Shown here: one piece after another, positions 1 through 64,000 of the stretch
How positions within the stretch are numbered: position 1 is the first letter of the stretch
Layout of the letters: each line of letters starts with the position of its first letter
Assembly (NCBI RefSeq): GCF_900112045.1
Contig: NZ_FOJW01000002.1
Span: 255,962 to 319,961 of the forward strand
Reading direction: 5' to 3'
Origin: Lentibacillus halodurans
GTDB taxonomy: Bacteria; Bacillota; Bacilli; Bacillales; Amphibacillaceae
Length of the DNA: 64,000 nt
Program-made: the position numbers and the translations under genes
The notes under the pieces: generated by a model
The model's input: the letters and a program-made list of their open reading frames with translations, nothing else
Database searches by the model: none
Told to the model about the DNA's origin: nothing

Positions 1-1
1 T

Positions 2-133
2 CGGGAATCTATTAAAATAGCACAGGACAAAGTGGAAGCTGCCAGACAGCATGCTCTGATTAAATTTCGGCAAAACATTGAGTATGGCAGGGAAAAGTCG
101 GCACAATTATGGTATGCACATAAGAACAAATGA
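2..133 (+). CDS. C-terminal end of an unidentified protein (partial)
   Basis: An open frame runs from the left edge to a TGA at 131-133 and encodes about 43 charged, helical residues ending in WYAHKNK. It stops 13 bases before the TTG start of the FAD oxidoreductase, so it is probably the preceding gene of the same operon. The tail carries no motif I recognise, so no function is given. The alternative, that this stretch is the N-terminus of the next gene in another frame, is less likely because the next gene has its own ribosome binding site. Confidence 0.45.
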   Translation, partial: RESIKIAQDKVEAARQHALIKFRQNIEYGREKSAQLWYAHKNK

Positions 134-146
134 TGGGGGTGGTTGG

Positions 147-1304
147 TTGAACACAGCGGATGCGGTCGTCATCGGCGGTGGTGTCATTGGAACATCGATT
201 GCTTACCGTTTGGCGGAATATAGAAAAGTGGTCCTGATCGAGCAAGGCGAGATTGGTGCGCAAACATCCGGTTCATGTGATAAAGCCATTTTTCTGCAAT
301 CCAAGAAACCCGGATTTCCAATTAAACTGGCAAAGGCGAGCCGAGAAATCTATGAAAACCTGGAAGAAGAACTGGGCATGTCCATCGAATTCAAGACAAA
401 CGGCGGTATGATTGTTATGGAGTCGGAAGCGCATATGGAGGCCATGAAAAAGTTTGTGAAAGAGCGGCGTAAAGCTGGAATGGATGTAAGATTGTTAGAT
501 CGTCAAGAAGTACACGCATGGCAGCCAAGTCTATCATCTCATATCATTGGTGCATCCTGGTGTTCTCAAGATGCAGAAGTGAATCCATTATTATTGAGCC
601 AGGCGTTTGCACGAGCGGCTAAACGGCGTGGCGTCGAGATGCGGACACACACAGAAGTAATCGATATTCTGTGCGAACATCAAAAAGTGGTGGGGGTACA
701 GACTTCGCATGGACATATTGCTACTGGGACCGTTGTCAATGCAGCAGGGCCATTTGCTTCCAAAATTGCCGAAATGGCGGGGGTTGGCCTCACCATTATG
801 CCGCGACGTGGTGCAATTCTTATTACGGAAAAAATGAATCCCATGATTCATGGAAATATACTATGTTCCCAATATATAGCTGCTAAGCATGCTGCCAGTG
901 ATACGTATGATATGCCTTCTTATGGCATAGGTCTGTCTTTAGGGCAGACCGCCAGTGGAAATCTATTAATCGGAGGCAGCCGGGAATTTAAAGGGTTTGA
1001 TAAATCTGTTGGACCTGAAGTGCTTTCGGCAATCGCCAAACATGCAAGCCGAATAGCACCAGTGTTACACAACGTAAAGGTTATCCGTTCCATGGTCGGG
1101 TTCAGGCCTTTTACCGGTGACGGCCTGCCGATAATCGATCAAGCAAAGGAAGTGGAAGGGTTTATTATAGCAGCGGGTCATGAAGGGGATGGCATTGCAC
1201 TTGCGCCGATTACTGGTCATTTGGTTGCAGGTTTACTAGAAAACCAGGAGCAATATCAAGATTTATTAAAGCCTTTACGTCTGGATCGTCTGCAGGCAGT
1301 ATAG
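147..1304 (+). CDS. FAD-dependent amine/amino-acid oxidase (DAO family)
   Basis: A 385-residue protein of the DAO superfamily (glycine oxidase / D-amino-acid dehydrogenase / sarcosine oxidase type), which oxidises an amino or imino acid with FAD. The Rossmann motif GGGVIG lies at residues 10-15 and is followed by a typical ERxxVxxIEQG-like strand. The C-terminal FAD-binding segment (DGLPIIDQ, then AAGHEGDGIALAP) is complete. I chose the TTG at 147 because GGGGGTGG precedes it by 4 bases and the upstream frame ends at 133; a longer TTG start at 78 would overlap that frame and adds a non-homologous leader. The permease follows after 32 bases, suggesting uptake plus oxidation of one substrate. 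The substrate cannot be read from sequence. Confidence 0.85.
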   Translation: MNTADAVVIGGGVIGTSIAYRLAEYRKVVLIEQGEIGAQTSGSCDKAIFLQSKKPGFPIKLAKASREIYENLEEELGMSIEFKTNGGMIVMESEAHMEAMKKFVKERRKAGMDVRLLDRQEVHAWQPSLSSHIIGASWCSQDAEVNPLLLSQAFARAAKRRGVEMRTHTEVIDILCEHQKVVGVQTSHGHIATGTVVNAAGPFASKIAEMAGVGLTIMPRRGAILITEKMNPMIHGNILCSQYIAAKHAASDTYDMPSYGIGLSLGQTASGNLLIGGSREFKGFDKSVGPEVLSAIAKHASRIAPVLHNVKVIRSMVGFRPFTGDGLPIIDQAKEVEGFIIAAGHEGDGIALAPITGHLVAGLLENQEQYQDLLKPLRLDRLQAV

Positions 1305-1336
1305 TTTAGTTTTAATAAAACAAGGAGCTGGTATGC

Positions 1337-2689
1337 TTGATTGAAATTGTCGTACCACTTGTGCTGTTATTTGTCATTGCTTTGGTACAGAAAATTCCCT
1401 GGATCGGCGGAGATATACGGATTGCATTGATGGTGGCTGCGGTCTCATCGGCGGTTATATCAGGGCTTAATCCAGGTGAAACTTTGTTTGCGTTCGTTGA
1501 TGGCATTGATCGTTTGTCCTGGGTCATTATGTTGTCTATTTTCGGAAGTCTCTATGCCGAAGCCCAAGTTAAATTGGGTGCCATGGATACAACTTTGAAC
1601 AGCTTGCGTGCTGTATTTGGCAACTCACCAAGAGGATTGATTATTGCTATATTTATATCATTGATTATTGGCGGTTCTTTCCTTGGTGACGCAATCGCTG
1701 CAGCCACTGTCATTGGATTCCTCGTTATCCATTCACTGACAGAATTGAAATTAAAGCCGGAACAGATCGGTATGATTATCCTGCTGGGTGCTTCCATCGG
1801 TTCGATTATGCCTCCCATTACACAAGGTGTCTTTTTGTCAGCCTCTCTCGTAGGTGTTGATCCCAATCCTGTCATAAAGCTTGCATTCATCACGGTTACG
1901 CTTGGTGCTACTTTTGCCATTCTGGAATCGTTTCGTTTCGTCCGCGGTAAAAAAATGCCCTCAGAATTAATTCCGGAACAGTCAGTATTTCAAATTTTGA
2001 AGGGAAGATGGAAAACATTAATCCCACTTTTTGTATTAATGGTGATTGTAATGGCCAATACGCTGTTTGATTATGATATTTTCACCGAGTTTACCTTCCT
2101 TGCTGCTGCCATGGACCAGCTGAAGGGTATACCGATTTTACAGGGGGTCACCTTTCAAGTCGTGAGCGCCATCATTATTGCGATTCTCGTAAGCTTATTG
2201 TTCCCTTCTGTCCGAAACGAAACAAAAGGAGTGATTAAAAACGGGCTGGCAAACGTGAACAAGACCGTGCAAATCCAGATTTCTGCGGGGATTATGGTGG
2301 GTGTCTTTTACGCATCAGGACTAATTGATAAGGTTGCGCTTATGACCGAGAGTTTGACATCATCCATGGTTAAAGCGGGCGGTGCTTTCGGGATGGTTGT
2401 GATCGGAATGCTGACAGGATCACAAACAACCGCACAATCGGTTATCATGACTTTTCTCGGGCCAATGCTGGAAAGTTTGAATACAGACCCAACATTGATT
2501 GCTTTAGGCGCATCTCATATTGCGGCGGCGGGTCAGAATATGCCGCCGGTCGGGCTGACAGCATTTGTTGTTTGCGGGCTTATTGGCGGAATTTTAAATC
2601 AAAAGGTTGATCCGCTCAAAGTGATGTTTCTGGCGTTGCCCAATTCACTATATTTTTTGGCCATCGGATTAATTGTATGGTTTATCTGA
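1337..2689 (+). CDS. Multi-span permease, ion-transporter (DctM-like) superfamily
   Basis: A 450-residue, very hydrophobic protein with about 11-12 predicted membrane spans in two halves. Each half has a Gly/Pro-rich re-entrant-like segment (GASIGSIMPPITQG near residues 155-168 and GQNMPPVG near 396-403), as in the ion-transporter superfamily that includes TRAP DctM subunits and C4-dicarboxylate carriers. No DctP or DctQ partner is nearby, so it may act alone. The start is a TTG at 1337 with AAGGAG 9 bases upstream; the nearby ATG at 1333 hits a stop at once. It lies directly behind the FAD oxidase and probably imports that enzyme's substrate. Family placement is moderate. Confidence 0.65.
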   Translation: MIEIVVPLVLLFVIALVQKIPWIGGDIRIALMVAAVSSAVISGLNPGETLFAFVDGIDRLSWVIMLSIFGSLYAEAQVKLGAMDTTLNSLRAVFGNSPRGLIIAIFISLIIGGSFLGDAIAAATVIGFLVIHSLTELKLKPEQIGMIILLGASIGSIMPPITQGVFLSASLVGVDPNPVIKLAFITVTLGATFAILESFRFVRGKKMPSELIPEQSVFQILKGRWKTLIPLFVLMVIVMANTLFDYDIFTEFTFLAAAMDQLKGIPILQGVTFQVVSAIIIAILVSLLFPSVRNETKGVIKNGLANVNKTVQIQISAGIMVGVFYASGLIDKVALMTESLTSSMVKAGGAFGMVVIGMLTGSQTTAQSVIMTFLGPMLESLNTDPTLIALGASHIAAAGQNMPPVGLTAFVVCGLIGGILNQKVDPLKVMFLALPNSLYFLAIGLIVWFI

Positions 2690-2772
2690 CATGTCGGAAG
2701 AGAAGATACAAAGGATGCCGTTTATGAACACAACGTCATGTTTGAAGGGGTGACCTGCGTATACAAAGATAA

Positions 2773-2804
2773 AAAAAGGCAGCTCTGCTGCGGCAGGCTG
2801 CTTT
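2773..2804. terminator. Possible hairpin between convergent genes
   Basis: A-rich flank, GGCAGC, an internal loop and GCTGCTTT form an imperfect stem between the permease (+) and the patatin-like gene (-). The T tract is short, so this is a weak terminator call. Confidence 0.35.
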
Positions 2805-2822
2805 AACATGTGAACGAATCGC

Positions 2823-3719
2823 CTAAGAGGGGACATTATCCTTTATGTATGCTGCGGGTTTTTGTGAGTTGTTCAGGAAATTTTGCAGTGCCTTACTGTT
2901 TTTTTCGGCTTCCTGATAGCCCTGATGGTATAATGCTTCCAGCTTTTGTTTGCTATTCTCAATACGACTGGCTGCCAATGGTTCTGCAGGCTGTATAATG
3001 AATGCTTCATGGCGCTGTTCCATTGCGCGTAACTTCTTCATCGTATCATTATAGCGCACATGACGGTCACGTAATAATTTAATCAGCTCGGGCTTATCTT
3101 GAAAAATTCGTTTAAAGAACCAGTTTAATTTTGTAGGTTTTTTGACATAGCCTTTGTTCCGAGTAAGAATGACGACATGCTTTTTTAATCTGTGTTTCAT
3201 CAGAGGAAGAATCGGTATCGGGTCTGCAACGCCGCCATCAACTAATTGTTTTCCTTTATAGCCAACGCTTGGAGCTAAAACCGGTAGAGAGCAGGAGGCT
3301 CTGATAATGGTTGACAGATCCTCTTGTTTTTGGAATGTATCATAGAAAACGGATCTGCCGGTATTAATGTCGGTTGTTCCGATTATAAATCTGGAACTGG
3401 CCTGTGAAAATGACTGAAAATCGAGCGGAAATAAATGGTTTGCCAGTTTATCGAAAATAAAATCCATGCTGAATAATTCCTTATTTCGCAGGAAATGTTT
3501 GATCGATATAGCTTTCCGATTTTTTCCAATGCCTGCAAGCAGCTCGGTGTTCCGATCACGCTGTTTGGCAATGTAGGAACTGCCAATCAGTGCGCCTGCC
3601 GATGCTGTTGCAACATATGGAAATTCAATCTGGTGATCAAGAAAGTAATCCAGTACGCCTACAGTAAATGCACAGCGCATACCGCCGCCTTCCAGCATGA
3701 GGCCTGCATCGTATTCCAA
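2823..3719 (-). CDS. Patatin-like phospholipase family protein
   Basis: A 298-residue protein of the bacterial patatin family (YjjU/RssA type), lipid acyl hydrolases with a Ser-Asp dyad. The N-terminal oxyanion loop is GGGMR (residues 11-15), the nucleophile is Ser40 in TASAGA, and the Asp is in VDGG (Asp161). The nucleophile elbow is unusual: the first glycine of GxSxG is Thr38. The start is TTG at 3717-3719, supported by AAGGAAG 8 bases upstream. There is no signal peptide, so the protein is probably cytosolic or membrane-associated. The C-terminal third is basic and helical. It stands alone, convergent with the upstream permease, and its substrate is unknown. Confidence 0.85.
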   Translation of the reverse strand: MEYDAGLMLEGGGMRCAFTVGVLDYFLDHQIEFPYVATASAGALIGSSYIAKQRDRNTELLAGIGKNRKAISIKHFLRNKELFSMDFIFDKLANHLFPLDFQSFSQASSRFIIGTTDINTGRSVFYDTFQKQEDLSTIIRASCSLPVLAPSVGYKGKQLVDGGVADPIPILPLMKHRLKKHVVILTRNKGYVKKPTKLNWFFKRIFQDKPELIKLLRDRHVRYNDTMKKLRAMEQRHEAFIIQPAEPLAASRIENSKQKLEALYHQGYQEAEKNSKALQNFLNNSQKPAAYIKDNVPS

Positions 3720-3830
3720 ATTCTACACTTCCTTTTTCTCCGATAAGAATAATTATAGCAAGTGTACGAAGGGATAACAATTGATTTGCTTGGGTCATGC
3801 GATCTTCTATGTTATTTAAATCAGAATATG

Positions 3831-3858
3831 AAAAAAGCAACCCCTTAACGGAGGTTGC
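3831..3858 (-). terminator. Rho-independent terminator of sdhB
   Basis: Read on the minus strand, GCAACC (3837-3842 in plus-strand coordinates) pairs with GGTTGC (3853-3858) and is followed by six Ts. The stem begins directly after the sdhB stop codon. Confidence 0.85.
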
Positions 3859-4629
3859 CTAATATTTGTCACTTCCAAAAAAGCTCCGAAATGATTGAAG
3901 TGTGGCTTCTCGGTTGACCGCTGCGATGGATGTCGTTAATGGAATTCCTTTCGGGCAGACTTGGACACAATTTTGGGAGTTGCCGCATCCTTGCAGACCG
4001 CCATCTTCCATAAATCCTTCAATTCGCTCTTCCTTGTTCATTTCCCCAGTAGGATGGGCGTTTTTAAGCCGAACCTGAGAAAACACGAACGGACCCAGAA
4101 ACTCGCTTTTATCATTGACATTTGGACAAGCTTCCAGACAAACGCCGCACGTGAAACATTTGGAAAGTTCATATGCCATCAGACGTTTTTTCTCATTCAT
4201 GCGAGGGCCAGGGCCGATGTCGTATGTACCGTCGATTGGTATCCATGCTTTGACCTGTTTCATGGAATCAAACATGCTTTCCCGGTCGATGATCAAATCA
4301 CGAACAACTGGAAATGTGCGCATCGGCTGGATCCGGATGGGCTGTTCAAGTTCATCGACAAGCGTTGAACAGGCTTGACGGGGAACATCATTGATCACCA
4401 TGGAACAGATGCCGCAAACCTCTTCAAGGCAGCTCATTTCCCATTGGACTGGAATGGTTTCTTCACCAGCCTTATTGACCGGATTTTCCCGGATATACAT
4501 GAGGGCGGAAATAATATTCATATTCGGGCTGTACGGTATCGAAAATTCTTCTTTGTATGATTCTGACTCAGGGTCCTTTTGTCTTTCAATGATTAAATGA
4601 ATCGCCTTCTTATCTGTCGCTGTGGCCAT
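3859..4629 (-). CDS. sdhB: Succinate dehydrogenase / fumarate reductase iron-sulfur subunit
   Basis: A 256-residue SdhB protein, which passes electrons from the flavoprotein SdhA to membrane quinone through three iron-sulfur clusters. The [2Fe-2S] ligands are Cys67, 72, 75 and 87 (CLEEVCGIC then QAC). The [4Fe-4S] and [3Fe-4S] ligands lie in CFTCGVCLEACP (158-168) and CGNSQNCVQVCPKGIP (215-230). The start is the ATG with AAAGGAG upstream; a longer frame to 4656 lacks a better site. The gene is complete and of normal length, but no sdhC or sdhA adjoins it. In B. subtilis the order is sdhCAB, so this is either a split operon or a second copy. It has its own terminator. Confidence 0.93.
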   Translation of the reverse strand: MATATDKKAIHLIIERQKDPESESYKEEFSIPYSPNMNIISALMYIRENPVNKAGEETIPVQWEMSCLEEVCGICSMVINDVPRQACSTLVDELEQPIRIQPMRTFPVVRDLIIDRESMFDSMKQVKAWIPIDGTYDIGPGPRMNEKKRLMAYELSKCFTCGVCLEACPNVNDKSEFLGPFVFSQVRLKNAHPTGEMNKEERIEGFMEDGGLQGCGNSQNCVQVCPKGIPLTTSIAAVNREATLQSFRSFFGSDKY

Positions 4630-5001
4630 TTTGCTTCTCCTTTCTGAGTAAACCACTCATTCAAAGTCAATGGCTGTTTTATTTTCATAAAGCGTTAATA
4701 ATAGTATAGGAATGTATTTTTGAATTTATACTGTATGAGCAAGGATTATCGGGGAATGAGCCTTGAATCTGGTCGATGACGATCAAGCATTGATTCAGAA
4801 ACAAAAATCGTCGTACAACTAAAGGAGACTAGCAGTTTATTCGTTAAGAAAGGACCAGAGTTTCCGAAAACGGGTGGCGTTGCACATATTTGGATGATAA
4901 ATCGAAAAATTTGGTTGATATTCTGTTGCATAAACTAAAAATTCTCTGATTTACATTTGCTTCCAAAATCCCCAGGTCCTGCCGTATTCTGTTTTATCGT
5001 G
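4630..5001. other. Intergenic stretch without a recognisable gene
   Basis: About 370 bases between sdhB and the region downstream of the C45 hydrolase gene. Short open frames on both strands show no family resemblance and lack ribosome binding sites. The sdhB promoter should lie in the left part, but no convincing -35/-10 pair was found. Confidence 0.5.
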
Positions 5002-5085
5002 TTAAACAGTACGCATACTTTTTGTCCGAAATACCATCAGCCAGCTGACAATGGTTGTAATCAATAAGACACCTAAGATAAGCAT
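5002..5085 (-). CDS. Possible 27-residue single-span membrane peptide
   Basis: Immediately after the TAG stop of the C45-type hydrolase, and in the same reading frame, an ATG opens 27 residues. They form one hydrophobic helix (LILGVLLITTIVSWLMVF) followed by a basic tail (RTKSMRTV) and TAA. No strong ribosome binding site is visible. It could be a small translationally coupled peptide, a C-terminal membrane anchor separated from the hydrolase by a stop mutation, or chance. Confidence 0.3.
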   Translation of the reverse strand: MLILGVLLITTIVSWLMVFRTKSMRTV

Positions 5086-5103
5086 AAACCGTTTCCGGAA
5101 AAC

Positions 5104-6153
5104 CTATATTTCCTGCATATTCACAAATGGGGAATCATAGTCAAGTTCACCCTTGATCCGTGTGGCGTGAATCTTGTTACCGTCAAGCCATTTTTTGAAG
5201 TTAAAAATCACTGGTTTTCGATCAGGGCCAATCACGAACCAGGCTTTCATCTGATTTGGAAAATAGGCTGCGGTATGAAGTGTTCCGGCTGAGGCGTCAT
5301 ATTTGTCTGAAAAAATGTCTTTATCCGAATCGTTCATGACCCGGAAAGCCTGATATGGATCAGCTGTGTGTTGCTGCTGCTTCCGGATTGACTGTTCCCG
5401 CGTGCGGGATTCTTCCTGTCTGTAGCGGTTTTCCTCATCTAACAGATGAAAATGATTGGTGCATACATTGGATTTGCGTACGGCAACTTCTCTTGGGGAA
5501 GCTTCAACTACATACGATTCCCCGCTCTTATCCAATAGAACATAGCTGAATGAATGCCGGTGCGGGATTTTTTTCAAAAGGGATATAGCCTCATTTAGAT
5601 TTGCACATGTTTCCAGCATCATCCGTCCAATCATATTGCACAGAAATCCGTCTTCTGATTGCTTACGATGGGTGAAATTATAACCTATGGCAAGTCCTTT
5701 TTCATTCATGCCATCGATCCGGCCGGTTATTTGCATGGACGGTCCGATAATGGCATAACCCTGATCGGTCGGTTGATAAATCATATAACGTCCTTCATAG
5801 GAAAGCGGATGACTGTCATAATTACGAATCATGTAATTAGACGCCGTGAAAATTGAACACCCGCTCTTCCCATATTCAAGATAATATCCACCAAATTCGC
5901 GTATCGCATCTTCGCGATTCATTGTCAGGGCATCCGCCAGGCCACGGAGTTCATCCCAGATGCCAGAGGCAAATGTCATAATCGCTTCCTTCACTTCATC
6001 GGGATTGATCAGAAAGTGACGGTCTCTTTTGGATGCCCATTGTTTTTTGCGGTTCGACAGAATAGGAGAGTAACGCAGCCGTTCCCCCTGCATATAACCA
6101 AAATCATAATGGCTTCCTCTATATTGGATAACATCGCTGTAGACCGGTTTCAT
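5104..6153 (-). CDS. C45-type (acyltransferase/acid-ceramidase-like) Ntn hydrolase
   Basis: A 349-residue protein of the choloylglycine-hydrolase / acyl-CoA:6-APA acyltransferase-like Ntn-hydrolase group. These enzymes cleave amide bonds using an N-terminal Cys exposed by autoproteolysis. The likely nucleophile is Cys99 in KSGCSIF, followed by a RNYDSHP segment typical of the group. The downstream motifs GRIDGMNEKGLAIGYN and SYVLLDKSGESYVVEASP also fit. The ATG at 6153 begins MKPVYSDVIQYRGSHYDFGYMQG; the GxxYDxGxxQG element is characteristic. No signal peptide is seen. It has no operon partner except the tiny in-frame open frame downstream. The natural substrate is unknown. Confidence 0.8.
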   Translation of the reverse strand: MKPVYSDVIQYRGSHYDFGYMQGERLRYSPILSNRKKQWASKRDRHFLINPDEVKEAIMTFASGIWDELRGLADALTMNREDAIREFGGYYLEYGKSGCSIFTASNYMIRNYDSHPLSYEGRYMIYQPTDQGYAIIGPSMQITGRIDGMNEKGLAIGYNFTHRKQSEDGFLCNMIGRMMLETCANLNEAISLLKKIPHRHSFSYVLLDKSGESYVVEASPREVAVRKSNVCTNHFHLLDEENRYRQEESRTREQSIRKQQQHTADPYQAFRVMNDSDKDIFSDKYDASAGTLHTAAYFPNQMKAWFVIGPDRKPVIFNFKKWLDGNKIHATRIKGELDYDSPFVNMQEI

Positions 6154-6416
6154 AAAAGTCAGACCTCTTTCTTTTTCAGCTAATGACAGTTTACGTGATT
6201 TGCGATTGAAAGCAAACCATATGCTTGCAACTTCAAAAGGGCAATGATGGCAAATCTTATAAGCGAAATTTCTGCATTTTTAGTGAGATGAGCCTTAAGT
6301 TTTTCGAATTATGAAACCTGTTGACTTGGCTGTTGTATAGAATAACGGTACAAAGAAAAACTACTCATATGAATTGACTGACTGAGATGCATCATTTTAC
6401 AGGGAGGTTAAGTGAT

Positions 6417-7901
6417 ATGAAAAATGTAACAATCGTATTTTGGATTACGCTGGCCATAACCGTCATGTTATCAATATTTGGTGCCATCATGCCTGACAGT
6501 TTTGAACGTATTTCAGCTGCGGTGATGGGCTATATTTCTAATCATTTTGGATGGTTTTACCTATTAATTGTAACGCTGTTCGTTTTGTTTTGTTTATATT
6601 TGGTTTTTAGCCCTTATGGAAAAATCAGATTGGGAAAATCAGGTGAAAAACCGGAATTCAGTTATTCATCGTGGTTTGCTATGCTGTTTAGTGCAGGAAT
6701 GGGGATTGGCCTTGTTTTTTATGGTGTTGCATCACCGGTTTCCCACTATATCAAAACACCACCGACGGCTGATCCTGGTACTAGGGAGGCACTTGAAGAT
6801 TCTTTGCGCGTTACATTTTTTCACTACGGTATACATGCATGGGCGATCTATGCAATTATTGCGCTTGTACTTGCCTATTTTATGTTCCGTCACGAAAAGC
6901 CCGGACTGGTCAGTTCTTCACTGGAAACATTGCTTGGTGATGCCATGAAGGGACCATGGGGGAAAGCGATTGATGTCATTGCTGTATTCGCCACCATAGT
7001 CGGTGTAGCAACGACACTTGGTTTCGGTGCAACACAAATCAATGGCGGTATCGCTTATCTGTTTGATATTCCGATTTCATTCTGGATTCAGCTCGTTATC
7101 ATTCTGATTGTAACGGTTTTATTTATGATATCGACATATACCGGCCTCAGCAAAGGCATCAGATACTTGAGCAACGCCAATATGGGTTTGGGTGCGATAT
7201 TATTTGTGGCCACGTTAATACTGGGTCCCACCTTATATATCCTGAATACATTCACAGATACAATCGGTACCTATATTCAGCAATTGCCTTCCGAGAGTTT
7301 TCGACTGTCACCTAACGATGAAGATGAACGACAGTGGGTGATGGATTGGACGGTGTTTTTTTGGGCGTGGTGGATTGCCTGGTCCCCATTTGTCGGCATC
7401 TTCATCGCCAGAGTATCCAAAGGGCGTTCGATCAGGGAATTTGTTTCTGGTGTTCTGATTGTCCCATCTGTTGTCGGTTTTTTATGGTTTTCGGCATTTG
7501 GTATCACCGGTATAGACGCACAAAATCATGGTGCGGATATTGCCGGGCTTCCCGACGAGCAGGCATTGTTCGGTATGTTTGACCAGTTGCCGCTTGGGAT
7601 GATTTTATCCATTCTGGGCATTCTGCTGATCAGTACGTTTTTTATTACATCTGCGGATTCGGCAACATTTGTCCTTGGTATGCAGACCACGAATGGATCC
7701 ATGTCTCCGCCGACAACGGTGAAATTCACATGGGGACTGGCACAATCAACGATCGCAGCCGTTCTGTTATACACAGGCGGGCTTCAGGCACTGCAAAATG
7801 CGTTAATCTCAGCAGCGCTGCCATTCTCTTTCATCATGCTGCTAATGGTCGTTTCGTTTTTTAAAGCACTGAAGAAGGATAAAGATAAAAATTGGTCCTG
7901 A
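6417..7901 (+). CDS. BCCT-family glycine betaine / compatible-solute transporter
   Basis: A 494-residue, 12-span secondary carrier of the betaine-choline-carnitine (BCCT) family, which imports quaternary-ammonium osmolytes with Na+. The family signature is present (DWTVFFWAWWIAWSPFVG, then RVSKGRSIREF), as is the early GMGIGLVFYGVASP segment. The ATG at 6417 has AGGGAGG 8 bases upstream; the longer frame from 6387 lacks one. The N- and C-terminal extensions are short, so osmosensing tails like that of BetP are small. It sits directly upstream of ectD but is separated from it by a terminator and a new promoter. OpuD-like function is likely; the exact substrate (betaine, ectoine, choline) is not fixed by sequence. 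Confidence 0.9.
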   Translation: MKNVTIVFWITLAITVMLSIFGAIMPDSFERISAAVMGYISNHFGWFYLLIVTLFVLFCLYLVFSPYGKIRLGKSGEKPEFSYSSWFAMLFSAGMGIGLVFYGVASPVSHYIKTPPTADPGTREALEDSLRVTFFHYGIHAWAIYAIIALVLAYFMFRHEKPGLVSSSLETLLGDAMKGPWGKAIDVIAVFATIVGVATTLGFGATQINGGIAYLFDIPISFWIQLVIILIVTVLFMISTYTGLSKGIRYLSNANMGLGAILFVATLILGPTLYILNTFTDTIGTYIQQLPSESFRLSPNDEDERQWVMDWTVFFWAWWIAWSPFVGIFIARVSKGRSIREFVSGVLIVPSVVGFLWFSAFGITGIDAQNHGADIAGLPDEQALFGMFDQLPLGMILSILGILLISTFFITSADSATFVLGMQTTNGSMSPPTTVKFTWGLAQSTIAAVLLYTGGLQALQNALISAALPFSFIMLLMVVSFFKALKKDKDKNWS

Positions 7902-7912
7902 AAAAAGCTTGT

Positions 7913-7962
7913 AAAACTGTCCTATCTGATCGGATATTCCGGTACGATAAGGCAGTTTTTTG
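7913..7962 (+). terminator. Terminator after the BCCT transporter gene
   Basis: AAAACTG (7913-7919) pairs with CAGTTTT near 7953-7959, with internal complementarity in between (CTATC/GATAAG), and the element ends in a run of Ts. Confidence 0.75.
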
Positions 7963-7967
7963 TTCAT

Positions 7968-7996
7968 TTGCAATCAATACGATTTATTTGTATAAT
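7968..7996 (+). promoter_or_regulatory. Sigma-A-type promoter of ectD
   Basis: TTGCAA (7968-7973), a 17-base spacer and a perfect TATAAT (7991-7996). This gives ectD a leader of about 145 bases, which contains a small inverted repeat (GTTTCCC / GGGAAC, about 8074-8096). Confidence 0.65.
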
Positions 7997-8147
7997 AATT
8001 TTAAATCATTTTTATATTAGGTTTTTTAGGCGTTAAATCATAAGGGTGGTGTGTCGTTAAAATCATGCAGGAAAGTTTCCCGGCCATTCAGGGAACTTAA
8101 CAGCATATATAGCTTTAGTGAAAAATTTAAATAGGGAGTGTTTTATA

Positions 8148-9044
8148 ATGGAAGATCTTTATCCTTCGCGAAAAAAGGACCAGCCGGAAATTTTGGAACG
8201 GAAGGACCCTGTGATATACACGGATCGATCCAACGATAATCAGGCCCCTATTTCAAAAGAACAGCTTGATTCCTATGAACAAAATGGGTTTTTGCAGATT
8301 GAAAATTTCTTCTCCGATGAGGAAGTTAAAGACATGCAGAAAGCCATTTTTGAATTGCAGGATTCGAACAAAGATGTCACTTCCGATAAAGTGATCCGTG
8401 AACCGGAAAGTGATGACATCCGTTCTATTTTTCACGTACACAAAGATGACAACTACTTCAAAGATGTTGCAAACGATCAGCGGATACTGGACATCGTGAA
8501 CCATTTACTGGGAAGTGATGTCTATATACACCAGTCCCGTATCAATTATAAGCCCGGTTTCAAAGGAAAAGAATTTGACTGGCATTCTGACTTTGAAACG
8601 TGGCACGTTGAGGATGGCATGCCAAGGATGAGAGCAGTCAGCTTATCGATTGCCTTATCTGATAACTATACATTTAACGGGCCTTTGATGCTTATACCGG
8701 GGTCCCAGAACTACTATGTCAGCTGTGTAGGGGAAACGCCCGACAATAACTATAAGGAGTCACTGAAAAAACAAAAAGTCGGCGTACCTGATGAGGAAAG
8801 TCTCCGCTGGCTTGCTGAAAAAGGCAGTGGTATATCCGTGCCGACTGGAAAAGCAGGTTCGATTACATTGTTTGAGTGCAACACTATGCACGGTTCAACA
8901 AGCAATATCACACCATATCCGCGCAACAATTTATTTATGGTGTACAACAGTGTCGAAAATCGTTTAGTTGATCCATACTCGGGCGGGAAAAAACGTCCGG
9001 AATATATTGCTGTACGGGATAGCGGTATCCCAGCAATGAGCTGA
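8148..9044 (+). CDS. ectD: Ectoine 5-hydroxylase
   Basis: A 298-residue non-haem Fe(II)/2-oxoglutarate dioxygenase that converts ectoine to 5-hydroxyectoine in the cytosol. The iron ligands are His146 and Asp148 (WHSDFETWH) and His248 (MHGSTSN). The family signature [13 protein letters not shown]...[11 protein letters not shown] is conserved throughout. Length and ligand numbering agree with the Salibacillus/Virgibacillus enzyme. The ATG at 8148 follows AGGGAG by 9 bases. The gene has its own promoter and terminator and is not with ectABC in this window, so ectoine synthesis must be encoded elsewhere or ectoine taken up. The neighbouring BCCT carrier fits the uptake option. Confidence 0.95.
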
Positions 9045-9096
9045 AGCTAATAATATAGATATAGCCGGGGAACTTTCCTGATTATAATCCTGGCGT

Positions 9097-9261
9097 TCAA
9101 GCGGCCATCTCTTTTTGGGACGGCCGCTTTTTAATGGAATCCGTTTGACTTTTGGCGGGTGGATATCTGCAGAAGAGCGGGAGAATCAACAGAAGAACAA
9201 TAGCCCATCCGGGGAATGTGAACATCATTCCCTGAACAAAACCAATCGAAAATGTAAACAT
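9097..9261 (-). pseudogene. Fragment of a membrane protein (relic or small ORF)
   Basis: On the minus strand, 54 codons encode two hydrophobic stretches (MFTFSIGFVQGMMFTFPG, then WAIVLLLILPLF) and a basic tail. The frame runs through the ectD terminator, the ATG has no ribosome binding site, and the open frame continues weakly upstream. This looks like the C-terminus of a lost membrane protein, but chance cannot be excluded. Confidence 0.25.
9099..9132 (+). terminator. ectD: Terminator of ectD
   Basis: GCGGCC (9101-9106) pairs with GGCCGC (9122-9127), followed by five Ts. Confidence 0.85.
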
Positions 9262-9301
9262 TAACCCGAGTACCTATAATCGGTATTGAATTAATTCCAT
9301 T

Positions 9302-9341
9302 AAAAAATGCACAGAATCTCATAACGGAAATCCTGTGCATT
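9302..9341 (-). terminator. prfC: Terminator of prfC
   Basis: On the minus strand TGCACAG ... CTGTGCA forms a stem and is followed by six Ts, 6 bases beyond the prfC stop. Confidence 0.85.
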
Positions 9342-9347
9342 TCGTCA

Positions 9348-10934
9348 TCATGTTGTCTGATCATACTGATTCACGTCAAACAGATCAATCAGCTGAATAT
9401 CCGGGTGATGATCCTTGAACCAATTCAGGGAAAATTCATTTTTGAACAGGACAACATAATTGTCGGAGCGGTCTCGGACAAGCATATTACGCTCATCGTA
9501 CATGGAAGGGTCAACCTGATCGGGTTTCAGCCATCGTGGAACTCGCTCGCCGATTGATTCGAGCATAACCTCGACATTGTATTCATTTTTCATACGATAT
9601 TGGAAGACCTCATATTGCAGCTCTCCTACGGCTCCCAGTATATACGTTTCAGAACGGTAATGCTTATACAGTTGGATCGCGCCTTCCTGGACAAGCTGTT
9701 CAATCCCTTTTTTGAACTGTTTTGCTTTCATAACGTTCTTTGCTGTAACACGCTTGAATTGCTCCGGCGGGAATTGCGGAAGTTCCTGATATTCGAATAA
9801 GCTATTGCCTCCCATTAGTGTGTCACCGATTTGATATGCATTTGGATCATAAATGCCGATAATATCTCCGGCATACGCTTCCTGAATGGTATCGCGGGAG
9901 GAAGCAACAAATTGCTGGGATTGCGCAAGTTTGATTGGCTTGCCGGTTCGTGCCAGTTTCACGCTCATGCCACGTTCGAATTTGCCTGAACAAACCCTCA
10001 GGAATGCAACTCTGTCACGATGAGCAGGATTCATGTTTGCCTGGATTTTGAAAATGAACCCGGAAAAGTCCGGGTTATCCGGTGAAATGACACCTTCCGT
10101 TGATTTGCGTGGTGCCGGAGCGGGTGCCATGGAAATGAATGTATCAAAAAAGTTCTGGACACCAAACGGAGCGAGCGCACTACCGAAAAAGACCGGTGTC
10201 TGTTTCCCGGAAAGAACGGCATCCAGCGAAAATTTATCACCCGCCTCCTCGACGAGTGCAAACTCATCATTGGCTGCCTGATAAGTTGGCTGTGAAACCA
10301 AATCCTCATGTTCCGGTTTTTCCAAAGCTCCATATGGGATATATGTCTCTTCTTCATTCCCGTTATACTGAATAAATTGTTCTCCGTGCCGATCAAAAGT
10401 TCCCAGGAACCGTTTGCCCATACCGGCAGGCCAGTTCATCGGATAGGTTTCAATATCGAGCACTTCCTCGATTTCCTCTAGCAGCTCAAGCGGCTCCCGT
10501 CCTTCACGGTCCAATTTGTTGATAAATGTAAAAATAGGGATCCCACGCATTTTACATACTTTGAACAGCTTGATTGTCTGCGCTTCAATACCTTTTGTCG
10601 CATCAATAATCATGACAACACTGTCAACGGCGGTCAGTGTACGGTACGTATCTTCACTGAAATCTTCGTGACCGGGTGTGTCCAGAATATTGACCTGATA
10701 GTCGTTATAAGGAAAGTTGATGACACTTGATGTAACCGAGATACCACGCTGCTTTTCAATTTCCATCCAGTCCGATGTGGCGAATTTACCGGACTTTTTT
10801 CCCTTGACAGTTCCGGCTGAGCGGATCAAATTTCCGAACAGAAGCAGTTTTTCCGTCAGTGTTGTTTTCCCGGCGTCCGGGTGCGAAATGATAGCAAAGG
10901 TCCGTCGTTTATTTACTTCGTCGCGTATTTCCAT
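9348..10934 (-). CDS. prfC: Peptide chain release factor 3
   Basis: A 528-residue translational GTPase that recycles RF1/RF2 from the ribosome after peptide release. The G domain is complete: P-loop [13 protein letters not shown] (about residues 17-29), [16 protein letters not shown] (switch II) and NKLDR. EF-Tu-like domain 2 and the RF3-specific C-terminal domain follow ([36 protein letters not shown]). Length is normal. The ATG at 10932-10934 has GGAAGGG upstream. It is a single-gene unit with its own terminator; nothing in the neighbourhood is functionally related. Confidence 0.96.
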
Positions 10935-11411
10935 AAAAAATCCCTTCCATTTTTAATGTTGTTTTACTGTGGTTTGGTGGGGATTTTCGTTTACATTGGT
11001 ATGATTCTCCTTATGATTTGTTTGAAAAAGTCGGTTGATACCATCAAAAGATAGCATGTCGGATGGGTTTAGTCAATTAGGATGTGGTGTTTCAAGATAA
11101 ACATTTTAAGGGGAACGAATGCATAAATGGATATGGATTATGTAATGAAAGAATTGCCTTGAAAAAATATGCGTATGTTGATCCGATAAAACATAAGACA
11201 TGGTATATAAAATATATATGAAAAGGGAGAGGAATATGCTTGGTCCATATAAATCAATAGGGTATAAACTAGATTCTCTGGCAGTCTGTTCGTTCAGGCC
11301 TGTTTTTGATTTGGATTGGTTACTTGCTTGATATTGGAATAGCATCGCTTTTGAGTGCAAAAAATTTGTAGGTAAGGTTGTTTGGACTAGTAAATTTCAT
11401 TTGTAATAGTG
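10935..11411. other. Long intergenic region upstream of the copper island
   Basis: About 480 bases, AT-rich. It must carry the prfC promoter (minus strand). The only open frame with a decent ribosome binding site is a 31-codon one at 11236-11331 (+), listed separately. No repeat or structured RNA was recognised. Confidence 0.5.
11236..11331 (+). CDS. Possible 31-residue peptide, unknown
   Basis: The ATG at 11236 is preceded by GGGAGAGG at good spacing and opens 31 codons (MLGPYKSIGYKLDSLAVCSF..., ending DLDWLLA). There is no homology I recognise and the composition is unremarkable. It may be a relic start of a lost gene. Confidence 0.2.
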   Translation: MLGPYKSIGYKLDSLAVCSFRPVFDLDWLLA

Positions 11412-11424
11412 TTTACGTTTATCA

Positions 11425-11453
11425 TTTACCTAACGGGGGTATTGTATTAATAA
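11425..11453 (+). promoter_or_regulatory. copB promoter with CsoR-type operator in the spacer
   Basis: TTTACC (11425-11430), 17 bases, then TAATAA (11448-11453) can serve as promoter. The spacer region TACCTAACGGGGGTATTGTA is close to the B. subtilis copZA CsoR site (TACCCTACGGGGGTATGGTA). Repression by CsoR without copper is therefore likely. Confidence 0.65.
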
Positions 11454-11511
11454 TTAATAAAAAGGAACCATTCTGGGAAATATAGAATAGGTTCAGATAG
11501 GAGGGCTCTAA

Positions 11512-13665
11512 ATGGACAACCGTAATGGAAAGAACCATCATACGAATGGCAGAAAAGATCATCAGCATCCCTCTGACCATCGAAGTCATCACGAGCATCA
11601 TCATGGTGGCGACGCTGAGCACGATCGTGAACATGTTGACGAAGGATATCGCCATCATCAAGATGATCATAGCCATGGCAGTCATGACGGTCATCAGGAG
11701 CACAGTCATCATGGTCACCATGATCATGGTGATATGGTCAATGATTTCAAGAAAAGGTTTTATATATCTCTGATAGTAACCATACCCATTTTAGTCTTGT
11801 CACCAATGATTCAGGATTTGATAGGTGTTGACTGGCGTTTGCCGGGTGATCCATATATTCTGTTCGCACTTGCGACATTCGTTTTCTTCTATGGCGGCTG
11901 GCCGTTCATTACGGGCGGTATCAGTGAACTGAAAGAAAAAAATCCGGGAATGATGACACTGATTGGGCTTGCTATCCTTGTCGCATACGGATATAGTTCT
12001 TTGACTGTTTTCGGCTGGGAAGGCAAAGATTTCTTCTGGGAATTGGCTACGTTGATTGACATTATGCTGCTTGGCCATTGGATTGAAATGCGTTCGGTGA
12101 TGGGTGCCTCGAATGCCTTAGAAGAACTGGTTAAACTCATGCCAAATGAAGCCCATAAGCTCGACGAGAATGGCGACGTGACAGACGTTCAGACATCAGA
12201 ACTGAAACATGACGACAAAGTGCTTGTCAAACCCGGTGAAAAAATCCCAGTCGACGGAACGATTTTTGAAGGCAATTCAGCGATTGATGAATCGATGCTG
12301 ACAGGAGAATCAGTTCCGGTTGAGAAGGAAAAAGGTGATGAAGTCATTGGCGGATCGGTTAATAAGGAAGGATCGATCAAAATAAAGGTTGAAAAAACCG
12401 GCGAGGATTCTTATCTATCCCAGGTTATCACGCTTGTCCGGGAAGCACAGGAATCGAAGTCAAAAACACAGGATCTGACAAACCGTGCTGCTAAATGGCT
12501 GTTTTACATCGCCCTAGCAGCAGGGTTTATCACCTTATTTGTCTGGCTGATGCTTGGATTTACCTTTGACATTGCTCTGGAGCGGATGGTCACAGTCATG
12601 GTCATTACGTGCCCACATGCACTCGGACTGGCAGCGCCGCTCGTTATTGCGGTGTCAACGTCCATTTCGGCAAAACAAGGACTGCTTATCCGCAACAGAG
12701 CGAATTTTGAAGGGGCAAGAAAACTGAATGCGGTTGTTTTTGATAAAACAGGTACCTTGACGAAAGGTGAGTTCGGGGTAACCAACATTGTACCGCGTGA
12801 AGGCTGCAGTGAAGATGACGTATTGACATGGGCCGCCAGTCTTGAACAAAATTCAGAACATCCAATTGCTGCTGGTATTGTCAGTTCTGCAAATGAAAAG
12901 GGTTTTGAACTAAAAAAAATCGAGGAATTTGAATCCATCACTGGTAAAGGAATTGAAGGTAAAATCCAGGGTGAAAAAGTAAATGTCGTCAGTCCGGGAT
13001 ATATTGATAACAGCAACATGGATTATGACAAGAATCAGTTCGATAAATTATCGGGAGAAGGCAAAACTGTTGTCTTTGTGCTATTGAATGATGAACTGAT
13101 CGGCATGATTGCTTTGGCCGATATGGTGCAGGAAACCGCAAAAGAAGCAGTAGCATCGTTAAAAGAAAAAGGTGTTGAATCCATCATGCTGACAGGCGAC
13201 AACGAAAAGGTAGCCAATTGGGTCGCCAAGAAGCTGGACATTAACGAGGTGTACGCAGAAGTATTGCCTGATGACAAAGCAAATCAAGTGAAGACGATTA
13301 AAGGCAAAGGCTGGGAAGTCGCGATGACAGGTGATGGTGTCAATGATGCGCCCGCGCTGGCAACAGCCGATTTGGGTATTGCCATCGGTGCTGGTACAGA
13401 TGTTGCCATGGAATCAGCCGATGTTGTGCTTGTTAAAAGCAATCCGAATGATGTTGTATCATTGATGGAACTGTCCGGCAAAACGTACCGGAAAATGGTT
13501 CAGAACCTTTGGTGGGCAGCCGGCTATAATATCTTTGCGATTCCGCTGGCAGCTGGTGTACTGGCACCAATCGGCATTGTGCTCAGCCCCGCAGTTGGAG
13601 CGGTATTGATGAGTTTGAGCACGATTATCGTTGCAATCAACGCAAAACTGTTAAAAGCATCATAA
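11512..13665 (+). CDS. copB: CopB-type heavy-metal P-type ATPase with His-rich N-terminus
   Basis: A 717-residue P1B ATPase that exports copper (Cu+ or Cu2+/Ag+) across the membrane with ATP. The metal-binding membrane motif is CPH (Cys367, [12 protein letters not shown]), which marks the CopB / P1B-3 group rather than the CPC group. Other motifs are TGES, DKTGTLT (phosphorylated Asp411), SEHPIA and [10 protein letters not shown]. Instead of HMA domains the N-terminus has 24 histidines in its first 72 residues. AGGAGG lies 7 bases before the ATG. A CsoR-like operator lies in its promoter, and csoR-copA-copZ lie 0.9 kb downstream, so it belongs to the copper regulon. Confidence 0.93.
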
Positions 13666-13687
13666 ATTTTAAAGGTACACTGCCTGT

Positions 13688-13743
13688 TAATGACACTTTT
13701 AATGAAGAAATCGGTCAATTTGCCGATTTCCTCAATGTCATAA
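13688..13743. terminator. Long inverted repeat between convergent copB and the membrane-protein gene
   Basis: Outer arms TTAATGACA / TGTCATAA and inner arms GAAATCGG / CCGATTTC form a long stem-loop that may stop transcription from both sides. It lacks a clear T tract. Confidence 0.5.
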
Positions 13744-13751
13744 CTGTACTT

Positions 13752-14339
13752 TTAGGACAGAAGAAAGTATTTTACTTTAATAAATGATAAGTCTATGAAA
13801 ACAGCTAGTTTGATTGACCCAAAGTAATGTAATCCTATGAATATAACCGCAATAATAAGCAAAATGAAAAAAGGGTAACGGAAAAAGGAAAAAATAGCCT
13901 GTCCGGATTGTTTACGAATCACATCTTCGGTTGTATATAAGATTAGCAGTAGAATCATCGTCACAACCAATCCCATTATCTGAATAATTTCATCGGGCCT
14001 GGCCATAGCGACCATTTCGCCGATCATCGCCCCCATCATGCCGCCCATTAATCCGGAGAGCATACCGTCAATCAAAGCAGGCAAACCAACAGGCATACCA
14101 GCCATAAATCCGACTGTCAAACCGATCAGGATGGCGTATACAGTCGATGAGAATAAATTGCCATGGTACAAAACACCCAGGATGGTTCCGGCTAAAATAC
14201 CTGCCGACATTCCAGCCGACATGGAAATCAGCATCCCATACATTTCTGTTATCCATTGACGATAGTAAGCGACAAAGAAAATGATCGTCGCTATTAGAAG
14301 ACTGCTCATAACTGTGATTAAAAGTATTCCGATTGACAT
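13752..14339 (-). CDS. Met/Gly-rich membrane protein of the copper island, unknown function
   Basis: A 195-residue protein with about six predicted membrane spans. The central helices are packed with Met and Gly (SMSAGMSAG, then GMLSGLMGGMMGAMIGEM), a pattern that could give thioether ligands for Cu(I) or a glycine-zipper interface. I do not recognise the family. The ATG at 14337-14339 has AGGAG 8 bases upstream. It is divergent from csoR, and a CsoR-box-like palindrome lies 60-85 bases upstream of its start, so it is probably copper-regulated. Being convergent with copB and sharing the divergent control region with csoR argues for a copper role (import, sensing or ATPase partner), but this is inference. 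Confidence 0.75.
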   Translation of the reverse strand: MSIGILLITVMSSLLIATIIFFVAYYRQWITEMYGMLISMSAGMSAGILAGTILGVLYHGNLFSSTVYAILIGLTVGFMAGMPVGLPALIDGMLSGLMGGMMGAMIGEMVAMARPDEIIQIMGLVVTMILLLILYTTEDVIRKQSGQAIFSFFRYPFFILLIIAVIFIGLHYFGSIKLAVFIDLSFIKVKYFLLS

Positions 14340-14401
14340 GAAATCGCTCCTATTATCATTTGTCCAATAAAAATGTATTCCCGTTATGGTTGATCATATG
14401 T

Positions 14402-14424
14402 TATACCATGCAGGGGTATGATAT
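14402..14424 (-). promoter_or_regulatory. CsoR-box-like operator upstream of the Met-rich membrane protein
   Basis: TATACCATGCAGGGGTATGA matches the pattern of the B. subtilis CsoR site (TACCnTnCgGGGGTATGnTA). It lies in the region where the minus-strand promoter should be. Confidence 0.5.
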
Positions 14425-14495
14425 AAAAATGGTTAAGTGTCATATGGATGATCGTATGCATGCATTTCATTATTAAATTTATATAATTTTTTCTG

Positions 14496-14524
14496 TTGAC
14501 AAATATACATAAGGGGGGTACCCT
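14496..14524 (+). promoter_or_regulatory. csoR-copA promoter overlapped by a CsoR-type operator
   Basis: A perfect TTGACA (14496-14501) is followed after 17 bases by TACCCT (14519-14524). The element ATAAGGGGGGTACCCTATA overlaps the -10 region and has the G-tract/CCC arrangement of CsoR sites, which suggests autoregulation. Confidence 0.65.
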
Positions 14525-14554
14525 ATATTTAGAAAATGAAAGGAAGTGAAACAG

Positions 14555-14857
14555 ATGGGCGAGTACTTGCATGATCATCCGGTAACACCACGGACGGATG
14601 CTGAGAAGCAATCTGTTGTCAACCGTCTGAAGCGGGTTGAAGGACAGGTGAGGGGTATTCAAAAAATGGTCGAGGAAGATCGGTATTGTGTTGATATATT
14701 AGTGCAAATCAGTGCCATCAATTCAGCCTTGAAAAAAGTTGGATTTTCCATCGCAGAACGGCATACAAAGCATTGTGTCAGTGATGCGGTGCAATCCGGC
14801 CAAGGAGACGAAGCCATTGAAGAGTTAATGGAAGTCATGAAACAGTTTTCCAAGTAG
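14555..14857 (+). CDS. csoR: Copper-sensing transcriptional repressor CsoR
   Basis: A 100-residue all-helical repressor that binds Cu(I) and then leaves its DNA. The Cys-His-Cys copper ligands are Cys45, His70 and Cys74, the same positions as in the B. subtilis protein. RLKRVEGQVRGIQ marks the CsoR/RcnR family. I chose the ATG at 14555, 8 bases after AGGAAG; a GTG at 14546 lies inside the ribosome binding site. It is the first gene of a csoR-copA unit with 12 bases between the two, and matching operator-like sites lie before csoR, copB and the Met-rich gene. Confidence 0.95.
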   Translation: MGEYLHDHPVTPRTDAEKQSVVNRLKRVEGQVRGIQKMVEEDRYCVDILVQISAINSALKKVGFSIAERHTKHCVSDAVQSGQGDEAIEELMEVMKQFSK

Positions 14858-14869
14858 GGGGGATAAGAA

Positions 14870-17254
14870 GTGAGTGAATCAGAACATTCAACGCTTGGTG
14901 TAACAGGGATGACCTGTGCCGCCTGCTCAAACCGGATTGAAAAAGTGCTAAATAAAATGGACGGTGTTGAAGCGAAAGTCAACTTAACGACTGAGAAAGC
15001 ATCCGTTGATTATGATCCTTCTGAGGCGTCCGTTGATGATATATCTGCCAAAATTGAAAAATTGGGCTATGGTGTCCAGACTGAAAAAGCGGAGTTCGAT
15101 GTCTTCGGGATGACGTGTGCCGCCTGTTCGAACCGGATTGAAAAAGTGCTGAATAAACAAAGCGGTATCAAACTGGCCAATGTGAACCTGGCAACCGAAA
15201 GCGCTGCTGTTGAATATAATCCGGGCATGATGGAAGAAGCTGATATTGTCGGCAGGATTCAGAAGCTTGGTTATGATGCAAAAGTAAAAGCCGAACAAGA
15301 AGATAAACAAACACAAAAGGAGAAACAAATTCAGCAAATGAAAACGAAGCTGGCCATTTCTGCCTTGCTGTCGGTTCCGCTCTTGATGACGATGTTTGAT
15401 CATTTGTTCGGTGTGAATATGCCTGGTATTTTGATGAATCCATGGTTCCAATTTGCCCTGGCAACACCTATCCAGTTTGTCATCGGCTGGCAGTTTTATG
15501 TCGGTGCCTATAAAAATTTGCGCAATGGCGGAGCGAACATGGATGTGCTCGTCGCGCTTGGCACGAGTGCGGCGTATTTTTACAGTTTATATGAAGCATT
15601 ACGAACCATCGGTAATCCGGGCTATATGCCGCATCTCTATTTTGAAACGAGTGCGATTATCATCACACTCATTTTGTTCGGAAAATATTTGGAAATCAAT
15701 GCAAAAAGCAAAACAACGGTCGCTCTGTCAAAATTGCTTGATCTGCAGGCAAAACAGGCCCGTGTCATCCGGAATGATGATGAGCTGATGATCCCAATTG
15801 AAGAGGTAGCAGTTGGTGATCGTCTGGTGGTTAAACCTGGTGAGAAATTTCCGGTGGACGGCACGGTTGTCAAAGGGAAAACGTCGGTTGATGAATCGAT
15901 GATCACCGGTGAATCAATTCCAGTTGAAAAAGATGCCCATTCGGATATCATTGGATCGACTATCAATAAAAATGGTACGGTCGAAATGGAAGCAACGAAG
16001 GTCGGAAAGGATACGGCACTTGCATCCATTGTGAAAGCCGTTGAGGATGCTCAAGGATCAAAAGCCCCAATTCAGCGGCTTGCTGATGTCATTTCCGGCT
16101 ATTTCGTCCCGATTGTCGTTGGGATCGCTATCATGACATTCATTGGCTGGATTGCATTCGTTCAGCCTGGTTCATTTGAACCGGCACTGGTAGCCTCGAT
16201 TGCCGTACTCGTCATCGCATGTCCATGTGCATTAGGATTAGCTACACCGACATCGATTATGGTTGGAACCGGAAAATCTGCAGAAACCGGTATTTTATTC
16301 AAAGGCGGCGAGCATCTGGAGCGAACACACCAATTAGATGCCGTGATTTTGGATAAAACGGGTACCATTACAAAAGGTAAACCAGAAGTAACAGATTTTA
16401 ATGGTGATTCTGAAACTTTGAAACTGTTGGCAAGTGCAGAAAAGGGTTCCGAACATCCGCTGGCAGAAGCGATTGTTGCATACACCACAGAGCAAGATAT
16501 TACAGCGACAGATGCCGATTCGTTTGAAGCCATACCCGGCCGGGGCATTAAAGCTACGATTTCCGGTAAACAAGTACTAATTGGAACGAGAAAACTGATG
16601 ATTGAACATGATGTGGCTATCAGCGATGCCGAGGATGATATGGCCGCCTATGAGACTGATGGTAAAACCGCCATGCTGATTGCTGTTAATGGTGAATACC
16701 GCTGTATTGTGGCGGTAGCGGATACGATAAAAGAGACAGCCATTGAAGCGATCAGCCAGCTGCATGAACAAGGTTTGGAAACCATTATGCTGACAGGCGA
16801 TAATGAACGTACGGCTCAAGCCATTGCCAGGCAGGTCGGCATCGATCAAGTTATCGCACAAGTTTTACCTGAAGAAAAAGCGGATAAAGTTAAAGAGATC
16901 CAGCTACAGGGCAAAAAAGCAGCTATGGTTGGCGATGGCATTAATGATGCGCCTGCACTGGCCGTGGCAGATATCGGGATTGCTATCGGTACAGGCACAG
17001 AAGTTGCGATTGAAGCAGCGGACGTAACCATTCTTGGCGGTGAACTGCTGCTGATACCAAAAGCGATCGGGATTAGTAAAGTAACCATCAAAAATATACG
17101 GCAAAATTTATTCTGGGCTTTTGCCTATAACAGCGCCGGCATCCCAATAGCAGCTGTCGGATTACTGGCACCATGGATTGCAGGCGGCGCCATGGCATTA
17201 AGCTCTGTTAGTGTTGTGTCGAACTCACTTCGCTTGAAGCGGGTTAAGATATAG
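14870..17254 (+). CDS. copA: Copper-exporting P-type ATPase CopA
   Basis: A 794-residue Cu(I) P1B-1 ATPase that pumps copper out of the cytosol. Two N-terminal HMA domains carry GMTCAAC (Cys16/19 and Cys83/86). The membrane CPC motif is Cys451 in [12 protein letters not shown], and the phosphorylated residue is Asp495 in [17 protein letters not shown] and [10 protein letters not shown] are intact. The start is GTG, just after a GGGGGG ribosome binding site behind csoR. Together with CopB (CPH type) the cell has two distinct exporters. CopZ downstream would deliver Cu(I) to the HMA domains. Confidence 0.97.
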
Positions 17255-17397
17255 TGCAGGAAATTCCTTCTGCGGATCTTATTTCTCCACAGAAGGTTAG
17301 TAAACTTTATTATGTTGTTACCGTCTGTAAATCAGATGATAGAAAGGTTACAAACGGTTAACGACGGAAAATATTTTATAAAAGGAGAAATTTTATC

Positions 17398-17604
17398 ATG
17401 CAAACAACTTTAGATGTAAGAGGAATGACATGCGGCCACTGCGAGAGTGCCGTAAAAGGTGCACTTGAAGGCTTAAATGGTGTGCAAGGTGTTGAAGTGA
17501 ATTTGGGCACAGGCAAAGTTGATGTTACGTATAACGATGCCATCACGAATATTGAATCTATGCGCGAGGCAGTGGAAGAGCAAGGCTATGATGTAGTCGT
17601 ATAA
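17398..17604 (+). CDS. copZ: Copper chaperone CopZ
   Basis: A 68-residue HMA-domain protein that carries Cu(I) to CopA. The metal site is GMTCGHC (Cys13/Cys16 region), and the beta-alpha-beta-beta-alpha-beta pattern fits the whole length. AAAAGGAG precedes the ATG. It lies 143 bases downstream of copA with no obvious terminator between them, so it may be co-transcribed or have a separate promoter in that gap. A strong terminator follows. Confidence 0.95.
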   Translation: MQTTLDVRGMTCGHCESAVKGALEGLNGVQGVEVNLGTGKVDVTYNDAITNIESMREAVEEQGYDVVV

Positions 17605-17611
17605 TATAGGA

Positions 17612-17644
17612 TAACCGGTTTCCATCATGGAAGCCGGTTTTTTA
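17612..17644 (+). terminator. Terminator of the csoR-copA-copZ unit
   Basis: AACCGG-TTTCC-ATCAT-GGAA-GCCGGTT forms a long stem followed by six Ts. Confidence 0.9.
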
Positions 17645-17785
17645 GGCTGTAGTGGTGCAAAATTTTGATGCATGGTTGTGATATAATCGGAAGATGCTGG
17701 GAATGGTTGTTTGTATAGTCTACATAGAATATGGAAAGCTAGAAAAGGAAATTTCTATTTACAAACCAGACAGGGAGGTACATAA

Positions 17786-19723
17786 ATGGCGAAAGACCAT
17801 GAAAACGAAATCATCAGGAAAACAAGAAAAACAAACAATTGAATCAGTACCGCAAAGACCACAAAAATGCAAAACTTACGACTAATCAGGGGGCAAACGT
17901 CTCAAATACCAGTGATTCACTGAAAGCCGGTGAACGTGGACCCACGATCATGGAGGATTTCCATTTCAGGGAAAAAATGATGCATTTTGACCACGAGCGA
18001 ATTCCTGAACGTGTTGTCCATGCACGGGGATTACGATTTAGTAGCCAACAATATTCCGATTTTCTTCATTCAGGATGCGATAAAATTTCCGGATATAGTA
18101 CATTCCATCAAGCCGGAACCGCACAATGAGATTCCCCAGGCGACAGCAGCGCACGATACGTTTTGGGATTTCGTTGTCAATAATCCGGAAACGGCACACA
18201 TGATTATGTGGCTGATGTCAGATAGGGCTATACCGAGAAGTTTCCGTATGATGGAAGGCTTTGGTGTTAATACGTTCAGGCTTGTCAATGCGGAAGGGAA
18301 GGCAAGATTTGTCAAGTTTCATTGGAAGCCACTGCTTGGCACCCATTCGCTTACATGGGATGAAGCACAGAAACTGTCCGGCAAAGATCCAGATTTTCAC
18401 CGCAGGGATTTATGGGACGCGATTAATCTAGGTGATTATCCGGAATTTGAGTTAGGTGTCCAGATTCTGGAGGAAGAAGATGAATTTGCGTTTGATTTTG
18501 ACATTCTTGATCCAACGAAATTTTGGCCGGAGGAACAGGTTCCTGTTCAAATCATTGGGAAAATGACGTTGAATCAGAATCAGGATAACTTTTTCGCCGA
18601 AACAGAACAGGCAGCTTTCCATCCGGGGCATGTCGTACCGGGTATTGACTTCAGCAATGATCCGCTGTTGCAGGGACGTCTTTTCTCGTATCTGGACACA
18701 CAGCTCCTTCGTTTGGGCGGCCCGAATTTTCACGAGATACCAATCAACCGTTCTGTTTCCCCTGTTAACAATAATCAGCGTGAAGGCTTTCACCGTATGT
18801 CGATCGATAAAGGAGCAGTCAGCTATTCGGCCAATTCTTTACGGGCAAACGCACCTGAGCCTGATAGCGCACAAGGCTATAAACACTATGCCGAGAAGGT
18901 TGAGGGCAGGAAAACACGTAAACGCAATGATAGCTTTAACGACCATTATCGCCAAGCGACCCTTTTCTGGAATAGTTTGTCACAGCCAGAAAAGCGGCAT
19001 ATTATCAAGGCTTTTCATTTTGAAGTCGGCCATGTAAAGGATAAAGTGGTCAGACAGCGTGTTGTCGACATGTATAACCAGGTGGACGGGCAACTGGCAG
19101 CACAAATCGCGATGGGAATCGGTGTTAACCCGCCCCAAAATGCTGGAGGCAGCGGTGAAACAGCTTCATCGCCAGCTGTCAGTCAGGAAAATACGATTAA
19201 AGTCGCCACAACACGTAAAGTTGCGATTCTGATCGAAAATGGCTTTGATCTGAATGATGTGGATCAGGTTACGACACATTTGGGCAGTGTCGGAATTCAT
19301 TCAGATATAATCAGTAAAAATCAGGGCATGGTCACATCTGCGGACGGTCAGCAGATAGAAGCGGTCAAAAGTTATGCGATCAGCAGCTCTGCCATGTATG
19401 ATGCCCTCTATATCCCAGGAGGCAAAAAATCAACCGATCAGCTGATGATGCACAAAGACGCCAAAACGTTCGTGGATGATGCGTTCATCCATGCCAAAAC
19501 AATTGGAGCAGTCAATTCCGGCGTTGACCTGCTCATGACTTCAGATATTAAGCAGATTACACAGGCTGATACGAATACAGAAGATAAAGTCGTTACTGAT
19601 CTGGGAATTATTACAGTAAAGAATACCAACGACTTGAGCAGCTTCTCACATGAGTTGATTGACAATATCGCCCAGCACCGACACTGGGCAAGGGAAAACA
19701 TAGATGGGAAAATGAGCGGCTGA
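17786..19723 (+). pseudogene. katE: Large-subunit catalase gene, broken by frameshift and internal deletion
   Basis: The sequence encodes most of a clade-II (HPII/KatE-type) catalase with the C-terminal flavodoxin/GATase-like domain. The frame starting at ATG 17786 (ribosome binding site AGGGAGG) stops after 18 codons. The homologous N-terminus ([33 protein letters not shown]) continues in a second frame from about 17830 to 18030. There the frame changes again: catalytic-His segment VVHARG jumps straight to [16 protein letters not shown], so about 50 residues normally between them are missing. The remaining 560 codons are intact (haem-ligand region [16 protein letters not shown]-terminal domain to 19723). 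Two lesions argue for a true pseudogene, not one read error. It has its own terminator. Confidence 0.85.
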
Positions 19724-19735
19724 TATCATGAAAAG

Positions 19736-19780
19736 TTAATGCATCCCTTGGTATGAAGGTCAAGGGGTGCATTAATTTTT
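19736..19780 (+). terminator. Terminator of the catalase gene
   Basis: TTAATGCATCCCTTG pairs with CAAGGGGTGCATTAA around a 10-base loop and runs into Ts. The 15-bp stem has one G-T wobble. Confidence 0.9.
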
Positions 19781-19833
19781 GTCGTTTGAGTAACCTATAT
19801 TCAGGAAGTTATTTTACATTTAGGGGAATTTAT

Positions 19834-20334
19834 ATGCACATTTTTATTATCATTTTGGTCATCATAGCAGCATGGCACAGGGGCAATTGGTCCCGTTTCC
19901 ACAAATTTCATGCAACAATGCTCTATATTATTGCCATGAATTTATTATATTTTTATTTTACGTATAATTACCCTATATGGACGTTCCAATCAAATATGGG
20001 CATCCCCGAACGCGTTCTGGACCTCCTGCATGCGTTCATTGTTCTTCCATGTACCGTCATTATTTTCCTGTCTAACTATCCGGATAGATTGTATAACCAA
20101 GTGTTATATATTGGAAAATGGAGTTTGATATATATTGTATTTGAATGGACCGGGTTTCATTTAGGCATCATCGAATACAATAATGGCTGGTCACTTGGCT
20201 GGTCGTTTCTGTTTGTGCTTGTCATGTTTCCGATGCTGAAACTGCATTACAGCCGGCCATTTATGGCTTATGGACTGTCCATTATCATAATTGCCATTTT
20301 GCTTCATTTATTTGAGGTACCTTGGATTTATTAA
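19834..20334 (+). CDS. CBO0543-like multi-span membrane protein
   Basis: A 166-residue protein with about five membrane spans, aromatic-rich and ending in VPWIY. It resembles the CBO0543 family of small membrane proteins common in spore-forming Firmicutes, whose function is unknown. I chose the ATG at 19834 because AGGGGAA lies just upstream and the first residues are hydrophobic; the longer frame from 19753 would run through the catalase terminator. A second protein of the same type follows 30 bases downstream, forming a paralogous pair. Confidence 0.75.
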   Translation: MHIFIIILVIIAAWHRGNWSRFHKFHATMLYIIAMNLLYFYFTYNYPIWTFQSNMGIPERVLDLLHAFIVLPCTVIIFLSNYPDRLYNQVLYIGKWSLIYIVFEWTGFHLGIIEYNNGWSLGWSFLFVLVMFPMLKLHYSRPFMAYGLSIIIIAILLHLFEVPWIY

Positions 20335-20364
20335 GTTATCGATTTCATCACAGGAGCTGTTAAC

Positions 20365-20844
20365 ATGGAAGTGATCTTACTGTGGCTTTTTCTTATTTTG
20401 GGACTAGTGCTTCTATGCATTTCTTTTAAAAAACCACATCTTAAGGATTGGCTGTTATGTTATTTAACAGCCGCATATTTTGCCGCATTTCTAGGTGAGC
20501 TCGTTGTTTACTATCAAATGCTTTCCTACCCTGTACGGCTATTTCCTCTATTTCAGTCAAGTGTGCTTTATGAGCATTTGCTGCTGCCGCTTGTTTGTAT
20601 TTATTACTACCAGAGCTCTTATAACAAAGGTATATTGACTTGTTTGTTGAAGGCTTTACTTTATAGCAGCGTTCTGGCTGCTTTTGAAATTTTATTGGAA
20701 AAGAACACGGATCTTATCCATTACATCAGTTGGTATTGGTATTATTCCCTGACCAGCCTGTTTTTGTTTTTATTGCTTGTTCGCTCGCTCATGTGGCTGA
20801 TGGATGACATTACGGGAAAAAGGGAAAACAGTAGTGGATCGTGA
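20365..20844 (+). CDS. Second CBO0543-like membrane protein
   Basis: A 159-residue protein with five predicted spans and an arrangement like the preceding gene (short N-terminal helix, conserved polar residues in the middle spans, EWxGF/FEILLE-type acidic position late). CAGGAGCTG precedes the ATG. Gene order and spacing suggest co-transcription with the upstream paralogue. The two may form a heteromeric membrane protein, but that is inference; no function is known. Confidence 0.7.
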   Translation: MEVILLWLFLILGLVLLCISFKKPHLKDWLLCYLTAAYFAAFLGELVVYYQMLSYPVRLFPLFQSSVLYEHLLLPLVCIYYYQSSYNKGILTCLLKALLYSSVLAAFEILLEKNTDLIHYISWYWYYSLTSLFLFLLLVRSLMWLMDDITGKRENSSGS

Positions 20845-20981
20845 AGAGGCGGTTAAAAAAGGATGTAACTGAAAAAATAACTTTTTTAATATTTTTATAA
20901 TGATTCAGGATTTGTGGTAAAATATAAGCAATTCGTTTTTTCTAAAGCTTCATGCGCGACTAATTAATGGAGGCAAATGAC

Positions 20982-21764
20982 ATGACTGGCCACTATCCGG
21001 AAATTGATGGGGTTATCACCTATATTCACCAGCATATAAATGAGGAACTGTCTCTTGAACGGCTGGCTCGTTATACTGCTTATAGTCCATTCCATTTTAC
21101 ACGAATCTTTAAAAAGCAGACGGGGCTGCCACCACATTATTATATTTCCTCTATCCGCCTGCAAAAATCGAAAGATCTGTTGCTGCAGACAAATTTAAGC
21201 GTTCGTGATATTGGAATGGAGATAGGTCAACAAAGCTTAGGTACGTTTACAACCCGGTTTACCGAAAGAGTGGGGGTATCGCCAGCGCAATTCAGGAATT
21301 CAACACGACAAGTCAGCAGTCATCTGGAATCCTTACAAAAATTGACGAAATGGGAAAAGCTTTATTCGTCTGTATCTGCATACAATTGTGTGCATGGAAC
21401 CATTCAAGCGCAGGTTCCTTTTTATGGTGTTATTTTAGTTGGTTTATTTTCCAGGCCGATACCTGAAGGACTCCCGCTTTATGGTACATTGCTGTCCTCG
21501 CTGGGAGATTTTCATTTTACTGACGTCAAGCCTGGCACCTATTTTTTAATGGCTACAGCAGTGAACTGGGAAATGCGAACGAATGATATTTTGCTCCCCC
21601 ACACAACGTTGCGGGCCCGGTCCAGGCAACCAATCGTCGTGCAGCGAGATTCAGCCGTGCCTCAGCAGCAGCTGACACTACACAAACCACGTCTGGATGA
21701 CCCGCCAATTTTAGTTTCTTTACCCCTTTTAATGCATCGTTTTCTTCAGAGCGTCACATCATAA
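20982..21764 (+). CDS. AraC-family transcriptional regulator
   Basis: A 260-residue regulator with the two helix-turn-helix motifs at the N-terminus (residues about 8-105): SLERLARYTAYSPFHFTRIFK and the second motif ending in GVSPAQFRNS. The C-terminal 150 residues form an effector-binding-like domain. DNA-binding-first order is less common than the reverse in this family. I prefer the ATG at 20982 (GGAGG 8 bases upstream) to that at 20967, which overlaps the ribosome binding site. It precedes an NTF2-like gene and a broken RibD-like gene, and may once have regulated them. Confidence 0.88.
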   Translation: MTGHYPEIDGVITYIHQHINEELSLERLARYTAYSPFHFTRIFKKQTGLPPHYYISSIRLQKSKDLLLQTNLSVRDIGMEIGQQSLGTFTTRFTERVGVSPAQFRNSTRQVSSHLESLQKLTKWEKLYSSVSAYNCVHGTIQAQVPFYGVILVGLFSRPIPEGLPLYGTLLSSLGDFHFTDVKPGTYFLMATAVNWEMRTNDILLPHTTLRARSRQPIVVQRDSAVPQQQLTLHKPRLDDPPILVSLPLLMHRFLQSVTS

Positions 21765-21840
21765 TAGCAATCGATAAGAAATGTCTGTTTTCGTTCCATG
21801 TTAGAGTTACGTTAAGCATATTAAGGGGGCGTGAACCAAG

Positions 21841-22203
21841 TTGACCAAAAATCAGGAATTTTTTCAAAAGGTAAATGAGGCTTTTGCTTCGGGTGACGTA
21901 GATTTTTTAATGGAAAACTTAGCGGAAGATATTCAGTGGGAGATGGTTGGCAATCAAAAAATTCAAGGAAAAGAGTCAGTTATGGAAATGCTTGAGCCAA
22001 TGCGGGGAGTAACACTTAAAGACTATGTGACCAACAATATTATCACACACGGGAATGTTGCTGTCATTGAAGGGAAGATGACAGTGCCTGATGATGGAAA
22101 GGATAAAACATACGCATTTTGCGATATTTACAAGCTTCATAAGTTTAAAAATGGGAAAATTAAAGAATTGACTGCATTTTTGATAGAAGTGGATGAGGCA
22201 TAG
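21841..22203 (+). CDS. SnoaL/NTF2-like fold protein
   Basis: A 120-residue alpha+beta cone protein of the NTF2/SnoaL superfamily. The pattern of N-terminal helices (FFQKVNEAFASGDVDFLMENLAEDIQWEMVG), a central strand-rich part and the closing HKFKNGKIKELTAF strand is typical. The start is TTG at 21841 with AAGGGGGCG upstream. Such proteins are often small hydrolases or binding proteins; no active site can be assigned. It stands between an AraC regulator and a RibD-like relic. Confidence 0.75.
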   Translation: MTKNQEFFQKVNEAFASGDVDFLMENLAEDIQWEMVGNQKIQGKESVMEMLEPMRGVTLKDYVTNNIITHGNVAVIEGKMTVPDDGKDKTYAFCDIYKLHKFKNGKIKELTAFLIEVDEA

Positions 22204-22217
22204 AGCGTAGAGGGGAT

Positions 22218-22493
22218 TATCAATTGGGAAAGGTTCGTTTTGATATTTCTGGCACTCATTCAGGCAAAAAAGACTGCTGGAGATAATTATGTCTCTATAT
22301 CGGGTGGGCAAACATAATCCAGCAGTATTTGAAAGCAGGGCTGATTGATGAATTTCAAATTCATATCGTACCATTTTTTATAGGATCCAGGATACGGCTA
22401 TTTGAATCATTGGATCAGCAAATGGAATTGGAAAAAGTGCGAGTCATTAATTCCGATGATGTAACACATTTAAAATATCGGGTTATTTTATAA
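22218..22493 (+). pseudogene. C-terminal relic of a RibD-type (dihydrofolate reductase family) protein
   Basis: Two frames together read as the end of a RibD_C-type reductase: AKKTAGDNYVSISGG in one frame, then ANIIQQYLKAGLIDEFQIHI and the final IGSRIRLFESLDQQMELEKV in the next. A single-base frameshift lies near 22300-22310. The N-terminal half and a start codon are missing. Confidence 0.65.
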
Positions 22494-22687
22494 TGGTATT
22501 TGCTCGTAAGAACGTATTCTGATAACATATGACACTTGTGATCACATGATTGAAAAGCCCAATGGAGCTAAAACTGACAGAGGAAACGGCTGCCAAATGA
22601 GTCATTATCTCGCACTATAAACCATATTATAAGGGTTGATGAATAGCTCTGATCAAAAATGATCTTATTGTGAAATAGAAGCAATAG

Positions 22688-22716
22688 AGACCATCCTGAC
22701 GTTTTACGGATGGTTC
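22688..22716. terminator. Isolated stem-loop upstream of the MarR operon
   Basis: GAGACCATCC and GGATGGTTCTC form an 8-10 bp stem. It may be a leftover terminator; the T tract is short. Confidence 0.4.
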
Positions 22717-22775
22717 TCATATGGTAAATTATTTAGTGTGCGAAATTTTAGCATGCGAATTAAAGGAGGAGGATA

Positions 22776-23261
22776 ATGGAAGATTCTTCGCGGTCGGGAA
22801 ATCAAATTGCTGGACTGTTACGTGAAATCAATGCGATGCTGAATCAGCAGCTGCGAACGGCATTTCAAGATCTGGGTATAACGCCGTCACAGATGATGAT
22901 TTTACACTATTTATATAATCATGAGAGCAGCAGGGTCGGTGATATCAGTCAGGAACTTAACTTGGCTGCAAGCACCGTTTCCAGTATTCTGGATCGGTTG
23001 GAACGACAGGACCTCGTCGTCCGTAAACGCAAGAAAGAAGATAAACGGATCGTTCAAATTTCATTAACAGAAAAGGCGATTGAACTCAAAGGTTCACTGA
23101 AATCCAGTGTAAATGAATTCATGGATGAAATGACATACTATGCCAGTGATCGGGAGCTGGATCAAATCATAAACGGGCTGAAATTATTGAAGGGCATATT
23201 AGGGCGAGATAGTCTTGAAAAGGGGGAAGAAACACGTGACGAATATTGTGGAAGTCAATGA
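22776..23261 (+). CDS. MarR-family transcriptional regulator
   Basis: A 161-residue winged-helix regulator. The DNA-binding region (VGDISQELNLAASTVSSILDRL, then RKEDKRIVQISLTE as wing) is typical of MarR proteins. AAAGGAGGAGG precedes the ATG. The gene overlaps the following ABC ATPase gene by 26 bases, so the three genes form one operon. It probably represses this exporter and is relieved by the exported compound. The last dozen residues come from the overlap region and look unstructured. Confidence 0.9.
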   Translation: MEDSSRSGNQIAGLLREINAMLNQQLRTAFQDLGITPSQMMILHYLYNHESSRVGDISQELNLAASTVSSILDRLERQDLVVRKRKKEDKRIVQISLTEKAIELKGSLKSSVNEFMDEMTYYASDRELDQIINGLKLLKGILGRDSLEKGEETRDEYCGSQ

Positions 23262-24201
23262 CCTGAAAAAACGTTATAAAGACTTTGAAGCTGTAAAAGG
23301 TGTCAATTTTGCTGTAGATACGGGTGAAATCTTTGGTTTTCTCGGTCCGAACGGGGCTGGCAAAAGCACGACGATAAATATGCTGTCAACCATTAATAAA
23401 CCAACAAGTGGGGAAGCGGTTATAAATGGATTCAATGTTGCTTCTGAAAAGAATAAAGTACGTGAAAGCATTGGCCTGATTTTTCAAGAATCAACACTCG
23501 ACGAAAAGCTGACGGCCAATGAAAACCTGATGCTTCATTGCCGTTTTTATAAAGTGCCAAAAGAAAAACGGGAAGAACGGATTAAAGAAGTACTGGAGAT
23601 CGTTGATTTATCCGATAAACGCAAACAAATTGTTGAGACTTTTTCGGGTGGTATGAAACGCAGGCTTGAGATTGCACGCGGATTACTGCATTACCCACGT
23701 GTACTATTTCTTGACGAACCGACTGTCGGCCTTGACCCGCAGACACGAAATCATATTTGGGAATATATTTTGCGATTAAAGGAAAAAGCGGGCATTACCA
23801 TTTTTTTGACGACGCATTATATGGATGAGGCAGAAATTTGTGATCGTGTCGCTGTCATGGATCACGGTAAAGTAATCGCACTCGATACCCCTGATGCCTT
23901 AAAGACAGACGTCGGCGGCGATATAATTGAAATTAGGTCAACTGATAATGAACGGGCCAAAACTGAAATTGAGGTGAATTATCATGTGAATGTTAAACAA
24001 GCAAATGATGTGCTCACGTTTCAGGTGAATCGGGGCAGTGAGTTTCTCGTTCAATTTGTCCGGGAGTTTTCGGTGGAAATTTTAACGGTTAATTTGCGCA
24101 GGCCAACCTTAAACGATGTTTTTCTGCATTTAACCGGCCGCGAAATTCGTGAAGAAACCGTTTCGAAAAAAGATATGAAACATGTGGGGAGGGGTCATTG
24201 A
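23236..24201 (+). CDS. ABC exporter ATP-binding protein (DrrA type)
   Basis: A 321-residue ATPase of the daunorubicin-resistance/ABC-2 exporter class. Walker A is GPNGAGKSTT, the signature is FSGGMKRRLEIARG, Walker B is VLFLDEPTVGLDP and the switch His lies in LTTHYMDEAE. The C-terminal 90 residues are the usual DrrA-type extension. I chose the GTG at 23236, preceded by AAGGGGGA; a longer TTG start at 23215 lies within the ribosome binding site region. It overlaps the marR gene and its stop overlaps the ATG of the permease (TGATG), which implies coupled translation. Substrate unknown, probably a lipophilic toxin. Confidence 0.93.
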   Translation: MTNIVEVNDLKKRYKDFEAVKGVNFAVDTGEIFGFLGPNGAGKSTTINMLSTINKPTSGEAVINGFNVASEKNKVRESIGLIFQESTLDEKLTANENLMLHCRFYKVPKEKREERIKEVLEIVDLSDKRKQIVETFSGGMKRRLEIARGLLHYPRVLFLDEPTVGLDPQTRNHIWEYILRLKEKAGITIFLTTHYMDEAEICDRVAVMDHGKVIALDTPDALKTDVGGDIIEIRSTDNERAKTEIEVNYHVNVKQANDVLTFQVNRGSEFLVQFVREFSVEILTVNLRRPTLNDVFLHLTGREIREETVSKKDMKHVGRGH

Positions 24202-25031
24202 TGGAAGCTGTTTTTGCTGTATGGCAGCGTGATGTCATTAAGTTTTTTCGTGATAAAGGCCGTCTGCTCGGTTCGTTTGCCATGCCGTTCATGTTTCTGA
24301 TCCTTTTCGGGAGTGGTATGAGCGGTGCGATGCAATCGATGCTTGGCAGTGATGCTGATGGCGGACCGCTGGCTGAATTTGACTTTGTTGAATTTATGTT
24401 TCCGGGCATTATTGGGATGACGGTTTTCAATACCGCCATTTTCTCCGCGTTATCCGTTGTTCAGGATAAAGAATTCGGCTATATGCGTGAAATATTGGTT
24501 TCGCCAATGTCACGGGTTTCGATCGCTGTCGGGAAAGTGCTCGGTGGGACTACGGTAGCGGTCATTCAGGGATTAATGATGCTGATTTTCGTTCCGTTTA
24601 TCGGTGTTTCGATTGGCTTTGGAATGATCCTGCAGCTGGTTCCGACAATGTTTCTGGTCGCCTTTACGATATCGGCAATCGGATTGTTGATCGCCAGTCT
24701 ATTAAAAACAGCACAGGGATTTCAAATGGTGGTGCAAATTCTATTGTTCCCGATGCTATTTTTATCCGGTGCCTTATTTCCGTTAAATGGCCTGCCACTA
24801 TGGATGGATATCATTGTGAAAATTAATCCATTAACGTACTCGGTTGATATGTTCAAAGATATTATTCTGCAGCCGGAAACAATGAGTGCCCCGCTACGGG
24901 AGGCAATGGGGCTTGATTTAGAACTGTTCGGTCATGTGATTACATTCATGGAAGAAGTTGTTGTTGTCGGATTGATTGGTGCTGTTTTTGTCGTATTGGC
25001 TACGATGAAATTTTCCAGGTCGGAAGCGTAG
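24201..25031 (+). CDS. ABC-2 type exporter permease
   Basis: A 276-residue membrane protein with six predicted spans. It has the ABC-2 signature region FMFPGIIGMTVFNTAIFSAL followed by REILVSPMSR, the cytosolic coupling element. GGGGAGGGG precedes the ATG, which overlaps the stop of the ATPase gene. It is the membrane partner of that ATPase and the last gene of the marR operon. Length is normal and no terminator was seen directly after it. Confidence 0.92.
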   Translation: MEAVFAVWQRDVIKFFRDKGRLLGSFAMPFMFLILFGSGMSGAMQSMLGSDADGGPLAEFDFVEFMFPGIIGMTVFNTAIFSALSVVQDKEFGYMREILVSPMSRVSIAVGKVLGGTTVAVIQGLMMLIFVPFIGVSIGFGMILQLVPTMFLVAFTISAIGLLIASLLKTAQGFQMVVQILLFPMLFLSGALFPLNGLPLWMDIIVKINPLTYSVDMFKDIILQPETMSAPLREAMGLDLELFGHVITFMEEVVVVGLIGAVFVVLATMKFSRSEA

Positions 25032-25136
25032 AAGTTCTGGCTAGCCCAGTGCCCTAGTGCTGCCTAATGATGCTGACGTTCAGCATTTGCCGAAAACCCC
25101 CATTCTGACAAATAGATTGTGCCAGCATCAGCAAAT

Positions 25137-25210
25137 CGCCGATAGAAGGGGGAAATGCGCTGATAGAAGTAAGATTTTCGCTGATAAAACGTTTGTGAAT
25201 TGCTGTATAC
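25137..25210. repeat. 21-bp tandem repeat, CGCTGATA type
   Basis: CGCCGATAGAA, CGCTGATAGAA and CGCTGATAAAA begin at 25137, 25158 and 25179, exactly 21 bases apart, with a degenerate fourth copy near 25201. Related copies occur at 50593-50619. It lies in the noncoding gap after the ABC exporter. Confidence 0.7.
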
Positions 25211-25260
25211 ATATAAAGTGGGATCGATGGAAAGCTATATATGGACCTTTTCTACAATTA

Positions 25261-25554
25261 CTGTCAATTACTGTTACGGAGGCGGCACAGCAGAATTCAC
25301 ATCAGCAATTACAGCAGGCAAGTCGACAAATCCATGATGCACAGGAATCCGCGCGTCTGGCACAGGGGTCAGATGCTCAGCTTCTTGAGCAGGCAGAGCA
25401 GCAACTGCAGCAAGCCGAGCAGCAATTAAAGGCTGCTCAACAAGCTGGGATCGAAGCGACAGAGAACCCACAATTTCAGCAAGCCTATGCAGAGCTGCAT
25501 GATACGCGCCAGCAAATACAGGAAGCACAGCAAAATAACAATGACGTTTTGTAA
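25261..25554 (+). CDS. Gln-rich coiled-coil protein, start uncertain
   Basis: An open frame ending at 25554 encodes about 95 residues dominated by Gln, Ala and Glu. Heptad-like repeats such as LLEQAEQQLQQAEQQLKAAQQ predict a coiled coil. Composition and lack of stops suggest a real gene, but no ATG, GTG or TTG with a ribosome binding site exists near its natural beginning. The only in-frame start, GTG 25057, would translate the 21-bp repeats. GGAGG at 25278 lies inside the frame without a start behind it. It may be the C-terminal remainder of a longer gene. Unknown function. Confidence 0.4.
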   Translation: MSITVTEAAQQNSHQQLQQASRQIHDAQESARLAQGSDAQLLEQAEQQLQQAEQQLKAAQQAGIEATENPQFQQAYAELHDTRQQIQEAQQNNNDVL

Positions 25555-25597
25555 AAAACGGATCACCTGGTGCGATTTCTTTCATTATCAAATAGGA

Positions 25598-25837
25598 TTA
25601 AGCATCAGTATTCTCTGAACGCTTTTTCCGTAAGTAGTAAAGGTATGAATATGGTACAAGAAAGCAAACAAAAAAGACACAGCCTACTATCAGGGAATCA
25701 CTGATGCTGCTATGATCCGGACCAAACCTGGCCAGAAGTTCAAAAACAATTCCGATTACGACTGAAATGACTACACCGCGGTAATAGGGTCCGGGCTTTT
25801 TCTGTTCACTTGCATCATCATATATAAAGTAACGGTA
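25598..25837 (-). pseudogene. Membrane-protein relic without start codon
   Basis: On the minus strand an open frame between two stops encodes about 79 residues with two good membrane helices (RGVVISVVIGIVFELLARFG, then LIVGCVFFVCFLVPYSYLYY) and a KKPGPYY lead plus a LRKKRSENTDA tail. No start codon exists in frame; an ATG ATG pair just upstream opens a different frame that soon stops. This fits a small two-span membrane protein gene with a frameshift near its start. Confidence 0.4.
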
Positions 25838-25964
25838 TTAAAGCGCTTTTAATTTTTGTTATTGTAAGTCTCCTGATTGCGTTACCAGACATCATACCAA
25901 GCATTAATTTTTTGCGAATGGAGCATTAAGATAATATTCTTTCCTACTTTTTTTTGATTTTTAA

Positions 25965-26210
25965 TTGCTTTTTTACAAGAAAAGGATTAAAGATGAACGG
26001 TTGACCCTGCAAAACTTAAAGAATATCCGGATTGCTTTTATGGTGCAAAGTGTCGGGATTATCGCTATTTTACTATACGATGTCATAACGAAAGGTTTAA
26101 GTACAATGACAGATAACCCACTGTGGTTTGTCTTTATGGTGACGGTAATTGTTTTGACATGGCTGAATCTCAGAATATCAGCACTTAATCATGGACAATT
26201 AACCACATAG
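25965..26210 (+). CDS. Small two-span membrane protein, probably truncated at the start
   Basis: An 81-residue protein: basic lead KKRIKDERLTLQNLKNIRIAF, two membrane helices (VQSVGIIAILLYDVITKG and WFVFMVTVIVLTWLNL) and a short polar end. It resembles small Bacillus membrane proteins beginning KKRxKDER, but I cannot name the family. The only start is TTG 25965, which follows an in-frame TAA and a poly-T stretch with no ribosome binding site. The true beginning may have been lost, so this may be a pseudogene. Confidence 0.45.
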   Translation: MLFYKKRIKDERLTLQNLKNIRIAFMVQSVGIIAILLYDVITKGLSTMTDNPLWFVFMVTVIVLTWLNLRISALNHGQLTT

Positions 26211-26221
26211 AAGCATGAGTA

Positions 26222-26248
26222 AAAGACACCTTTAAAAGAGTGTCTTTA
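26222..26248 (+). terminator. Terminator before the sugar-acid operon
   Basis: AAAGACAC pairs with GTGTCTTT and is followed by an AT-rich stretch with several Ts. Confidence 0.7.
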
Positions 26249-26302
26249 TTTATTGGGGTATAATACAGCGAAAATTTTAATGTTTAAAATAAAAAAAATA
26301 TA

Positions 26303-26331
26303 TTGTAAAACGCTTTCAATTATTATATAAT
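26303..26331 (+). promoter_or_regulatory. Promoter of the sugar-acid operon with embedded cre site
   Basis: TTGTAA (26303-26308), a 17-base spacer and TATAAT (26326-26331). GTAAAACGCTTTCA (26305-26318) matches the CcpA cre consensus except at its first two bases and overlaps the -35 and spacer, so glucose repression is likely. Confidence 0.75.
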
Positions 26332-26336
26332 TCTTA

Positions 26337-26362
26337 TAAACCGATTTAGTAAACCGATTTAG
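26337..26362 (+). promoter_or_regulatory. Tandem LacI-type operator
   Basis: TAAACCGATTTAG occurs twice in perfect direct tandem (26337-26349 and 26350-26362). With the next bases the second copy forms an imperfect TAAAC...GTTTA palindrome. The position just downstream of the -10 box fits repression by the adjacent LacI-family protein. Confidence 0.65.
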
Positions 26363-26379
26363 TTTAAGGAGAATTTTTC

Positions 26380-27411
26380 ATGACTAAAAAAATTACGATT
26401 TCAGATGTAGCTAAAAAAGCTGAAGTATCCAAAAGCACAGTTTCACAATTCTTGAATGAACGTTTTGATTATATGGGGGATGAAACCAGGGCGAGAATTA
26501 ATAAAGCTATTACAGAATTGGGGTATCAACCAAACGTTGTTGCCAGAAGTTTAAAACTAAAAAGTACATCTACAATAGGTGTTATTGTTGCAAATATATT
26601 GCATGCATATTCCACTCAGGTTATAAGGGCTATTGAAAATGTATGTAACGAGAATGGTATTTCTACAATAATTTGTAACGCTGATGATAATCCGCAAAAA
26701 GAAAGGAAATATATTGAAACACTTTTAGCTAAACAGGTGGATGGACTTATCGTTGTGCCGCTTAAGGGTAATTTGGAAATCTATAAAAAATTACTTAAGC
26801 AAGATTTTCCAATAGTCTTTTTGGATCGTTTAGTTGAAGGGTTAGATGCAGAAACAGTTATCTTGGATAATGAAAGAGCGTCTGAACTTGCTGTCAATCA
26901 TTTATTGGAGAATGGCTATAAAAAAATAGCTATTGTTACTGCATCACTTACCGATAGTGTTACACCAAGAATTGAAAGAATTAATGGGTATAAGAAGGCT
27001 CTTGAAAAAAATGGTATTACAGTTCAGGAGGAATACATTAAAGGAATGGAGCTGGATTCATTTGATCAAGGCCTCGATGAGCTTTTCTCATTGGATATAA
27101 AACCCGATGCTATTATATCTGGTAATGATTTATCTCTGATGGAGATTTTAAAATATACATTTGAAAACGATATCAGAGTCGGGAAGGATACTGGGTTGAT
27201 AACGGTTGATGAAGTGTCGTTTGGTCCGATTCATTCACCACCTTTAACAACAATAGCTCAGCCTACATTCGAGATGGGTATGGAAGTGGCAACTATTCTA
27301 TTGGATAAAATTAAGGATAAAAAACTTAAACAAGATTCAGTAGTACATCGACATGAACCATCATTGATTATTCGTAATTCAACTAAGAAAGAGGGTGAAC
27401 CAAGTGAATGA
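26380..27411 (+). CDS. LacI-family regulator of the sugar-acid operon (KdgR-like)
   Basis: A 343-residue LacI/GalR protein. The helix-turn-helix is ITISDVAKKAEVSKSTVSQFL (residues 5-25), the hinge helix YQPNVVARSLKLK is clear, and a periplasmic-binding-type effector domain follows. AAGGAG precedes the ATG. It is the first gene of the operon and overlaps the kinase gene by 8 bases. The tandem TAAACCGATTTAG operator in its own promoter points to autoregulation. Likely effectors are KDG, KDPG or the imported acid. Identity as KdgR is inferred from context. Confidence 0.9.
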   Translation: MTKKITISDVAKKAEVSKSTVSQFLNERFDYMGDETRARINKAITELGYQPNVVARSLKLKSTSTIGVIVANILHAYSTQVIRAIENVCNENGISTIICNADDNPQKERKYIETLLAKQVDGLIVVPLKGNLEIYKKLLKQDFPIVFLDRLVEGLDAETVILDNERASELAVNHLLENGYKKIAIVTASLTDSVTPRIERINGYKKALEKNGITVQEEYIKGMELDSFDQGLDELFSLDIKPDAIISGNDLSLMEILKYTFENDIRVGKDTGLITVDEVSFGPIHSPPLTTIAQPTFEMGMEVATILLDKIKDKKLKQDSVVHRHEPSLIIRNSTKKEGEPSE

Positions 27412-28354
27412 TGTGATAACAATTGGTGACGCAATGATTACGTTTAACCCTGATAGAACCGGACCTATGCGTTTTGTGAATACGTTTAACCGAAAAGTTG
27501 GCGGGGCAGAATTCAATGTCGCCATTGGGTGTGCCCGTCTTGGGTTGGGAACGGGGTGGATCAGCAGATTAGGTAACGATGAATTTGGCAGATATATATA
27601 TAATTTTGCCCGAGGAGAAGGTATTGATGTTAGCGAAGTGGAGTTAATGAAGGATCATCCAACATCGATTAATTTTAAAGAAATAAATGGTGATGGGTCT
27701 TCAAACACCTATTACTATCGAGAGAAATCTCCTACATTAACACTAAATTCAGAGGCTTTAAACGAAGGGTTCTTTGAACAGGCAAGACTATTGCATATTA
27801 CTGGGGTTTTTCCAGCAGTTAATGATCACAATATTGGGATTATAGATAAAGCTGTTGAGTTGGCAAAAAAATATGGCTTAAGAATTTCAATGGATCCGAA
27901 CATCCGACTAAAACTTTGGAATGAAAAAAAAGCTCGTACAACACTATTGCGTTGGATGTGGGATGTCGATTATTTGCTGGCGGGAACCGAAGAATTGGAA
28001 TTATTATTCGATACCAGTGATATAGAGGAATTACAAGAGGAAATGAAGGGATACGCCGTTTCACACTTATTTGTTAAACAGGGTGAAAATGGTGGAATGC
28101 TATGGACTGATAATACATTATACGAACAGTCGCCTGAACACAATGTTAATGCAGTAGATACTGTTGGGGCTGGTGATGGATTCAATACTGGCGCACTTTA
28201 TGGAATATTAAATAATTGGGATCCTGAGAGGATATTAAGGTTTGCTAACATAATTGGTTCGATGGTTGTTGAAGTGTTTGGTGATAACGAGGGTCTTCCG
28301 TATTTGGAAGATGCCCTTAACAGATTAGAGGATAAGAAAGTTGTTGAGAGGTAG
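27404..28354 (+). CDS. kdgK: PfkB-family sugar kinase, probable 2-keto-3-deoxygluconate kinase
   Basis: A 316-residue ribokinase-family enzyme that probably phosphorylates KDG to KDPG with ATP. It has the N-terminal GGAEFNVA motif and the C-terminal DTVGAGDGFNTG signature with catalytic Asp258. KDG kinase features include the YYREKSP segment. I chose GTG 27404, after AGAGGG; it overlaps the regulator gene. The context (KDPG aldolase and mannonate dehydratase in the same operon) supports KDG as substrate over fructose or ribose. Confidence 0.87.
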   Translation: MNDVITIGDAMITFNPDRTGPMRFVNTFNRKVGGAEFNVAIGCARLGLGTGWISRLGNDEFGRYIYNFARGEGIDVSEVELMKDHPTSINFKEINGDGSSNTYYYREKSPTLTLNSEALNEGFFEQARLLHITGVFPAVNDHNIGIIDKAVELAKKYGLRISMDPNIRLKLWNEKKARTTLLRWMWDVDYLLAGTEELELLFDTSDIEELQEEMKGYAVSHLFVKQGENGGMLWTDNTLYEQSPEHNVNAVDTVGAGDGFNTGALYGILNNWDPERILRFANIIGSMVVEVFGDNEGLPYLEDALNRLEDKKVVER

Positions 28355-28362
28355 GGGTCCCA

Positions 28363-28983
28363 ATGATACAAGTGGCTCTTGACCGAATAAATAAGGAAGA
28401 ATGCTTTAACGTTGTCTCCGAAATTTACCCTTATATTGATTATATTGAAATTGGAACAGGTGTTATCAAGGAATACGGAATGTCAGTCATTAAGGAAATG
28501 AAAGAACGATATTCTGGAACAAAGCTTCTAGCTGATATGAAAACATGTGATGCCGGTAGACATGAAACACTTCAAGCGTTCGAAGCTGGAGCTGATTTGA
28601 CAACTGTCATGGGGTTTTCGGCAGACCAAACAATAACGGATTCAATACAGGTTGCAAACGAGCATAACAAGCAAATCGTGGTAGATCTAATCGGTATTAC
28701 ATCAAAGCACCGTATATCAAAATTAAGGGATTTTGGCGTAGATGCTGTATCCATGCATATTGGCAAGGACATACAGGGTGAAGCATCACTGGATTATCTA
28801 TCAAACTATCAGGCTGCTATAGAAGATTTTACCGTTTTTGTGGCTGGTGGAATTGATTCTGAACGTGTACAACATTTTTCAAAATTAAATCCTGATGTAT
28901 ACATTGTAGGAAGCTTTATCACAGGGTCATCAAATCCAAAAGAGTCGGCGAGAATCATGCGGGAGGCGGTTCGAAAGCCATGA
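28363..28983 (+). CDS. 3-hexulose-6-phosphate synthase-like (OMP decarboxylase superfamily)
   Basis: A 206-residue TIM barrel of the OMPDC suprafamily. The active-site segment LADMKTCDAG and the later VVDLIGI match hexulose-6-phosphate synthase (formaldehyde + ribulose 5-phosphate <-> hexulose 6-phosphate). The 3-keto-L-gulonate-6-phosphate decarboxylases instead have DxKIADxG. The ATG follows the kinase stop by 8 bases and the last codons overlap the isomerase ATG (ATGA), so it is tightly coupled. In a sugar-acid operon a decarboxylase or retro-aldol role is possible. The exact substrate is the main open question of this operon. Confidence 0.82.
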   Translation: MIQVALDRINKEECFNVVSEIYPYIDYIEIGTGVIKEYGMSVIKEMKERYSGTKLLADMKTCDAGRHETLQAFEAGADLTTVMGFSADQTITDSIQVANEHNKQIVVDLIGITSKHRISKLRDFGVDAVSMHIGKDIQGEASLDYLSNYQAAIEDFTVFVAGGIDSERVQHFSKLNPDVYIVGSFITGSSNPKESARIMREAVRKP

Positions 28984-29531
28984 AGAAAATTCATTTGAAA
29001 ATTCTTGAAGAGCTTAAACACGTTGGAGAACAGCTGGAAAATGCAAAAATTGAATCTTTTTCAAGTAAAGTTAATCAAGCAAATCGGATTTTTGTTGCAG
29101 GAGAAGGTCGCTCAGGACTAATGGGGAAGACATTTGCCATGCGGTTATTGCATGCTGGCTATAATGTCTTCGTAAAAGGGGAAACAATCACACCCAGCAT
29201 TCAAGAAGGCGATGTGCTGGTTGCCATTAGCGGATCTGGTAATACGGCTTCAATAAGATCAAACGCAAAACAAGCCAAAAATTCCGGGGCAGGTATATTA
29301 CTAGTCACGACTGCTGAAAATTCTGATTTAGGGCGATTAGCAGATGAAATGATTCGAATACCTGCTGCAACAAAATATAGACGCCATGAAGAGTTACCGA
29401 CGATACAGCCGATGGGAAATCAATTTGATCAAAGTGTTCATATTTTACTGGATGCGATTGTCATTGCATTAACGCAAAGTCGAGAAAACATAAATGATTA
29501 TATGAAGGAGCAGCACGATAATCTTGACTAG
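28980..29531 (+). CDS. 6-phospho-3-hexuloisomerase-like SIS-domain protein
   Basis: A 183-residue SIS-domain protein of the HxlB/PHI group, which interconverts 3-hexulose 6-phosphate and fructose 6-phosphate. GEGRSGLMGKTFAMRL and AISGSGNTASI form the phosphosugar site. The closing QPMGNQFDQS motif with the catalytic Glu/His region is also typical. The ATG overlaps the stop of the HPS-like gene, the usual arrangement of hps-phi pairs. Together they could link pentose phosphate and fructose 6-phosphate, or handle formaldehyde, inside a hexonate operon. Confidence 0.85.
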   Translation: MKKIHLKILEELKHVGEQLENAKIESFSSKVNQANRIFVAGEGRSGLMGKTFAMRLLHAGYNVFVKGETITPSIQEGDVLVAISGSGNTASIRSNAKQAKNSGAGILLVTTAENSDLGRLADEMIRIPAATKYRRHEELPTIQPMGNQFDQSVHILLDAIVIALTQSRENINDYMKEQHDNLD

Positions 29532-29546
29532 AAAGGAAAGATAGCT

Positions 29547-30557
29547 ATGCCAGATGTTGTCGTACAAAAAGATGAACTTACATCACTCGTCATAAAAAAA
29601 TTAACGGAAGCAAATGTAAGTGAAGAACATGCATCAGTGGTAGCAAAAGTTTTGGTTCATGCTGATTTAAGGGGCGTAAGCTCACATGGCGTTTTGCGAA
29701 CAGAGCATTATGTTAAGCGAATGAACGAAGGCGGAATGAACCCAAATCCGGAATTCAAAGTTGAAGATCGAGGCAAAACTGCTGCCTTATTCGATGGCGA
29801 CAATGGAATGGGCCATGTCATTACTAAGGAAGCAATGGATAAGGCTATCGATCTGGCGAAGAAAAATGGAATAGGTATGGTCGGGATCGTTAACAGCAGT
29901 CATTGTGGTGCACTATCCTACTTTGCTGAACAAGCTGCTAGAAAAGAAGTTGTCAGTATGGTCATGACACAAACTGACAGTGCAGTTGTTCCTTTTGGCG
30001 GTTCCGAGCCTTACTTTGGTACAAATCCAGTAGCATATGGCTTCCCAGCTAATAATCGAAAACCAATTGTGCTGGACATGGCAACGAGTAATGCTGCACT
30101 GGGAAAGGTATTTCATGCGAGAGAAATGGGTGAATCGATCCCTGACAATTGGGGTGCTGATGCAAATGGAAGTCCAGTTACAGACCCTAATCTAGTAAAA
30201 AGCCTTTTACCCGTTGGTGGTCCAAAAGGGTACGGATTGGGTCTTACAGTTGATGTGCTTTCTGGCATCCTGACGGGCTCTGCATTCGGAAGAAATATCG
30301 CAACGATGTATGGTGACTATAACAATTACCGCCGCTTGGGCCATGTTATTTTAACGGTAGACCCTGGATTATTTACAGCAAAAGATGAATTTTTATTTAA
30401 TATTGACCAAATGATTGAAGAACTGCACCAACTTGAACCTGCAGAAGGATTCAAATCAGTTATGGTACCAGGTGAACCTGAACAATTGAAAGAAGAAGAG
30501 CGTCGCATTAATGGCATACCTGTACCCGAAAGTATCTATGAATATTTAACTTTATAG
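29547..30557 (+). CDS. Ldh2-family NAD(P)-dependent dehydrogenase, ureidoglycolate/diketogulonate type
   Basis: A 336-residue member of the malate/L-lactate dehydrogenase 2 family, which oxidises or reduces 2-hydroxy/2-keto acids. HADLRGVSSHGVLR contains the substrate-binding region, HCGALSYF the catalytic His segment, and GGPKGYGLGL...DVLSG is diagnostic. The overall pattern (VPFGGxExYxGTNPxA, FGRxxxxMYxD) is closest in my reading to AllD. The family also contains E. coli YiaK, a 2,3-diketo-L-gulonate reductase encoded beside a TRAP transporter and an OMPDC-fold decarboxylase, as here. Ureidoglycolate is unlikely given the neighbours. Confidence 0.85.
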   Translation: MPDVVVQKDELTSLVIKKLTEANVSEEHASVVAKVLVHADLRGVSSHGVLRTEHYVKRMNEGGMNPNPEFKVEDRGKTAALFDGDNGMGHVITKEAMDKAIDLAKKNGIGMVGIVNSSHCGALSYFAEQAARKEVVSMVMTQTDSAVVPFGGSEPYFGTNPVAYGFPANNRKPIVLDMATSNAALGKVFHAREMGESIPDNWGADANGSPVTDPNLVKSLLPVGGPKGYGLGLTVDVLSGILTGSAFGRNIATMYGDYNNYRRLGHVILTVDPGLFTAKDEFLFNIDQMIEELHQLEPAEGFKSVMVPGEPEQLKEEERRINGIPVPESIYEYLTL

Positions 30558-30660
30558 AGGATGTTATTTTTATCACTTTAAGGGGGGATATGTTCAATTC
30601 ATCATTTAGATTCATTCAACGAGATTGACTATAAATTATATTTTAGGGAGGAATAAGAAC

Positions 30661-31683
30661 ATGAAGAAGTTGATTGGTTTACTAATGGGTTTATCACTAT
30701 TTTTTGTATTAGCAGCCTGTGGCGGAGATGATTCTGCCAGCGGAGACAGCAGTGACAATGACAGTGGTAATGATGGTGAAACGATTACTTGGAAACTCGG
30801 TCATTTATCAAATGAGGATCACCAATGGCATAAAACTGCTGAAAAGTTTGCAGAATTAGTTAGTGAAAAAACTGACGGTAAACTGGAAATTGAAATCTAT
30901 CCTAACGAAGAGTTAGGTAGCGAGACCGATATATTGAATGGAATTGAGGCAGGAACTGTTGACATGACAATCTCTGGTGAAACAATGCAAAACTGGGCGC
31001 CTGAAGCTGCATTAATGGCCACTCCATATGCATTTGAAAACGAAGAACATGTTAAAAGTGTTGTAGAAGGGGAAATTGGTACGGAAATTGAAAACGCAAT
31101 CAAAGAAAAAGTCGGAGTGACACCACTTTATTATCATTTACGTGCACCACGTAACTTGACATCAAACGATCCAATTAAAACGCCGGCTGATTTAGAAGGA
31201 TTTAAAATGCGTGTACCAAATGTGCCGTTATTCATGGATGCATGGTCAGAAGCAGGGGCAAGTCCACAAGTAATGGCCTTTAGTGAAGTATTCACAGGTT
31301 TGCAGCAAAGCGTTATTAACGGACAAGAAAACCCAGTTGATTTAATCCACAGTGCCAGTTTATACGAAGTACAGGATTATGTGAATAGAACGGAGCATGT
31401 ACGTAGCTGGATTTACGTTGTAGTTGGCAACGAACAACTTAATTCTTTAAGTGAGGATATGCAAGCTGCGGTTAAGGAAGCAGCAAAAGAAGCTCAAGCG
31501 TTTGGTATGGATCTTTATGAAACTGAAACTGCCGAATATGAACAAATGCTTAAAGATGAGGGTATGGAATTTGTAGAAGTTGATCAGGATACATTCGCTG
31601 AAGCAATGAAACCTGCTGTTGAGAACAGTCTTTCTGAAGAACAACTGGAACTCTATGAGCGAATTATAGACGCAGCAGAATAA
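30661..31683 (+). CDS. dctP: TRAP transporter substrate-binding lipoprotein DctP
   Basis: A 340-residue extracytoplasmic solute receptor. The signal peptide ends in a lipobox (VLAAC, Cys20 region), so it is lipid-anchored outside the membrane. DctP features include TWKLGHLSNEDHQWH, the Arg in FKMRVPN that binds the substrate carboxylate, and LQQSVINGQENP. The ATG at 30661 has GGGAGG upstream; the longer frame from 30625 would lack a signal sequence. It delivers an acidic sugar or related acid to DctQM. A stem-loop follows the gene. Confidence 0.93.
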   Translation: MKKLIGLLMGLSLFFVLAACGGDDSASGDSSDNDSGNDGETITWKLGHLSNEDHQWHKTAEKFAELVSEKTDGKLEIEIYPNEELGSETDILNGIEAGTVDMTISGETMQNWAPEAALMATPYAFENEEHVKSVVEGEIGTEIENAIKEKVGVTPLYYHLRAPRNLTSNDPIKTPADLEGFKMRVPNVPLFMDAWSEAGASPQVMAFSEVFTGLQQSVINGQENPVDLIHSASLYEVQDYVNRTEHVRSWIYVVVGNEQLNSLSEDMQAAVKEAAKEAQAFGMDLYETETAEYEQMLKDEGMEFVEVDQDTFAEAMKPAVENSLSEEQLELYERIIDAAE

Positions 31684-31689
31684 TAGTGT

Positions 31690-31708
31690 GGGGCTATTTG
31701 AAAGCCCC
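31690..31708 (+). terminator. Intercistronic hairpin after dctP
   Basis: GGGGCT (31690-31695) pairs with AGCCCC (31703-31708). Only a weak T run follows, so it probably stabilises or attenuates, favouring more receptor than membrane subunits. Confidence 0.6.
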
Positions 31709-31735
31709 CCTTAACTCTTTTATTGAGGTGAAGTC

Positions 31736-32221
31736 ATGAAAGCGTTGAAAATTCTTAGCGGAATACTGAAAATACTTACAGTTCTTACATTTTCTGCACT
31801 TATGATAGTGGTTCTGATTCAGATTATTGGCAGATTTACACCGTTCTCTTTCGTTTGGACTGAGGAATTAACGCGGTACTTATTCATTTATTCAGTAGCC
31901 TTTGGCGCTCCAGTGGCAATGGAAAAAAGAGAGTATATAACTGTGGATCTTCTTATTGGTTTTTTACCTGAAAAAGTAAGGAAGTATTATAACGCATTTA
32001 TTTATTTTGTGCTGGGAGTCTTTGGCGCAATGCTAATTACACATGCGTACGATTTTGCCTTGTTAGGTGAGGGCCAAACTTCTGCCACACTTGAAATTGA
32101 GATGTTTTATGTGCATTTAAGTATGGTCATCACACTTATATTTGTATCCTTATACAGCTTTTTAAATATATATCATATGCTTAGAGATTCCATTAACGAA
32201 AGTGAAGAAGGTGTTGAGTAA
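31736..32221 (+). CDS. dctQ: TRAP transporter small permease DctQ
   Basis: A 161-residue protein with four membrane helices, the small membrane subunit that works with DctM. The motif FSFVWTEELTRYLFIYSVAFG, including the conserved WxEE, is diagnostic. GAGGTGAAG precedes the ATG. Its stop codon overlaps the DctM start (TAATG), so the two are translationally coupled. Confidence 0.92.
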   Translation: MKALKILSGILKILTVLTFSALMIVVLIQIIGRFTPFSFVWTEELTRYLFIYSVAFGAPVAMEKREYITVDLLIGFLPEKVRKYYNAFIYFVLGVFGAMLITHAYDFALLGEGQTSATLEIEMFYVHLSMVITLIFVSLYSFLNIYHMLRDSINESEEGVE

Positions 32222-33495
32222 TGATGGCATTATTACTGTTTATATCATTTTTGGCAATGATTTTTATTGGTGTGCCGATAGCTTTTAGTTTAGGGCTGTC
32301 TTCGCTATTATACCTTCTATTAGCTGATATATCCATGTCTATTGTACCCCAAAAATTATTTGAAGGTATCAACTCTTTTACGCTGCTATGTATCCCTGGT
32401 TTTATTTTGGCAGGCAATCTCATGAATGCAGGTGGTATAACTGATCGAATTATAAAATTTACCAAGGACGTTGTTGGACATATTCGTGGAGGACTGGGAT
32501 TGGCGAATGTTGGTGCCTCTATGGGATTTGCTGGTATTACTGGAACGGCATTAGCTGATACCGCAAGTTTAGGTGCAGTGTTGATACCATCTATGAAAAA
32601 GGAAGGGTATGATGCCTCATTCTCAGTTGCTGTTACATCATCATCTTCTACAATAGGTCCAATCATTCCGCCATCTCTACCTTTGATAATTTTAGGTACG
32701 CTGGCGACCGTTTCAATCGGTGATTTATTTATAGCTGGCATTATACCGGGAATTTTGCTGGGAGCCGGCTTAATGGTTGTCACCTACATTATTTCCATGA
32801 AGAGGAAATACCCAAAAGCAGAAAGACAGTCTATTTCAGTCGTTTTTAAGTCCTTTTGGGGTGCCTTTTGGGCATTAATGATGACGGTTATTATTTTATT
32901 TGGCATTCTGAGTGGGTATTTCACACCTACTGAAGCGTCAATCATTGCAGTAGTTTATGCACTGATAGTTGGCTTGTTTATCTACCGTGATCTAAAAGTT
33001 GGTAAGTTACCCAAGATTATTATGGATTCTATGGTAACCGCTGCTGGGATTATGATTTTAGTAGGTTTTGCCAATCTGTTCGGATGGATACTTGTTAGTG
33101 AACAAATTCCACAGCTTATTGCTGATACCATTTTATCTATAACTGAGAACCCGATTTTTATAATACTATTAATAAATTTATTGCTGCTATTTGTTGGAAC
33201 ATTTATGGAAACAATTGCAGCAATCGTAATACTTTTCCCGGTACTTTTACCAATAGCAACACAAATAGGTATGGATCCAGTCCATTTCGGTGTAATGATG
33301 GTATTGAACCTAATGATTGGTTTATCAACACCACCTGTTGGTGTATGTTTATTCGTCGCATCCAGTATCGGTAAGGTATCAATCGGTCGAGCCTCGAAGG
33401 CGTTACTACCGTTTCTTGGCGTCAGTTTAGTTGTCTTATTACTGGTAGCCTTTATACCAGAATTAACAATGTTTTTACCAAGTCTTTTGGATTAA
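32221..33495 (+). CDS. dctM: TRAP transporter large permease DctM
   Basis: A 424-residue, 12-span membrane protein that carries the substrate with Na+. GIPIAFSLG-like lead (GVPIAFSLGLSS), GITGTALADTASLG and IIPPSLPLIILG are the typical re-entrant loop segments, with the second set ending in GLSTPPVGVCLF. Length is normal. The start ATG overlaps the dctQ stop; an alternative ATG lies one codon later. With DctP and DctQ it forms the uptake system of the operon. Confidence 0.94.
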   Translation: MMALLLFISFLAMIFIGVPIAFSLGLSSLLYLLLADISMSIVPQKLFEGINSFTLLCIPGFILAGNLMNAGGITDRIIKFTKDVVGHIRGGLGLANVGASMGFAGITGTALADTASLGAVLIPSMKKEGYDASFSVAVTSSSSTIGPIIPPSLPLIILGTLATVSIGDLFIAGIIPGILLGAGLMVVTYIISMKRKYPKAERQSISVVFKSFWGAFWALMMTVIILFGILSGYFTPTEASIIAVVYALIVGLFIYRDLKVGKLPKIIMDSMVTAAGIMILVGFANLFGWILVSEQIPQLIADTILSITENPIFIILLINLLLLFVGTFMETIAAIVILFPVLLPIATQIGMDPVHFGVMMVLNLMIGLSTPPVGVCLFVASSIGKVSIGRASKALLPFLGVSLVVLLLVAFIPELTMFLPSLLD

Positions 33496-33507
33496 GGAGG
33501 AGTAAAT

Positions 33508-34524
33508 GTGAAAGCTTTACAAGTAGCTGAACCACATGATCTGCGTGTTGTTGAAGTGGAAGAGCCTAAAATAACAAGGTTTGATGAAGTGAAGATTCGC
33601 ATGAAAGCAATGGGTATATGTGGGTCCGATATGCATATATTGCACGGACAGAATCCATTTGCTTCCTATCCTCGTATTATCGGCCATGAAGTGTCGGGGG
33701 AGATTGTTGAGGCAGGAGAATCTGTATCCGAGTTAAATGTTGGTGATAAGGTTGTAATTGAACCAATGACATCATGTGGTGAATGCTACGCATGCAAACA
33801 GGGCCGTCCAAATGTTTGTGAGCATGTAGAAGTTTATGGTGTGCATAGAGATGGCGGAGGTCGTGAATATACAATTATGCCAAAGAATCTGGTACACCGT
33901 GTAGATGATTCACTGGAATGGTCAGTAATTGCCTTAATCGAACCTTTTACGATTGGTGCACAAGCGGCGTATCGCGGACAAATCCGGAATGGTGATATGG
34001 TGTATATTACGGGTGCCGGACCAATTGGATTATGCTGCTTGAAAATAGCTCTAAATGCAGGGGCAAAAGTTGCCATTTCTGATTTTAATCAGGAACGGTT
34101 GGAATTTGCCCGTAGTTGGGGAGCTGAACTGCCCATTAACCCGCAAAGCCAAAATGTCAGTGAAAAAATTTCTGAGTGGACTAATGGGATGGGTGCTAAT
34201 GTGGTCATTGATGCTGTCGGAACACCAACAACAGCTGAACAAGCTATAGATGTTACGTCAGTAGCTGCGAGAGTGGTTTTACTTGGATTCCACGTTGAGT
34301 TTTCCCGAATTGCACAAGTAAATATCACGAAAAAAGAATTAACAATCTGTGGTTCAAGATTACAGACTCACCGTTTTCCTAAAGTTGTTGAATTGTTTAA
34401 TTCTAGTGATTTTGATGTGAAAGATTTGATCAGTCACCAATTTGCTTTAGAAGATGCTGAAGAAGCTATTAAATTAATGGAAGAAATGCCATCCGGGGTT
34501 CGCAAAGTAATAATCAACCTTTAA
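33508..34524 (+). CDS. Zinc-dependent dehydrogenase, L-gulonate/L-galactonate 5-dehydrogenase-like
   Basis: A 338-residue medium-chain dehydrogenase. The catalytic zinc ligands are in GICGSDMHILHG and GHEVSGEIVEAG, and the structural zinc Cys cluster is CGECYACKQGRPNVC. The NAD-binding motif is GAGPIG. The YGVHRDGGGREY segment matches the RspB/LgoD-type hexonate 5-dehydrogenases. GTG start with AAGGAGG upstream. In this operon it would oxidise L-gulonate or a related hexonate to D-fructuronate, which the next enzyme reduces to D-mannonate. The substrate assignment is inference from family and context. Confidence 0.82.
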   Translation: MKALQVAEPHDLRVVEVEEPKITRFDEVKIRMKAMGICGSDMHILHGQNPFASYPRIIGHEVSGEIVEAGESVSELNVGDKVVIEPMTSCGECYACKQGRPNVCEHVEVYGVHRDGGGREYTIMPKNLVHRVDDSLEWSVIALIEPFTIGAQAAYRGQIRNGDMVYITGAGPIGLCCLKIALNAGAKVAISDFNQERLEFARSWGAELPINPQSQNVSEKISEWTNGMGANVVIDAVGTPTTAEQAIDVTSVAARVVLLGFHVEFSRIAQVNITKKELTICGSRLQTHRFPKVVELFNSSDFDVKDLISHQFALEDAEEAIKLMEEMPSGVRKVIINL

Positions 34525-34556
34525 AAAAAATATATAGATAAATGGAGGTTATTTTG

Positions 34557-35327
34557 ATGAATGATATGTTTAATTTGCAGGGTAAACTAGCAGTTGTTAT
34601 GGGAGGAACAAGTACACTTGGTTCCACAATGGCACTAGGCTTAGCTCAAAGTGGTGCTGACATTGTTTTAACGGGGCGAAATGAGGAAAAAGCGAGTTTT
34701 ATATTAGAGGAAATTAGGCAAAACGGTGTAAGTGCAAATTTTATCAAAACCGATGTACGGGATAACGATTCTATTAAAAATGCAGCTGATGTCATTGATA
34801 AAGAATTCGGTGGATGGGATATTTTGATTAATTCTGCTGGTGTTAATAGCTCAACACCTTTCTTTGATATTGACAAGGATGAGTGGGACAGTATTATGGA
34901 TGTAAACTTAAAATCTGTAATGTTTACCTGTCAGGAATTTGCGCGAAAAAATAAAGTAAGAGAACGTGGAGGCAGTGTCATCAACATTTCTTCTGTTTCA
35001 TCCATTAAACCACTTACAAAGGTGGTAACATATTCAGCCTCTAAAGCTGGAATTAATAGTATTACAGAATTTATGGCCCAAGAACTTGCTTCGGATAATA
35101 TAAGAGTGAATGCTATTATTCCGGGTTTCTTCCCGGCAGAGCAAAATCGTAAAATCCTTACCGAAGATCGTGTGAAGGCCATTATGGACCATACACCGAT
35201 GAAACGATTTGGGAGTCCGGAAGAACTGCAAGGAGCTGTCATTTGGTTGGCGTCCGAAAAAGCTGCCGGATTTGTTACCGGATCAATGGTAACTGTAGAT
35301 GGTGGATTTGGTGCAACCAAGATCTAG
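34557..35327 (+). CDS. uxuB: SDR oxidoreductase, probable D-mannonate oxidoreductase
   Basis: A 256-residue short-chain dehydrogenase. The cofactor motif TSTLGSTMALG replaces the usual GxxxGxG with a variant, NSAG is intact, and the catalytic triad is Ser in ISSVSSI with YSASK. It resembles the SDR-type fructuronate reductases (B. subtilis UxuB/YjmF), which reduce D-fructuronate to D-mannonate with NADH. I prefer the ATG at 34557, after GGAGG; the ATG at 34542 overlaps that site. Its place between the zinc dehydrogenase and eda-uxuA supports the role. Other hexonate substrates remain possible. Confidence 0.78.
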   Translation: MNDMFNLQGKLAVVMGGTSTLGSTMALGLAQSGADIVLTGRNEEKASFILEEIRQNGVSANFIKTDVRDNDSIKNAADVIDKEFGGWDILINSAGVNSSTPFFDIDKDEWDSIMDVNLKSVMFTCQEFARKNKVRERGGSVINISSVSSIKPLTKVVTYSASKAGINSITEFMAQELASDNIRVNAIIPGFFPAEQNRKILTEDRVKAIMDHTPMKRFGSPEELQGAVIWLASEKAAGFVTGSMVTVDGGFGATKI

Positions 35328-35342
35328 CAGGGAGTGAAGGCT

Positions 35343-35966
35343 ATGCAAATAGTTGATACGTTACAAAAAATAAAAAAATCAAAAATAGTAGCTGTTATTC
35401 GTGCAGAGTCCAGCCAGGAAGCAATTGAATTCTCGGAAGCATGTATACGTGGCGGGATAACAAGTATAGAGTTAACTTACACTATCCCCCAGGTGCAGGA
35501 AGCAATGATAACATTGTCAGAATGTTATCATGATTGTTTAATTGGAGCAGGAACTGTATTGGACGTAACGACTGCAAGAATGGCAATGCAGGCTGGAGCT
35601 AAATACATTGTCAGTCCGGGGTTTGATAATCAAACGGCAGACCTTTGTAACCTTTATCAAATTCCATATATACCCGGATGTATGACGGTTACAGAGATGA
35701 TGACTGCACTGACATCAGGCTGTTCGATGATTAAATTATTCCCAGGCGGTGTGTTTGGACCGAAAGCAATAAAACAGTTCAAAGCGCCATTACCGCAGCT
35801 GTCTATTATGCCTACAGGCGGAGTAGACCTTAATAATATTGGTGATTGGTTTGATAACGGAGCTGAAGTTGTTGGGGTAGGAGGCTCGTTAATTAAGGGA
35901 AGTATAGGCGATATTGAAAATAAATCCAGAGATTTTGTTGATAAAGTACGGAGGATAACTATATGA
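35343..35966 (+). CDS. eda: KDPG aldolase (bifunctional KDPG/KHG aldolase)
   Basis: A 207-residue class I aldolase that splits 2-keto-3-deoxy-6-phosphogluconate into pyruvate and glyceraldehyde 3-phosphate. Catalytic residues are visible: Glu43 in IELTYTIP and the Schiff-base Lys131 in MIKLFPGG. AVIRAES and GAGTVLD also fit. The ATG at 35343 follows AGGGAG by 9 bases; a GTG at 35334 is inside that site. Its last codons overlap the uxuA ATG. It completes the Entner-Doudoroff branch with the kinase. Confidence 0.93.
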   Translation: MQIVDTLQKIKKSKIVAVIRAESSQEAIEFSEACIRGGITSIELTYTIPQVQEAMITLSECYHDCLIGAGTVLDVTTARMAMQAGAKYIVSPGFDNQTADLCNLYQIPYIPGCMTVTEMMTALTSGCSMIKLFPGGVFGPKAIKQFKAPLPQLSIMPTGGVDLNNIGDWFDNGAEVVGVGGSLIKGSIGDIENKSRDFVDKVRRITI

Positions 35967-37045
35967 GAATGGTTTTAAGGTGGTTTGGTGAAGGAAATGA
36001 CACAGTTGGGCTTGAACAAATAAAACAAATACCAGGGGTAGAAGGTGTTGCCTGGTCCCTTCATGATGTTCCTGCAGGTGAAGAATGGCCCGAGGAAAAG
36101 ATAATAGAAGTTAAAAAACAAGTAGAGAAGAGCGGCCTAAATATTGATGTTGTTGAGAGTGTCAATGTCCATGAAGATATCAAGCTTGGAATGCCTTCAC
36201 GTAAAAAGTATATCAGCAATTATATTAAAACAATTGAGAGACTCGCAAAGGCCGGTGTGAAAGTTATTTGTTATAATTTTATGCCGGTATTTGACTGGAC
36301 ACGTACAGAATTGTTTAAAAAAATGTATGATGGATCAACGGCGTTATTTTTTGAAAATGAAAAGATTAAAGATATCGATCCTATGAAATTAGTGGAGATG
36401 ATTTCTCGTAATTCATCGTATACCATGCCCGGTTGGGAGCCTGAGCGGCTTGAGCACTTGTCTAAGCTATTTGAGCAATATAAACAGGTAACAGAGGAGG
36501 ATCTTTGGGATAATCTTCAATATTTCCTTGAAAGAATTATTCCTGTAGCAAAAGAAAATGACGTTAAGATGGCGATCCATCCTGATGATCCGCCTTGGTC
36601 TGTATTTGGTTTGCCTCGAATTATTACAAATAAGAAGAACATCCAAAGGTTTTTAAATCTTGTTGACGACCCTTATAATGGCGTAACATTTTGCAGCGGT
36701 TCGCTCGGTGCCAATCCAGATAATGATGTTGCCGATATGGTACGTGAATTTTCTGACCGAATTCATTTTGCTCATATTCGCAATGTAAAAACATATGATA
36801 ATGGGGACTTTATCGAAACTTCACACCGCACACAGGATGGTTCTGTCGATATACATGATGTCGTAAAAGGTTATCATGATACACAATTTTCGGGTTATAC
36901 AAGGCCTGATCATGGCAGACATATTTGGGGAGAGAACAGCAGACCAGGATATGGATTATATGACAGGGCAATGGGAGTTATGTATATTTGGGGATTATGG
37001 GACGCTTTTGAAAGAAGTAAAAGAAAACGTAGTAATGAAAGTTAG
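35963..37045 (+). CDS. uxuA: Mannonate dehydratase
   Basis: A 360-residue TIM-barrel metalloenzyme that dehydrates D-mannonate to KDG. MVLRWFGEGNDTVGLEQIKQ and the metal-binding HPDDPPW and CSGSLGANP segments are diagnostic, as is FAHIRNVK. The ATG overlaps the eda stop (ATGA). It is the last gene of the operon and is followed by a terminator. Length is normal for the Firmicutes form. Confidence 0.95.
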   Translation: MRMVLRWFGEGNDTVGLEQIKQIPGVEGVAWSLHDVPAGEEWPEEKIIEVKKQVEKSGLNIDVVESVNVHEDIKLGMPSRKKYISNYIKTIERLAKAGVKVICYNFMPVFDWTRTELFKKMYDGSTALFFENEKIKDIDPMKLVEMISRNSSYTMPGWEPERLEHLSKLFEQYKQVTEEDLWDNLQYFLERIIPVAKENDVKMAIHPDDPPWSVFGLPRIITNKKNIQRFLNLVDDPYNGVTFCSGSLGANPDNDVADMVREFSDRIHFAHIRNVKTYDNGDFIETSHRTQDGSVDIHDVVKGYHDTQFSGYTRPDHGRHIWGENSRPGYGLYDRAMGVMYIWGLWDAFERSKRKRSNES

Positions 37046-37114
37046 TGAAGCCAGAGCTCATAACCAGTACAGTTGGTCATCAAAGGTAATAATCTAAGAA
37101 AATGACAGGGTAGA

Positions 37115-37151
37115 CAAAAAGACATCTTTGGCGACTAGGGATGTCTTTTTG
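37115..37151 (+). terminator. Terminator of the sugar-acid operon
   Basis: AAAAAGACATC pairs with GATGTCTTTTT; the stem is GC-poor but long and runs into Ts. Confidence 0.85.
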
Positions 37152-37290
37152 CTTCAAAAGCGGAAATTATTCAACCAATATCCGCATTTAAAGGTAACAA
37201 GGGAGTTGCAGGCATTCAATGGTTTTCCGATCGCATTCATGAGAATAAAATCCAAGTACAGATTTTATCGAAAGTTAATGTTCCAATTGG

Positions 37291-37560
37291 CTACGAATTG
37301 ATGACCACTTGATATTGCATTATCGAATGAGTATACATATTCGTCAGCGCATAATTCTGCTCTTCTGCACTTGAATAACCGGAAAATGATAAATGCCCTG
37401 TAGCTTCTAAGATAATCGCAGGACGACTTTCTGATTGATTCTCAACCTTTTTTAAAACGTCAAAAAAGCTAACTTCCCCAACCCGTTACTTATTATATGT
37501 GAAATAACCCCCCCACGTGTCACTAACTTTTCAAATTCAAGAAAATTAGATTGATTCCGG
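37291..37560 (-). pseudogene. IS110-like transposase fragment with frameshifts
   Basis: On the minus strand, joined frames read LGKLA, FFDVLKKVENQSESRPAIILEATGH, YHFPVIQV and EEQNYALTNMYTH. This matches the N-terminal region of IS110-type DEDD transposases, where an ExTGHY/F motif is central. At least two frame changes and stops are present, and neither the start nor the C-terminal Tnp_20 part is seen. A dead, truncated element. Confidence 0.5.
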
Positions 37561-37600
37561 TCTTTTAGATGTTTGTTCATATCATGGACTTTAAATACGG

Positions 37601-37873
37601 TCAAAAAGACGATGATGTAGCTGCATTACACAAAATTCCAACCCATATAAAACTGTCACCTGAAAGTAAAGAGGCAGCAGCAATTGCTGTAAATAGTCCT
37701 GGACCCGCATACATAGCTGAACTAGTGACTAAGCCCAGATCAAGTGACATATTCGTATCTTTCACTATTGTTGGAATTAAAGGGATTGTCACAATCAAAT
37801 CAAAACCGACTAAAAATGAACATAGGGATAAGACCGGTAAAAACAACTTGTTTTCAGATTTATTTACACTCAT
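37601..37873 (-). pseudogene. N-terminal fragment of an MFS transporter
   Basis: An open frame of 90 codons on the minus strand starts like an MFS drug transporter: NKLFLPVLSLCSFLVGFDLI, then TIPLIPTIVKDTNMSLDLG. After about residue 48 the sequence only loosely follows the family and ends after residue 90, where a carrier should have about 400. The antisense open frame at 37569-37880 is its shadow. A decayed gene. Confidence 0.6.
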
Positions 37874-38172
37874 AACTTAGCTCTCTTACGATGACAGCTT
37901 TCCTTATTTAAAACCGCTCATCTGTTCTTTTAACCGGTATTTTACAGTAGCCAAATGTATTCATCTGGCTATTGATTTACAGCCAACTTTTCTTCGCAGG
38001 TCTTAGGACATACTGTAGAATAACGGTTTCAAAACCAAGTAAATTTGAAATAATTAGTACCAATTTAATAGCGGAGATGTGGAGTAAAAGTTTATAATTT
38101 GTATGTGTACAATTTTGTGAGAATACTGTAAAAATGAAAGTGTCCATTCTAGTAAAAAGGAGATTAAATGAG

Positions 38173-39090
38173 ATGAATAAAAGTATCGATAATGTTGAGT
38201 TTGAATGGGTTCAAAGAACGGTCAAAAACAATTTTAATAACATGAAAGTTGACCATATAATGAAACTTGGTGAGGGTTGGATGAGTCGCGCTTACCTGAT
38301 CAATGATCAATTGGTTTTTCGATTTCCAAAAGAGAAACAGGGGGCCGTTGATTTGGAGAAAGAAATCAAAGGATTACCCATTTTAAAACAGCACATTTCC
38401 CTCTGTATCCCTGAATTCATCTATCACGGAGAACAAATGAACGGATTTCCGTTTGTTGGTTACAGGATCTTGTCAGGGGTACCAATGGATGAACCACAAT
38501 TTCACACCTTGCCATCCGCAACAAGAGATAGGATCGCTGTTCAAGTGGCTGAGTTTATGGATCAAATGCAATCCTTTGATGTTTTCCAGGCAACTACATT
38601 GGACATACCAAATCATGCTTTTCATGATGTGTATGCTGATCTATACGAAGAAGTGAAAAAAAAAGCTTTTCCTGAAATGAATACAGAAATCCAAACCTAT
38701 CTTTCATCTCGTTTTGATACATACTTGTCGAATCACGAATATGTCAGTTATACAGCTAAACTCCTTCATGCGGATCTATCGTTGGATCATCTCCTCTATG
38801 ATCCGCACAAGCAAGCACTTACAGGTATCATTGATTTTGGTGATATGAAAATCGGTGATCCAGATTATGAATATCTATACCTCCTGGAAGAATGTGGGGA
38901 GACGTTTACACGAAAAGTCATGGAGATTAGAGGGGAGAAAAACATGGACAAAGTATTGGATAAGCTCGCTTTTTTTCTGACAGCAGACAATGTAGTGCTG
39001 TTATTGGAAGGTCTCCAACGAAAAAATCAGGATTTGATTGACGAAGCCATTAAAATACTTCAAAACGAAAGTCAGGTAAGTCAAAAATAA
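38173..39090 (+). CDS. Aminoglycoside phosphotransferase-like (APH) family protein
   Basis: A 305-residue kinase-like protein. The catalytic loop is LHADLSLDHLLYD, where the usual HGD is HAD, and the metal-binding motif is GIIDFGDMKIGDPDYEY. The N-terminal lobe LGEGWMSRAYLIND...FRFPKEK carries the ATP-binding Lys. The HADLSxDHxL pattern is like the APH(2'') branch. ATG 38173 has AAAGGAG upstream; a short out-of-frame ATG lies just before it. It stands alone next to relic DNA. It may phosphorylate an aminoglycoside or another small hydroxy compound; resistance is not proven. Confidence 0.8.
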   Translation: MNKSIDNVEFEWVQRTVKNNFNNMKVDHIMKLGEGWMSRAYLINDQLVFRFPKEKQGAVDLEKEIKGLPILKQHISLCIPEFIYHGEQMNGFPFVGYRILSGVPMDEPQFHTLPSATRDRIAVQVAEFMDQMQSFDVFQATTLDIPNHAFHDVYADLYEEVKKKAFPEMNTEIQTYLSSRFDTYLSNHEYVSYTAKLLHADLSLDHLLYDPHKQALTGIIDFGDMKIGDPDYEYLYLLEECGETFTRKVMEIRGEKNMDKVLDKLAFFLTADNVVLLLEGLQRKNQDLIDEAIKILQNESQVSQK

Positions 39091-39498
39091 AAACAGGGCA
39101 TGTTTCAATATTGGGTGAGGTCATTCATGTTTAATTTTTCCATTTCCGTAACTTCCAGGAAAATGCTTCTTATCGTATACCGTGTTTACCTTACAATGAA
39201 TCAAAAACAGCTGCAGAATATATAGAAATAGGTGAAAAAAGCGTTCAGCAAAATTTAAATGGTGACAAACAAATGAGCTTGTTTAGCCATATTGGGAAAT
39301 GGGATGCAAAGGTACACATGCCTGCTCAAATATTTTTTTAGCATGATCTCGTATCTGCAATATACTTAATATGATATAGTAGAAGGTGTGATGAAGGCAG
39401 TACCAAATGCTGTCAACCTTTCTAAACCTTTGGGGCAATTTGATAATGAAATAAGGATCGGAGTGTTTCCTTTATACAAGATCAAAGGAGCTGAGTAA
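39091..39498. other. Intergenic region with a possible gene relic
   Basis: About 400 bases. A plus-strand frame ending at 39341 reads LPYNESKTAAEYIEIGEKS, VQQNLNGDKQMSLFSHIGKW and a short tail, with coding-like composition but no start codon. I cannot assign it to a family. No terminator follows the APH-like gene clearly. Confidence 0.35.
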
Positions 39499-39798
39499 AT
39501 GCCGACTTGTCAACATTGCAGTGAACAGTGGAACTGGAAGCAAACGATTAAAGCGATGTTCTCCTTAGATGTACGATTGACTTGTCCGTATTGTGGCAGC
39601 AAGCAGCATCTTACAGCGAAAGCAAGAAGGCGAATGAATTTGGGCAATTTTTCCATACCAATTGCGATTCCTCTAGGTATTTTGGTTAATACGCCTTTCA
39701 TGAGTTTTGGTATTTTAATAGGAACATTCATATTAGTAATTACCATTAATCTTTTTTTAATTGAATTGTCTAACGAAGCAGATCCAGGGTGGAAGTGA
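39499..39798 (+). CDS. Small zinc-ribbon membrane protein (CxxC-20-CxxC type)
   Basis: A 99-residue protein with two CxxC pairs: CQHCSEQWNWKQ near residues 4-7 and CPYCGSKQ near 31-34. These form a zinc ribbon and are followed by two membrane helices (IPIAIPLGILVNTPFMSFGI and GTFILVITINLFLIEL). This matches the TIGR04104-type family of Bacillaceae. AAAGGAGCTG precedes the ATG. Function unknown. It stands alone before the convergent Lrp gene. Confidence 0.8.
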   Translation: MPTCQHCSEQWNWKQTIKAMFSLDVRLTCPYCGSKQHLTAKARRRMNLGNFSIPIAIPLGILVNTPFMSFGILIGTFILVITINLFLIELSNEADPGWK

Positions 39799-39827
39799 AT
39801 GATGATCGCAGAGTAATCGGATAGCCG

Positions 39828-39869
39828 GCTCCCCATTGTTTCCAGCAACAGTTGAATACGACGGGGAGC
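39828..39869. terminator. Stem-loop between convergent genes
   Basis: GCTCCCC (39828-39834) and GGGGAGC (39863-39869) form a 7-bp stem between the zinc-ribbon gene (+) and the Lrp gene (-). No T tract. Confidence 0.4.
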
Positions 39870-39880
39870 TGATCCCAGAG

Positions 39881-40330
39881 TTATAATTTATACCCCGTCC
39901 TGCTTTTGAACCGCTTCAGGATGACACTGCTTTCCACCCTTGTAATCCCTTGTACGGAATATAATTCACTGTTAATAAAATTTTCCAGCTTCATAAAGTC
40001 TTCAACCAGCACGTGCATATGTAATGTGCTTGGCCCCGTCATCTGGTATATGCTGGCAACATTCGGATGATCGGCGAGATTCTGCGCCACCTCCTGAAAA
40101 CGATAAGGTTCCACGTCCACCTCAAAAAAAGCGGATACGGTTTTTCCGAATTTCTCCGAGTTAATGACAACAGTAAACTTTTCAATAATGCCTTTATCCT
40201 TCAGATTTTTTATCCGATCTTTTACAGCTACCCGCGAGATACCTACCTTTTCCGACAATTCAACATATGAAGCTCTTCCATCTTCAACTAATTCTTCCAG
40301 TAGTTTTTTGTCAATAGCGTCAACCTTCAT
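39881..40330 (-). CDS. Lrp/AsnC-family regulator (YwrC-like)
   Basis: A 149-residue Lrp/AsnC protein: N-terminal helix-turn-helix (DKKLLEELVEDGRASYVELSEKVGISRVAVKDRI) and a C-terminal RAM effector domain (MTGPSTLHMHVLVEDFMKLENF). GGAGGGG precedes the ATG. It is divergent from the peptide transporter operon that ends in a gamma-glutamyltransferase and a chromate transporter. In B. subtilis an Lrp-type gene (ywrC) lies between ywrAB and ywrD, so it is probably the local regulator, responding to an amino acid. That role is inferred. Confidence 0.88.
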   Translation of the reverse strand: MKVDAIDKKLLEELVEDGRASYVELSEKVGISRVAVKDRIKNLKDKGIIEKFTVVINSEKFGKTVSAFFEVDVEPYRFQEVAQNLADHPNVASIYQMTGPSTLHMHVLVEDFMKLENFINSELYSVQGITRVESSVILKRFKSRTGYKL

Positions 40331-40458
40331 ATGACCCCTCCAAAGTAAAGTCTTAAAAGATTATAACATGTTTCCATTAAATGTAACTAACATAGTGCAT
40401 ATTCTTTATAAATGAAAGTGTTTTTTGATCTGAGTGTGATATTTGTTTTTAAAATATA

Positions 40459-40487
40459 TTGACAACTAACTATTTGTGAAATAAAAT
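40459..40487 (+). promoter_or_regulatory. Promoter of the peptide transporter operon
   Basis: Perfect TTGACA (40459-40464), 17-base spacer and TAAAAT (40482-40487), 57 bases before the first ATG in the divergent control region shared with the Lrp gene. Confidence 0.75.
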
Positions 40488-40543
40488 AATCTTTAATTTA
40501 TAATTAATAATGAGAAAATTACATTTAAATTGGAGGTGAGTAA

Positions 40544-41485
40544 ATGATTGGGTTGATCACTCGACGTTTTTTTCAATTAATACTACTTTTGTTCGGTATT
40601 TCGTTTCTGGTTTTTATGAGTATGCATATGGCACCGGGTGATCCGGCTACTATCATAGGTGGCCCTAATGCTACGTCTTCGGATCTGGAAGCCATTCGGG
40701 AGGAAATGGGACTAAATCGTCCGGTATTAGTCCAATATTTTGACTACCTTGGCAACATACTCCAGGGAGATTTTGGGTATTCGTATCAGACTAACCAAGC
40801 TGTTACAGAAGCAATCATTACAAGATTTCCGACGACAGTGAAACTAGCTGCAGCCAGCATGATTGTGGCCGTGATCATTGGAGTAGTGGCTGGAATTATT
40901 TCTGCCAGAAAACAAAACTCCTGGATCGATGTGACAAGTACCACTTTTGCATTAGTAGGTGTTTCTATTCCTAACTTTTGGTTGGGAGCTATGCTTATCC
41001 TAATATTTGCAGTCAATCTTCAAGTATTGCCTGTAGGAGGTTTGAGTTCACCTGTTTATACAATAGAAGGGATGAAAGAATTAATACTTCCGGCGATAAC
41101 GCTGGGGACAGCTTCTGCAGCCTTGATTGCCAGGATGACAAGATCTTCTATGCTTGAAGTTATTCGGTCGGACTATATACGAACTGCAAGGGCAAAAGGT
41201 GTTAGAAAACGGCCTCTAATATGGGTTCATGCATTAAAAAATGCCTTGATCCCGGTTGTGACAATCATTGGCATTAATTTTGGAACTTTGCTTGGTGGAA
41301 CGATCATTACTGAACAAGTTTTTGCCATTAATGGTATTGGAAGATTGATGATTGATGCTATTGCAGCACGTGACTTTCCAATTGTTCAAGGAACAGTTCT
41401 GTTAGTGGCAGCCATTTTTGTAGTTGTTAATTTGGTCGTCGATATCATATACGCTCTCATTGATCCTAGAATCAGTTATGACTAG
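40544..41485 (+). CDS. Peptide/glutathione-type ABC transporter permease (DppB/GsiC-like)
   Basis: A 313-residue membrane protein with six spans of the DppB/OppB family. The N-terminal signature FLVFMSMHMAPGDPA and the EAA loop (IRTARAKGVRKRPLIWVHALKNALIP) that contacts the ATPases are present. TGGAGGTG precedes the ATG. It is the first gene of a five-gene importer unit in the order permease, permease, binding protein, ATPase, ATPase, which then runs into a gamma-glutamyltransferase gene. Confidence 0.93.
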   Translation: MIGLITRRFFQLILLLFGISFLVFMSMHMAPGDPATIIGGPNATSSDLEAIREEMGLNRPVLVQYFDYLGNILQGDFGYSYQTNQAVTEAIITRFPTTVKLAAASMIVAVIIGVVAGIISARKQNSWIDVTSTTFALVGVSIPNFWLGAMLILIFAVNLQVLPVGGLSSPVYTIEGMKELILPAITLGTASAALIARMTRSSMLEVIRSDYIRTARAKGVRKRPLIWVHALKNALIPVVTIIGINFGTLLGGTIITEQVFAINGIGRLMIDAIAARDFPIVQGTVLLVAAIFVVVNLVVDIIYALIDPRISYD

Positions 41486-41499
41486 AAAGGAGGGATTTT

Positions 41500-42399
41500 A
41501 TGCCTTCTGCAGCTGAGGCAACAGGTAAGAATAGTGAAACGGAAAAAAAGAATCATAGTCGTCTTGTTGAAATTGCGAAAAGTCTTTTAAAGAATAAACT
41601 ATCGGTAATAGGGCTGATAATTATTGCATTAATCGTATTTACAGCAATATTTTCACCTTTTATTACAAGTCACGGTCCATATGAACAAAATTTAGAAAGT
41701 ACGGAATTAGCTATAGGTTCAGAAGGTCATTTTTTAGGTACAGATAATTATGGTCGGGACATGTGGTCGAGGATTGTACATGGTGCAGTTATTTCCTTGC
41801 TGGTGGGGCTTTGTTCGGTTGGTCTGGGATTGATTGGTGGTATTATCCTTGGACTGCTTGCGGGATATTACCGAAAATTGGACGGCATTATAATGAGAAT
41901 AGTTGACTTACTGTTTGCTTTTCCTGGCATTTTGTTAGCCATGCTGATTATTGCGATGCTCGGGACAAGTCTTGTGAATGTCGTCATTGCTATAAGTATA
42001 TGGTCGATTCCCGGATGTGCAAGAATTGTCAGAGGCAGTGTGCTGTCGGTTAAAAAACAGGAATATATTCTCGCTATGAAATCTATAGGTGCCAGTGATT
42101 GGAGAATACTTTTTAAACATATACTGCCAAACTGTACAGCACCACTGATCGTTTTTGGAACGATGCGAATGGCTACTGCAATTCTGTCAACATCAGCCTT
42201 AAGTTATCTTGGTTTAGGTGCCCAGCCTCCAACAGCAGAATGGGGAGCTATGATAGCGGCGGGACAGGATTTCATGTGGGAAGCTCCACACTTAGCCATC
42301 ATTCCCGGAATAGCTATTATGCTGACAGTTTTTGCCTTTAATGTTGTTGGTGATGGATTGCGGGATGCGTTAGATCCGAATATGGATTTGAATAATTAA
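41500..42399 (+). CDS. Peptide ABC transporter permease (DppC-like)
   Basis: A 299-residue second permease. After a hydrophilic lead of about 30 residues come the OppC_N segment (NKLSVIGLIIIALIVFTAIF) and the HFLGTDNYGRDMWSRI motif, both diagnostic for DppC. The EAA loop is MKSIGASDWRILFKHILPN. AAAGGAGGG precedes the ATG, 14 bases after dppB. It pairs with the DppB-like protein. Confidence 0.93.
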   Translation: MPSAAEATGKNSETEKKNHSRLVEIAKSLLKNKLSVIGLIIIALIVFTAIFSPFITSHGPYEQNLESTELAIGSEGHFLGTDNYGRDMWSRIVHGAVISLLVGLCSVGLGLIGGIILGLLAGYYRKLDGIIMRIVDLLFAFPGILLAMLIIAMLGTSLVNVVIAISIWSIPGCARIVRGSVLSVKKQEYILAMKSIGASDWRILFKHILPNCTAPLIVFGTMRMATAILSTSALSYLGLGAQPPTAEWGAMIAAGQDFMWEAPHLAIIPGIAIMLTVFAFNVVGDGLRDALDPNMDLNN

Positions 42400-42422
42400 C
42401 AATAAGGAGAGGAGACTTTTCA

Positions 42423-43967
42423 ATGAAGGGATACAAGTTTTTTAGTTTGACTTTATTTTTGATTGCAGGGTTACTGTTCATCTCTGCCTGCAGCAGCGAG
42501 GGAAGCGGTGGAGAAGATTCCGGCGATACGAATGTACCGTCCGAAATTACGTATGCTACTACCTCCGATGCAGCAGGTCTGTCACCTATTGACACGAATG
42601 ATTCTGTATCTTCCAATGTAACTTACCAGGTTTACGAAACATTGTTTAGACAAAACCCGGAAACGCTTGAACCTGAACCATTATTGGCAGAATCATATGA
42701 GACACCTGATGAAAATACATGGGTCATTAAATTAAAGGAGGATATTACATTCCATGATGGTACTCCATTTAATGCTGAAGCGGTAAAATATACCTTTGAA
42801 CAGTTAAAAGACCCTGATAGGGCTGCACCGCGTGCATCATTGTTAGAACCGGTTGAGTCGATTGAAGTGGAGGACGAGTATACAGTCGTCTTAAAAACAG
42901 AAGAACCTTATGGACCTATGCTGGCTGCGCTTAGTCACACGAATGCTGCCATTGTGAGTCCAACAGCAGACAAAGAGGGGAATATCAATAAAGAACCAGT
43001 GGGTACTGGTCCATTTGTTTTTGAGGAGTGGACTGAAGGAGATCAAATTACATTGAAAAGGAATGAAGACTATTGGCGAGAGACCCCAGAGATTGAAACA
43101 GTTACATTTAAAGTAGTTCCGGAAACCTCTACAGCCATTTCAATGCTTGAGACTGGTGAAGTTCAATTTATTGATCAAGTACCTTCCGATCATATTAGCC
43201 GAGTAGAGTCACTTAATGGTGTGGAAGTTCAAAAATCGGAAGGAACTCGGGTGTCTTATTTAGGATTTAATATGGAAAAGGAACCATTCAATGACCCGGA
43301 ATTCCGACAGGCTGTTGCTTACGGGATAAACCAGGAAGCATATGTGTCACAACTTAACGGTCTTGGGATCCATAATGAAAGCATCATTGGTCCGAAGGTA
43401 TTTGGATACAATGAGGAAGCAACATCATCGGATTATGAGTATGACCCGGAAAAAGCGAAAGAGCTGATTCAGGAAAATGGTTATGAAGGGCAGGAAGTAA
43501 CACTCCTTGCAGCCAATCGTGATAACTATATGAAAATGGCCGAGATCGTTCAATCACAATTAACGGAGATAGGGATAAATGCTTCTATAGAGACAATGGA
43601 ATGGGCAAGCTTTTTAGATACTGCCAGACAGGGAGATTACGAGATGACTTTCCTTGGATGGTCTAATAGTACTGCGGATGGAAGTGAACTGCTCTATCCA
43701 AATTTACATTCAGATAATATTGGATCATCGAATTATTCCCGTTACAGTAACAATGAATTTGATAATCTAGTGGAGGAATCGAGAACGATTGTGGACCAGG
43801 AGCTAAGGAAAGAAAAACTGCACGAGGCTAATTTGTTGGCTATGGAAGATGCTCCATGGGTCGTTATGGATCATGGTATGGTGACTTTAGCCTATGACGA
43901 ATCGGTTGAAGGACTGGTTGTTGATCCAACTGGTATGTGGTCTCTTTATCCTGTGAGCAGAAAGTAG
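42423..43967 (+). CDS. Peptide ABC transporter substrate-binding lipoprotein (SBP family 5)
   Basis: A 514-residue extracytoplasmic binding protein of the DppA/OppA/GsiB family. The signal peptide ends in the lipobox ISAC (Cys21 region), so it is lipid-anchored. YQVYETLFRQNPETLEPEPLLAESY and FHDGTPFNAEAVKYTFE are classic family-5 motifs, and NEDYW is present. AGGAGAGG precedes the ATG. It decides substrate specificity; the downstream cytosolic gamma-glutamyltransferase suggests gamma-glutamyl peptides or glutathione, but the sequence alone does not show this. Confidence 0.92.
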   Translation: MKGYKFFSLTLFLIAGLLFISACSSEGSGGEDSGDTNVPSEITYATTSDAAGLSPIDTNDSVSSNVTYQVYETLFRQNPETLEPEPLLAESYETPDENTWVIKLKEDITFHDGTPFNAEAVKYTFEQLKDPDRAAPRASLLEPVESIEVEDEYTVVLKTEEPYGPMLAALSHTNAAIVSPTADKEGNINKEPVGTGPFVFEEWTEGDQITLKRNEDYWRETPEIETVTFKVVPETSTAISMLETGEVQFIDQVPSDHISRVESLNGVEVQKSEGTRVSYLGFNMEKEPFNDPEFRQAVAYGINQEAYVSQLNGLGIHNESIIGPKVFGYNEEATSSDYEYDPEKAKELIQENGYEGQEVTLLAANRDNYMKMAEIVQSQLTEIGINASIETMEWASFLDTARQGDYEMTFLGWSNSTADGSELLYPNLHSDNIGSSNYSRYSNNEFDNLVEESRTIVDQELRKEKLHEANLLAMEDAPWVVMDHGMVTLAYDESVEGLVVDPTGMWSLYPVSRK

Positions 43968-43975
43968 GTGCTAAC

Positions 43976-44971
43976 ATGTCCAGATTACTCAATGTCGATA
44001 ACTTAGAAACTAAATTTCGGACGGCTGATGGCCATTTACCGGCCGTTCGAAAAATATCTTTTTCTGTTGATAAAGAGGAAACGTTATGTATTGTAGGAGA
44101 ATCCGGCTGCGGAAAAAGTATTACTTCATTATCTATTATGGGTCTTCTTCCATCGAACGGTGAAATCACTGGTGGCTCCATTCGTTTAGATGATGAGAAT
44201 TTGATTGGAAAATCTGAAGAAGAAATGGAACAATTAAGAGGGAATGCACTCTCTATGATTTTCCAGGAGCCAATGACTGCATTAAATCCTGTATTAACAA
44301 TCGGCTACCAGTTAAGAGAGCCATTAACGATTCATAAAAATATGTCTAAAAAAGAAGCCACTAAAGCGAGTATTGAACTATTGGATAAAGTTGGTATACC
44401 TGATTCGAAGGAGAAACTGGATCAATATCCACATGAACTGAGCGGAGGAATGAGACAGCGTGTGATGATAGCTATGGCACTGGCGTGTGAACCATCCTTA
44501 TTGGTTGCAGATGAACCGACTACTGCATTAGATGTAACGATTCAGGCTCAAATACTTGATCTGATTCATGAACTGCAATCTGATATTGGCATGGGAGTCA
44601 TTTTTGTTACGCATGATATGGGGGTTGTAGCTGATATAGCTGATCGCGTTATGGTGATGTATGCTGGTGAAGTAGTGGAGGTTGCAGATGTTGAAAGTAT
44701 ATTCGAAAACCCCCAGCACCCATACACGAAAGGGCTGCTTGAATCAGTCCCTGATGTGGATGACGTATCGCAGGAACTGCAGGTTATTAAGGGTTCCATG
44801 CCGGGCCTTAATGATGAAATCAGCGGCTGCCGGTTTCATCTCCGCTGTCCCTTTGCGACGGAAGTGTGCAAGCATAAAGAACCACCCTCGTTTGAGGTGA
44901 CCCCTACCCACTACAGTAAATGCTGGCTCCAGGAGGTGAATCAGAGTGGGCAACCAGACACAATTACTTGA
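43976..44971 (+). CDS. Peptide ABC transporter ATP-binding protein (DppD-like)
   Basis: A 331-residue ATPase. Walker A GESGCGKSITS, signature LSGGMRQRVMIAMAL, Walker B LLVADEPTTALDVT and the C-terminal oligopeptide-transporter domain with Cys motif CRFHLRCPFATEVC (iron-sulfur or structural) are present. I chose the ATG at 43976, 9 bases after the binding-protein stop; the longer frame overlaps that gene. It overlaps the second ATPase gene by 26 bases. Confidence 0.93.
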   Translation: MSRLLNVDNLETKFRTADGHLPAVRKISFSVDKEETLCIVGESGCGKSITSLSIMGLLPSNGEITGGSIRLDDENLIGKSEEEMEQLRGNALSMIFQEPMTALNPVLTIGYQLREPLTIHKNMSKKEATKASIELLDKVGIPDSKEKLDQYPHELSGGMRQRVMIAMALACEPSLLVADEPTTALDVTIQAQILDLIHELQSDIGMGVIFVTHDMGVVADIADRVMVMYAGEVVEVADVESIFENPQHPYTKGLLESVPDVDDVSQELQVIKGSMPGLNDEISGCRFHLRCPFATEVCKHKEPPSFEVTPTHYSKCWLQEVNQSGQPDTIT

Positions 44972-45917
44972 AGTTAAAAATGTTAAAAAGCACTTTCCTG
45001 TTAAAGGCGGTATTTTTCAAAGACCAAAATCCTTTGTAAAAGCAGTAAATGGTGTAGACTTGACCGTATTTGAAGGAGAAACGTTAGGCATTGTAGGTGA
45101 ATCCGGGTGTGGGAAGTCCACACTTGGAAGAGTTTTAATAGGATTGGAAAAACTTACAGAAGGCACCATTTACTTTAATGAAGAATCAATTGGAGACCTG
45201 CCGGAACGAAAATTAAAAAAATATAAAAAGAATTTACAGATGATTTTCCAAGATCCATTTGCATCACTGAATCCTCGACAGAAAATCGGTGATGCGCTTG
45301 AAGAAGTTTTTATTATTCATTCGGAATTGAATAAATCTGAACGTAAGTCGCAGGTTCAATCACTTTTAAAAGAAGTTGGTCTAAAGGAAGAGCATTATGA
45401 CAGATATCCACGTGAATTCAGTGGCGGACAAAGACAACGGGTAGGGATAGCACGTGCCTTGGCACTTAATCCATCTTTAATTGTTTGTGATGAAGCAGTT
45501 TCAGCACTTGATGTGTCTGTCCAGGCTCAGGTTATGAAACTTCTCAAAAGTCTACAGAATAAATATCATTTGACATATCTATTTATCTCTCACGATTTGG
45601 GTGTTGTAAGGTATATGAGTGATAGAGTTCTTGTCATGTACTTGGGCGCACAGGTAGAATTGGGTGATTCACAGCAGATTTACAATAATCCGCTCCACCC
45701 GTATACGAGAGCATTATTGTCTGCAATTCCCCGATCCAAACCAAAACAAAAGCGGGAAAGGATAAAACTTAAGGGAGATTTGCCAAGTGCTTCTGATTAT
45801 CCAACAGGGTGTCCATTCCATACTCGCTGTCCAATTGCTCAGGATTACTGTGCAGAGGTTATACCTGAGTGGAGAGAGATTGAAGAAAATCATTTCGTAG
45901 CGTGTCATGAAGTTTAA
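44946..45917 (+). CDS. Peptide ABC transporter ATP-binding protein (DppF-like)
   Basis: A 323-residue ATPase, partner of the preceding one. The lead LLEVKNVKKHFPVKGGIFQR is typical of DppF/OppF; Walker A is GESGCGKSTLG, the signature FSGGQRQRVGIARAL and Walker B LIVCDEAVSALDV. The C-terminal Cys-rich segment CPFHTRCPIAQDYC is intact. The GTG start follows GGAGGTG and lies inside the end of the previous gene. It closes the transporter part of the operon; the gamma-glutamyltransferase gene follows after 18 bases. Confidence 0.93.
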   Translation: MGNQTQLLEVKNVKKHFPVKGGIFQRPKSFVKAVNGVDLTVFEGETLGIVGESGCGKSTLGRVLIGLEKLTEGTIYFNEESIGDLPERKLKKYKKNLQMIFQDPFASLNPRQKIGDALEEVFIIHSELNKSERKSQVQSLLKEVGLKEEHYDRYPREFSGGQRQRVGIARALALNPSLIVCDEAVSALDVSVQAQVMKLLKSLQNKYHLTYLFISHDLGVVRYMSDRVLVMYLGAQVELGDSQQIYNNPLHPYTRALLSAIPRSKPKQKRERIKLKGDLPSASDYPTGCPFHTRCPIAQDYCAEVIPEWREIEENHFVACHEV

Positions 45918-45935
45918 AAAGAAAGGAAGATAGAA

Positions 45936-47549
45936 ATGAAGGCACTTAATCATCTCAATTATCCGTATGCTTCGCCGAGATTATCAACCTTTGCGAAGAA
46001 CGGTATGGTCACCACGTCACAACCGCTTGCTTCTCAGGCCGGGCTGGATATTTTAAGAAAAGGCGGGAATGCGATTGATGCCGCGATTGCAACGGCTGCC
46101 TGTCTGACGGTTGTGGAGCCGACATCGAACGGGATCGGCGGTGATGCATTTGCATTGGTCTGGACAAAAGGTGAACTACACGGTCTGAATGGAAGCGGGC
46201 GTGCACCAGAGTCAGTTTCAATCAAAGCTGTCAAAGATACAGGGCACGAGGAAATCCCGAAATATGGCTGGATTCCAGTTACGGTGCCGGGGGTACCGGC
46301 TGCCTGGGCTGAGCTTTCCAGAGAATTTGGCAAGCTGCCCTTCCAGGAAGTCTTGCAGCCGGCAATTCATTATGCACGAGAGGGTTTTCCGGTTTCCCCG
46401 ACACTAAGCAGATTTTGGAAGAAGTCTTTTAATATGTTTAATAAAAATCTCACGGATGAGATATTTTCAGAATGGTTCAGGACATTTGCACCAGAGGGAA
46501 GGCCTCCGGAGCCCGGTGAGATCTGGGCTTCGGAAAATCATGCAAAGACACTGGAAAAAATCGCTGAAACAAATGCTGAAGCCTTTTATCACGGTGAACT
46601 GGCGGAAAAAATTGCTTCATTTTCAGAAGAAAATGGGGGATTTCTGTCCGCTGATGACTTGGCGGCACATCAATCTGAATGGGTGGAGCCAATTAGCGTC
46701 CATTACAGAGGGTATGATGTTTGGGAGATTCCTCCGAATGGTCAGGGTCTAGTTGCGCTGCAGGCTCTTAATATTTTGAAAGAGTTTCATTTCACGGAAA
46801 AAGAATCTGTGGATACATACCACAAACAAATCGAAGCAATTAAACTGGCATTCGCTGACGGCCAGGCGCATATTACAGATGAAAATCATATGAGGTATTC
46901 AACAGAAGAATTGCTGAGTGAATTGTATGCCAAGAGCAGAAAACAGCTGATCGGCAAGACTGCTCAGCTTCCTGAAGCCGGTGAACCTTCGCAGGGGGGG
47001 ACGGTATATCTTGCTGCAGCAGACAATGAAGGGAATATGGTATCGTTCATCCAGAGCAATTATATGGGTTTTGGATCTGGCTTGGTTGTTCCGGGGACCG
47101 GTATTGCCTTGCAGAACCGCGGACATAACTTTTCAATCGATCCCGAACATATTAATGCTTTAGCAGGCGGCAAGAGAAGCTATCATACGATCATTCCGGG
47201 ATTCATGACACAAGGGAATCAGCCTGTCGGTCCTTTTGGTGTTATGGGTGGTTTTATGCAGCCACAAGGGCATGTACAGGTCGTCATGAATACGATTGAT
47301 TTTGGACTGACACCACAGGCTGCATTGGATGCGCCAAGATGGCAATGGTTTAAGGATAAAAAAATAGAAGTGGAGAACCGCTTTCCTCATCATATCGCTC
47401 AAGGACTATCGGAAAAAGCGCATGACGTGACGATCCAACTGGAGCCAAACGGTTTTGGAAGGGGTCAAATTATTTGGCGCGATGCTGATACCGGCGTACT
47501 TGTCGGTGGCACTGAAACACGGACGGATGGTGGAGTAGCTTGCTGGTGA
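45936..47549 (+). CDS. Gamma-glutamyltransferase-like protein, YwrD type, cytosolic
   Basis: A 537-residue Ntn hydrolase of the gamma-glutamyltransferase family, which cleaves gamma-glutamyl amides after self-processing. The nucleophile should be Thr356 in QGGTVYLA. GGNAIDAAIA, NGIGGDAFA and GRAPES match the family. There is no signal peptide, unlike the secreted Ggt of B. subtilis, so it works in the cytosol like YwrD. AAAGGAAG precedes the ATG. It follows dppF by 18 bases and overlaps the next gene by a few bases, so it would hydrolyse an imported gamma-glutamyl compound. Physiological substrate unknown. Confidence 0.88.
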   Translation: MKALNHLNYPYASPRLSTFAKNGMVTTSQPLASQAGLDILRKGGNAIDAAIATAACLTVVEPTSNGIGGDAFALVWTKGELHGLNGSGRAPESVSIKAVKDTGHEEIPKYGWIPVTVPGVPAAWAELSREFGKLPFQEVLQPAIHYAREGFPVSPTLSRFWKKSFNMFNKNLTDEIFSEWFRTFAPEGRPPEPGEIWASENHAKTLEKIAETNAEAFYHGELAEKIASFSEENGGFLSADDLAAHQSEWVEPISVHYRGYDVWEIPPNGQGLVALQALNILKEFHFTEKESVDTYHKQIEAIKLAFADGQAHITDENHMRYSTEELLSELYAKSRKQLIGKTAQLPEAGEPSQGGTVYLAAADNEGNMVSFIQSNYMGFGSGLVVPGTGIALQNRGHNFSIDPEHINALAGGKRSYHTIIPGFMTQGNQPVGPFGVMGGFMQPQGHVQVVMNTIDFGLTPQAALDAPRWQWFKDKKIEVENRFPHHIAQGLSEKAHDVTIQLEPNGFGRGQIIWRDADTGVLVGGTETRTDGGVACW

Positions 47550-48148
47550 ATAATCAAGACGAAGTAAATGAAGGCCGGAATAAGGGACGCCAGCATCTGC
47601 ACCTTTTTCTGGCTTTCTTCCGGGTAGGAATCCTTGGATATGGGGGCGGACCCGGATCAATTCCGCTGATTCATAAAGAAGTGGTGGATAAGTATAAATG
47701 GGTGAATGATGAGGAATTTGGCGATATTTTAGCATTGGGCAATACGCTTCCCGGGCCGATTGCCACGAAAATGGCCGGCTATATCGGTCATCGTATATCC
47801 GGTTTATTGGGGATGATCAGCGCTATAGTGGCTACTATATTGCCGACTATCCTGTTAATGATTGCCCTGTTAATGTCGTTATCGTCCATCAGGGATTTTG
47901 ATTGGGTGAACGGAATGACAGCCGCTGTTATGCCGGTAGTCGGTGTTATGCTGGCTGTTTTGACGTGGCAATTTTTTGAAAAGGCGGGCAAAGGCATAGG
48001 GTGGACACAAACGATTGTTATGAGCGCCATTATCCTAGTTCTATTGGAATTTGCAGGGGTTCATCCGGGAATTGCCATAGCAGCCTTGATCATTATAGCA
48101 TTATCCAAGCGGGATGCAGGCCGTGCAAAGGAAGGTGAAAGGTCTTGA
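47546..48148 (+). CDS. Chromate transporter, N-terminal half-type subunit (YwrB/ChrA-like)
   Basis: A protein of about 200 residues and six spans that corresponds to one half of ChrA chromate transporters. The motifs ILGYGGGPGSIPLI and LGNTLPGPIATKMAGYIG are characteristic. Starts TTG 47540 and GTG 47546 are both possible; the latter is 10 bases after GGTGGAG and overlaps the end of the transferase gene. Its stop overlaps the start of the second half. Short paired CHR proteins work as heterodimers. In B. subtilis ywrAB lie in the same neighbourhood as ywrCD. Confidence 0.88.
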   Translation: MNNQDEVNEGRNKGRQHLHLFLAFFRVGILGYGGGPGSIPLIHKEVVDKYKWVNDEEFGDILALGNTLPGPIATKMAGYIGHRISGLLGMISAIVATILPTILLMIALLMSLSSIRDFDWVNGMTAAVMPVVGVMLAVLTWQFFEKAGKGIGWTQTIVMSAIILVLLEFAGVHPGIAIAALIIIALSKRDAGRAKEGERS

Positions 48149-48675
48149 TTCTTTACTGGAACATTTTTATCGCTTTCTTTATTCCGGGAATCCTAGGTTA
48201 TGGAGGAGGTCCTGCATCGATACCGCTGATTGAGAATGAAGTAGTCCAACGCTATGAATGGATGTCTGTCCAGGAATTCAGTGAAGTGCTTGCACTTGGG
48301 AATTCTCTTCCAGGCCCGATTGCCACCAAAATGGCCGGTTATATCGGATATGAAGTTGGAGGGATTCCCGGTGCTATAGTAGCTATTTTAGCCACGGTTG
48401 CCCCATCGCTGATCCTGATGATTTTATTAATGGGGATTTTATATAAGTATAAAGATTCCCCGAAAGTCAAACGACTGACATTGTATGTGCGGCCGGTCAT
48501 TGCCATTTTGCTCGGTCTGATGGCATGGCGGTTTTTCGTTGATTCATATGAAGGGATCGGTATATGGCAGACGGCTTTTCTCATCGGCGTCAGTTATTTA
48601 TTGCTGGAGCGTTTTAAAATTCATCCGGCCTTTGTGATTATGGGAACGCTCGTGTATGGCGGGTTTGTTTTGTGA
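48145..48675 (+). CDS. Chromate transporter, second half-type subunit (YwrA/ChrB-like)
   Basis: A 176-residue paralogue of the preceding gene with the same motifs (ILGYGGGPASIPLI and LGNSLPGPIATKMAGYIG). The TTG start lies inside the end of the first subunit gene, with GGTGAAAGG upstream, so translation is coupled. Together they form a complete CHR-type antiporter for chromate or sulfate. Whether chromate is the natural substrate is unknown; link to peptide uptake may only be positional. Confidence 0.88.
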   Translation: MILYWNIFIAFFIPGILGYGGGPASIPLIENEVVQRYEWMSVQEFSEVLALGNSLPGPIATKMAGYIGYEVGGIPGAIVAILATVAPSLILMILLMGILYKYKDSPKVKRLTLYVRPVIAILLGLMAWRFFVDSYEGIGIWQTAFLIGVSYLLLERFKIHPAFVIMGTLVYGGFVL

Positions 48676-48805
48676 GATTGAGTGACTTATTTTAATTTTA
48701 AATACAAGCTAACTGCAGCGTATCATGAATACATGTAATGGTCACATTTTACTTAAGGGGGGGGCGTTGCATTTCCGTCCTTGTAGTGTCATGTGTCATG
48801 CTATA

Positions 48806-48949
48806 ATGAATGTTGTCTTGTTCGTATTCGAGACACTGGTTTTGATGTTTGCATTGCAACAATTGTTGCAACGATCACGGACCAAAAAAATAGACCTCCC
48901 CGGAGTTAACAGGCCGGTGGACGTCTATCCTTACTTGTCCCCCTCTTGA
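48806..48949 (+). CDS. Candidate type I toxin peptide, holin-like
   Basis: A 47-codon frame encodes one membrane helix (VLFVFETLVLMFALQQLLQ) followed by a basic stretch (RSRTKK) and a Pro-rich tail (DLPGVNRPVDVYPYLSPS). This is the layout of Bacilli holin-like type I toxins. No ribosome binding site is seen, and an extended -10 box (TGCTATAAT, 48799-48807) overlaps the ATG, so the true start may be the TTG at 48818 or the ATG at 48845. The 3' end of the frame overlaps structured DNA with terminators on both strands. Confidence 0.4.
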   Translation: MNVVLFVFETLVLMFALQQLLQRSRTKKIDLPGVNRPVDVYPYLSPS

Positions 48950-49020
48950 AGGGGGGAATAGCTCATTGCCGGCTGAAGATATGTGAATATCTTCAGCCTT
49001 TATTTTTTTAACTAGGAGAT
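48885..49020 (-). ncRNA. Candidate antisense RNA to the toxin message
   Basis: Read on the minus strand, ATAGAC...GTCTAT (48890-48928) forms a stem followed by seven Ts (48884-48890), a terminator for a transcript coming from the right. A weak promoter (TTGCAT, 17 bases, TAAAAA) lies near 49000-49030. Such a convergent RNA would overlap the toxin 3' end. Start point is a guess. Confidence 0.3.
48971..49009 (+). terminator. Strong terminator after the candidate toxin gene
   Basis: GGCTGAAGATAT and ATATCTTCAGCC form a perfect 12-bp stem with a GTGA loop, followed by TTTATTTTTTT. Confidence 0.9.
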
Positions 49021-49070
49021 TTGCTGCATGCAAGTCTAATCTTTCGTTTAGCGGCATAGAAAGCCCGTTT

Positions 49071-49104
49071 TTGACTATCATCACACGTTCATTTATAATA
49101 TGAA
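49071..49104 (+). promoter_or_regulatory. czrA promoter with overlapping operator
   Basis: TTGACT (49071-49076), 17 bases, TATAAT (49094-49099). TTCATTTATAATATGAA (49088-49104) is a palindrome centred on the -10 box and fits an ArsR/CzrA-type operator. Confidence 0.7.
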
Positions 49105-49169
49105 TACATGCTAATATAATCACATATTTCGAAGCAATCGAATTAATTTTTCAAGGTGAGGGAATTGTA

Positions 49170-49490
49170 ATGGATGAGCACTATGAGAATGATCCATATG
49201 AGGACTTGGACGAAGAAACCTTATTTGTCGTATCACAAACATTTAAGGCATTAGGAGATCCAACCAGAATTCGGATTCTCCATTTGCTTTTTCATCATGA
49301 ACATTCCGTGAATCAAATTGCTGAGAACATACATCTAAGGCAATCAACTGTTTCACATCAGTTACGGTTCCTGAAAAATTTACGGTTGGTAAAAAACCGC
49401 AGAGAAGGAACAACGTTGTACTATTCGCATGATGATGAACATGTCATGAATTTGCTGAAACAAACGATTGATCACGCCTATCACAGTTAG
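49170..49490 (+). CDS. czrA: Zinc-responsive ArsR/SmtB-family repressor (CzrA-like)
   Basis: A 106-residue winged-helix repressor. The recognition region is [21 protein letters not shown]. The alpha-5 metal site has the full CzrA pattern D-x-H-x10-H-x2-H: Asp89, His91, His102 and His105, which binds Zn(II) or Co(II). There is no alpha-3 Cys site, so arsenic or cadmium sensing is unlikely. Ribosome binding site AGGTGAGGG. It is the first gene of a unit with the CDF exporter and probably represses it through the palindrome over the promoter. Confidence 0.92.
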
Positions 49491-49550
49491 TCATATGATT
49501 AATATTAATATATGAGCAGCTATGAATGGATGGTATTGGGAGGTTTCCAA

Positions 49551-50501
49551 TTGGGACACAATCACAGTCATGATCATACACATGGTGCAAACAAAAAGGC
49601 ATTAATGATCAGCTTTATCATTATAACAGCATACATGGTGATCGAGGCAATCGGCGGATTTTTAACAAACAGTTTGGCGCTATTATCCGATGCAGGACAT
49701 ATGTTAAGCGATGCTGTTTCACTTGGCGTTGGGCTCCTGGCATTTAAACTTGGAGAGAAGGTGGCCAGTTATCATAAAACATATGGCTATAAACGATTTG
49801 AAATTTTGGCGGCTGTTTTTAATGGTGTAACGCTCATACTCATTTCCTTATACATTTTTTATGAAGCTTATCATCGTTTTATGGATCCACCTGAAGTTGC
49901 GTCAACGGGCATGTTAGTCATTGCTTCCATTGGGCTGATCGTAAATATCGTGGTTGCCTGGATTTTAATGCGTGGTGATACCGACGAAAATCTCAATTTA
50001 CGTGCAGCTTTTCTTCACGTGCTGGGTGATCTATTTGGTTCCATCGGTGCGGTCAGCGCGGCACTCTTGATTATGTTTTTCGGCTGGGGCTGGGCTGATC
50101 CGCTAGCGAGTGTGCTTGTTGCAATTCTTGTACTGGTAAGTGGTTGGCGTGTTACAAAAGATGCGGTTCACGTATTAATGGAAGGCACACCTAAAAACGT
50201 TGAGCTGGATGATATTATTAACACGATTGAAAAGATCGAGGAAATTATTGCGATCCATGACCTGCATGTGTGGAGTATCACGAGCGGTCAAAATGCGCTC
50301 TCCTGTCATGCGGTGGTAGACGGAGAACTCTCAGTACATGAAAGTCAAAAGCTGTTGCGAAGTATTGAGCAAAAACTGGAACATAAAGATATCGGCCACG
50401 TAACAGTTCAGATGGAGAGTGAAGAACACCCACATGAGGATTCCCTGTTTTGTCAAAATGATCACGAATCCGTATCACGAAGTCATGATCATTCGAAATA
50501 A
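49551..50501 (+). CDS. czcD: Cation diffusion facilitator, zinc/cobalt exporter (CzcD-like)
   Basis: A 316-residue CDF antiporter that exports Zn2+ (and Co2+ or Cd2+) for H+ or K+. It has a His-rich lead (HNHSHDHTHG), six membrane spans with the metal site in ALLSDAGHMLSDA and HVLGDLFGS, and a cytosolic C-terminal domain (IHDLHVWSITSG). The His-rich tail ends in SRSHDHSK. I chose the TTG at 49551 because TTGGGAGG lies upstream; the ATG at 49512 has no site. It follows czrA by 60 bases. Confidence 0.93.
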   Translation: MGHNHSHDHTHGANKKALMISFIIITAYMVIEAIGGFLTNSLALLSDAGHMLSDAVSLGVGLLAFKLGEKVASYHKTYGYKRFEILAAVFNGVTLILISLYIFYEAYHRFMDPPEVASTGMLVIASIGLIVNIVVAWILMRGDTDENLNLRAAFLHVLGDLFGSIGAVSAALLIMFFGWGWADPLASVLVAILVLVSGWRVTKDAVHVLMEGTPKNVELDDIINTIEKIEEIIAIHDLHVWSITSGQNALSCHAVVDGELSVHESQKLLRSIEQKLEHKDIGHVTVQMESEEHPHEDSLFCQNDHESVSRSHDHSK

Positions 50502-50510
50502 GTACAACTG

Positions 50511-50545
50511 CCCTGAGCAAATATCATTCACTCGGGGTCTGTTTG
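50511..50545 (+). terminator. Probable terminator of czrA-czcD
   Basis: CCCTGAG (50511-50517) pairs with CTCGGGG (50531-50537) with one G-T pair, followed by TCTGTTTG. Confidence 0.55.
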
Positions 50546-50592
50546 TATTGATTGGATTATATAGGAAAAGCCGATCATTAGACCAAATAAAT

Positions 50593-50619
50593 CGCTGATG
50601 AATTTTGAGAAATCCGCTG
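50593..50619. repeat. CGCTGATA-type repeat, two degenerate units
   Basis: CGCTGATGAATTTT starts at 50593 and CGCTGTTTATCA at 50615, 22 bases apart. They match the 21-bp units at 25137-25210. Confidence 0.5.
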
Positions 50620-50670
50620 TTTATCACTTTGATCCATCTCGATTATAAGCAGACAATATGTATTGACTGT

Positions 50671-51369
50671 TTATTCCACGGCATCATCCTTTTTGTCTAC
50701 ATAAAGCGTACCATCAGGCTGAACTTCTGCGTAAAAAATTTGTGAAAAAGTTTTTGCTCCTGCTTGTCCAACCTGTTGTTCCAACCAGTTCATGTCAAGA
50801 TTTAATGCTGAGAGATTGTTCGTGTTAACCCTTCCGTCAGATATAACTTCAGTTCCGATTGGGTAAGGAGTCGGAATTGGATTTGTGATATTCATATCAC
50901 CTTTCGTAACAGTCCGCTTGTTTTCCTTTTTCAGGACTGAGAGTTTGCCGCTGGTTTCAAAAATGGCATAGTTGACATCTGACATAGCAAATATATTTTT
51001 CTGTCTTAGTAAGGCGTTAAGCGAATTGATGTCCAGTCGGGCTTTACGGAGCGCATTTTCCATAATTTTTCCATCTTTAACAACGATCAGGGGCTGTCCG
51101 GTCATTATTTTTCGCGCACTTTTGGATTTTATGTCTATGAACCCCATAACGATAGTGAACATTGCCCATCCAACCATTGCTATCAAGCCATTTCGAATAC
51201 TAAGATTTTGACTGACAACAAGGTTGGCTGAAATGGAGCCAATCGCGATTGCGGAAATAAAATTGAAAAATGTCATCTGACTAATTTCTTTCCTGCCCAT
51301 AATTCTTGCTAAAATAAATAGTACAATAAATGATAATACAATTCGGAGCACTAGTTCGGAAATGTTCAT
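50671..51369 (-). CDS. DUF421 (YetF-like) membrane protein
   Basis: A 232-residue protein with three N-terminal membrane helices (LVLRIVLSFIVLFILARIMG, then the GRKEISQMTFFNFISAIAIG segment) and a soluble C-terminal DUF421 domain (QPLIVVKDGKIMENALRKAR). B. subtilis has several such proteins (YetF, YrbG, YkjA, YdfR), some tied to sporulation and germination. The ATG at 51369 is the natural start. A small hydrophilic gene lies 34 bases upstream on the same strand and may be co-transcribed. Biochemical role unknown. Confidence 0.88.
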   Translation of the reverse strand: MNISELVLRIVLSFIVLFILARIMGRKEISQMTFFNFISAIAIGSISANLVVSQNLSIRNGLIAMVGWAMFTIVMGFIDIKSKSARKIMTGQPLIVVKDGKIMENALRKARLDINSLNALLRQKNIFAMSDVNYAIFETSGKLSVLKKENKRTVTKGDMNITNPIPTPYPIGTEVISDGRVNTNNLSALNLDMNWLEQQVGQAGAKTFSQIFYAEVQPDGTLYVDKKDDAVE

Positions 51370-51403
51370 TTACAGCCCAACTTTCCAGGTTTAGAAATAA
51401 ATC

Positions 51404-51574
51404 TCATTCATTCTCGCTCGGCTCATACTCATCATAAGATAGCCTTGTAACTTTCGTTGATTCACCCTTTTTTATATCAGTTTCGGATGCTTGTACACCA
51501 TAAGCATCCTCCGGGTCCATACCTGGAGCAGTAACATCACGGTTTATTGCTGATTTTCGCTTCTTTTTATCCAT
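51404..51574 (-). CDS. Small hydrophilic protein, unknown
   Basis: A 56-residue, charged protein starting MDKKKRKSAINRD with the ATG at 51572-51574 and GGAGGTGG upstream. The middle DPEDAYGVQASETD and the acidic end (SYDEYEPSENE) suggest a disordered, soluble protein like small spore or stress proteins of Bacillaceae. I cannot assign a family. Same strand and close spacing to the DUF421 gene suggest an operon. Confidence 0.65.
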   Translation of the reverse strand: MDKKKRKSAINRDVTAPGMDPEDAYGVQASETDIKKGESTKVTRLSYDEYEPSENE

Positions 51575-51689
51575 CGTACCACCTCCATTCATTATTATTG
51601 TTTCTTCATGATAAACTTCTATGACAGGCATGTTTTTCCAGTATTCACTCTATCGCCGTGTCAGGATTTTGTTTAGTTATGATCAAAAA

Positions 51690-51960
51690 ATGAGGCTGGG
51701 ATAAAAGAACCTTTATAAAACAAAAATCCGAACAAACAAAGTAAGGTATCAACGCTGCAGAAATATACTTGCTGCTCGTCGTGTTGAATGAAATTCCGAG
51801 AAGCAGCACTCCTCGCAACTCGCGGTTTACTCGGTGGATTTTCGTTCGTCGCTTTCCGCGGGCGGCTGGTGAGCCTCCGCGTGCATTCGCACTGCAGGGT
51901 CTCACACATGCCTTTCCTCCCGCTGGAGTCTACGTATATTTCCTCCGCTAAAACGGACTA
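51690..51960. repeat. Bacillaceae-type dispersed repeat element
   Basis: The element begins GAGGCTGGGATAAAAGAA and continues with CTTTCCGCGGGCGGCTGGTGAG, GGGTCTCACACATGCC, CCGCTGGAGTCTACGTATAT and TTCCTCCGCTAAAACGGAC. These phrases belong to a repeat that I recall as recurring in intergenic DNA of halophilic/alkaliphilic Bacillaceae. Open frames over it on both strands are by-products of its GC-rich composition. Confidence 0.7.
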
Positions 51961-52275
51961 TTGGTCGTCTTTTACTGTGCATTGTTCTGTATGAATCGTT
52001 AGTTCGGGGTTGACAGACGGCTCGTAGGTGGAATCGCTTTCGGGGACAATGCCTGCCCCGATTGTTTTGACAACCTCACCTCCGCCTCATAATGCTTCGA
52101 GAAACACGCAGATTTTCGATTCCACAAATGAGTAATACCGTTTTTCTTTTTTTGATGCCCCGGATCCGTATGCAAAACCGATTGAAGCTGCTGCCACCGC
52201 TTGCACCAATGTTGACAGAAAAAAAGAAAGCCATCATAAATTAAGAGTATTGTGATCAATATAAAAAGTACATAG
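51961..52275. other. Noncoding stretch between the dispersed repeat and cysH
   Basis: No gene with a start and family resemblance. A minus-strand frame reads VQAVAAASIGFAYGSGASKK, EKRYYSFVESKICVFLEAL then a stop, which may be a relic I cannot identify. A terminator for cysH was not found with confidence. Confidence 0.4.
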
Positions 52276-52986
52276 TTATGTTTGGTGCAGTCCACACTCT
52301 TGTTTCGCAAAATTTGCCCATCTCCCTGAACGTATATCTGTTTCGTTTTTTACGGGCAATGTACACATTTCACATCCGATACTTGGATAATGGTTGTCAT
52401 GTAACGTGTTGTAAGGCAGGTTGTTTAAATTGATATATCTCCAGACATCATCCCAAGTCCAATGAATTAACGGGCAAATTTTAATTCGCTTGAACTTGTC
52501 GTCTTGATTAATATATGCGGTGTTTTGTCTGCTGACAGATTGTTCCCGTCTTAATCCGGAAAGCCAGGCATCTGCACTTGCCAGCTCCTGCTGCAATGGT
52601 TCGATTTTCCGCATATGACAGCACAGGTTGGGATGACGTTCCCATAATTTGTCCCCGTATTCAGCTGCCTGCTGTTCGACTGTTAAAACAGGTTCAGCCA
52701 TTTTAATATGAAGTTTTGGATAGTGTTGTTTTACTTTATCAATAAGGGCATACGTTTCTTTAAAATGTAACCCCGTATCTAAAAAAACGATAGTTGCCTG
52801 CGGGTTAACCTTTGAGATAAGGTCCAGCAGCACCATTCCTTCTGCCCCAAAGCTGCAGGCATAGACGATCTTATCCTGATACTCCTGAAAGGCCCACTTA
52901 ATCACATCCATGAAATCGGTTAGTGTATTGTTGAGTCTCTCATGGTCGTGTTCATCCCAGTTATCATAGGTTAATCTGTCTCCCAT
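52276..52986 (-). CDS. cysH: Assimilatory phospho-/adenylylsulfate reductase
   Basis: A 236-residue thioredoxin-dependent reductase that reduces PAPS or APS to sulfite. The [4Fe-4S] ligands are Cys122-Cys123 (NLCCHMRKIEP) and Cys205/Cys208 (GCEMC); the catalytic Cys231 is in KQECGLH. The FeS Cys pairs mark the bacterial APS/PAPS type of B. subtilis CysH and YitB. The ATG at 52984-52986 has GAGGGG upstream; the longer frame to 53058 lacks one. It is divergent from comB-comA, which in B. subtilis (yitABCD) share an operon with a sulfate-reduction pair, so it may supply sulfite for sulfolactate. Confidence 0.94.
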   Translation of the reverse strand: MGDRLTYDNWDEHDHERLNNTLTDFMDVIKWAFQEYQDKIVYACSFGAEGMVLLDLISKVNPQATIVFLDTGLHFKETYALIDKVKQHYPKLHIKMAEPVLTVEQQAAEYGDKLWERHPNLCCHMRKIEPLQQELASADAWLSGLRREQSVSRQNTAYINQDDKFKRIKICPLIHWTWDDVWRYINLNNLPYNTLHDNHYPSIGCEMCTLPVKNETDIRSGRWANFAKQECGLHQT

Positions 52987-53242
52987 ATTTTCCCCTCGCT
53001 TTCTCGTATTGCTTTCATAACACTGACTGGGTGTTTGCCTTAAAGTCAATGTATTCAATGAGCTTGGTGATTGTTAAAGCGAACTAGTCCATTTCCCTGT
53101 AACAAAATATATGAATAAAAATAGTAACGAATATCCATTGGGCGAATATACTTTGTATAAGTTGCGTGCCCACTTAACTGGAGTAGCTGTTATGAAACCT
53201 TGCCCAACAGATAACGACTTCATTAACGTAAGGAGAATAATC

Positions 53243-53935
53243 ATGTACATCAGCATTTACCAAGGCAGAACAGCCCCATCAACAGTTGCTGATATTACGA
53301 TTGTCATTGATGTGATTCGGGCATTTACTTTAGCGCATTATGCTTTCCTGCAAGGCGTAAGTCGTATCTATCTTGTCGAGACAGTAGACCAGGCGTTTGA
53401 GATAAAGCAGGAAAATCCGGAATACCTTTTAGCAGGGGAAACAGCGGGTTATGCGATTGAAGGTTTTGATATTGATAACTCACCATACCACCTCCAGCAA
53501 AAAAACCTTTCCGGAAAAACACTAGTCCAAAAGACGACGAACGGGGTGCGGGCTGCTTTAAACAATCTGCCATCTGATCATGTGTTTGTTACAGGCTTCA
53601 CAAATGCAAGACAAACGGCAGAATTCGTTAGAGAACGGTTTGCAGATGAAAAAGAAAAAACCGTCCATATCATTGCTTCCCACCCTGATGGGGATGATGA
53701 CCTTGCCTGTGCAAAGTATATCAAAAGTATATTAGAAAATGCCAATTCTCTTTCAGCACTGGAGGTAAGGGAAAGGATCAAGCGTTCACATGTGGCTGGA
53801 AAGTTTTTTGACAAGCGCAATACAGCGTTTATTCAGGAAGATATTGCTTATTGTATCAGGGAACTGGATACCAATTTTGTCATGAAGGTTAATAAGACGA
53901 CTGAAATACCAATGATTGAGAGGGTTACGGTATGA
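53243..53935 (+). CDS. comB: 2-phosphosulfolactate phosphatase (ComB / YitC-like)
   Basis: A 230-residue ComB-family phosphatase that converts phosphosulfolactate to sulfolactate. ITIVIDVIRAFTLAHYAFLQG, LAGETAGYAIEGFDIDNSP and QKTTNGVRA are signature segments. I chose ATG 53243, after AAGGAG, since the longer frame from 53111 is not supported. Its last codons overlap the start of comA. In Bacillus, sulfolactate accumulates in spores, so this pair probably serves sporulation. Divergent cysH could provide sulfite. Confidence 0.92.
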   Translation: MYISIYQGRTAPSTVADITIVIDVIRAFTLAHYAFLQGVSRIYLVETVDQAFEIKQENPEYLLAGETAGYAIEGFDIDNSPYHLQQKNLSGKTLVQKTTNGVRAALNNLPSDHVFVTGFTNARQTAEFVRERFADEKEKTVHIIASHPDGDDDLACAKYIKSILENANSLSALEVRERIKRSHVAGKFFDKRNTAFIQEDIAYCIRELDTNFVMKVNKTTEIPMIERVTV

Positions 53936-54705
53936 CAGGAACAGCATTAATGCTGCCAAAAAGAGAAGGGAAGCCAAGGAATAAAGGCTTAACGATTTTA
54001 ATCGATAATGGTGCTCCTATCAACCTATTCATGGATACCATCCGCAGTGCCAGTAAGTATATTGATCTTGTTAAGTTCGGCTGGGGCACATCACTTGTAA
54101 CTCATTTTCTGTGGCAAAAGATCGATTATTTACGTGAACATGACATTGAATTCTTTTTTGGCGGAACGTTATTTGAAAAATTTTTGGCTCAGGACAAAGT
54201 TGAGGCGTTTTATGACTACTGCAAAACCTATCATTGTCATTATGTTGAAATTTCTAACGGAACCGTATCGATTTCCAATCATAAAAAAGCACGCTTCATT
54301 GAAGCATTCACACATGATTTTACCGTTTTGAGTGAAGTTGGAAATAAAGATGTTTCATCAGCTGACCATCAGGACTCCAGCGAGTGGCTGGAAAACATTC
54401 AGGAGGATCTGGAGGCAGGGGCAGCAAAAGTCATAACGGAGGCAAGAGAAAGTGGTACGAGTGGAATATGCCGGGAAGACGGAAACATTCGCCTGGATAT
54501 TTTTCAGCCAATTATTGATTCAAATATTCCGATCGAAAGGCTTATTTTTGAAGCACCGACGAAAAAGCTGCAAACGTATTTTATTCAGCAGGCAGGATCG
54601 AATGTCAACCTTGCCAATATTGCCTTATCAGATGTCATTTCAGTTGAGACTTTGCGTTTGGGTTTACGTTCCGATACGTTTGATCTTGAGGATAAAAAAG
54701 TTTAA
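53932..54705 (+). CDS. comA: Phosphosulfolactate synthase (ComA / YitD-like)
   Basis: A 257-residue TIM-barrel enzyme that adds sulfite to phosphoenolpyruvate to make phosphosulfolactate. DNGAPINLFMDTIRSASKYIDLVKFGWGT and FFGGTLFEKFL are typical ComA segments, as are GAAKVITEARESG and FEAPTKKLQ. The ATG overlaps the comB stop. The gene has the usual length, and a VOC-family gene follows after 19 bases in the same direction. Confidence 0.93.
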   Translation: MTGTALMLPKREGKPRNKGLTILIDNGAPINLFMDTIRSASKYIDLVKFGWGTSLVTHFLWQKIDYLREHDIEFFFGGTLFEKFLAQDKVEAFYDYCKTYHCHYVEISNGTVSISNHKKARFIEAFTHDFTVLSEVGNKDVSSADHQDSSEWLENIQEDLEAGAAKVITEARESGTSGICREDGNIRLDIFQPIIDSNIPIERLIFEAPTKKLQTYFIQQAGSNVNLANIALSDVISVETLRLGLRSDTFDLEDKKV

Positions 54706-54724
54706 TAAATTAAGGGGGATTTAC

Positions 54725-55123
54725 ATGCGAAATACAAATAAAGTGTTTCATTTAGCAATTCCTTGTAAGGAACTGGATGAAACCGTAGAATTTTATGAAA
54801 AACTTGGATGCAAACTTGCCAGAAGGTATTATGATCGGGTAACATTTGATTTTTTCGGTGACCAGGTTGTATGTCATTTAAGTCCGGAAAATATTGATGA
54901 ACAGCCAAAAATGTACCCGCGTCATTTTGGGATTACGTTTTTGGATAAGGACGAATATGATCAGACGTTGGAATTTGCAACCAGTCAAGAACTTCCGTTT
55001 TTTAAAAAGCCAATGGTACGATTTGAAGGAAAGCAGGAAGAGCATATGACGTTTTTCCTGATCGATCCGGCTAATAATCTGCTGGAATTTAAATATTATC
55101 ACGATATTGATATGGTTTATTAG
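54725..55123 (+). CDS. VOC-family (glyoxalase/dioxygenase-fold) protein
   Basis: A 132-residue vicinal-oxygen-chelate protein with two beta-alpha-beta-beta-beta modules. The possible metal ligands are His10 (FHLAIP), His in QVVCHLSP, His in PRHFGITF and Glu in NLLEFKYY. The ATG at 54725 follows AAGGGGG; the longer frame to 54452 is a shadow inside comA. It is the third gene of the comB-comA unit and ends at a strong terminator. A role in sulfolactate metabolism is suggested by position only. Confidence 0.85.
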   Translation: MRNTNKVFHLAIPCKELDETVEFYEKLGCKLARRYYDRVTFDFFGDQVVCHLSPENIDEQPKMYPRHFGITFLDKDEYDQTLEFATSQELPFFKKPMVRFEGKQEEHMTFFLIDPANNLLEFKYYHDIDMVY

Positions 55124-55152
55124 CTGATAAGCGCATGGCAGCTGGAATAATA

Positions 55153-55198
55153 AAAAAGAGAACAGACAACGGGCAATACTAATCTGTTCTCTTTTTTG
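55153..55198. terminator. Bidirectional terminator after the sulfolactate genes
   Basis: AAAAAAGAGAACAGA and TCTGTTCTCTTTTTT form a 15-bp stem with A and T tracts on both sides, serving comBA (+) and the DUF3231 gene (-). Confidence 0.9.
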
Positions 55199-55239
55199 AT
55201 TATGAAGCTGAATTGTGATTATTCAAGCTGGTCCAGCCT

Positions 55240-55752
55240 TTATCTGTCCTCTGCCTTACTCTGATGCAAGGGAGGAGGAACCAGCCAGCCTTTCTCTTTA
55301 TTAAGTCTGAGAACTTTTGCCCCGAGAGTTGCTTTTTGTGTATGGAATTGACCGAACATCATGGCAATGTCTTCCCGTGTTGCTTCACCGATTATTTTAC
55401 TGCATGACACTAACCCTGCAGCAATTTCACCTGATAGAGCAACTGCAATTTCCGGGTCTTGAAAACGTGCTCCGGGCGGAATATTTTCCAAAGCAGCTTT
55501 CGGACGTTCCGCGGGTGTTGGCGGCAGACCGACGCCATTATCTTTTAAGAGTGTTTCAACCTGTTCAATCTGTTGCCGCGCAGTTTGAATTGTTTCTTCA
55601 AGCAATTTCCGCAGATCTTCATCGCCGGCATGGTTTAGATGTGTTTGGTTACCTGCAACCATGCCCTTCGCTGCTGTCAGAAAAGTCCATGTTCCGAAGA
55701 CTTCACCATAGTGCATTGGTTCATCTTTAGGATTACCGCTTAATACTCCCAT
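55240..55752 (-). CDS. DUF3231 family protein (first copy)
   Basis: A 170-residue all-helical protein of the DUF3231 family (ferritin-like fold). Typical parts are the lead GNPKDEPMHYGEVFGTWTFL, the Pro segment LPPTPAERPKA, PPGARFQDPEIA and the FGQFHTQKA...KEKGWLVPPP ending. AGGAGG lies before the ATG at 55750-55752. A paralogue lies at 58390-58890. Such genes are common in spore formers, often in several copies, and no enzymatic function is established. Confidence 0.88.
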   Translation of the reverse strand: MGVLSGNPKDEPMHYGEVFGTWTFLTAAKGMVAGNQTHLNHAGDEDLRKLLEETIQTARQQIEQVETLLKDNGVGLPPTPAERPKAALENIPPGARFQDPEIAVALSGEIAAGLVSCSKIIGEATREDIAMMFGQFHTQKATLGAKVLRLNKEKGWLVPPPLHQSKAEDR

Positions 55753-55852
55753 TGTCAACCTCCTAAATAAATCCTTTATTCGTAACATCCTTCCGCTATT
55801 AGATTACCCCGCTTTCGTTGATCCCATTCAGAAAAACTTGCTCAAAAACGTG

Positions 55853-56045
55853 TTATTGTTCCTGTGTGATATGAAAATGATGATCTTGCAGGTTGCCCAC
55901 TATTTGCTCATTTGAAATTTTCTTGTCATCATATTCAACTTTAAATTCGCCGTCAACTGTATCTGCTCTAACGCGTTCGATGCCTTCTAACTGGTTTTAG
56001 GATTTGCTCAATTTCTGAAGGGCATCCTGGATCTTGCTTGTTCAT
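55853..56045 (-). pseudogene. HMA-domain (heavy-metal-binding) protein with frameshift
   Basis: On the minus strand an ATG at 56043-56045 opens NKQDPGCPSEIEQIL, after which the frame must shift near 56000 to read NQLEGIERVRADTVDGEFKV and EYDDKKISNEQIVGNLQDHH up to the stop at 55853. Together they look like a CopZ-like HMA protein; the second metal Cys is not visible. Inactivated. Confidence 0.6.
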
Positions 56046-56188
56046 TAGCCATAGTCATTACTTAAAAAAGCCTTCTCTAACTTTCATATTTCATTCATGA
56101 ATATCATTGACATCGAATAAGCATAAGGGAAAGTTGTCCAAACCAGGAACGGTAATGAAAAATGTTTGGTCCTATTCAGGAGGAACCC

Positions 56189-56803
56189 ATGAAACTATTC
56201 ATGAAAAAATGTGGACTGGTAGTAGCGGGAGGAGCTCTGCAAGGATTTGGCATGGGACTGTTTTTATTTCCTCAAGCCATTCCATCCGGTGGTGCAGGCG
56301 GAATAGCGGTACTATTAAATCATTGGTTTAACATTAGTATGGGACCCTCTCTTTGGATCGTTAATTTTACTATGCTGATGCTTGGCGTACAGTATTTGGG
56401 GAAGCGATTTGCGTTATGGACCTTTGTCGGCATTACGATGACGTCTTTGTCAATTGATTTTTTTGAGAGTACTTTTCCAATCGTTCACAGGAACCTTTTA
56501 TTGGATCTTGTCATTGGTTCTGTTTTCCTTGGGACCGGAATTGGCATTCTTATGCGCCAGGGTGTTTCCAATGGAGGAGTAGGCGTCGTTGCCTTCATGA
56601 TCTCTCACGGAAGAAATATTTTGCCGGGGAAACCTTTATTTTTCATAAACATCTCCATCTTCTTCGTAACAGCGGCTGTTATCAGCTGGGAGATCGTTAT
56701 TCTGGCACTGATCAGTCAATGGATTTCCACCACGATGGTTGATCTTGTATACCGCCTTGATTTTTATCATGTTTATACATTAAGCTGGCGGAAAAAAACA
56801 TAA
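56189..56803 (+). CDS. YitT-family membrane protein without C-terminal domain
   Basis: A 204-residue protein with five to six membrane helices of the YitT/YczE family. LQGFGMGLFLFPQAIPSGGAGG and GTGIGILMRQGVSNGGVGVV are the paired Gly-rich motifs of the family. It lacks the DUF2179 domain that full-length YitT proteins carry (usual length about 280). I chose ATG 56189 with AGGAGG 6 bases upstream. No operon partner; convergent with an MFS gene. Substrate unknown. Confidence 0.82.
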   Translation: MKLFMKKCGLVVAGGALQGFGMGLFLFPQAIPSGGAGGIAVLLNHWFNISMGPSLWIVNFTMLMLGVQYLGKRFALWTFVGITMTSLSIDFFESTFPIVHRNLLLDLVIGSVFLGTGIGILMRQGVSNGGVGVVAFMISHGRNILPGKPLFFINISIFFVTAAVISWEIVILALISQWISTTMVDLVYRLDFYHVYTLSWRKKT

Positions 56804-56811
56804 TGCTTATG

Positions 56812-58050
56812 CTATAAATAGTTATATCTGACAGGTGTGTTTTTATTCTCCTTTCCATCTTTTCCTTTCACACGTATCAGAAGTAAAACAAGGATTCCGA
56901 CGATTAGCGTAAATACTGCAAGCGAAATAAACATGCCGGTTCTCGACCAGTCCATTAATCGTGAAAATACCGGGGGTCCTGCTGCAACACCAAGGAACCG
57001 GACAGACCCATATAAAGACGTGACAAATCCACGTCGCTCTTTTTTAACGGCCCCGGTGATGATGCTGTTGACACATGGCAGCACCAAACCTGCCCCAACA
57101 CTGCTGATACCAAGCACGGCAAGGAATGGGACAAGCTTTTCGAAAAAAACGAGCGAACCATATGAAATCGTCATGAGGACAAACCCGATGACAGCTATTT
57201 TCTTCATTTTCTCCAGATTCTTGCCGATTTTGCTGCCGGTAATATAAGAGGTTGTGACCATAATAAGCAAAGGGATGGCTAAAATAAGCCCCTTGATGAC
57301 ACCATCAATATGATATTTTTGCTCCAAAACATCTGATAAGAAGAACAGAATGCCAAACAGGGTGAATAAACATGCTCCGCCGGCAAGATAGGTTGTAAAT
57401 AGCCATCTTCCTTCTTGTTTAAATACATTTAACAAGCCATGGACATATTTGCCAAATGGGGGTGGAGCCTGGCGGTTGCTTTTTTCTTTAACAAAAATCC
57501 AGACAAGCAGAATGGCGATTACACAAACGGCAGGGAAAGCAAAAAATACAGCATACCAAACCATTAAGCCCAAAAGTGATCCCAATATGGGTGATAACAC
57601 TTTTCCCAGCCCGTTTGATGCTTCGAATATTCCAAGTACACGGCTTTGTTCGCTGCCTTTAAACAAGTCACCGGTCAGTGCCATTGCGATTGGTGCGGTT
57701 CCGGCTGCTCCGATGCCCTGCAGCGTCCTCCCAATTAAAATCCATACATAGGAATGGGAAAAAGTGGCTGCACCAAACCCTGCCAAAAGTCCTCCAAGTC
57801 CATATAATATTAAGGACGGCAGAATAACGATTTTTCTGGAAAAGCGGTCGGAAAGGTATCCGACAAACGGAATAAATATGGCTCCAGCGATCGAGAAAAC
57901 CGTAATGGTCAGACTAACTTGCATTTGAGATAAATTTAAGGCGGATTTCATGGCCGGAAAAATAGGAATTAACATGGAATTTCCCAGCGTCATAATTAAT
58001 GGAATGGAACCGATTGCAGTTATCGTCATGCTTTTATTGTTTGATGCCAC
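56812..58050 (-). CDS. MFS transporter, probable drug efflux
   Basis: A 412-residue carrier with 12 spans. Motif A is [12 protein letters not shown] between spans 2 and 3, span 4 carries [14 protein letters not shown] and span 5 [14 protein letters not shown]-like motif C ([17 protein letters not shown]), which marks drug:H+ antiporters. The ATG start lies at 58050. The gene stands alone between the YitT gene (convergent) and the 69-bp repeats. Which compound it exports cannot be told. Confidence 0.88.
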
Positions 58051-58187
58051 GTTCTCTCACTCCCAGACACTCATTTAATCTCGCATGTAACAGGCAGTAA
58101 AATTTTCACTTCAAATTTGAGGATAAAGCAGGAAAGCTGACAGAGGATTAACTGTCAGGCGGCTAAGTTCGTCACGCGCTATGTGTC

Positions 58188-58256
58188 GTAAAGGTCCGAT
58201 TCGGTTCAACTAACATTCAGCGGAAAATACGTCCGCTGAATGAAGTTTCACTTTAT
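58188..58256. repeat. 69-bp direct repeat, copy 1
   Basis: Sixty-nine bases identical to 58330-58398. It contains a perfect inverted repeat, ATTCAGCGGA (58215-58224) and TCCGCTGAAT (58232-58241), around a 7-base loop. The DNA around it has weaker echoes (AACAGGCAGTAA at 58087 and 58265). Confidence 0.85.
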
Positions 58257-58329
58257 CCCGCCATAACAGGCAGTAAGTTCCCGCATTAAAGTTGTAGAAG
58301 GACTGAAAAAGCGCAGGAAACAACTGCCT

Positions 58330-58398
58330 GTAAAGGTCCGATTCGGTTCAACTAACATTCAGCGGAAAATACGTCCGCTGAATGAAGTTTCACTTTAT
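58330..58398. repeat. 69-bp direct repeat, copy 2
   Basis: Perfect second copy, 142 bases after the first. Its end overlaps the last codons and stop of the DUF3231 gene on the minus strand, so part of that gene's 3' end lies inside the repeat. Confidence 0.85.
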
Positions 58399-58890
58399 GT
58401 TAATGGGCGGGGGTACGATCCAGCCTTTTTCTTTTGTGATCGTTAAAAGTTTACTTTCATACTCAGCTTTTTGTGTATGGAATTCACCAATCATTGTTAT
58501 GATGTCTTCTCTGATTGAAATGCCCATCATATAGCTGCACAGTATTCGTCCTGTGATCATTTCTTTTTGAACGAGTCCGGCAATTTCATCATCATGAAAA
58601 CGAGCTCCGGCAGGGATATCCTGTACTTCCACATTCGGACGGTCAGGCGGGGCAGGCGGAAGCCGTATACCCGTTTCTTTTAAAATGGTTTCAACCTGCT
58701 GCTCTTCCTGTGTAAAGCTATTTTCCAAAAGGTCTTCCAAAAACGTTTTTAAATCATGATCACCAGTATGATTGATCAAAACCTGCAAAGTTACTAACGT
58801 TGCTTTTGTGCTGTATAAGTAGGACCAGAGATGAAAAACCTCTCCGGAATGGAATGGCTCCTCTTGTGGTTTACCGTCTAAGATTCCCAT
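58390..58890 (-). CDS. DUF3231 family protein (second copy)
   Basis: A 166-residue paralogue of the gene at 55240-55752, with the same landmarks: GKPQEEPFHSGEVFHLWSYL, LPPAPPDRPNV, IPAGARFHDDEIA and GEFHTQKAEYESKLL...KEKGWIVPPP. GGAGTG precedes the ATG at 58888-58890. The end (INIK and stop) lies in the 69-bp repeat. The two copies flank the YitT and MFS genes on the same strand, suggesting an old duplication. Function unknown. Confidence 0.88.
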   Translation of the reverse strand: MGILDGKPQEEPFHSGEVFHLWSYLYSTKATLVTLQVLINHTGDHDLKTFLEDLLENSFTQEEQQVETILKETGIRLPPAPPDRPNVEVQDIPAGARFHDDEIAGLVQKEMITGRILCSYMMGISIREDIITMIGEFHTQKAEYESKLLTITKEKGWIVPPPINIK

Positions 58891-59006
58891 GACATGACAC
58901 TCCCTTCATGTATTCTGGGTTTAGTTTTCCTTAAAAGATGAAAATTATGTTCATCTTTAAATATACGGGTACGCTGCTTCCGTTATCTATTACGGAAATG
59001 TTAAAA

Positions 59007-59031
59007 GGCTTATGGAGATGCTCCATAAGCC
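59007..59031 (-). terminator. Terminator of the yjcZ-like gene
   Basis: GGCTTATGGAG and CTCCATAAGCC form a perfect 11-bp stem with a 3-base loop, followed on the minus strand by TTTTAAC. Confidence 0.85.
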
Positions 59032-59091
59032 TCACTTGATAAAAACAAGCGTGTTTCGAAAAAAGACTTGCGATGAAAAGCCTCCTTCAGC

Positions 59092-59214
59092 TTAGTAGCC
59101 ACCGCCGAAGCCTCCATAGCCGCCACCAACGTAGGCACTGCCAACGATGATGAGCAGAATGAACAATACAACAATCAGGGCAAAGCCACCGCCCCCTGCA
59201 TATCCTGCACTCAT
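59092..59214 (-). CDS. YjcZ-family sporulation peptide
   Basis: A 40-residue peptide: [20 protein letters not shown], a continuing hydrophobic helix and a Gly/Tyr tail (YGGFGGGY). This is the usual form of the YjcZ family of small spore membrane peptides. AAGGAGGTG lies before the ATG at 59212-59214. A larger frame to 59307 is not used. It is a single-gene unit with a strong terminator. Confidence 0.9.
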
Positions 59215-59289
59215 TAAAAAGCACCTCCTTACCATGGATAGTGTTATACTATGCATGAATGAATCCATAGTGTGGACAGAGGAAGCTTT

Positions 59290-59388
59290 ATGTTTAAAAA
59301 ACATCAAATATCATCACATGTACCATATTATGAATGGTTGAAAAATCAGCAGGATGTCATCCTGGCTTTAATGATTCTAGTTTTATGA
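59290..59388 (+). CDS. Possible 32-residue peptide, unknown
   Basis: ATG 59290, with AGAGGAAG upstream, opens [20 protein letters not shown] and a short hydrophobic end ([10 protein letters not shown]) before TGA. The length and order (soluble lead, then a hydrophobic stretch) could be a tail-anchored peptide. No homology recognised. Confidence 0.3.
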
Positions 59389-59452
59389 TAACGAAAACAT
59401 TTGTATGCTCACTCATAAAAAGGGGTCATATTGACAGCAAAGGGCGAATAAA

Positions 59453-59641
59453 TATGGGAAAAATAAATATCTTGAAGCATTAGCATATATGGGGTTGAAG
59501 ATGCACATCCCAGGGGTCTTCAGTTAACCAGAAATATGCCTTGGATACGAACAATTGAATAAAGGAATGTCCATTCTGAATCCCGGTTGCGGAACAGGGC
59601 ATTGCCAAATAACACCAGTGCCGTGTAACACGAGCAGTTAA
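59453..59641 (+). pseudogene. SAM-dependent methyltransferase relic with frameshifts
   Basis: Joined frames read KYLEALAYMG, VEDAHP and GLQLTRNM, then EQLNKGMSILNPGCGTGHCQ. This matches the start of a class I methyltransferase up to motif I (normally LDxGCGTG). Two or more frame changes are needed, and everything after motif I is missing. Confidence 0.6.
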
Positions 59642-59817
59642 GTGAAATGTATAATGATATACTTGGTATTCCTTTTCGTTATTTATAGAAATATGATGGT
59701 GATGCAAACAAATGTAATATACAAAATTATTGGAAAATAGACAAAGTTTTTGTTAATATTTTCACAGAGGTTTTTCCGTTTAATTGTCAAAAAATCTAGT
59801 GAGGGGGGAGATTTCTC

Positions 59818-60036
59818 ATGGCATCAAGATCCAAATTTCAGGATCCCGGCCTTATTTTAACAGTAGTTCTGGTTATGTATTCGGCATTTGTATTTGTCTG
59901 GTGGCCGACAGATATTTATTGGCTGGGTATTTCACTGGTTGGATGGTTCATGTTCATCGGTTTATTTTTCTGGTTTTTGTTAGCCATCGTTTATGTTTTA
60001 TGGATTGAAAACATTGAAAGAAAAAATGATTCATAG
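59818..60036 (+). CDS. Small two-span membrane protein beside the symporter
   Basis: A 72-residue protein: short polar lead (ASRSKFQDPG), two membrane helices (LILTVVLVMYSAFVFVWW and WFMFIGLFFWFLLAIVYVLW) and a charged tail (IENIERKNDS). GAGGGGGGAG precedes the ATG. It lies 30 bases upstream of a sodium:solute symporter gene. Small two-span partners next to such symporters are frequent (DUF485 or DUF3311 types), but this one fits neither closely. Probably a symporter subunit. Confidence 0.7.
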   Translation: MASRSKFQDPGLILTVVLVMYSAFVFVWWPTDIYWLGISLVGWFMFIGLFFWFLLAIVYVLWIENIERKNDS

Positions 60037-60066
60037 AAGTCGTAATAAAGAAGGAGGACATGTCGT

Positions 60067-61503
60067 ATGCAAGTAACTGAAACGATTATTCTGCTAATCT
60101 ATTTGGTCGTTATGACAGTTATCGGAATATATTTTTACAGACGAGCACGGCAGTCGGAAGCTGATTATTTTACTGCCGGAAAGAGCATTAATACCTTTGT
60201 TGGGGCATTTGCCATTTTTGCTGCAGTTGCAAGCTCCAGTTCTCTGATGGGGGCAGTCGGGTCTGGGGTAGCGTTAGGTGTGCCGTACTTTTTCACATAT
60301 GCGTTTGGTGTTATCGCGATTCTTCCTTTCTCAATGTTTCTCGTTTCCGGCCAAATTCGCCGGTCAGGTGTGAAAACGCTGCCAGAATTTTTCAAACAGC
60401 GGTTCGGGAAATCGGTACAAATTGTGGCTGCTGCTGTAGTCGTCATCGGCATGACATTTTATATGGTACCGCAGTTAACAGCTTCCGGGCTGATTGGCTC
60501 GCATGTACTGGGCATTGATTACGTGACTGCTGTCATCATTTTAGGTCTGGGATTTACACTTTATGCTGCATTGGGCGGAATGTGGGCGATTACGTATACC
60601 GATCTGATTCAGGGTGCTATTATGCTAATAGGAATTGTTATCCTGGCATTATTTATATTGGTTGACCATAATGGTGTTGTGTCACTGATCAATGATGCAA
60701 TGGCGGTGGATCCGGCATTTGGTGATATCACGCAGCCATGGATGTCTTATTTCGGTTTGTTTATCGCGTTTTTATGGTTTGGAATCATTTCACCATCTGT
60801 GGTGATGCGTAATTTTGCTTCCCGTGATGCCAAAACAGCCCGCCGTACCGCCATGTGGGCATGCCTGATTTATTTAACATTATTTATAGCTGGATTTTTT
60901 GTTACAGCTGCAGGAGCAAGCATGGGAATTATTGATACACTCGATAACACGGATATGATTTTTGTCTCGGTTATAGAGCAATATCTTCCTGCCATTCTGG
61001 GAGGGATCATGCTTGCCGGTCTGATGGCGGCAATTATGTCGTCTGCTGATGCGATGCTTTTGGCCATTTCAGCTGGTATTGCTCATGATATTTACAAGGA
61101 ACATATTAATCCGAAAGCGAATGAACGTTTTGTAACTGGTCTTGGGTTAGTGGTCATGATTATTGCCAGTATCGCTGGTATCCTGATTGCGATTGATCCG
61201 CCTGGATTGATTGCGATTATGGTCGGCTGGGTCGGCGGATTTCTTTTATCGGCCTTTGGATTTCCAATTGTTCTTGGTATATGGTGGAAACGAGCCAATA
61301 CGATGGGGGCATTGACAGGTATGGTTGGCGGTTCTATTGTATTTCTTGTCCTAATTATCGGTCAGTGGCTGCCAACCAATGCTGAACCGATTATCGCAGC
61401 ACCTGTGTCATTGATTCTGATGATTGTCGTCAGTTTAATGACCGAACCGCCATCACAAGAGATTCAGGCAAGGGTAGATCACTATCATACTCATTTGGAA
61501 TAG
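60067..61503 (+). CDS. Sodium:solute symporter family transporter
   Basis: A 478-residue SSS-family carrier with 13 predicted spans. RRARQSEADYFTAGKSI in the first loop, AAVASSSSLMGAVG in span 2 and GGMWAITYTDLIQGAIM in the sixth to seventh span region are typical. AGGAGG lies before the ATG at 60067. The substrate (carboxylate, proline, sugar) cannot be read. It forms an operon with the small membrane protein upstream and a hypothetical gene downstream. Confidence 0.9.
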   Translation: MQVTETIILLIYLVVMTVIGIYFYRRARQSEADYFTAGKSINTFVGAFAIFAAVASSSSLMGAVGSGVALGVPYFFTYAFGVIAILPFSMFLVSGQIRRSGVKTLPEFFKQRFGKSVQIVAAAVVVIGMTFYMVPQLTASGLIGSHVLGIDYVTAVIILGLGFTLYAALGGMWAITYTDLIQGAIMLIGIVILALFILVDHNGVVSLINDAMAVDPAFGDITQPWMSYFGLFIAFLWFGIISPSVVMRNFASRDAKTARRTAMWACLIYLTLFIAGFFVTAAGASMGIIDTLDNTDMIFVSVIEQYLPAILGGIMLAGLMAAIMSSADAMLLAISAGIAHDIYKEHINPKANERFVTGLGLVVMIIASIAGILIAIDPPGLIAIMVGWVGGFLLSAFGFPIVLGIWWKRANTMGALTGMVGGSIVFLVLIIGQWLPTNAEPIIAAPVSLILMIVVSLMTEPPSQEIQARVDHYHTHLE

Positions 61504-61521
61504 CAGAAAGAAGAGGTTAGT

Positions 61522-62106
61522 GTGCAATCAAACAATGTGTCCATTAAACTAATCAGGAATAAAGTCATCGTTTCAGAAAATAATTTATTGAATCATGTTT
61601 ATAAAGCTGCCGGTTTTAAAGCTCGGCTAAATCGTACAGTAAATGAAAAATATTTACAACAACATGCCAAGGTGTGCAAATTAATTTATCATCCATTCTG
61701 GCTTGCCAAAACACTGGTTATCGCTGATCGGCCGCCATTTTCGCCACGCGAACAGCCGAATATGATTTTTGTTGATGCCGTCTCGGGTTACAGGGGGGTG
61801 TTTTCCCGAATCCCTCCGATAACAGATCAACAAGTTAATCATGATGACCTTATCCCAATGCGCATATCTAATCAGGATGATGCTGTCAGGTATATCAAAT
61901 ATGTCCAGACAAGGCAGATTAACCGCTCATATGTTTTGAAAAAACCGAGACATGAGATAAACGAGCTTTTCCTAGTGTATCTACCGCTATGGAAGGTCGT
62001 TATTCGGAGCGGACTGGTCAATGAGACGTTCTATATCAATGGAAATACAGGTGAGTCAGAAAAATTTATGGCGGATCGCTGGGATGGAGGTAAAGACTTA
62101 CTATAG
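61522..62106 (+). CDS. Conserved-looking protein of unknown function, symporter operon
   Basis: A 194-residue soluble, mixed alpha/beta protein starting at GTG 61522 with AGAAGAGG upstream, 18 bases after the symporter gene. The parts VYKAAGFKARLNRTVNEKYL, KLIYHPFWLAKTLVIADRPP and LFLVYLPLWKVVIRSGLVNE look conserved (aromatic, basic), and YINGNTGE near the end resembles the start of a PepSY-like or lipoyl-type turn. I do not recognise the family. It ends at a strong terminator. Role in regulation or metabolism of the transported compound is possible. Confidence 0.7.
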   Translation: MQSNNVSIKLIRNKVIVSENNLLNHVYKAAGFKARLNRTVNEKYLQQHAKVCKLIYHPFWLAKTLVIADRPPFSPREQPNMIFVDAVSGYRGVFSRIPPITDQQVNHDDLIPMRISNQDDAVRYIKYVQTRQINRSYVLKKPRHEINELFLVYLPLWKVVIRSGLVNETFYINGNTGESEKFMADRWDGGKDLL

Positions 62107-62156
62107 ATGTTATGGAATCAGCAGGTCATATTGGAATGAATCATTCATTTAATTCG

Positions 62157-62196
62157 AAAAGCCGGTTTTCCACATCTGTCGAACACCGGCTTTTTT
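62157..62196 (+). terminator. Terminator of the symporter operon
   Basis: AAAGCCGG (to 62165) and CCGGCTTT (from 62186) form a stem, followed by six Ts. Confidence 0.88.
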
Positions 62197-62236
62197 CTGT
62201 CGTCAGAACGTATAAAGAGGATGAACCCACATTTTT

Positions 62237-62701
62237 CTAATCGTCATTTATATCAATATATTCTCTTTCGGATTCTTTTTTTGGAATGACAATTTTCAGT
62301 AATCCATCATGAAACGAAGCCTTTGTTTCCCTTTTAAGAATCGGAAATGGCAGTGCAATTGTACGTTCTGATTTTTGAAATGATTGTCTTGTATGGCTGT
62401 CATTAGTACTGATATTTTTTGCCTCATGGGTGGAAGTACCTTGTGCGGTGATTCGCAGTTGGTGGCCAACTATTTCCAGTTGGATTTGATCTCGCTTGTA
62501 TCCTGGCAATTCAGCTGTCACAATTACTTCTGATTCTCGTTCGTCTACATCTACCCAAAATGGCCGCATTTTAAAGAATGAATTCATTTGCTTGAATGAT
62601 TCATTGAAAAAAGTGTCCATATGACCCATTAAATCCCTGAATGGCGACATATCAATATCAAATCGTCCAGGCTGATTGTTGTTATCTTTTTTTGCGTTCA
62701 C
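62237..62701 (-). CDS. Hsp20 / alpha-crystallin family small heat-shock protein
   Basis: A 154-residue sHSP chaperone. The alpha-crystallin domain runs from about residue 50 (WVDVDERESEVIVTAELPGY) through LRITAQG to the FHDGLLKIVIPK strand; the C-terminal IxI is IDIND-like (YIDINDD). The N-terminal arm is rich in Phe and Met. The GTG at 62699-62701 lies 8 bases after AAGGAG; a GTG one position before (62710) is inside that site. No heat-shock operator was clearly seen. Confidence 0.9.
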   Translation of the reverse strand: MNAKKDNNNQPGRFDIDMSPFRDLMGHMDTFFNESFKQMNSFFKMRPFWVDVDERESEVIVTAELPGYKRDQIQLEIVGHQLRITAQGTSTHEAKNISTNDSHTRQSFQKSERTIALPFPILKRETKASFHDGLLKIVIPKKESEREYIDINDD

Positions 62702-62710
62702 TTTTCTCAC

Positions 62711-63057
62711 TCCTTCACTTTATTTTTACTAATAAATTATGTGAAAGAAGCAAAGAGTGGTGGGCGGATGAAGCTCTTTTCGGATCTGAAAGTCGCATGA
62801 AAGTAAAAGTTTATAAAAATTTTTTCTGCCAATTTTTACTTAGCAGTTCTTGTGCAAACGATATATTTCACAAGCTTCGTAATCGCTTACTTTATTAATT
62901 GATTGCACTTTTAATCATCAATTTATTATCCCTCTTCACAAAAATGCATGAACTGTTAATATTGAAACTGTAGAAAAAAGTCAAAAAATGGGGTGGACAA
63001 GCAAAAGCTGGAGTGATATAGTGTTGATTAAATTTTTCTGAGGAGGGATTACAAACC
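62711..63057. other. Intergenic region between hsp20 and the edge gene
   Basis: About 350 AT-rich bases carrying divergent promoters for the sHSP gene (-) and the carrier-like gene (+). A short open frame at 62641-62898 has no ribosome binding site. No operator or repeat was identified. Confidence 0.5.
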
Positions 63058-64000
63058 ATGCTAAGCAATCCACTAATTGCTACTGTTTTAATCTTTGCAC
63101 TAATCGCACTGGGAGAATGGCTGTCCATCTTATCGAAAGCCAGAATTCCGATGCTGCTTACAGCGATGGTTGGCTTTTTAGTTATGGTGTGGACAGGTAT
63201 TTTTCCGGAAGATATTCTGGAAAAGTCGACATTTGCTGCACTGGGATCCATTTTAGTCGGTCCTGCCATTCTTCATATGGGTACAATGATTCCCTTCTCA
63301 ATCCTTAAGAGTCAGTATAAAGCTGTCTTAATCGCTTTAGGCGGGATAACTTCAGCAGCTGTTCTTATTTTGGTCATTGTTCCAATTGTTTTTGACTATG
63401 CTACCGCTATTGCAGGAATCGGACCGGTCAGTGGCGGGGTTGTCGCACTTTTAATTACGTCAGAAAGGCTGTCGGAGATCGGAATGACCAGTCTTGTGAT
63501 CATTCCGGCATTGATTGTCGCATTCCAGGGTGTGTTGGGAATGCCGTTGGCGCTGAATTTTTTGCGAAAGTATGCTAAAAAATTTCAGAACAATTTGGAT
63601 AATGGCGCAATTATTGCCGATGATCCGATCGATGAAGCTGCAGCAATCACTGATACCGATAAAAAGGCAAGTCCGGTTAAATCAAGTGCAACCATGAAAT
63701 TATTCTTCGTGTTCGCAGGGGCAGCTGTTGGGGTTGCGCTGGGCGAGGTGACACCAATCCATTACAGTCTGTGGTGTCTAGCAATTGGTATAACAGGTCT
63801 TAAAGTTGGACTATTCGAACCAAGAACACTGGAACGATCCAATTCATTCACACTGACAATGGTGGCGATTATTTTCGTTGTAATTGGTACGATGGCGGAT
63901 GTGACGCCACAGGATGTTTTAAACAATTTACCAGCTATTATAACGATCCTGGTTCTGGGTACATTTGGCTTGGTACTCGGCGGTTTTATTGTCTCGAAAC
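63058..64000 (+). CDS. Multi-span membrane protein, carrier-like, truncated by the window edge
   Basis: The first 314 residues of a membrane protein that stays open to the right edge. AGGAGGG lies 9 bases before ATG 63058. There are eight to nine membrane spans so far, with GPVSGGVVALLITSERLSEIG and FGLVLGGFIVSK as Gly-rich parts, and a polar loop between spans (NNLDNGAIIADDPIDEAAAI). The helix pattern with two inverted-looking halves suggests a secondary transporter. I do not recognise the family and do not assign a substrate. Confidence 0.75.
   Translation, partial: MLSNPLIATVLIFALIALGEWLSILSKARIPMLLTAMVGFLVMVWTGIFPEDILEKSTFAALGSILVGPAILHMGTMIPFSILKSQYKAVLIALGGITSAAVLILVIVPIVFDYATAIAGIGPVSGGVVALLITSERLSEIGMTSLVIIPALIVAFQGVLGMPLALNFLRKYAKKFQNNLDNGAIIADDPIDEAAAITDTDKKASPVKSSATMKLFFVFAGAAVGVALGEVTPIHYSLWCLAIGITGLKVGLFEPRTLERSNSFTLTMVAIIFVVIGTMADVTPQDVLNNLPAIITILVLGTFGLVLGGFIVSK

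Follow-up and report, generated by a model that had tools for sequence, protein, structure and literature searches.

Organisation of the operon

The window, a stretch of 64,000 nucleotides of Lentibacillus halodurans DNA, carries at 26303-37150, on the + strand, one operon of 12 close-packed genes in the order LacI, PfkB kinase (KdgK), HPS (hexulose-6-phosphate synthase-like), PHI (phosphohexuloisomerase-like), AllD-like, TRAP DctPQM, zinc dehydrogenase, SDR, Eda and UxuA (Table 1), and the ORF map and family matches bear out the preliminary description in that every gene it named is present, on one strand. The reading frames of LacI and KdgK, of DctQ and DctM, and of Eda and UxuA overlap, HPS and PHI share 4 nt, and 8 nt separate KdgK from HPS and 15 nt PHI from AllD; a longer DctP with a TTG start at 30625 is possible. 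The neighbourhood comparison found the gene set conserved across many genera, which argues that the grouping goes beyond chance. The pairing is not special to this window: at least 80 such HPS/PHI loci exist, these being the 80 top-ranking ones among 163 confirmed stretches (hereafter the named loci, whose record titles include two non-Bacillales, Roseburia and Chryseobacterium).

Table 1. Features of the operon, with proposed functions where the assignment goes beyond the family.
Feature	Position	Strand	Basis
Sigma-A-type promoter-like site, TTGTAA-17-TATAAT	26303..26331	+	10/12 consensus matches; 30 such sites vs 37 in shuffles
Two tandem putative LacI-type operators with a 13-bp spacing; cores (AAACCGATTT) at 26338 and 26351	26334..26364	.	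conserved motif
LacI-family regulator	26380..27411	+	family match
PfkB sugar-acid kinase, annotated KdgK; proposed substrates KDG and 2-ketogluconate	27395..28354	+	family match, kinase comparison
Lys139-clade HPS-like (HUMPS) protein; candidate 3-keto-6-phosphogluconate decarboxylase	28363..28983	+	family, residues, tree
PHI-like SIS-domain isomerase, Gln148/Asp150 replacing Leu/Glu; proposed 2-keto/3-keto-6-phosphogluconate isomerase	28980..29531	+	family, alignment
AllD-like dehydrogenase of the Ldh2 family; proposed to act as D-mannonate C2 dehydrogenase / 2-ketogluconate reductase	29547..30557	+	family match
DctP, TRAP solute-binding protein; closest solved relative 4pc9/4pcd	30664..31683	+	family match
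DctQ, TRAP small membrane subunit	31736..32221	+	position and conservation
DctM, TRAP large membrane subunit	32221..33495	+	position and conservation
GulD-like zinc dehydrogenase; proposed L-gulonate 5-dehydrogenase	33508..34524	+	family comparison below NCBIfam cut-offs
SDR, UxuB-type D-mannonate oxidoreductase	34542..35327	+	PRK08277, 275 bits, slightly below the cut-off of 281
Eda/KdgA aldolase	35334..35966	+	family match
UxuA D-mannonate dehydratase	35963..37045	+	family match
Hairpin followed by T-run, likely terminator	37116..37150	+	by eye; absent from terminator scan list

Family scores lay above the cut-offs for UxuA (PRK03906, 500 bits against 191), Eda (PRK06552, 273 against 238) and DctP (TIGR00787, 229 against 175), while no NCBIfam cut-off was reached by KdgK or the zinc dehydrogenase. 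The AllD-like protein exceeds the cut-off of PRK15025, 'ureidoglycolate dehydrogenase' (406 bits against 356), and falls below that of TIGR03175, AllD (394 against 496).

The operon start coincides with the -35 box of the promoter-like site, and a cre-like sequence, aaaacgctttca, was noticed by eye within its spacer. Of 72 named loci, 66 have the operator motif 5' of LacI, compared with a mean of 1.14 and a maximum of 5 of 72 for random stretches of the same loci. According to PMC11678583, the kgu operon has a 14-bp operator, TGAAACCGGTTTCA, with which the window operators have the core AAACCG.TTT in common. Since only this core is common to both, a PtxS-type operator was rejected; the 14-mer, at three or fewer mismatches, matches eight times in the 64-kb window, once in the operon and never at the promoter, and shuffles gave a mean of 4.1, with 5 of 100 reaching eight.

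A separate clade of HPS-like proteins with a basic residue

Both HPS (TIGR03128, 253.3 bits, cut-off 200) and PHI (TIGR03127, 230 bits, cut-off 160) score as would an ordinary ribulose monophosphate (RuMP) pair that fixes or detoxifies formaldehyde arising during growth on sugar acids and is merely co-transcribed; the HPS-like residues D112 and A169 agree with this. However, rather than grouping with the HxlR-linked HxlA proteins, the window HPS forms, in a tree from which the diagnostic column had been removed, one branch with 39 other rows (support 100/98). An earlier tree, which left out the masked rows and eight near-identical array genes, gave the clade an SH-aLRT of 97 with L066 and L198 inside; the later tree omitted 12 more rows, namely the long branches L066, L198, L204 and L206 and eight near-duplicates.

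The column in question corresponds to UlaD-139 and to residue 135 of the window HPS, which has Lys there; 3-keto-L-gulonate-6-phosphate decarboxylase has Arg, Bacillaceae HxlA Tyr, and other HPS proteins Tyr, Leu, Thr or Val. With two rows holding masked residues set aside, Lys occurs in 43 rows, and the other 38 have Tyr (31) or V/I/T/A/S (7), none of them basic; Lys139 is found in 79 of the 80 named loci, and two clade members, L066 and L095, have Ile. The preliminary description had called the protein HPS-like and not decarboxylase-like from the ADMKT motif alone: LADMKTCDAG is indeed present (residues 56-65), but the basic Lys at the position of UlaD Arg139 undermines that distinction. Solved UlaD variants (1xby and 1xbx) combine D112/A169 with R139 and with V139.

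In PHI, Asp replaces a conserved Glu: wherever PHI was scored, the motif ends in FD in the Lys rows (41 of 41) and in FE in the others (32 of 32), and it ends in FD in all 79 PHIs of the named loci. Only one HPS gene was matched in the genome at E <= 0.001 (31 contigs, 99.95% complete), and therefore no separate formaldehyde pair was seen. As judged from these sequence comparisons, the window pair is probably not a formaldehyde pair.

Genomic neighbourhoods

A PfkB kinase lies within 9 kb in 43 of 43 Lys rows as opposed to 2 of 38 other rows; given the single origin of the Lys clade, this association describes one subfamily and not many independent gains. Of 44 clade loci none has an HxlR-like gene, whereas 24 of the 26 loci of formaldehyde type do, with the Pfam HxlR family verified for one of them; the 26 do not include the divergent non-Lys loci L203-L206, and the two that lack the gene, L220 and L230, are the Val139 ones. 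The constant company of a formaldehyde regulator, named beforehand as grounds against a distinct role, was thus not found. In addition, genomes G079, G088 and G426 hold formaldehyde-type copies besides, and the gulonate route proposed below has no formaldehyde-producing step. Taken with the clade split, Lys139, PHI Asp150 and the kgu-type contexts described next, these observations led us to reject formaldehyde function as the main reading, and we regard an ordinary RuMP pair as quite improbable.

Distant Bacillota have this HPS/PHI pair in kguE-kguK-kguT operons, at the place expected of KguD, and a like operon is found on two Lactobacillales plasmids. L199 and L202 resemble the Klebsiella/Enterobacter kgu operons (KguT 65-66%, KguK 51-54% and KguE 33-38% identical), and the last gene of an annotated Klebsiella kgu record is a '2-ketogluconate 6-phosphate reductase'; at E <= 1e-5 no KguD-like stretch was found in L199 or L202, where HPS-PHI are present, and KguD had no match in the window operon, L199-L202, L212 or L213. 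Among the 80 named loci, 8 do have KguD-like dehydrogenases, although by position none of these lies within the gene run of the HPS operon (the best, 52%, in L118, is about 9 kb off on the opposite strand), and both routes may therefore coexist.

AllD and UxuA are both absent within reach from 58 of the 80 named loci (type B), and RpiA accompanies the pair in 28 of these 58, counting same-strand genes only and with the family checked on one. Eda is kept in 43 of the 58, which counts against a 2-ketogluconate branch, since that branch needs no Eda, and KguE-like genes, in reach in only 1 of the 58, count against it too. In favour of such a branch are the short operons of LacI, TRAP, kinase, HPS and PHI in L144 and L146; against it, four loci keep PHI with no HPS found (L156, L163, L164, L168), and L157 and L160 keep RpiA and KdgK without HPS/PHI. 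As a KguD replacement, the L157/L160 genes were discarded: they are D-2-hydroxyacid dehydrogenases, 32-34% identical to KguD and closest in NCBIfam to phosphoglycerate dehydrogenase, below cut-off, and count as a hint only.

The window kinase is 36% identical to KguK and 21% to E. coli KdgK, and Eda-adjacent kinases (KdgK2) are closer to KguK, at 40-44%. Close KdgK relatives occur without HPS in 15 loci, three of these with UxuA, and the window enzyme may thus be an ordinary KDG kinase; the idea that its place beside HPS marks it as a dedicated 2-ketogluconate kinase was dropped, given relatives with UxuA or Eda but no HPS and the more KguK-like Eda-adjacent kinases. According to PMC6651773, KguK of C. 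necator phosphorylates both 2-keto-D-gluconate (2KG) and KDG, so that one kinase could serve both branches.

Proposed pathway and alternatives

From gene content, clade, residues, operon contexts and the operator motif, we consider it likely that HPS and PHI here are a paralogous pair acting on hexonates and not on formaldehyde, in a kinase-PHI-HPS core fused to an L-gulonate operon. The PfkB kinase would convert 2KG to 2-keto-6-phosphogluconate, the PHI-like isomerase would shift the keto function of this compound from C2 to C3, in a C1-carboxyl counterpart of the fructose 6-phosphate/hex-3-ulose 6-phosphate reaction, and the HPS-like enzyme would split the resulting 3-keto-6-phosphogluconate into D-ribulose 5-phosphate and CO2, as a counterpart of 3-keto-L-gulonate-6-phosphate decarboxylase. 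Such a core would use no redox cofactor and would bypass KguD and 6-phosphogluconate dehydrogenase. Of the options raised beforehand, a decarboxylating branch is thus the one now favoured, and formaldehyde handling is disfavoured by the lack of HxlR, the clade split and the kgu-type contexts.

In the gulonate part, the TRAP transporter would take up a hexonate, the zinc dehydrogenase and SDR would lead to D-mannonate, and UxuA, kinase and Eda would yield pyruvate and G3P; the earlier claim of a complete L-hexonate route, of L-gulonate type, to which the HPS/PHI pair is superfluous, is supported. The solved binding proteins closest to window DctP are 4pc9/4pcd (E 1e-98), the ligands of which are presumably D-mannonate and L-galactonate; HiGulP (4pbq) follows at E 1e-41. 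Across operons, identity to window DctP is 24-37% as against 63-88%, and the solved proteins closest to type-B DctP are distant.

The AllD-like enzyme, with predicted substrate and direction, probably connects D-mannonate with 2KG, in which case one transcript would have two exits, Entner-Doudoroff and pentose phosphate. AllD may join the two, D-mannonate being a 2S acid, but hexonate operons with no HPS in view also have it (L236, L238, L239), which weakens the link to 2KG and the idea that AllD belongs to the HPS branch.

A different scheme, modelled on E. coli yiaK-yiaMNO-lyxK-sgbH, would make the HPS-like protein a 3-keto-L-gulonate-6-phosphate decarboxylase and AllD a 2,3-diketo-L-gulonate reductase; the gene roles are similar (Ldh2 dehydrogenase, TRAP, kinase, HUMPS protein) and residue 139 is basic in both. 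However, the window HPS has D112/K139/A169 as opposed to the decarboxylase triad E112/R139/T169 of UlaD/SgbH, reaches 107.9 bits with PRK13306 (cut-off 250), and is accompanied by an AllD-like protein far from YiaK (PDB matches at E 2e-94 to AllD and 4e-28 to yiaK; PRK13260 149 bits, cut-off 316). UlaE, UlaF, SgbU and SgbE were unmatched at E <= 1e-5 in the window operon and the 80 named loci, RpiA is present in many of these, and PHI would have no role. Residues, family scores and neighbours thus led us to reject this scheme as highly improbable.

It is also unlikely, if somewhat less so, that the pair performs the same chemistry, with other stereochemistry, on the phosphate of a different 2-keto acid, for example 2-keto-L-gulonate, 2-keto-D-galactonate or a pentulosonate. 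The TRAP transporters are not of one type across the operons, and their ligands may hence differ; the KguE/K/T contexts, however, point to 2-ketogluconate, RpiA fits D-ribulose 5-phosphate, and D112/A169 are of HPS type.

Returning to the hexonate reading, its widest form, a non-redox 2KG pathway widespread in Bacillota, through HPS/PHI paralogues currently annotated as formaldehyde enzymes and with a new OMPDC-superfamily decarboxylase, joined in the window to the gulonate pathway by a D-mannonate C2 dehydrogenase to give a two-route transcript, is to us evenly balanced between right and wrong. In genome annotation, HPS and PHI are taken as signs of formaldehyde metabolism, and if a sizeable clade has another substrate, such calls would be wrong for many Bacillales and for some lactobacilli. 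Enzyme evolution has a textbook example in the OMP decarboxylase/HPS/KGPDC superfamily, to which our proposal, if true, would add a further natural function, combining D112/A169 of one branch with the basic residue 139 of the other, and a cofactor-free route from 2-keto-6-phosphogluconate to ribulose 5-phosphate.

Relation to known systems

The window pair belongs to the same families as HxlA/HxlB of the ribulose monophosphate pathway and has the catalytic D/K/D in common with them, but differs in residue 139, PHI Glu/Asp, regulator, neighbours and clade. With UlaD/SgbH, the window HPS shares the HUMPS superfamily, a basic residue 139 and the proposed enediolate decarboxylation, whereas it lacks E112/T169 and L-sugar epimerases and forms a separate branch.

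The L-gulonate TRAP pathway of Haemophilus influenzae, as given in PMC5788505, consists of GulPQM, GulD, UxuB, UxuA, KdgK and KdgA, and all six functions (TRAP, zinc dehydrogenase, UxuB-type oxidoreductase, UxuA, kinase and aldolase) are present by family in the window operon; HPS, PHI and AllD-like genes, which the set given there does not include, are all three added in the window. Like kguEKTD of Pseudomonas and Klebsiella (PMC11678583), the window has a LacI-type regulator, a PfkB keto-acid kinase and an acid transporter, although the latter is TRAP instead of KguT and KguE and KguD are lacking. Where KguD reduces 2-keto-6-phosphogluconate to 6-phosphogluconate in the kgu system, relatives of the window operon place HPS-PHI.

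Results

The genome containing the window is 3.67 Mb in size, and the best named relatives of the window HPS (hexulose-6-phosphate synthase-like protein) are, among the best 80 of 163 matches, Virgibacillus proteins of 69-64% identity. HPS is encoded at E <= 1e-10 by 78 of the 159 genomes of the window's family, where identity to the window HPS falls into two main groups, 41-70% and 33-38%, besides a few weaker or partial matches. We compared neighbourhoods of up to 20 kb around 40 HPS loci of the family, the named loci (the best 80 of 163), 12 loci chosen from the 20 genomes that matched HPS among 398 sampled across the phylum, two plasmids and 20 control loci from the lower-identity group (loci are numbered L, genomes G).

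Judged by sequence, the HPS and its phosphohexuloisomerase-like partner (PHI) are a distinct subfamily. At alignment column 139 (UlaD numbering), where UlaD and SgbH have Arg, the window's Lys is shared by 79 of the best 80 of 163 named loci, with Ile in L095; in the remaining set, 43 rows have Lys, 31 have Tyr and 7 have one of V/I/T/A/S, and 2 were masked. The Lys subfamily shares Asp112 and Ala169 with HPS, except for Ser169 in one named locus. The UlaD variants in the PDB are altered at these same positions (1xby: D112, R139, A169; 1xbx: D112, V139, A169), and such changes reportedly raise side activity with formaldehyde. A tree built without column 139 placed the Lys rows in a single clade (support 100/98), and since this clade has one origin, its contexts are variations within one subfamily. 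The PHI differs as well: window residue 150 is Asp for Glu in 34/34 pairs, with Glu in 5/5 formaldehyde-type PHIs, and residue 148 is Gln for Leu in 33/34 pairs. In the wider set, where array copies share a PHI, the motif was FD in 41/41 scored Lys rows and FE in 32/32 others, and FD recurred in 79/79 PHIs of the named loci (best 80 of 163).

Features of the window operon and its control region
Feature	Position	Strand	Description
Promoter-like site	26303-26331		Upstream of operon genes
cre-like sequence	within 26303-26331		In promoter spacer, by eye
Tandem operators	26338 and 26351		Two, 13 bp apart; cores AAACCGATTT; upstream of operon genes
Operon genes (twelve)	26380-37045	+	LacI, PfkB kinase, HPS, PHI, AllD-like, DctP, DctQ, DctM, zinc dehydrogenase, SDR, Eda, UxuA

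The operon genes are joined by overlaps or short gaps, and family searches covered ten of them, all but DctQ and DctM. The kinase is the sole KdgK match in the genome at E <= 1e-60, and the nearest structures to the SBP are 4pc9/4pcd (E 1e-98), which reportedly bind D-mannonate and L-galactonate. Upstream of LacI, 66 of the 72 scorable named loci carry the operator motif (random stretches of the same loci: mean 1.14, maximum 5/72), so these loci and the window operon are one regulon type. The cre-like sequence hints at possible CcpA control.

A same-strand PfkB kinase lies within 9 kb in 43/43 Lys rows versus 2/38 others (L203 and L206, kinase identity 24-26%). An HxlR-like gene, one of them identified by Pfam, was present within 2 kb of HPS in 24/26 formaldehyde-type loci and in 0/44 clade loci. 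Separately, L069 and L216 (genomes G079 and G088) have formaldehyde-type HPS genes in arrays of four or five, alternating with EutQ/cupin-like proteins of ~140 residues (Pfam on one); with an epimerase-like gene, PHI and HxlR, and adjoining zwf- and gnd-like genes (by eye), the arrays have the appearance of an amplified RuMP island.

Among the named loci (best 80 of 163), 14 are of the window type with AllD and UxuA, 8 have AllD with no same-strand UxuA in reach, and 58 have neither (type B). PHI is present in 79/80 and a close KdgK in 77/80, the other three having such a kinase elsewhere in their genomes (49-67%). Type B comprises LacI, kinase, HPS, PHI and TRAP, with Eda in 43/58 and RpiA in 28/58. 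L144 and L146 show the run regulator, TRAP, kinase, HPS, PHI; L130 resembles it, but more same-strand genes follow. HPS is absent from fifteen close KdgK loci, one of which (L167) is cut by a contig end; four of them keep PHI, and in one more, L161, HPS is broken.

Several further arrangements were seen. A conserved cupin of 92-95 residues downstream of DctM (L084-L113; Cupin_2 assigned on one protein), in reach in 24/58 type-B named loci, perhaps acts in mutarotation of the keto acid. HPS is directly followed by a Gfo/Idh/MocA-type oxidoreductase in L041, L047 and L063, with a relative in reach in 10/58 type-B named loci. In L033 and L034, where no UxuA was seen, a gene for an enolase-superfamily protein separates the zinc dehydrogenase gene from the SDR gene; the protein's nearest NCBIfam is glucarate dehydratase, far below cut-off. 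In L157 and L160, an operon lacking HPS/PHI combines RpiA with two PfkB kinases, a D-2-hydroxyacid dehydrogenase and an enolase-superfamily protein, and may represent this pathway in a KguD-type form.

L199, from a member of the window's taxonomic order, and L202, from its class, have KguE-, KguK- and KguT-like genes and LacI, then HPS and PHI. Compared with the kgu reference operons of Klebsiella aerogenes and Enterobacter hormaechei, the former annotated as PtxS, KguE, 2-ketogluconate kinase, tartrate transporter and 2-ketogluconate 6-phosphate reductase, their proteins show identities of 65-66% for KguT, 51-54% for KguK and 33-38% for KguE. L202:5734-7710 is one 659-residue open frame with KguE-like and KguK-like domains. 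No KguD-like stretch was found at E <= 1e-5 in L199-L202, L212, L213 or the window operon. Two Lactobacillaceae plasmids carry KguE-like, permease (on one of them annotated as a gluconate symporter), sugar kinase, Lys139 HUMPS protein, hxlB, KDPG aldolase and LacI genes. A KguE-like gene adjoins LacI in three type-B family-set loci (L037, L054, L060) and is in reach in just 1/58 named type-B loci. Because KguD-like dehydrogenases occur in 8 of the best 80 of 163 named loci, seven on the strand opposite HPS, a KguD route may exist beside the HPS-PHI route in some loci. The best of the named loci in identity to enterobacterial KguD (50-52%) is L118:19077-20033, on the opposite strand and ~9 kb from the HPS/PHI operon.

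Discussion

In the simplest reading, HPS-PHI would take over the job of KguD by different chemistry, whereby 2-keto-6-phosphogluconate would be isomerised to a 3-keto acid that is decarboxylated to ribulose 5-phosphate, which RpiA could then use. Ile139 in L066 and L095, unlike the Lys elsewhere in the subfamily, counts against this function. So do the close KdgK loci that lack an intact HPS, some of them retaining PHI, and the single origin of the Lys clade. D-mannonate would be the branch point, being dehydrated by UxuA or converted by the AllD-like enzyme, whose family acts on 2S-hydroxy acids, to 2-ketogluconate by C2 oxidation, or formed in the reverse direction. AllD is weakly placed in this scheme, since hexonate operons without an HPS in view carry it too (L236, L238, L239). 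G091 has a gulonate-AllD operon and a kinase-HPS-PHI operon on separate contigs, which suggests that the window operon is a union of two modules. The 2-ketogluconate branch does not explain the Eda of type-B loci, unless KDG is a co-substrate.

No paper treating HPS/PHI together with gulonate, 2-ketogluconate, TRAP or KDG kinase was found in the open PMC literature, which mostly leaves out subscription papers, so that novelty is not proven; looser queries there gave, among the matches listed, none tying HPS/PHI to such catabolism.

In the kguEKTD operon, as described in PMC11678583, the kinase yields 2-keto-6-phosphogluconate, which KguD reduces. The window kinase could supply both branches: according to PMC6651773, some KDG kinases accept 2-ketogluconate, and C. 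necator KguK phosphorylates 2-ketogluconate (kcat/KM 16,770 per s per M) as well as KDG (7,370). The L-gulonate pathway of Haemophilus influenzae, shown in PMC5788505 to consist of TRAP, zinc dehydrogenase, UxuB-type SDR, UxuA, kinase and KdgA, has the same backbone set as the window operon.
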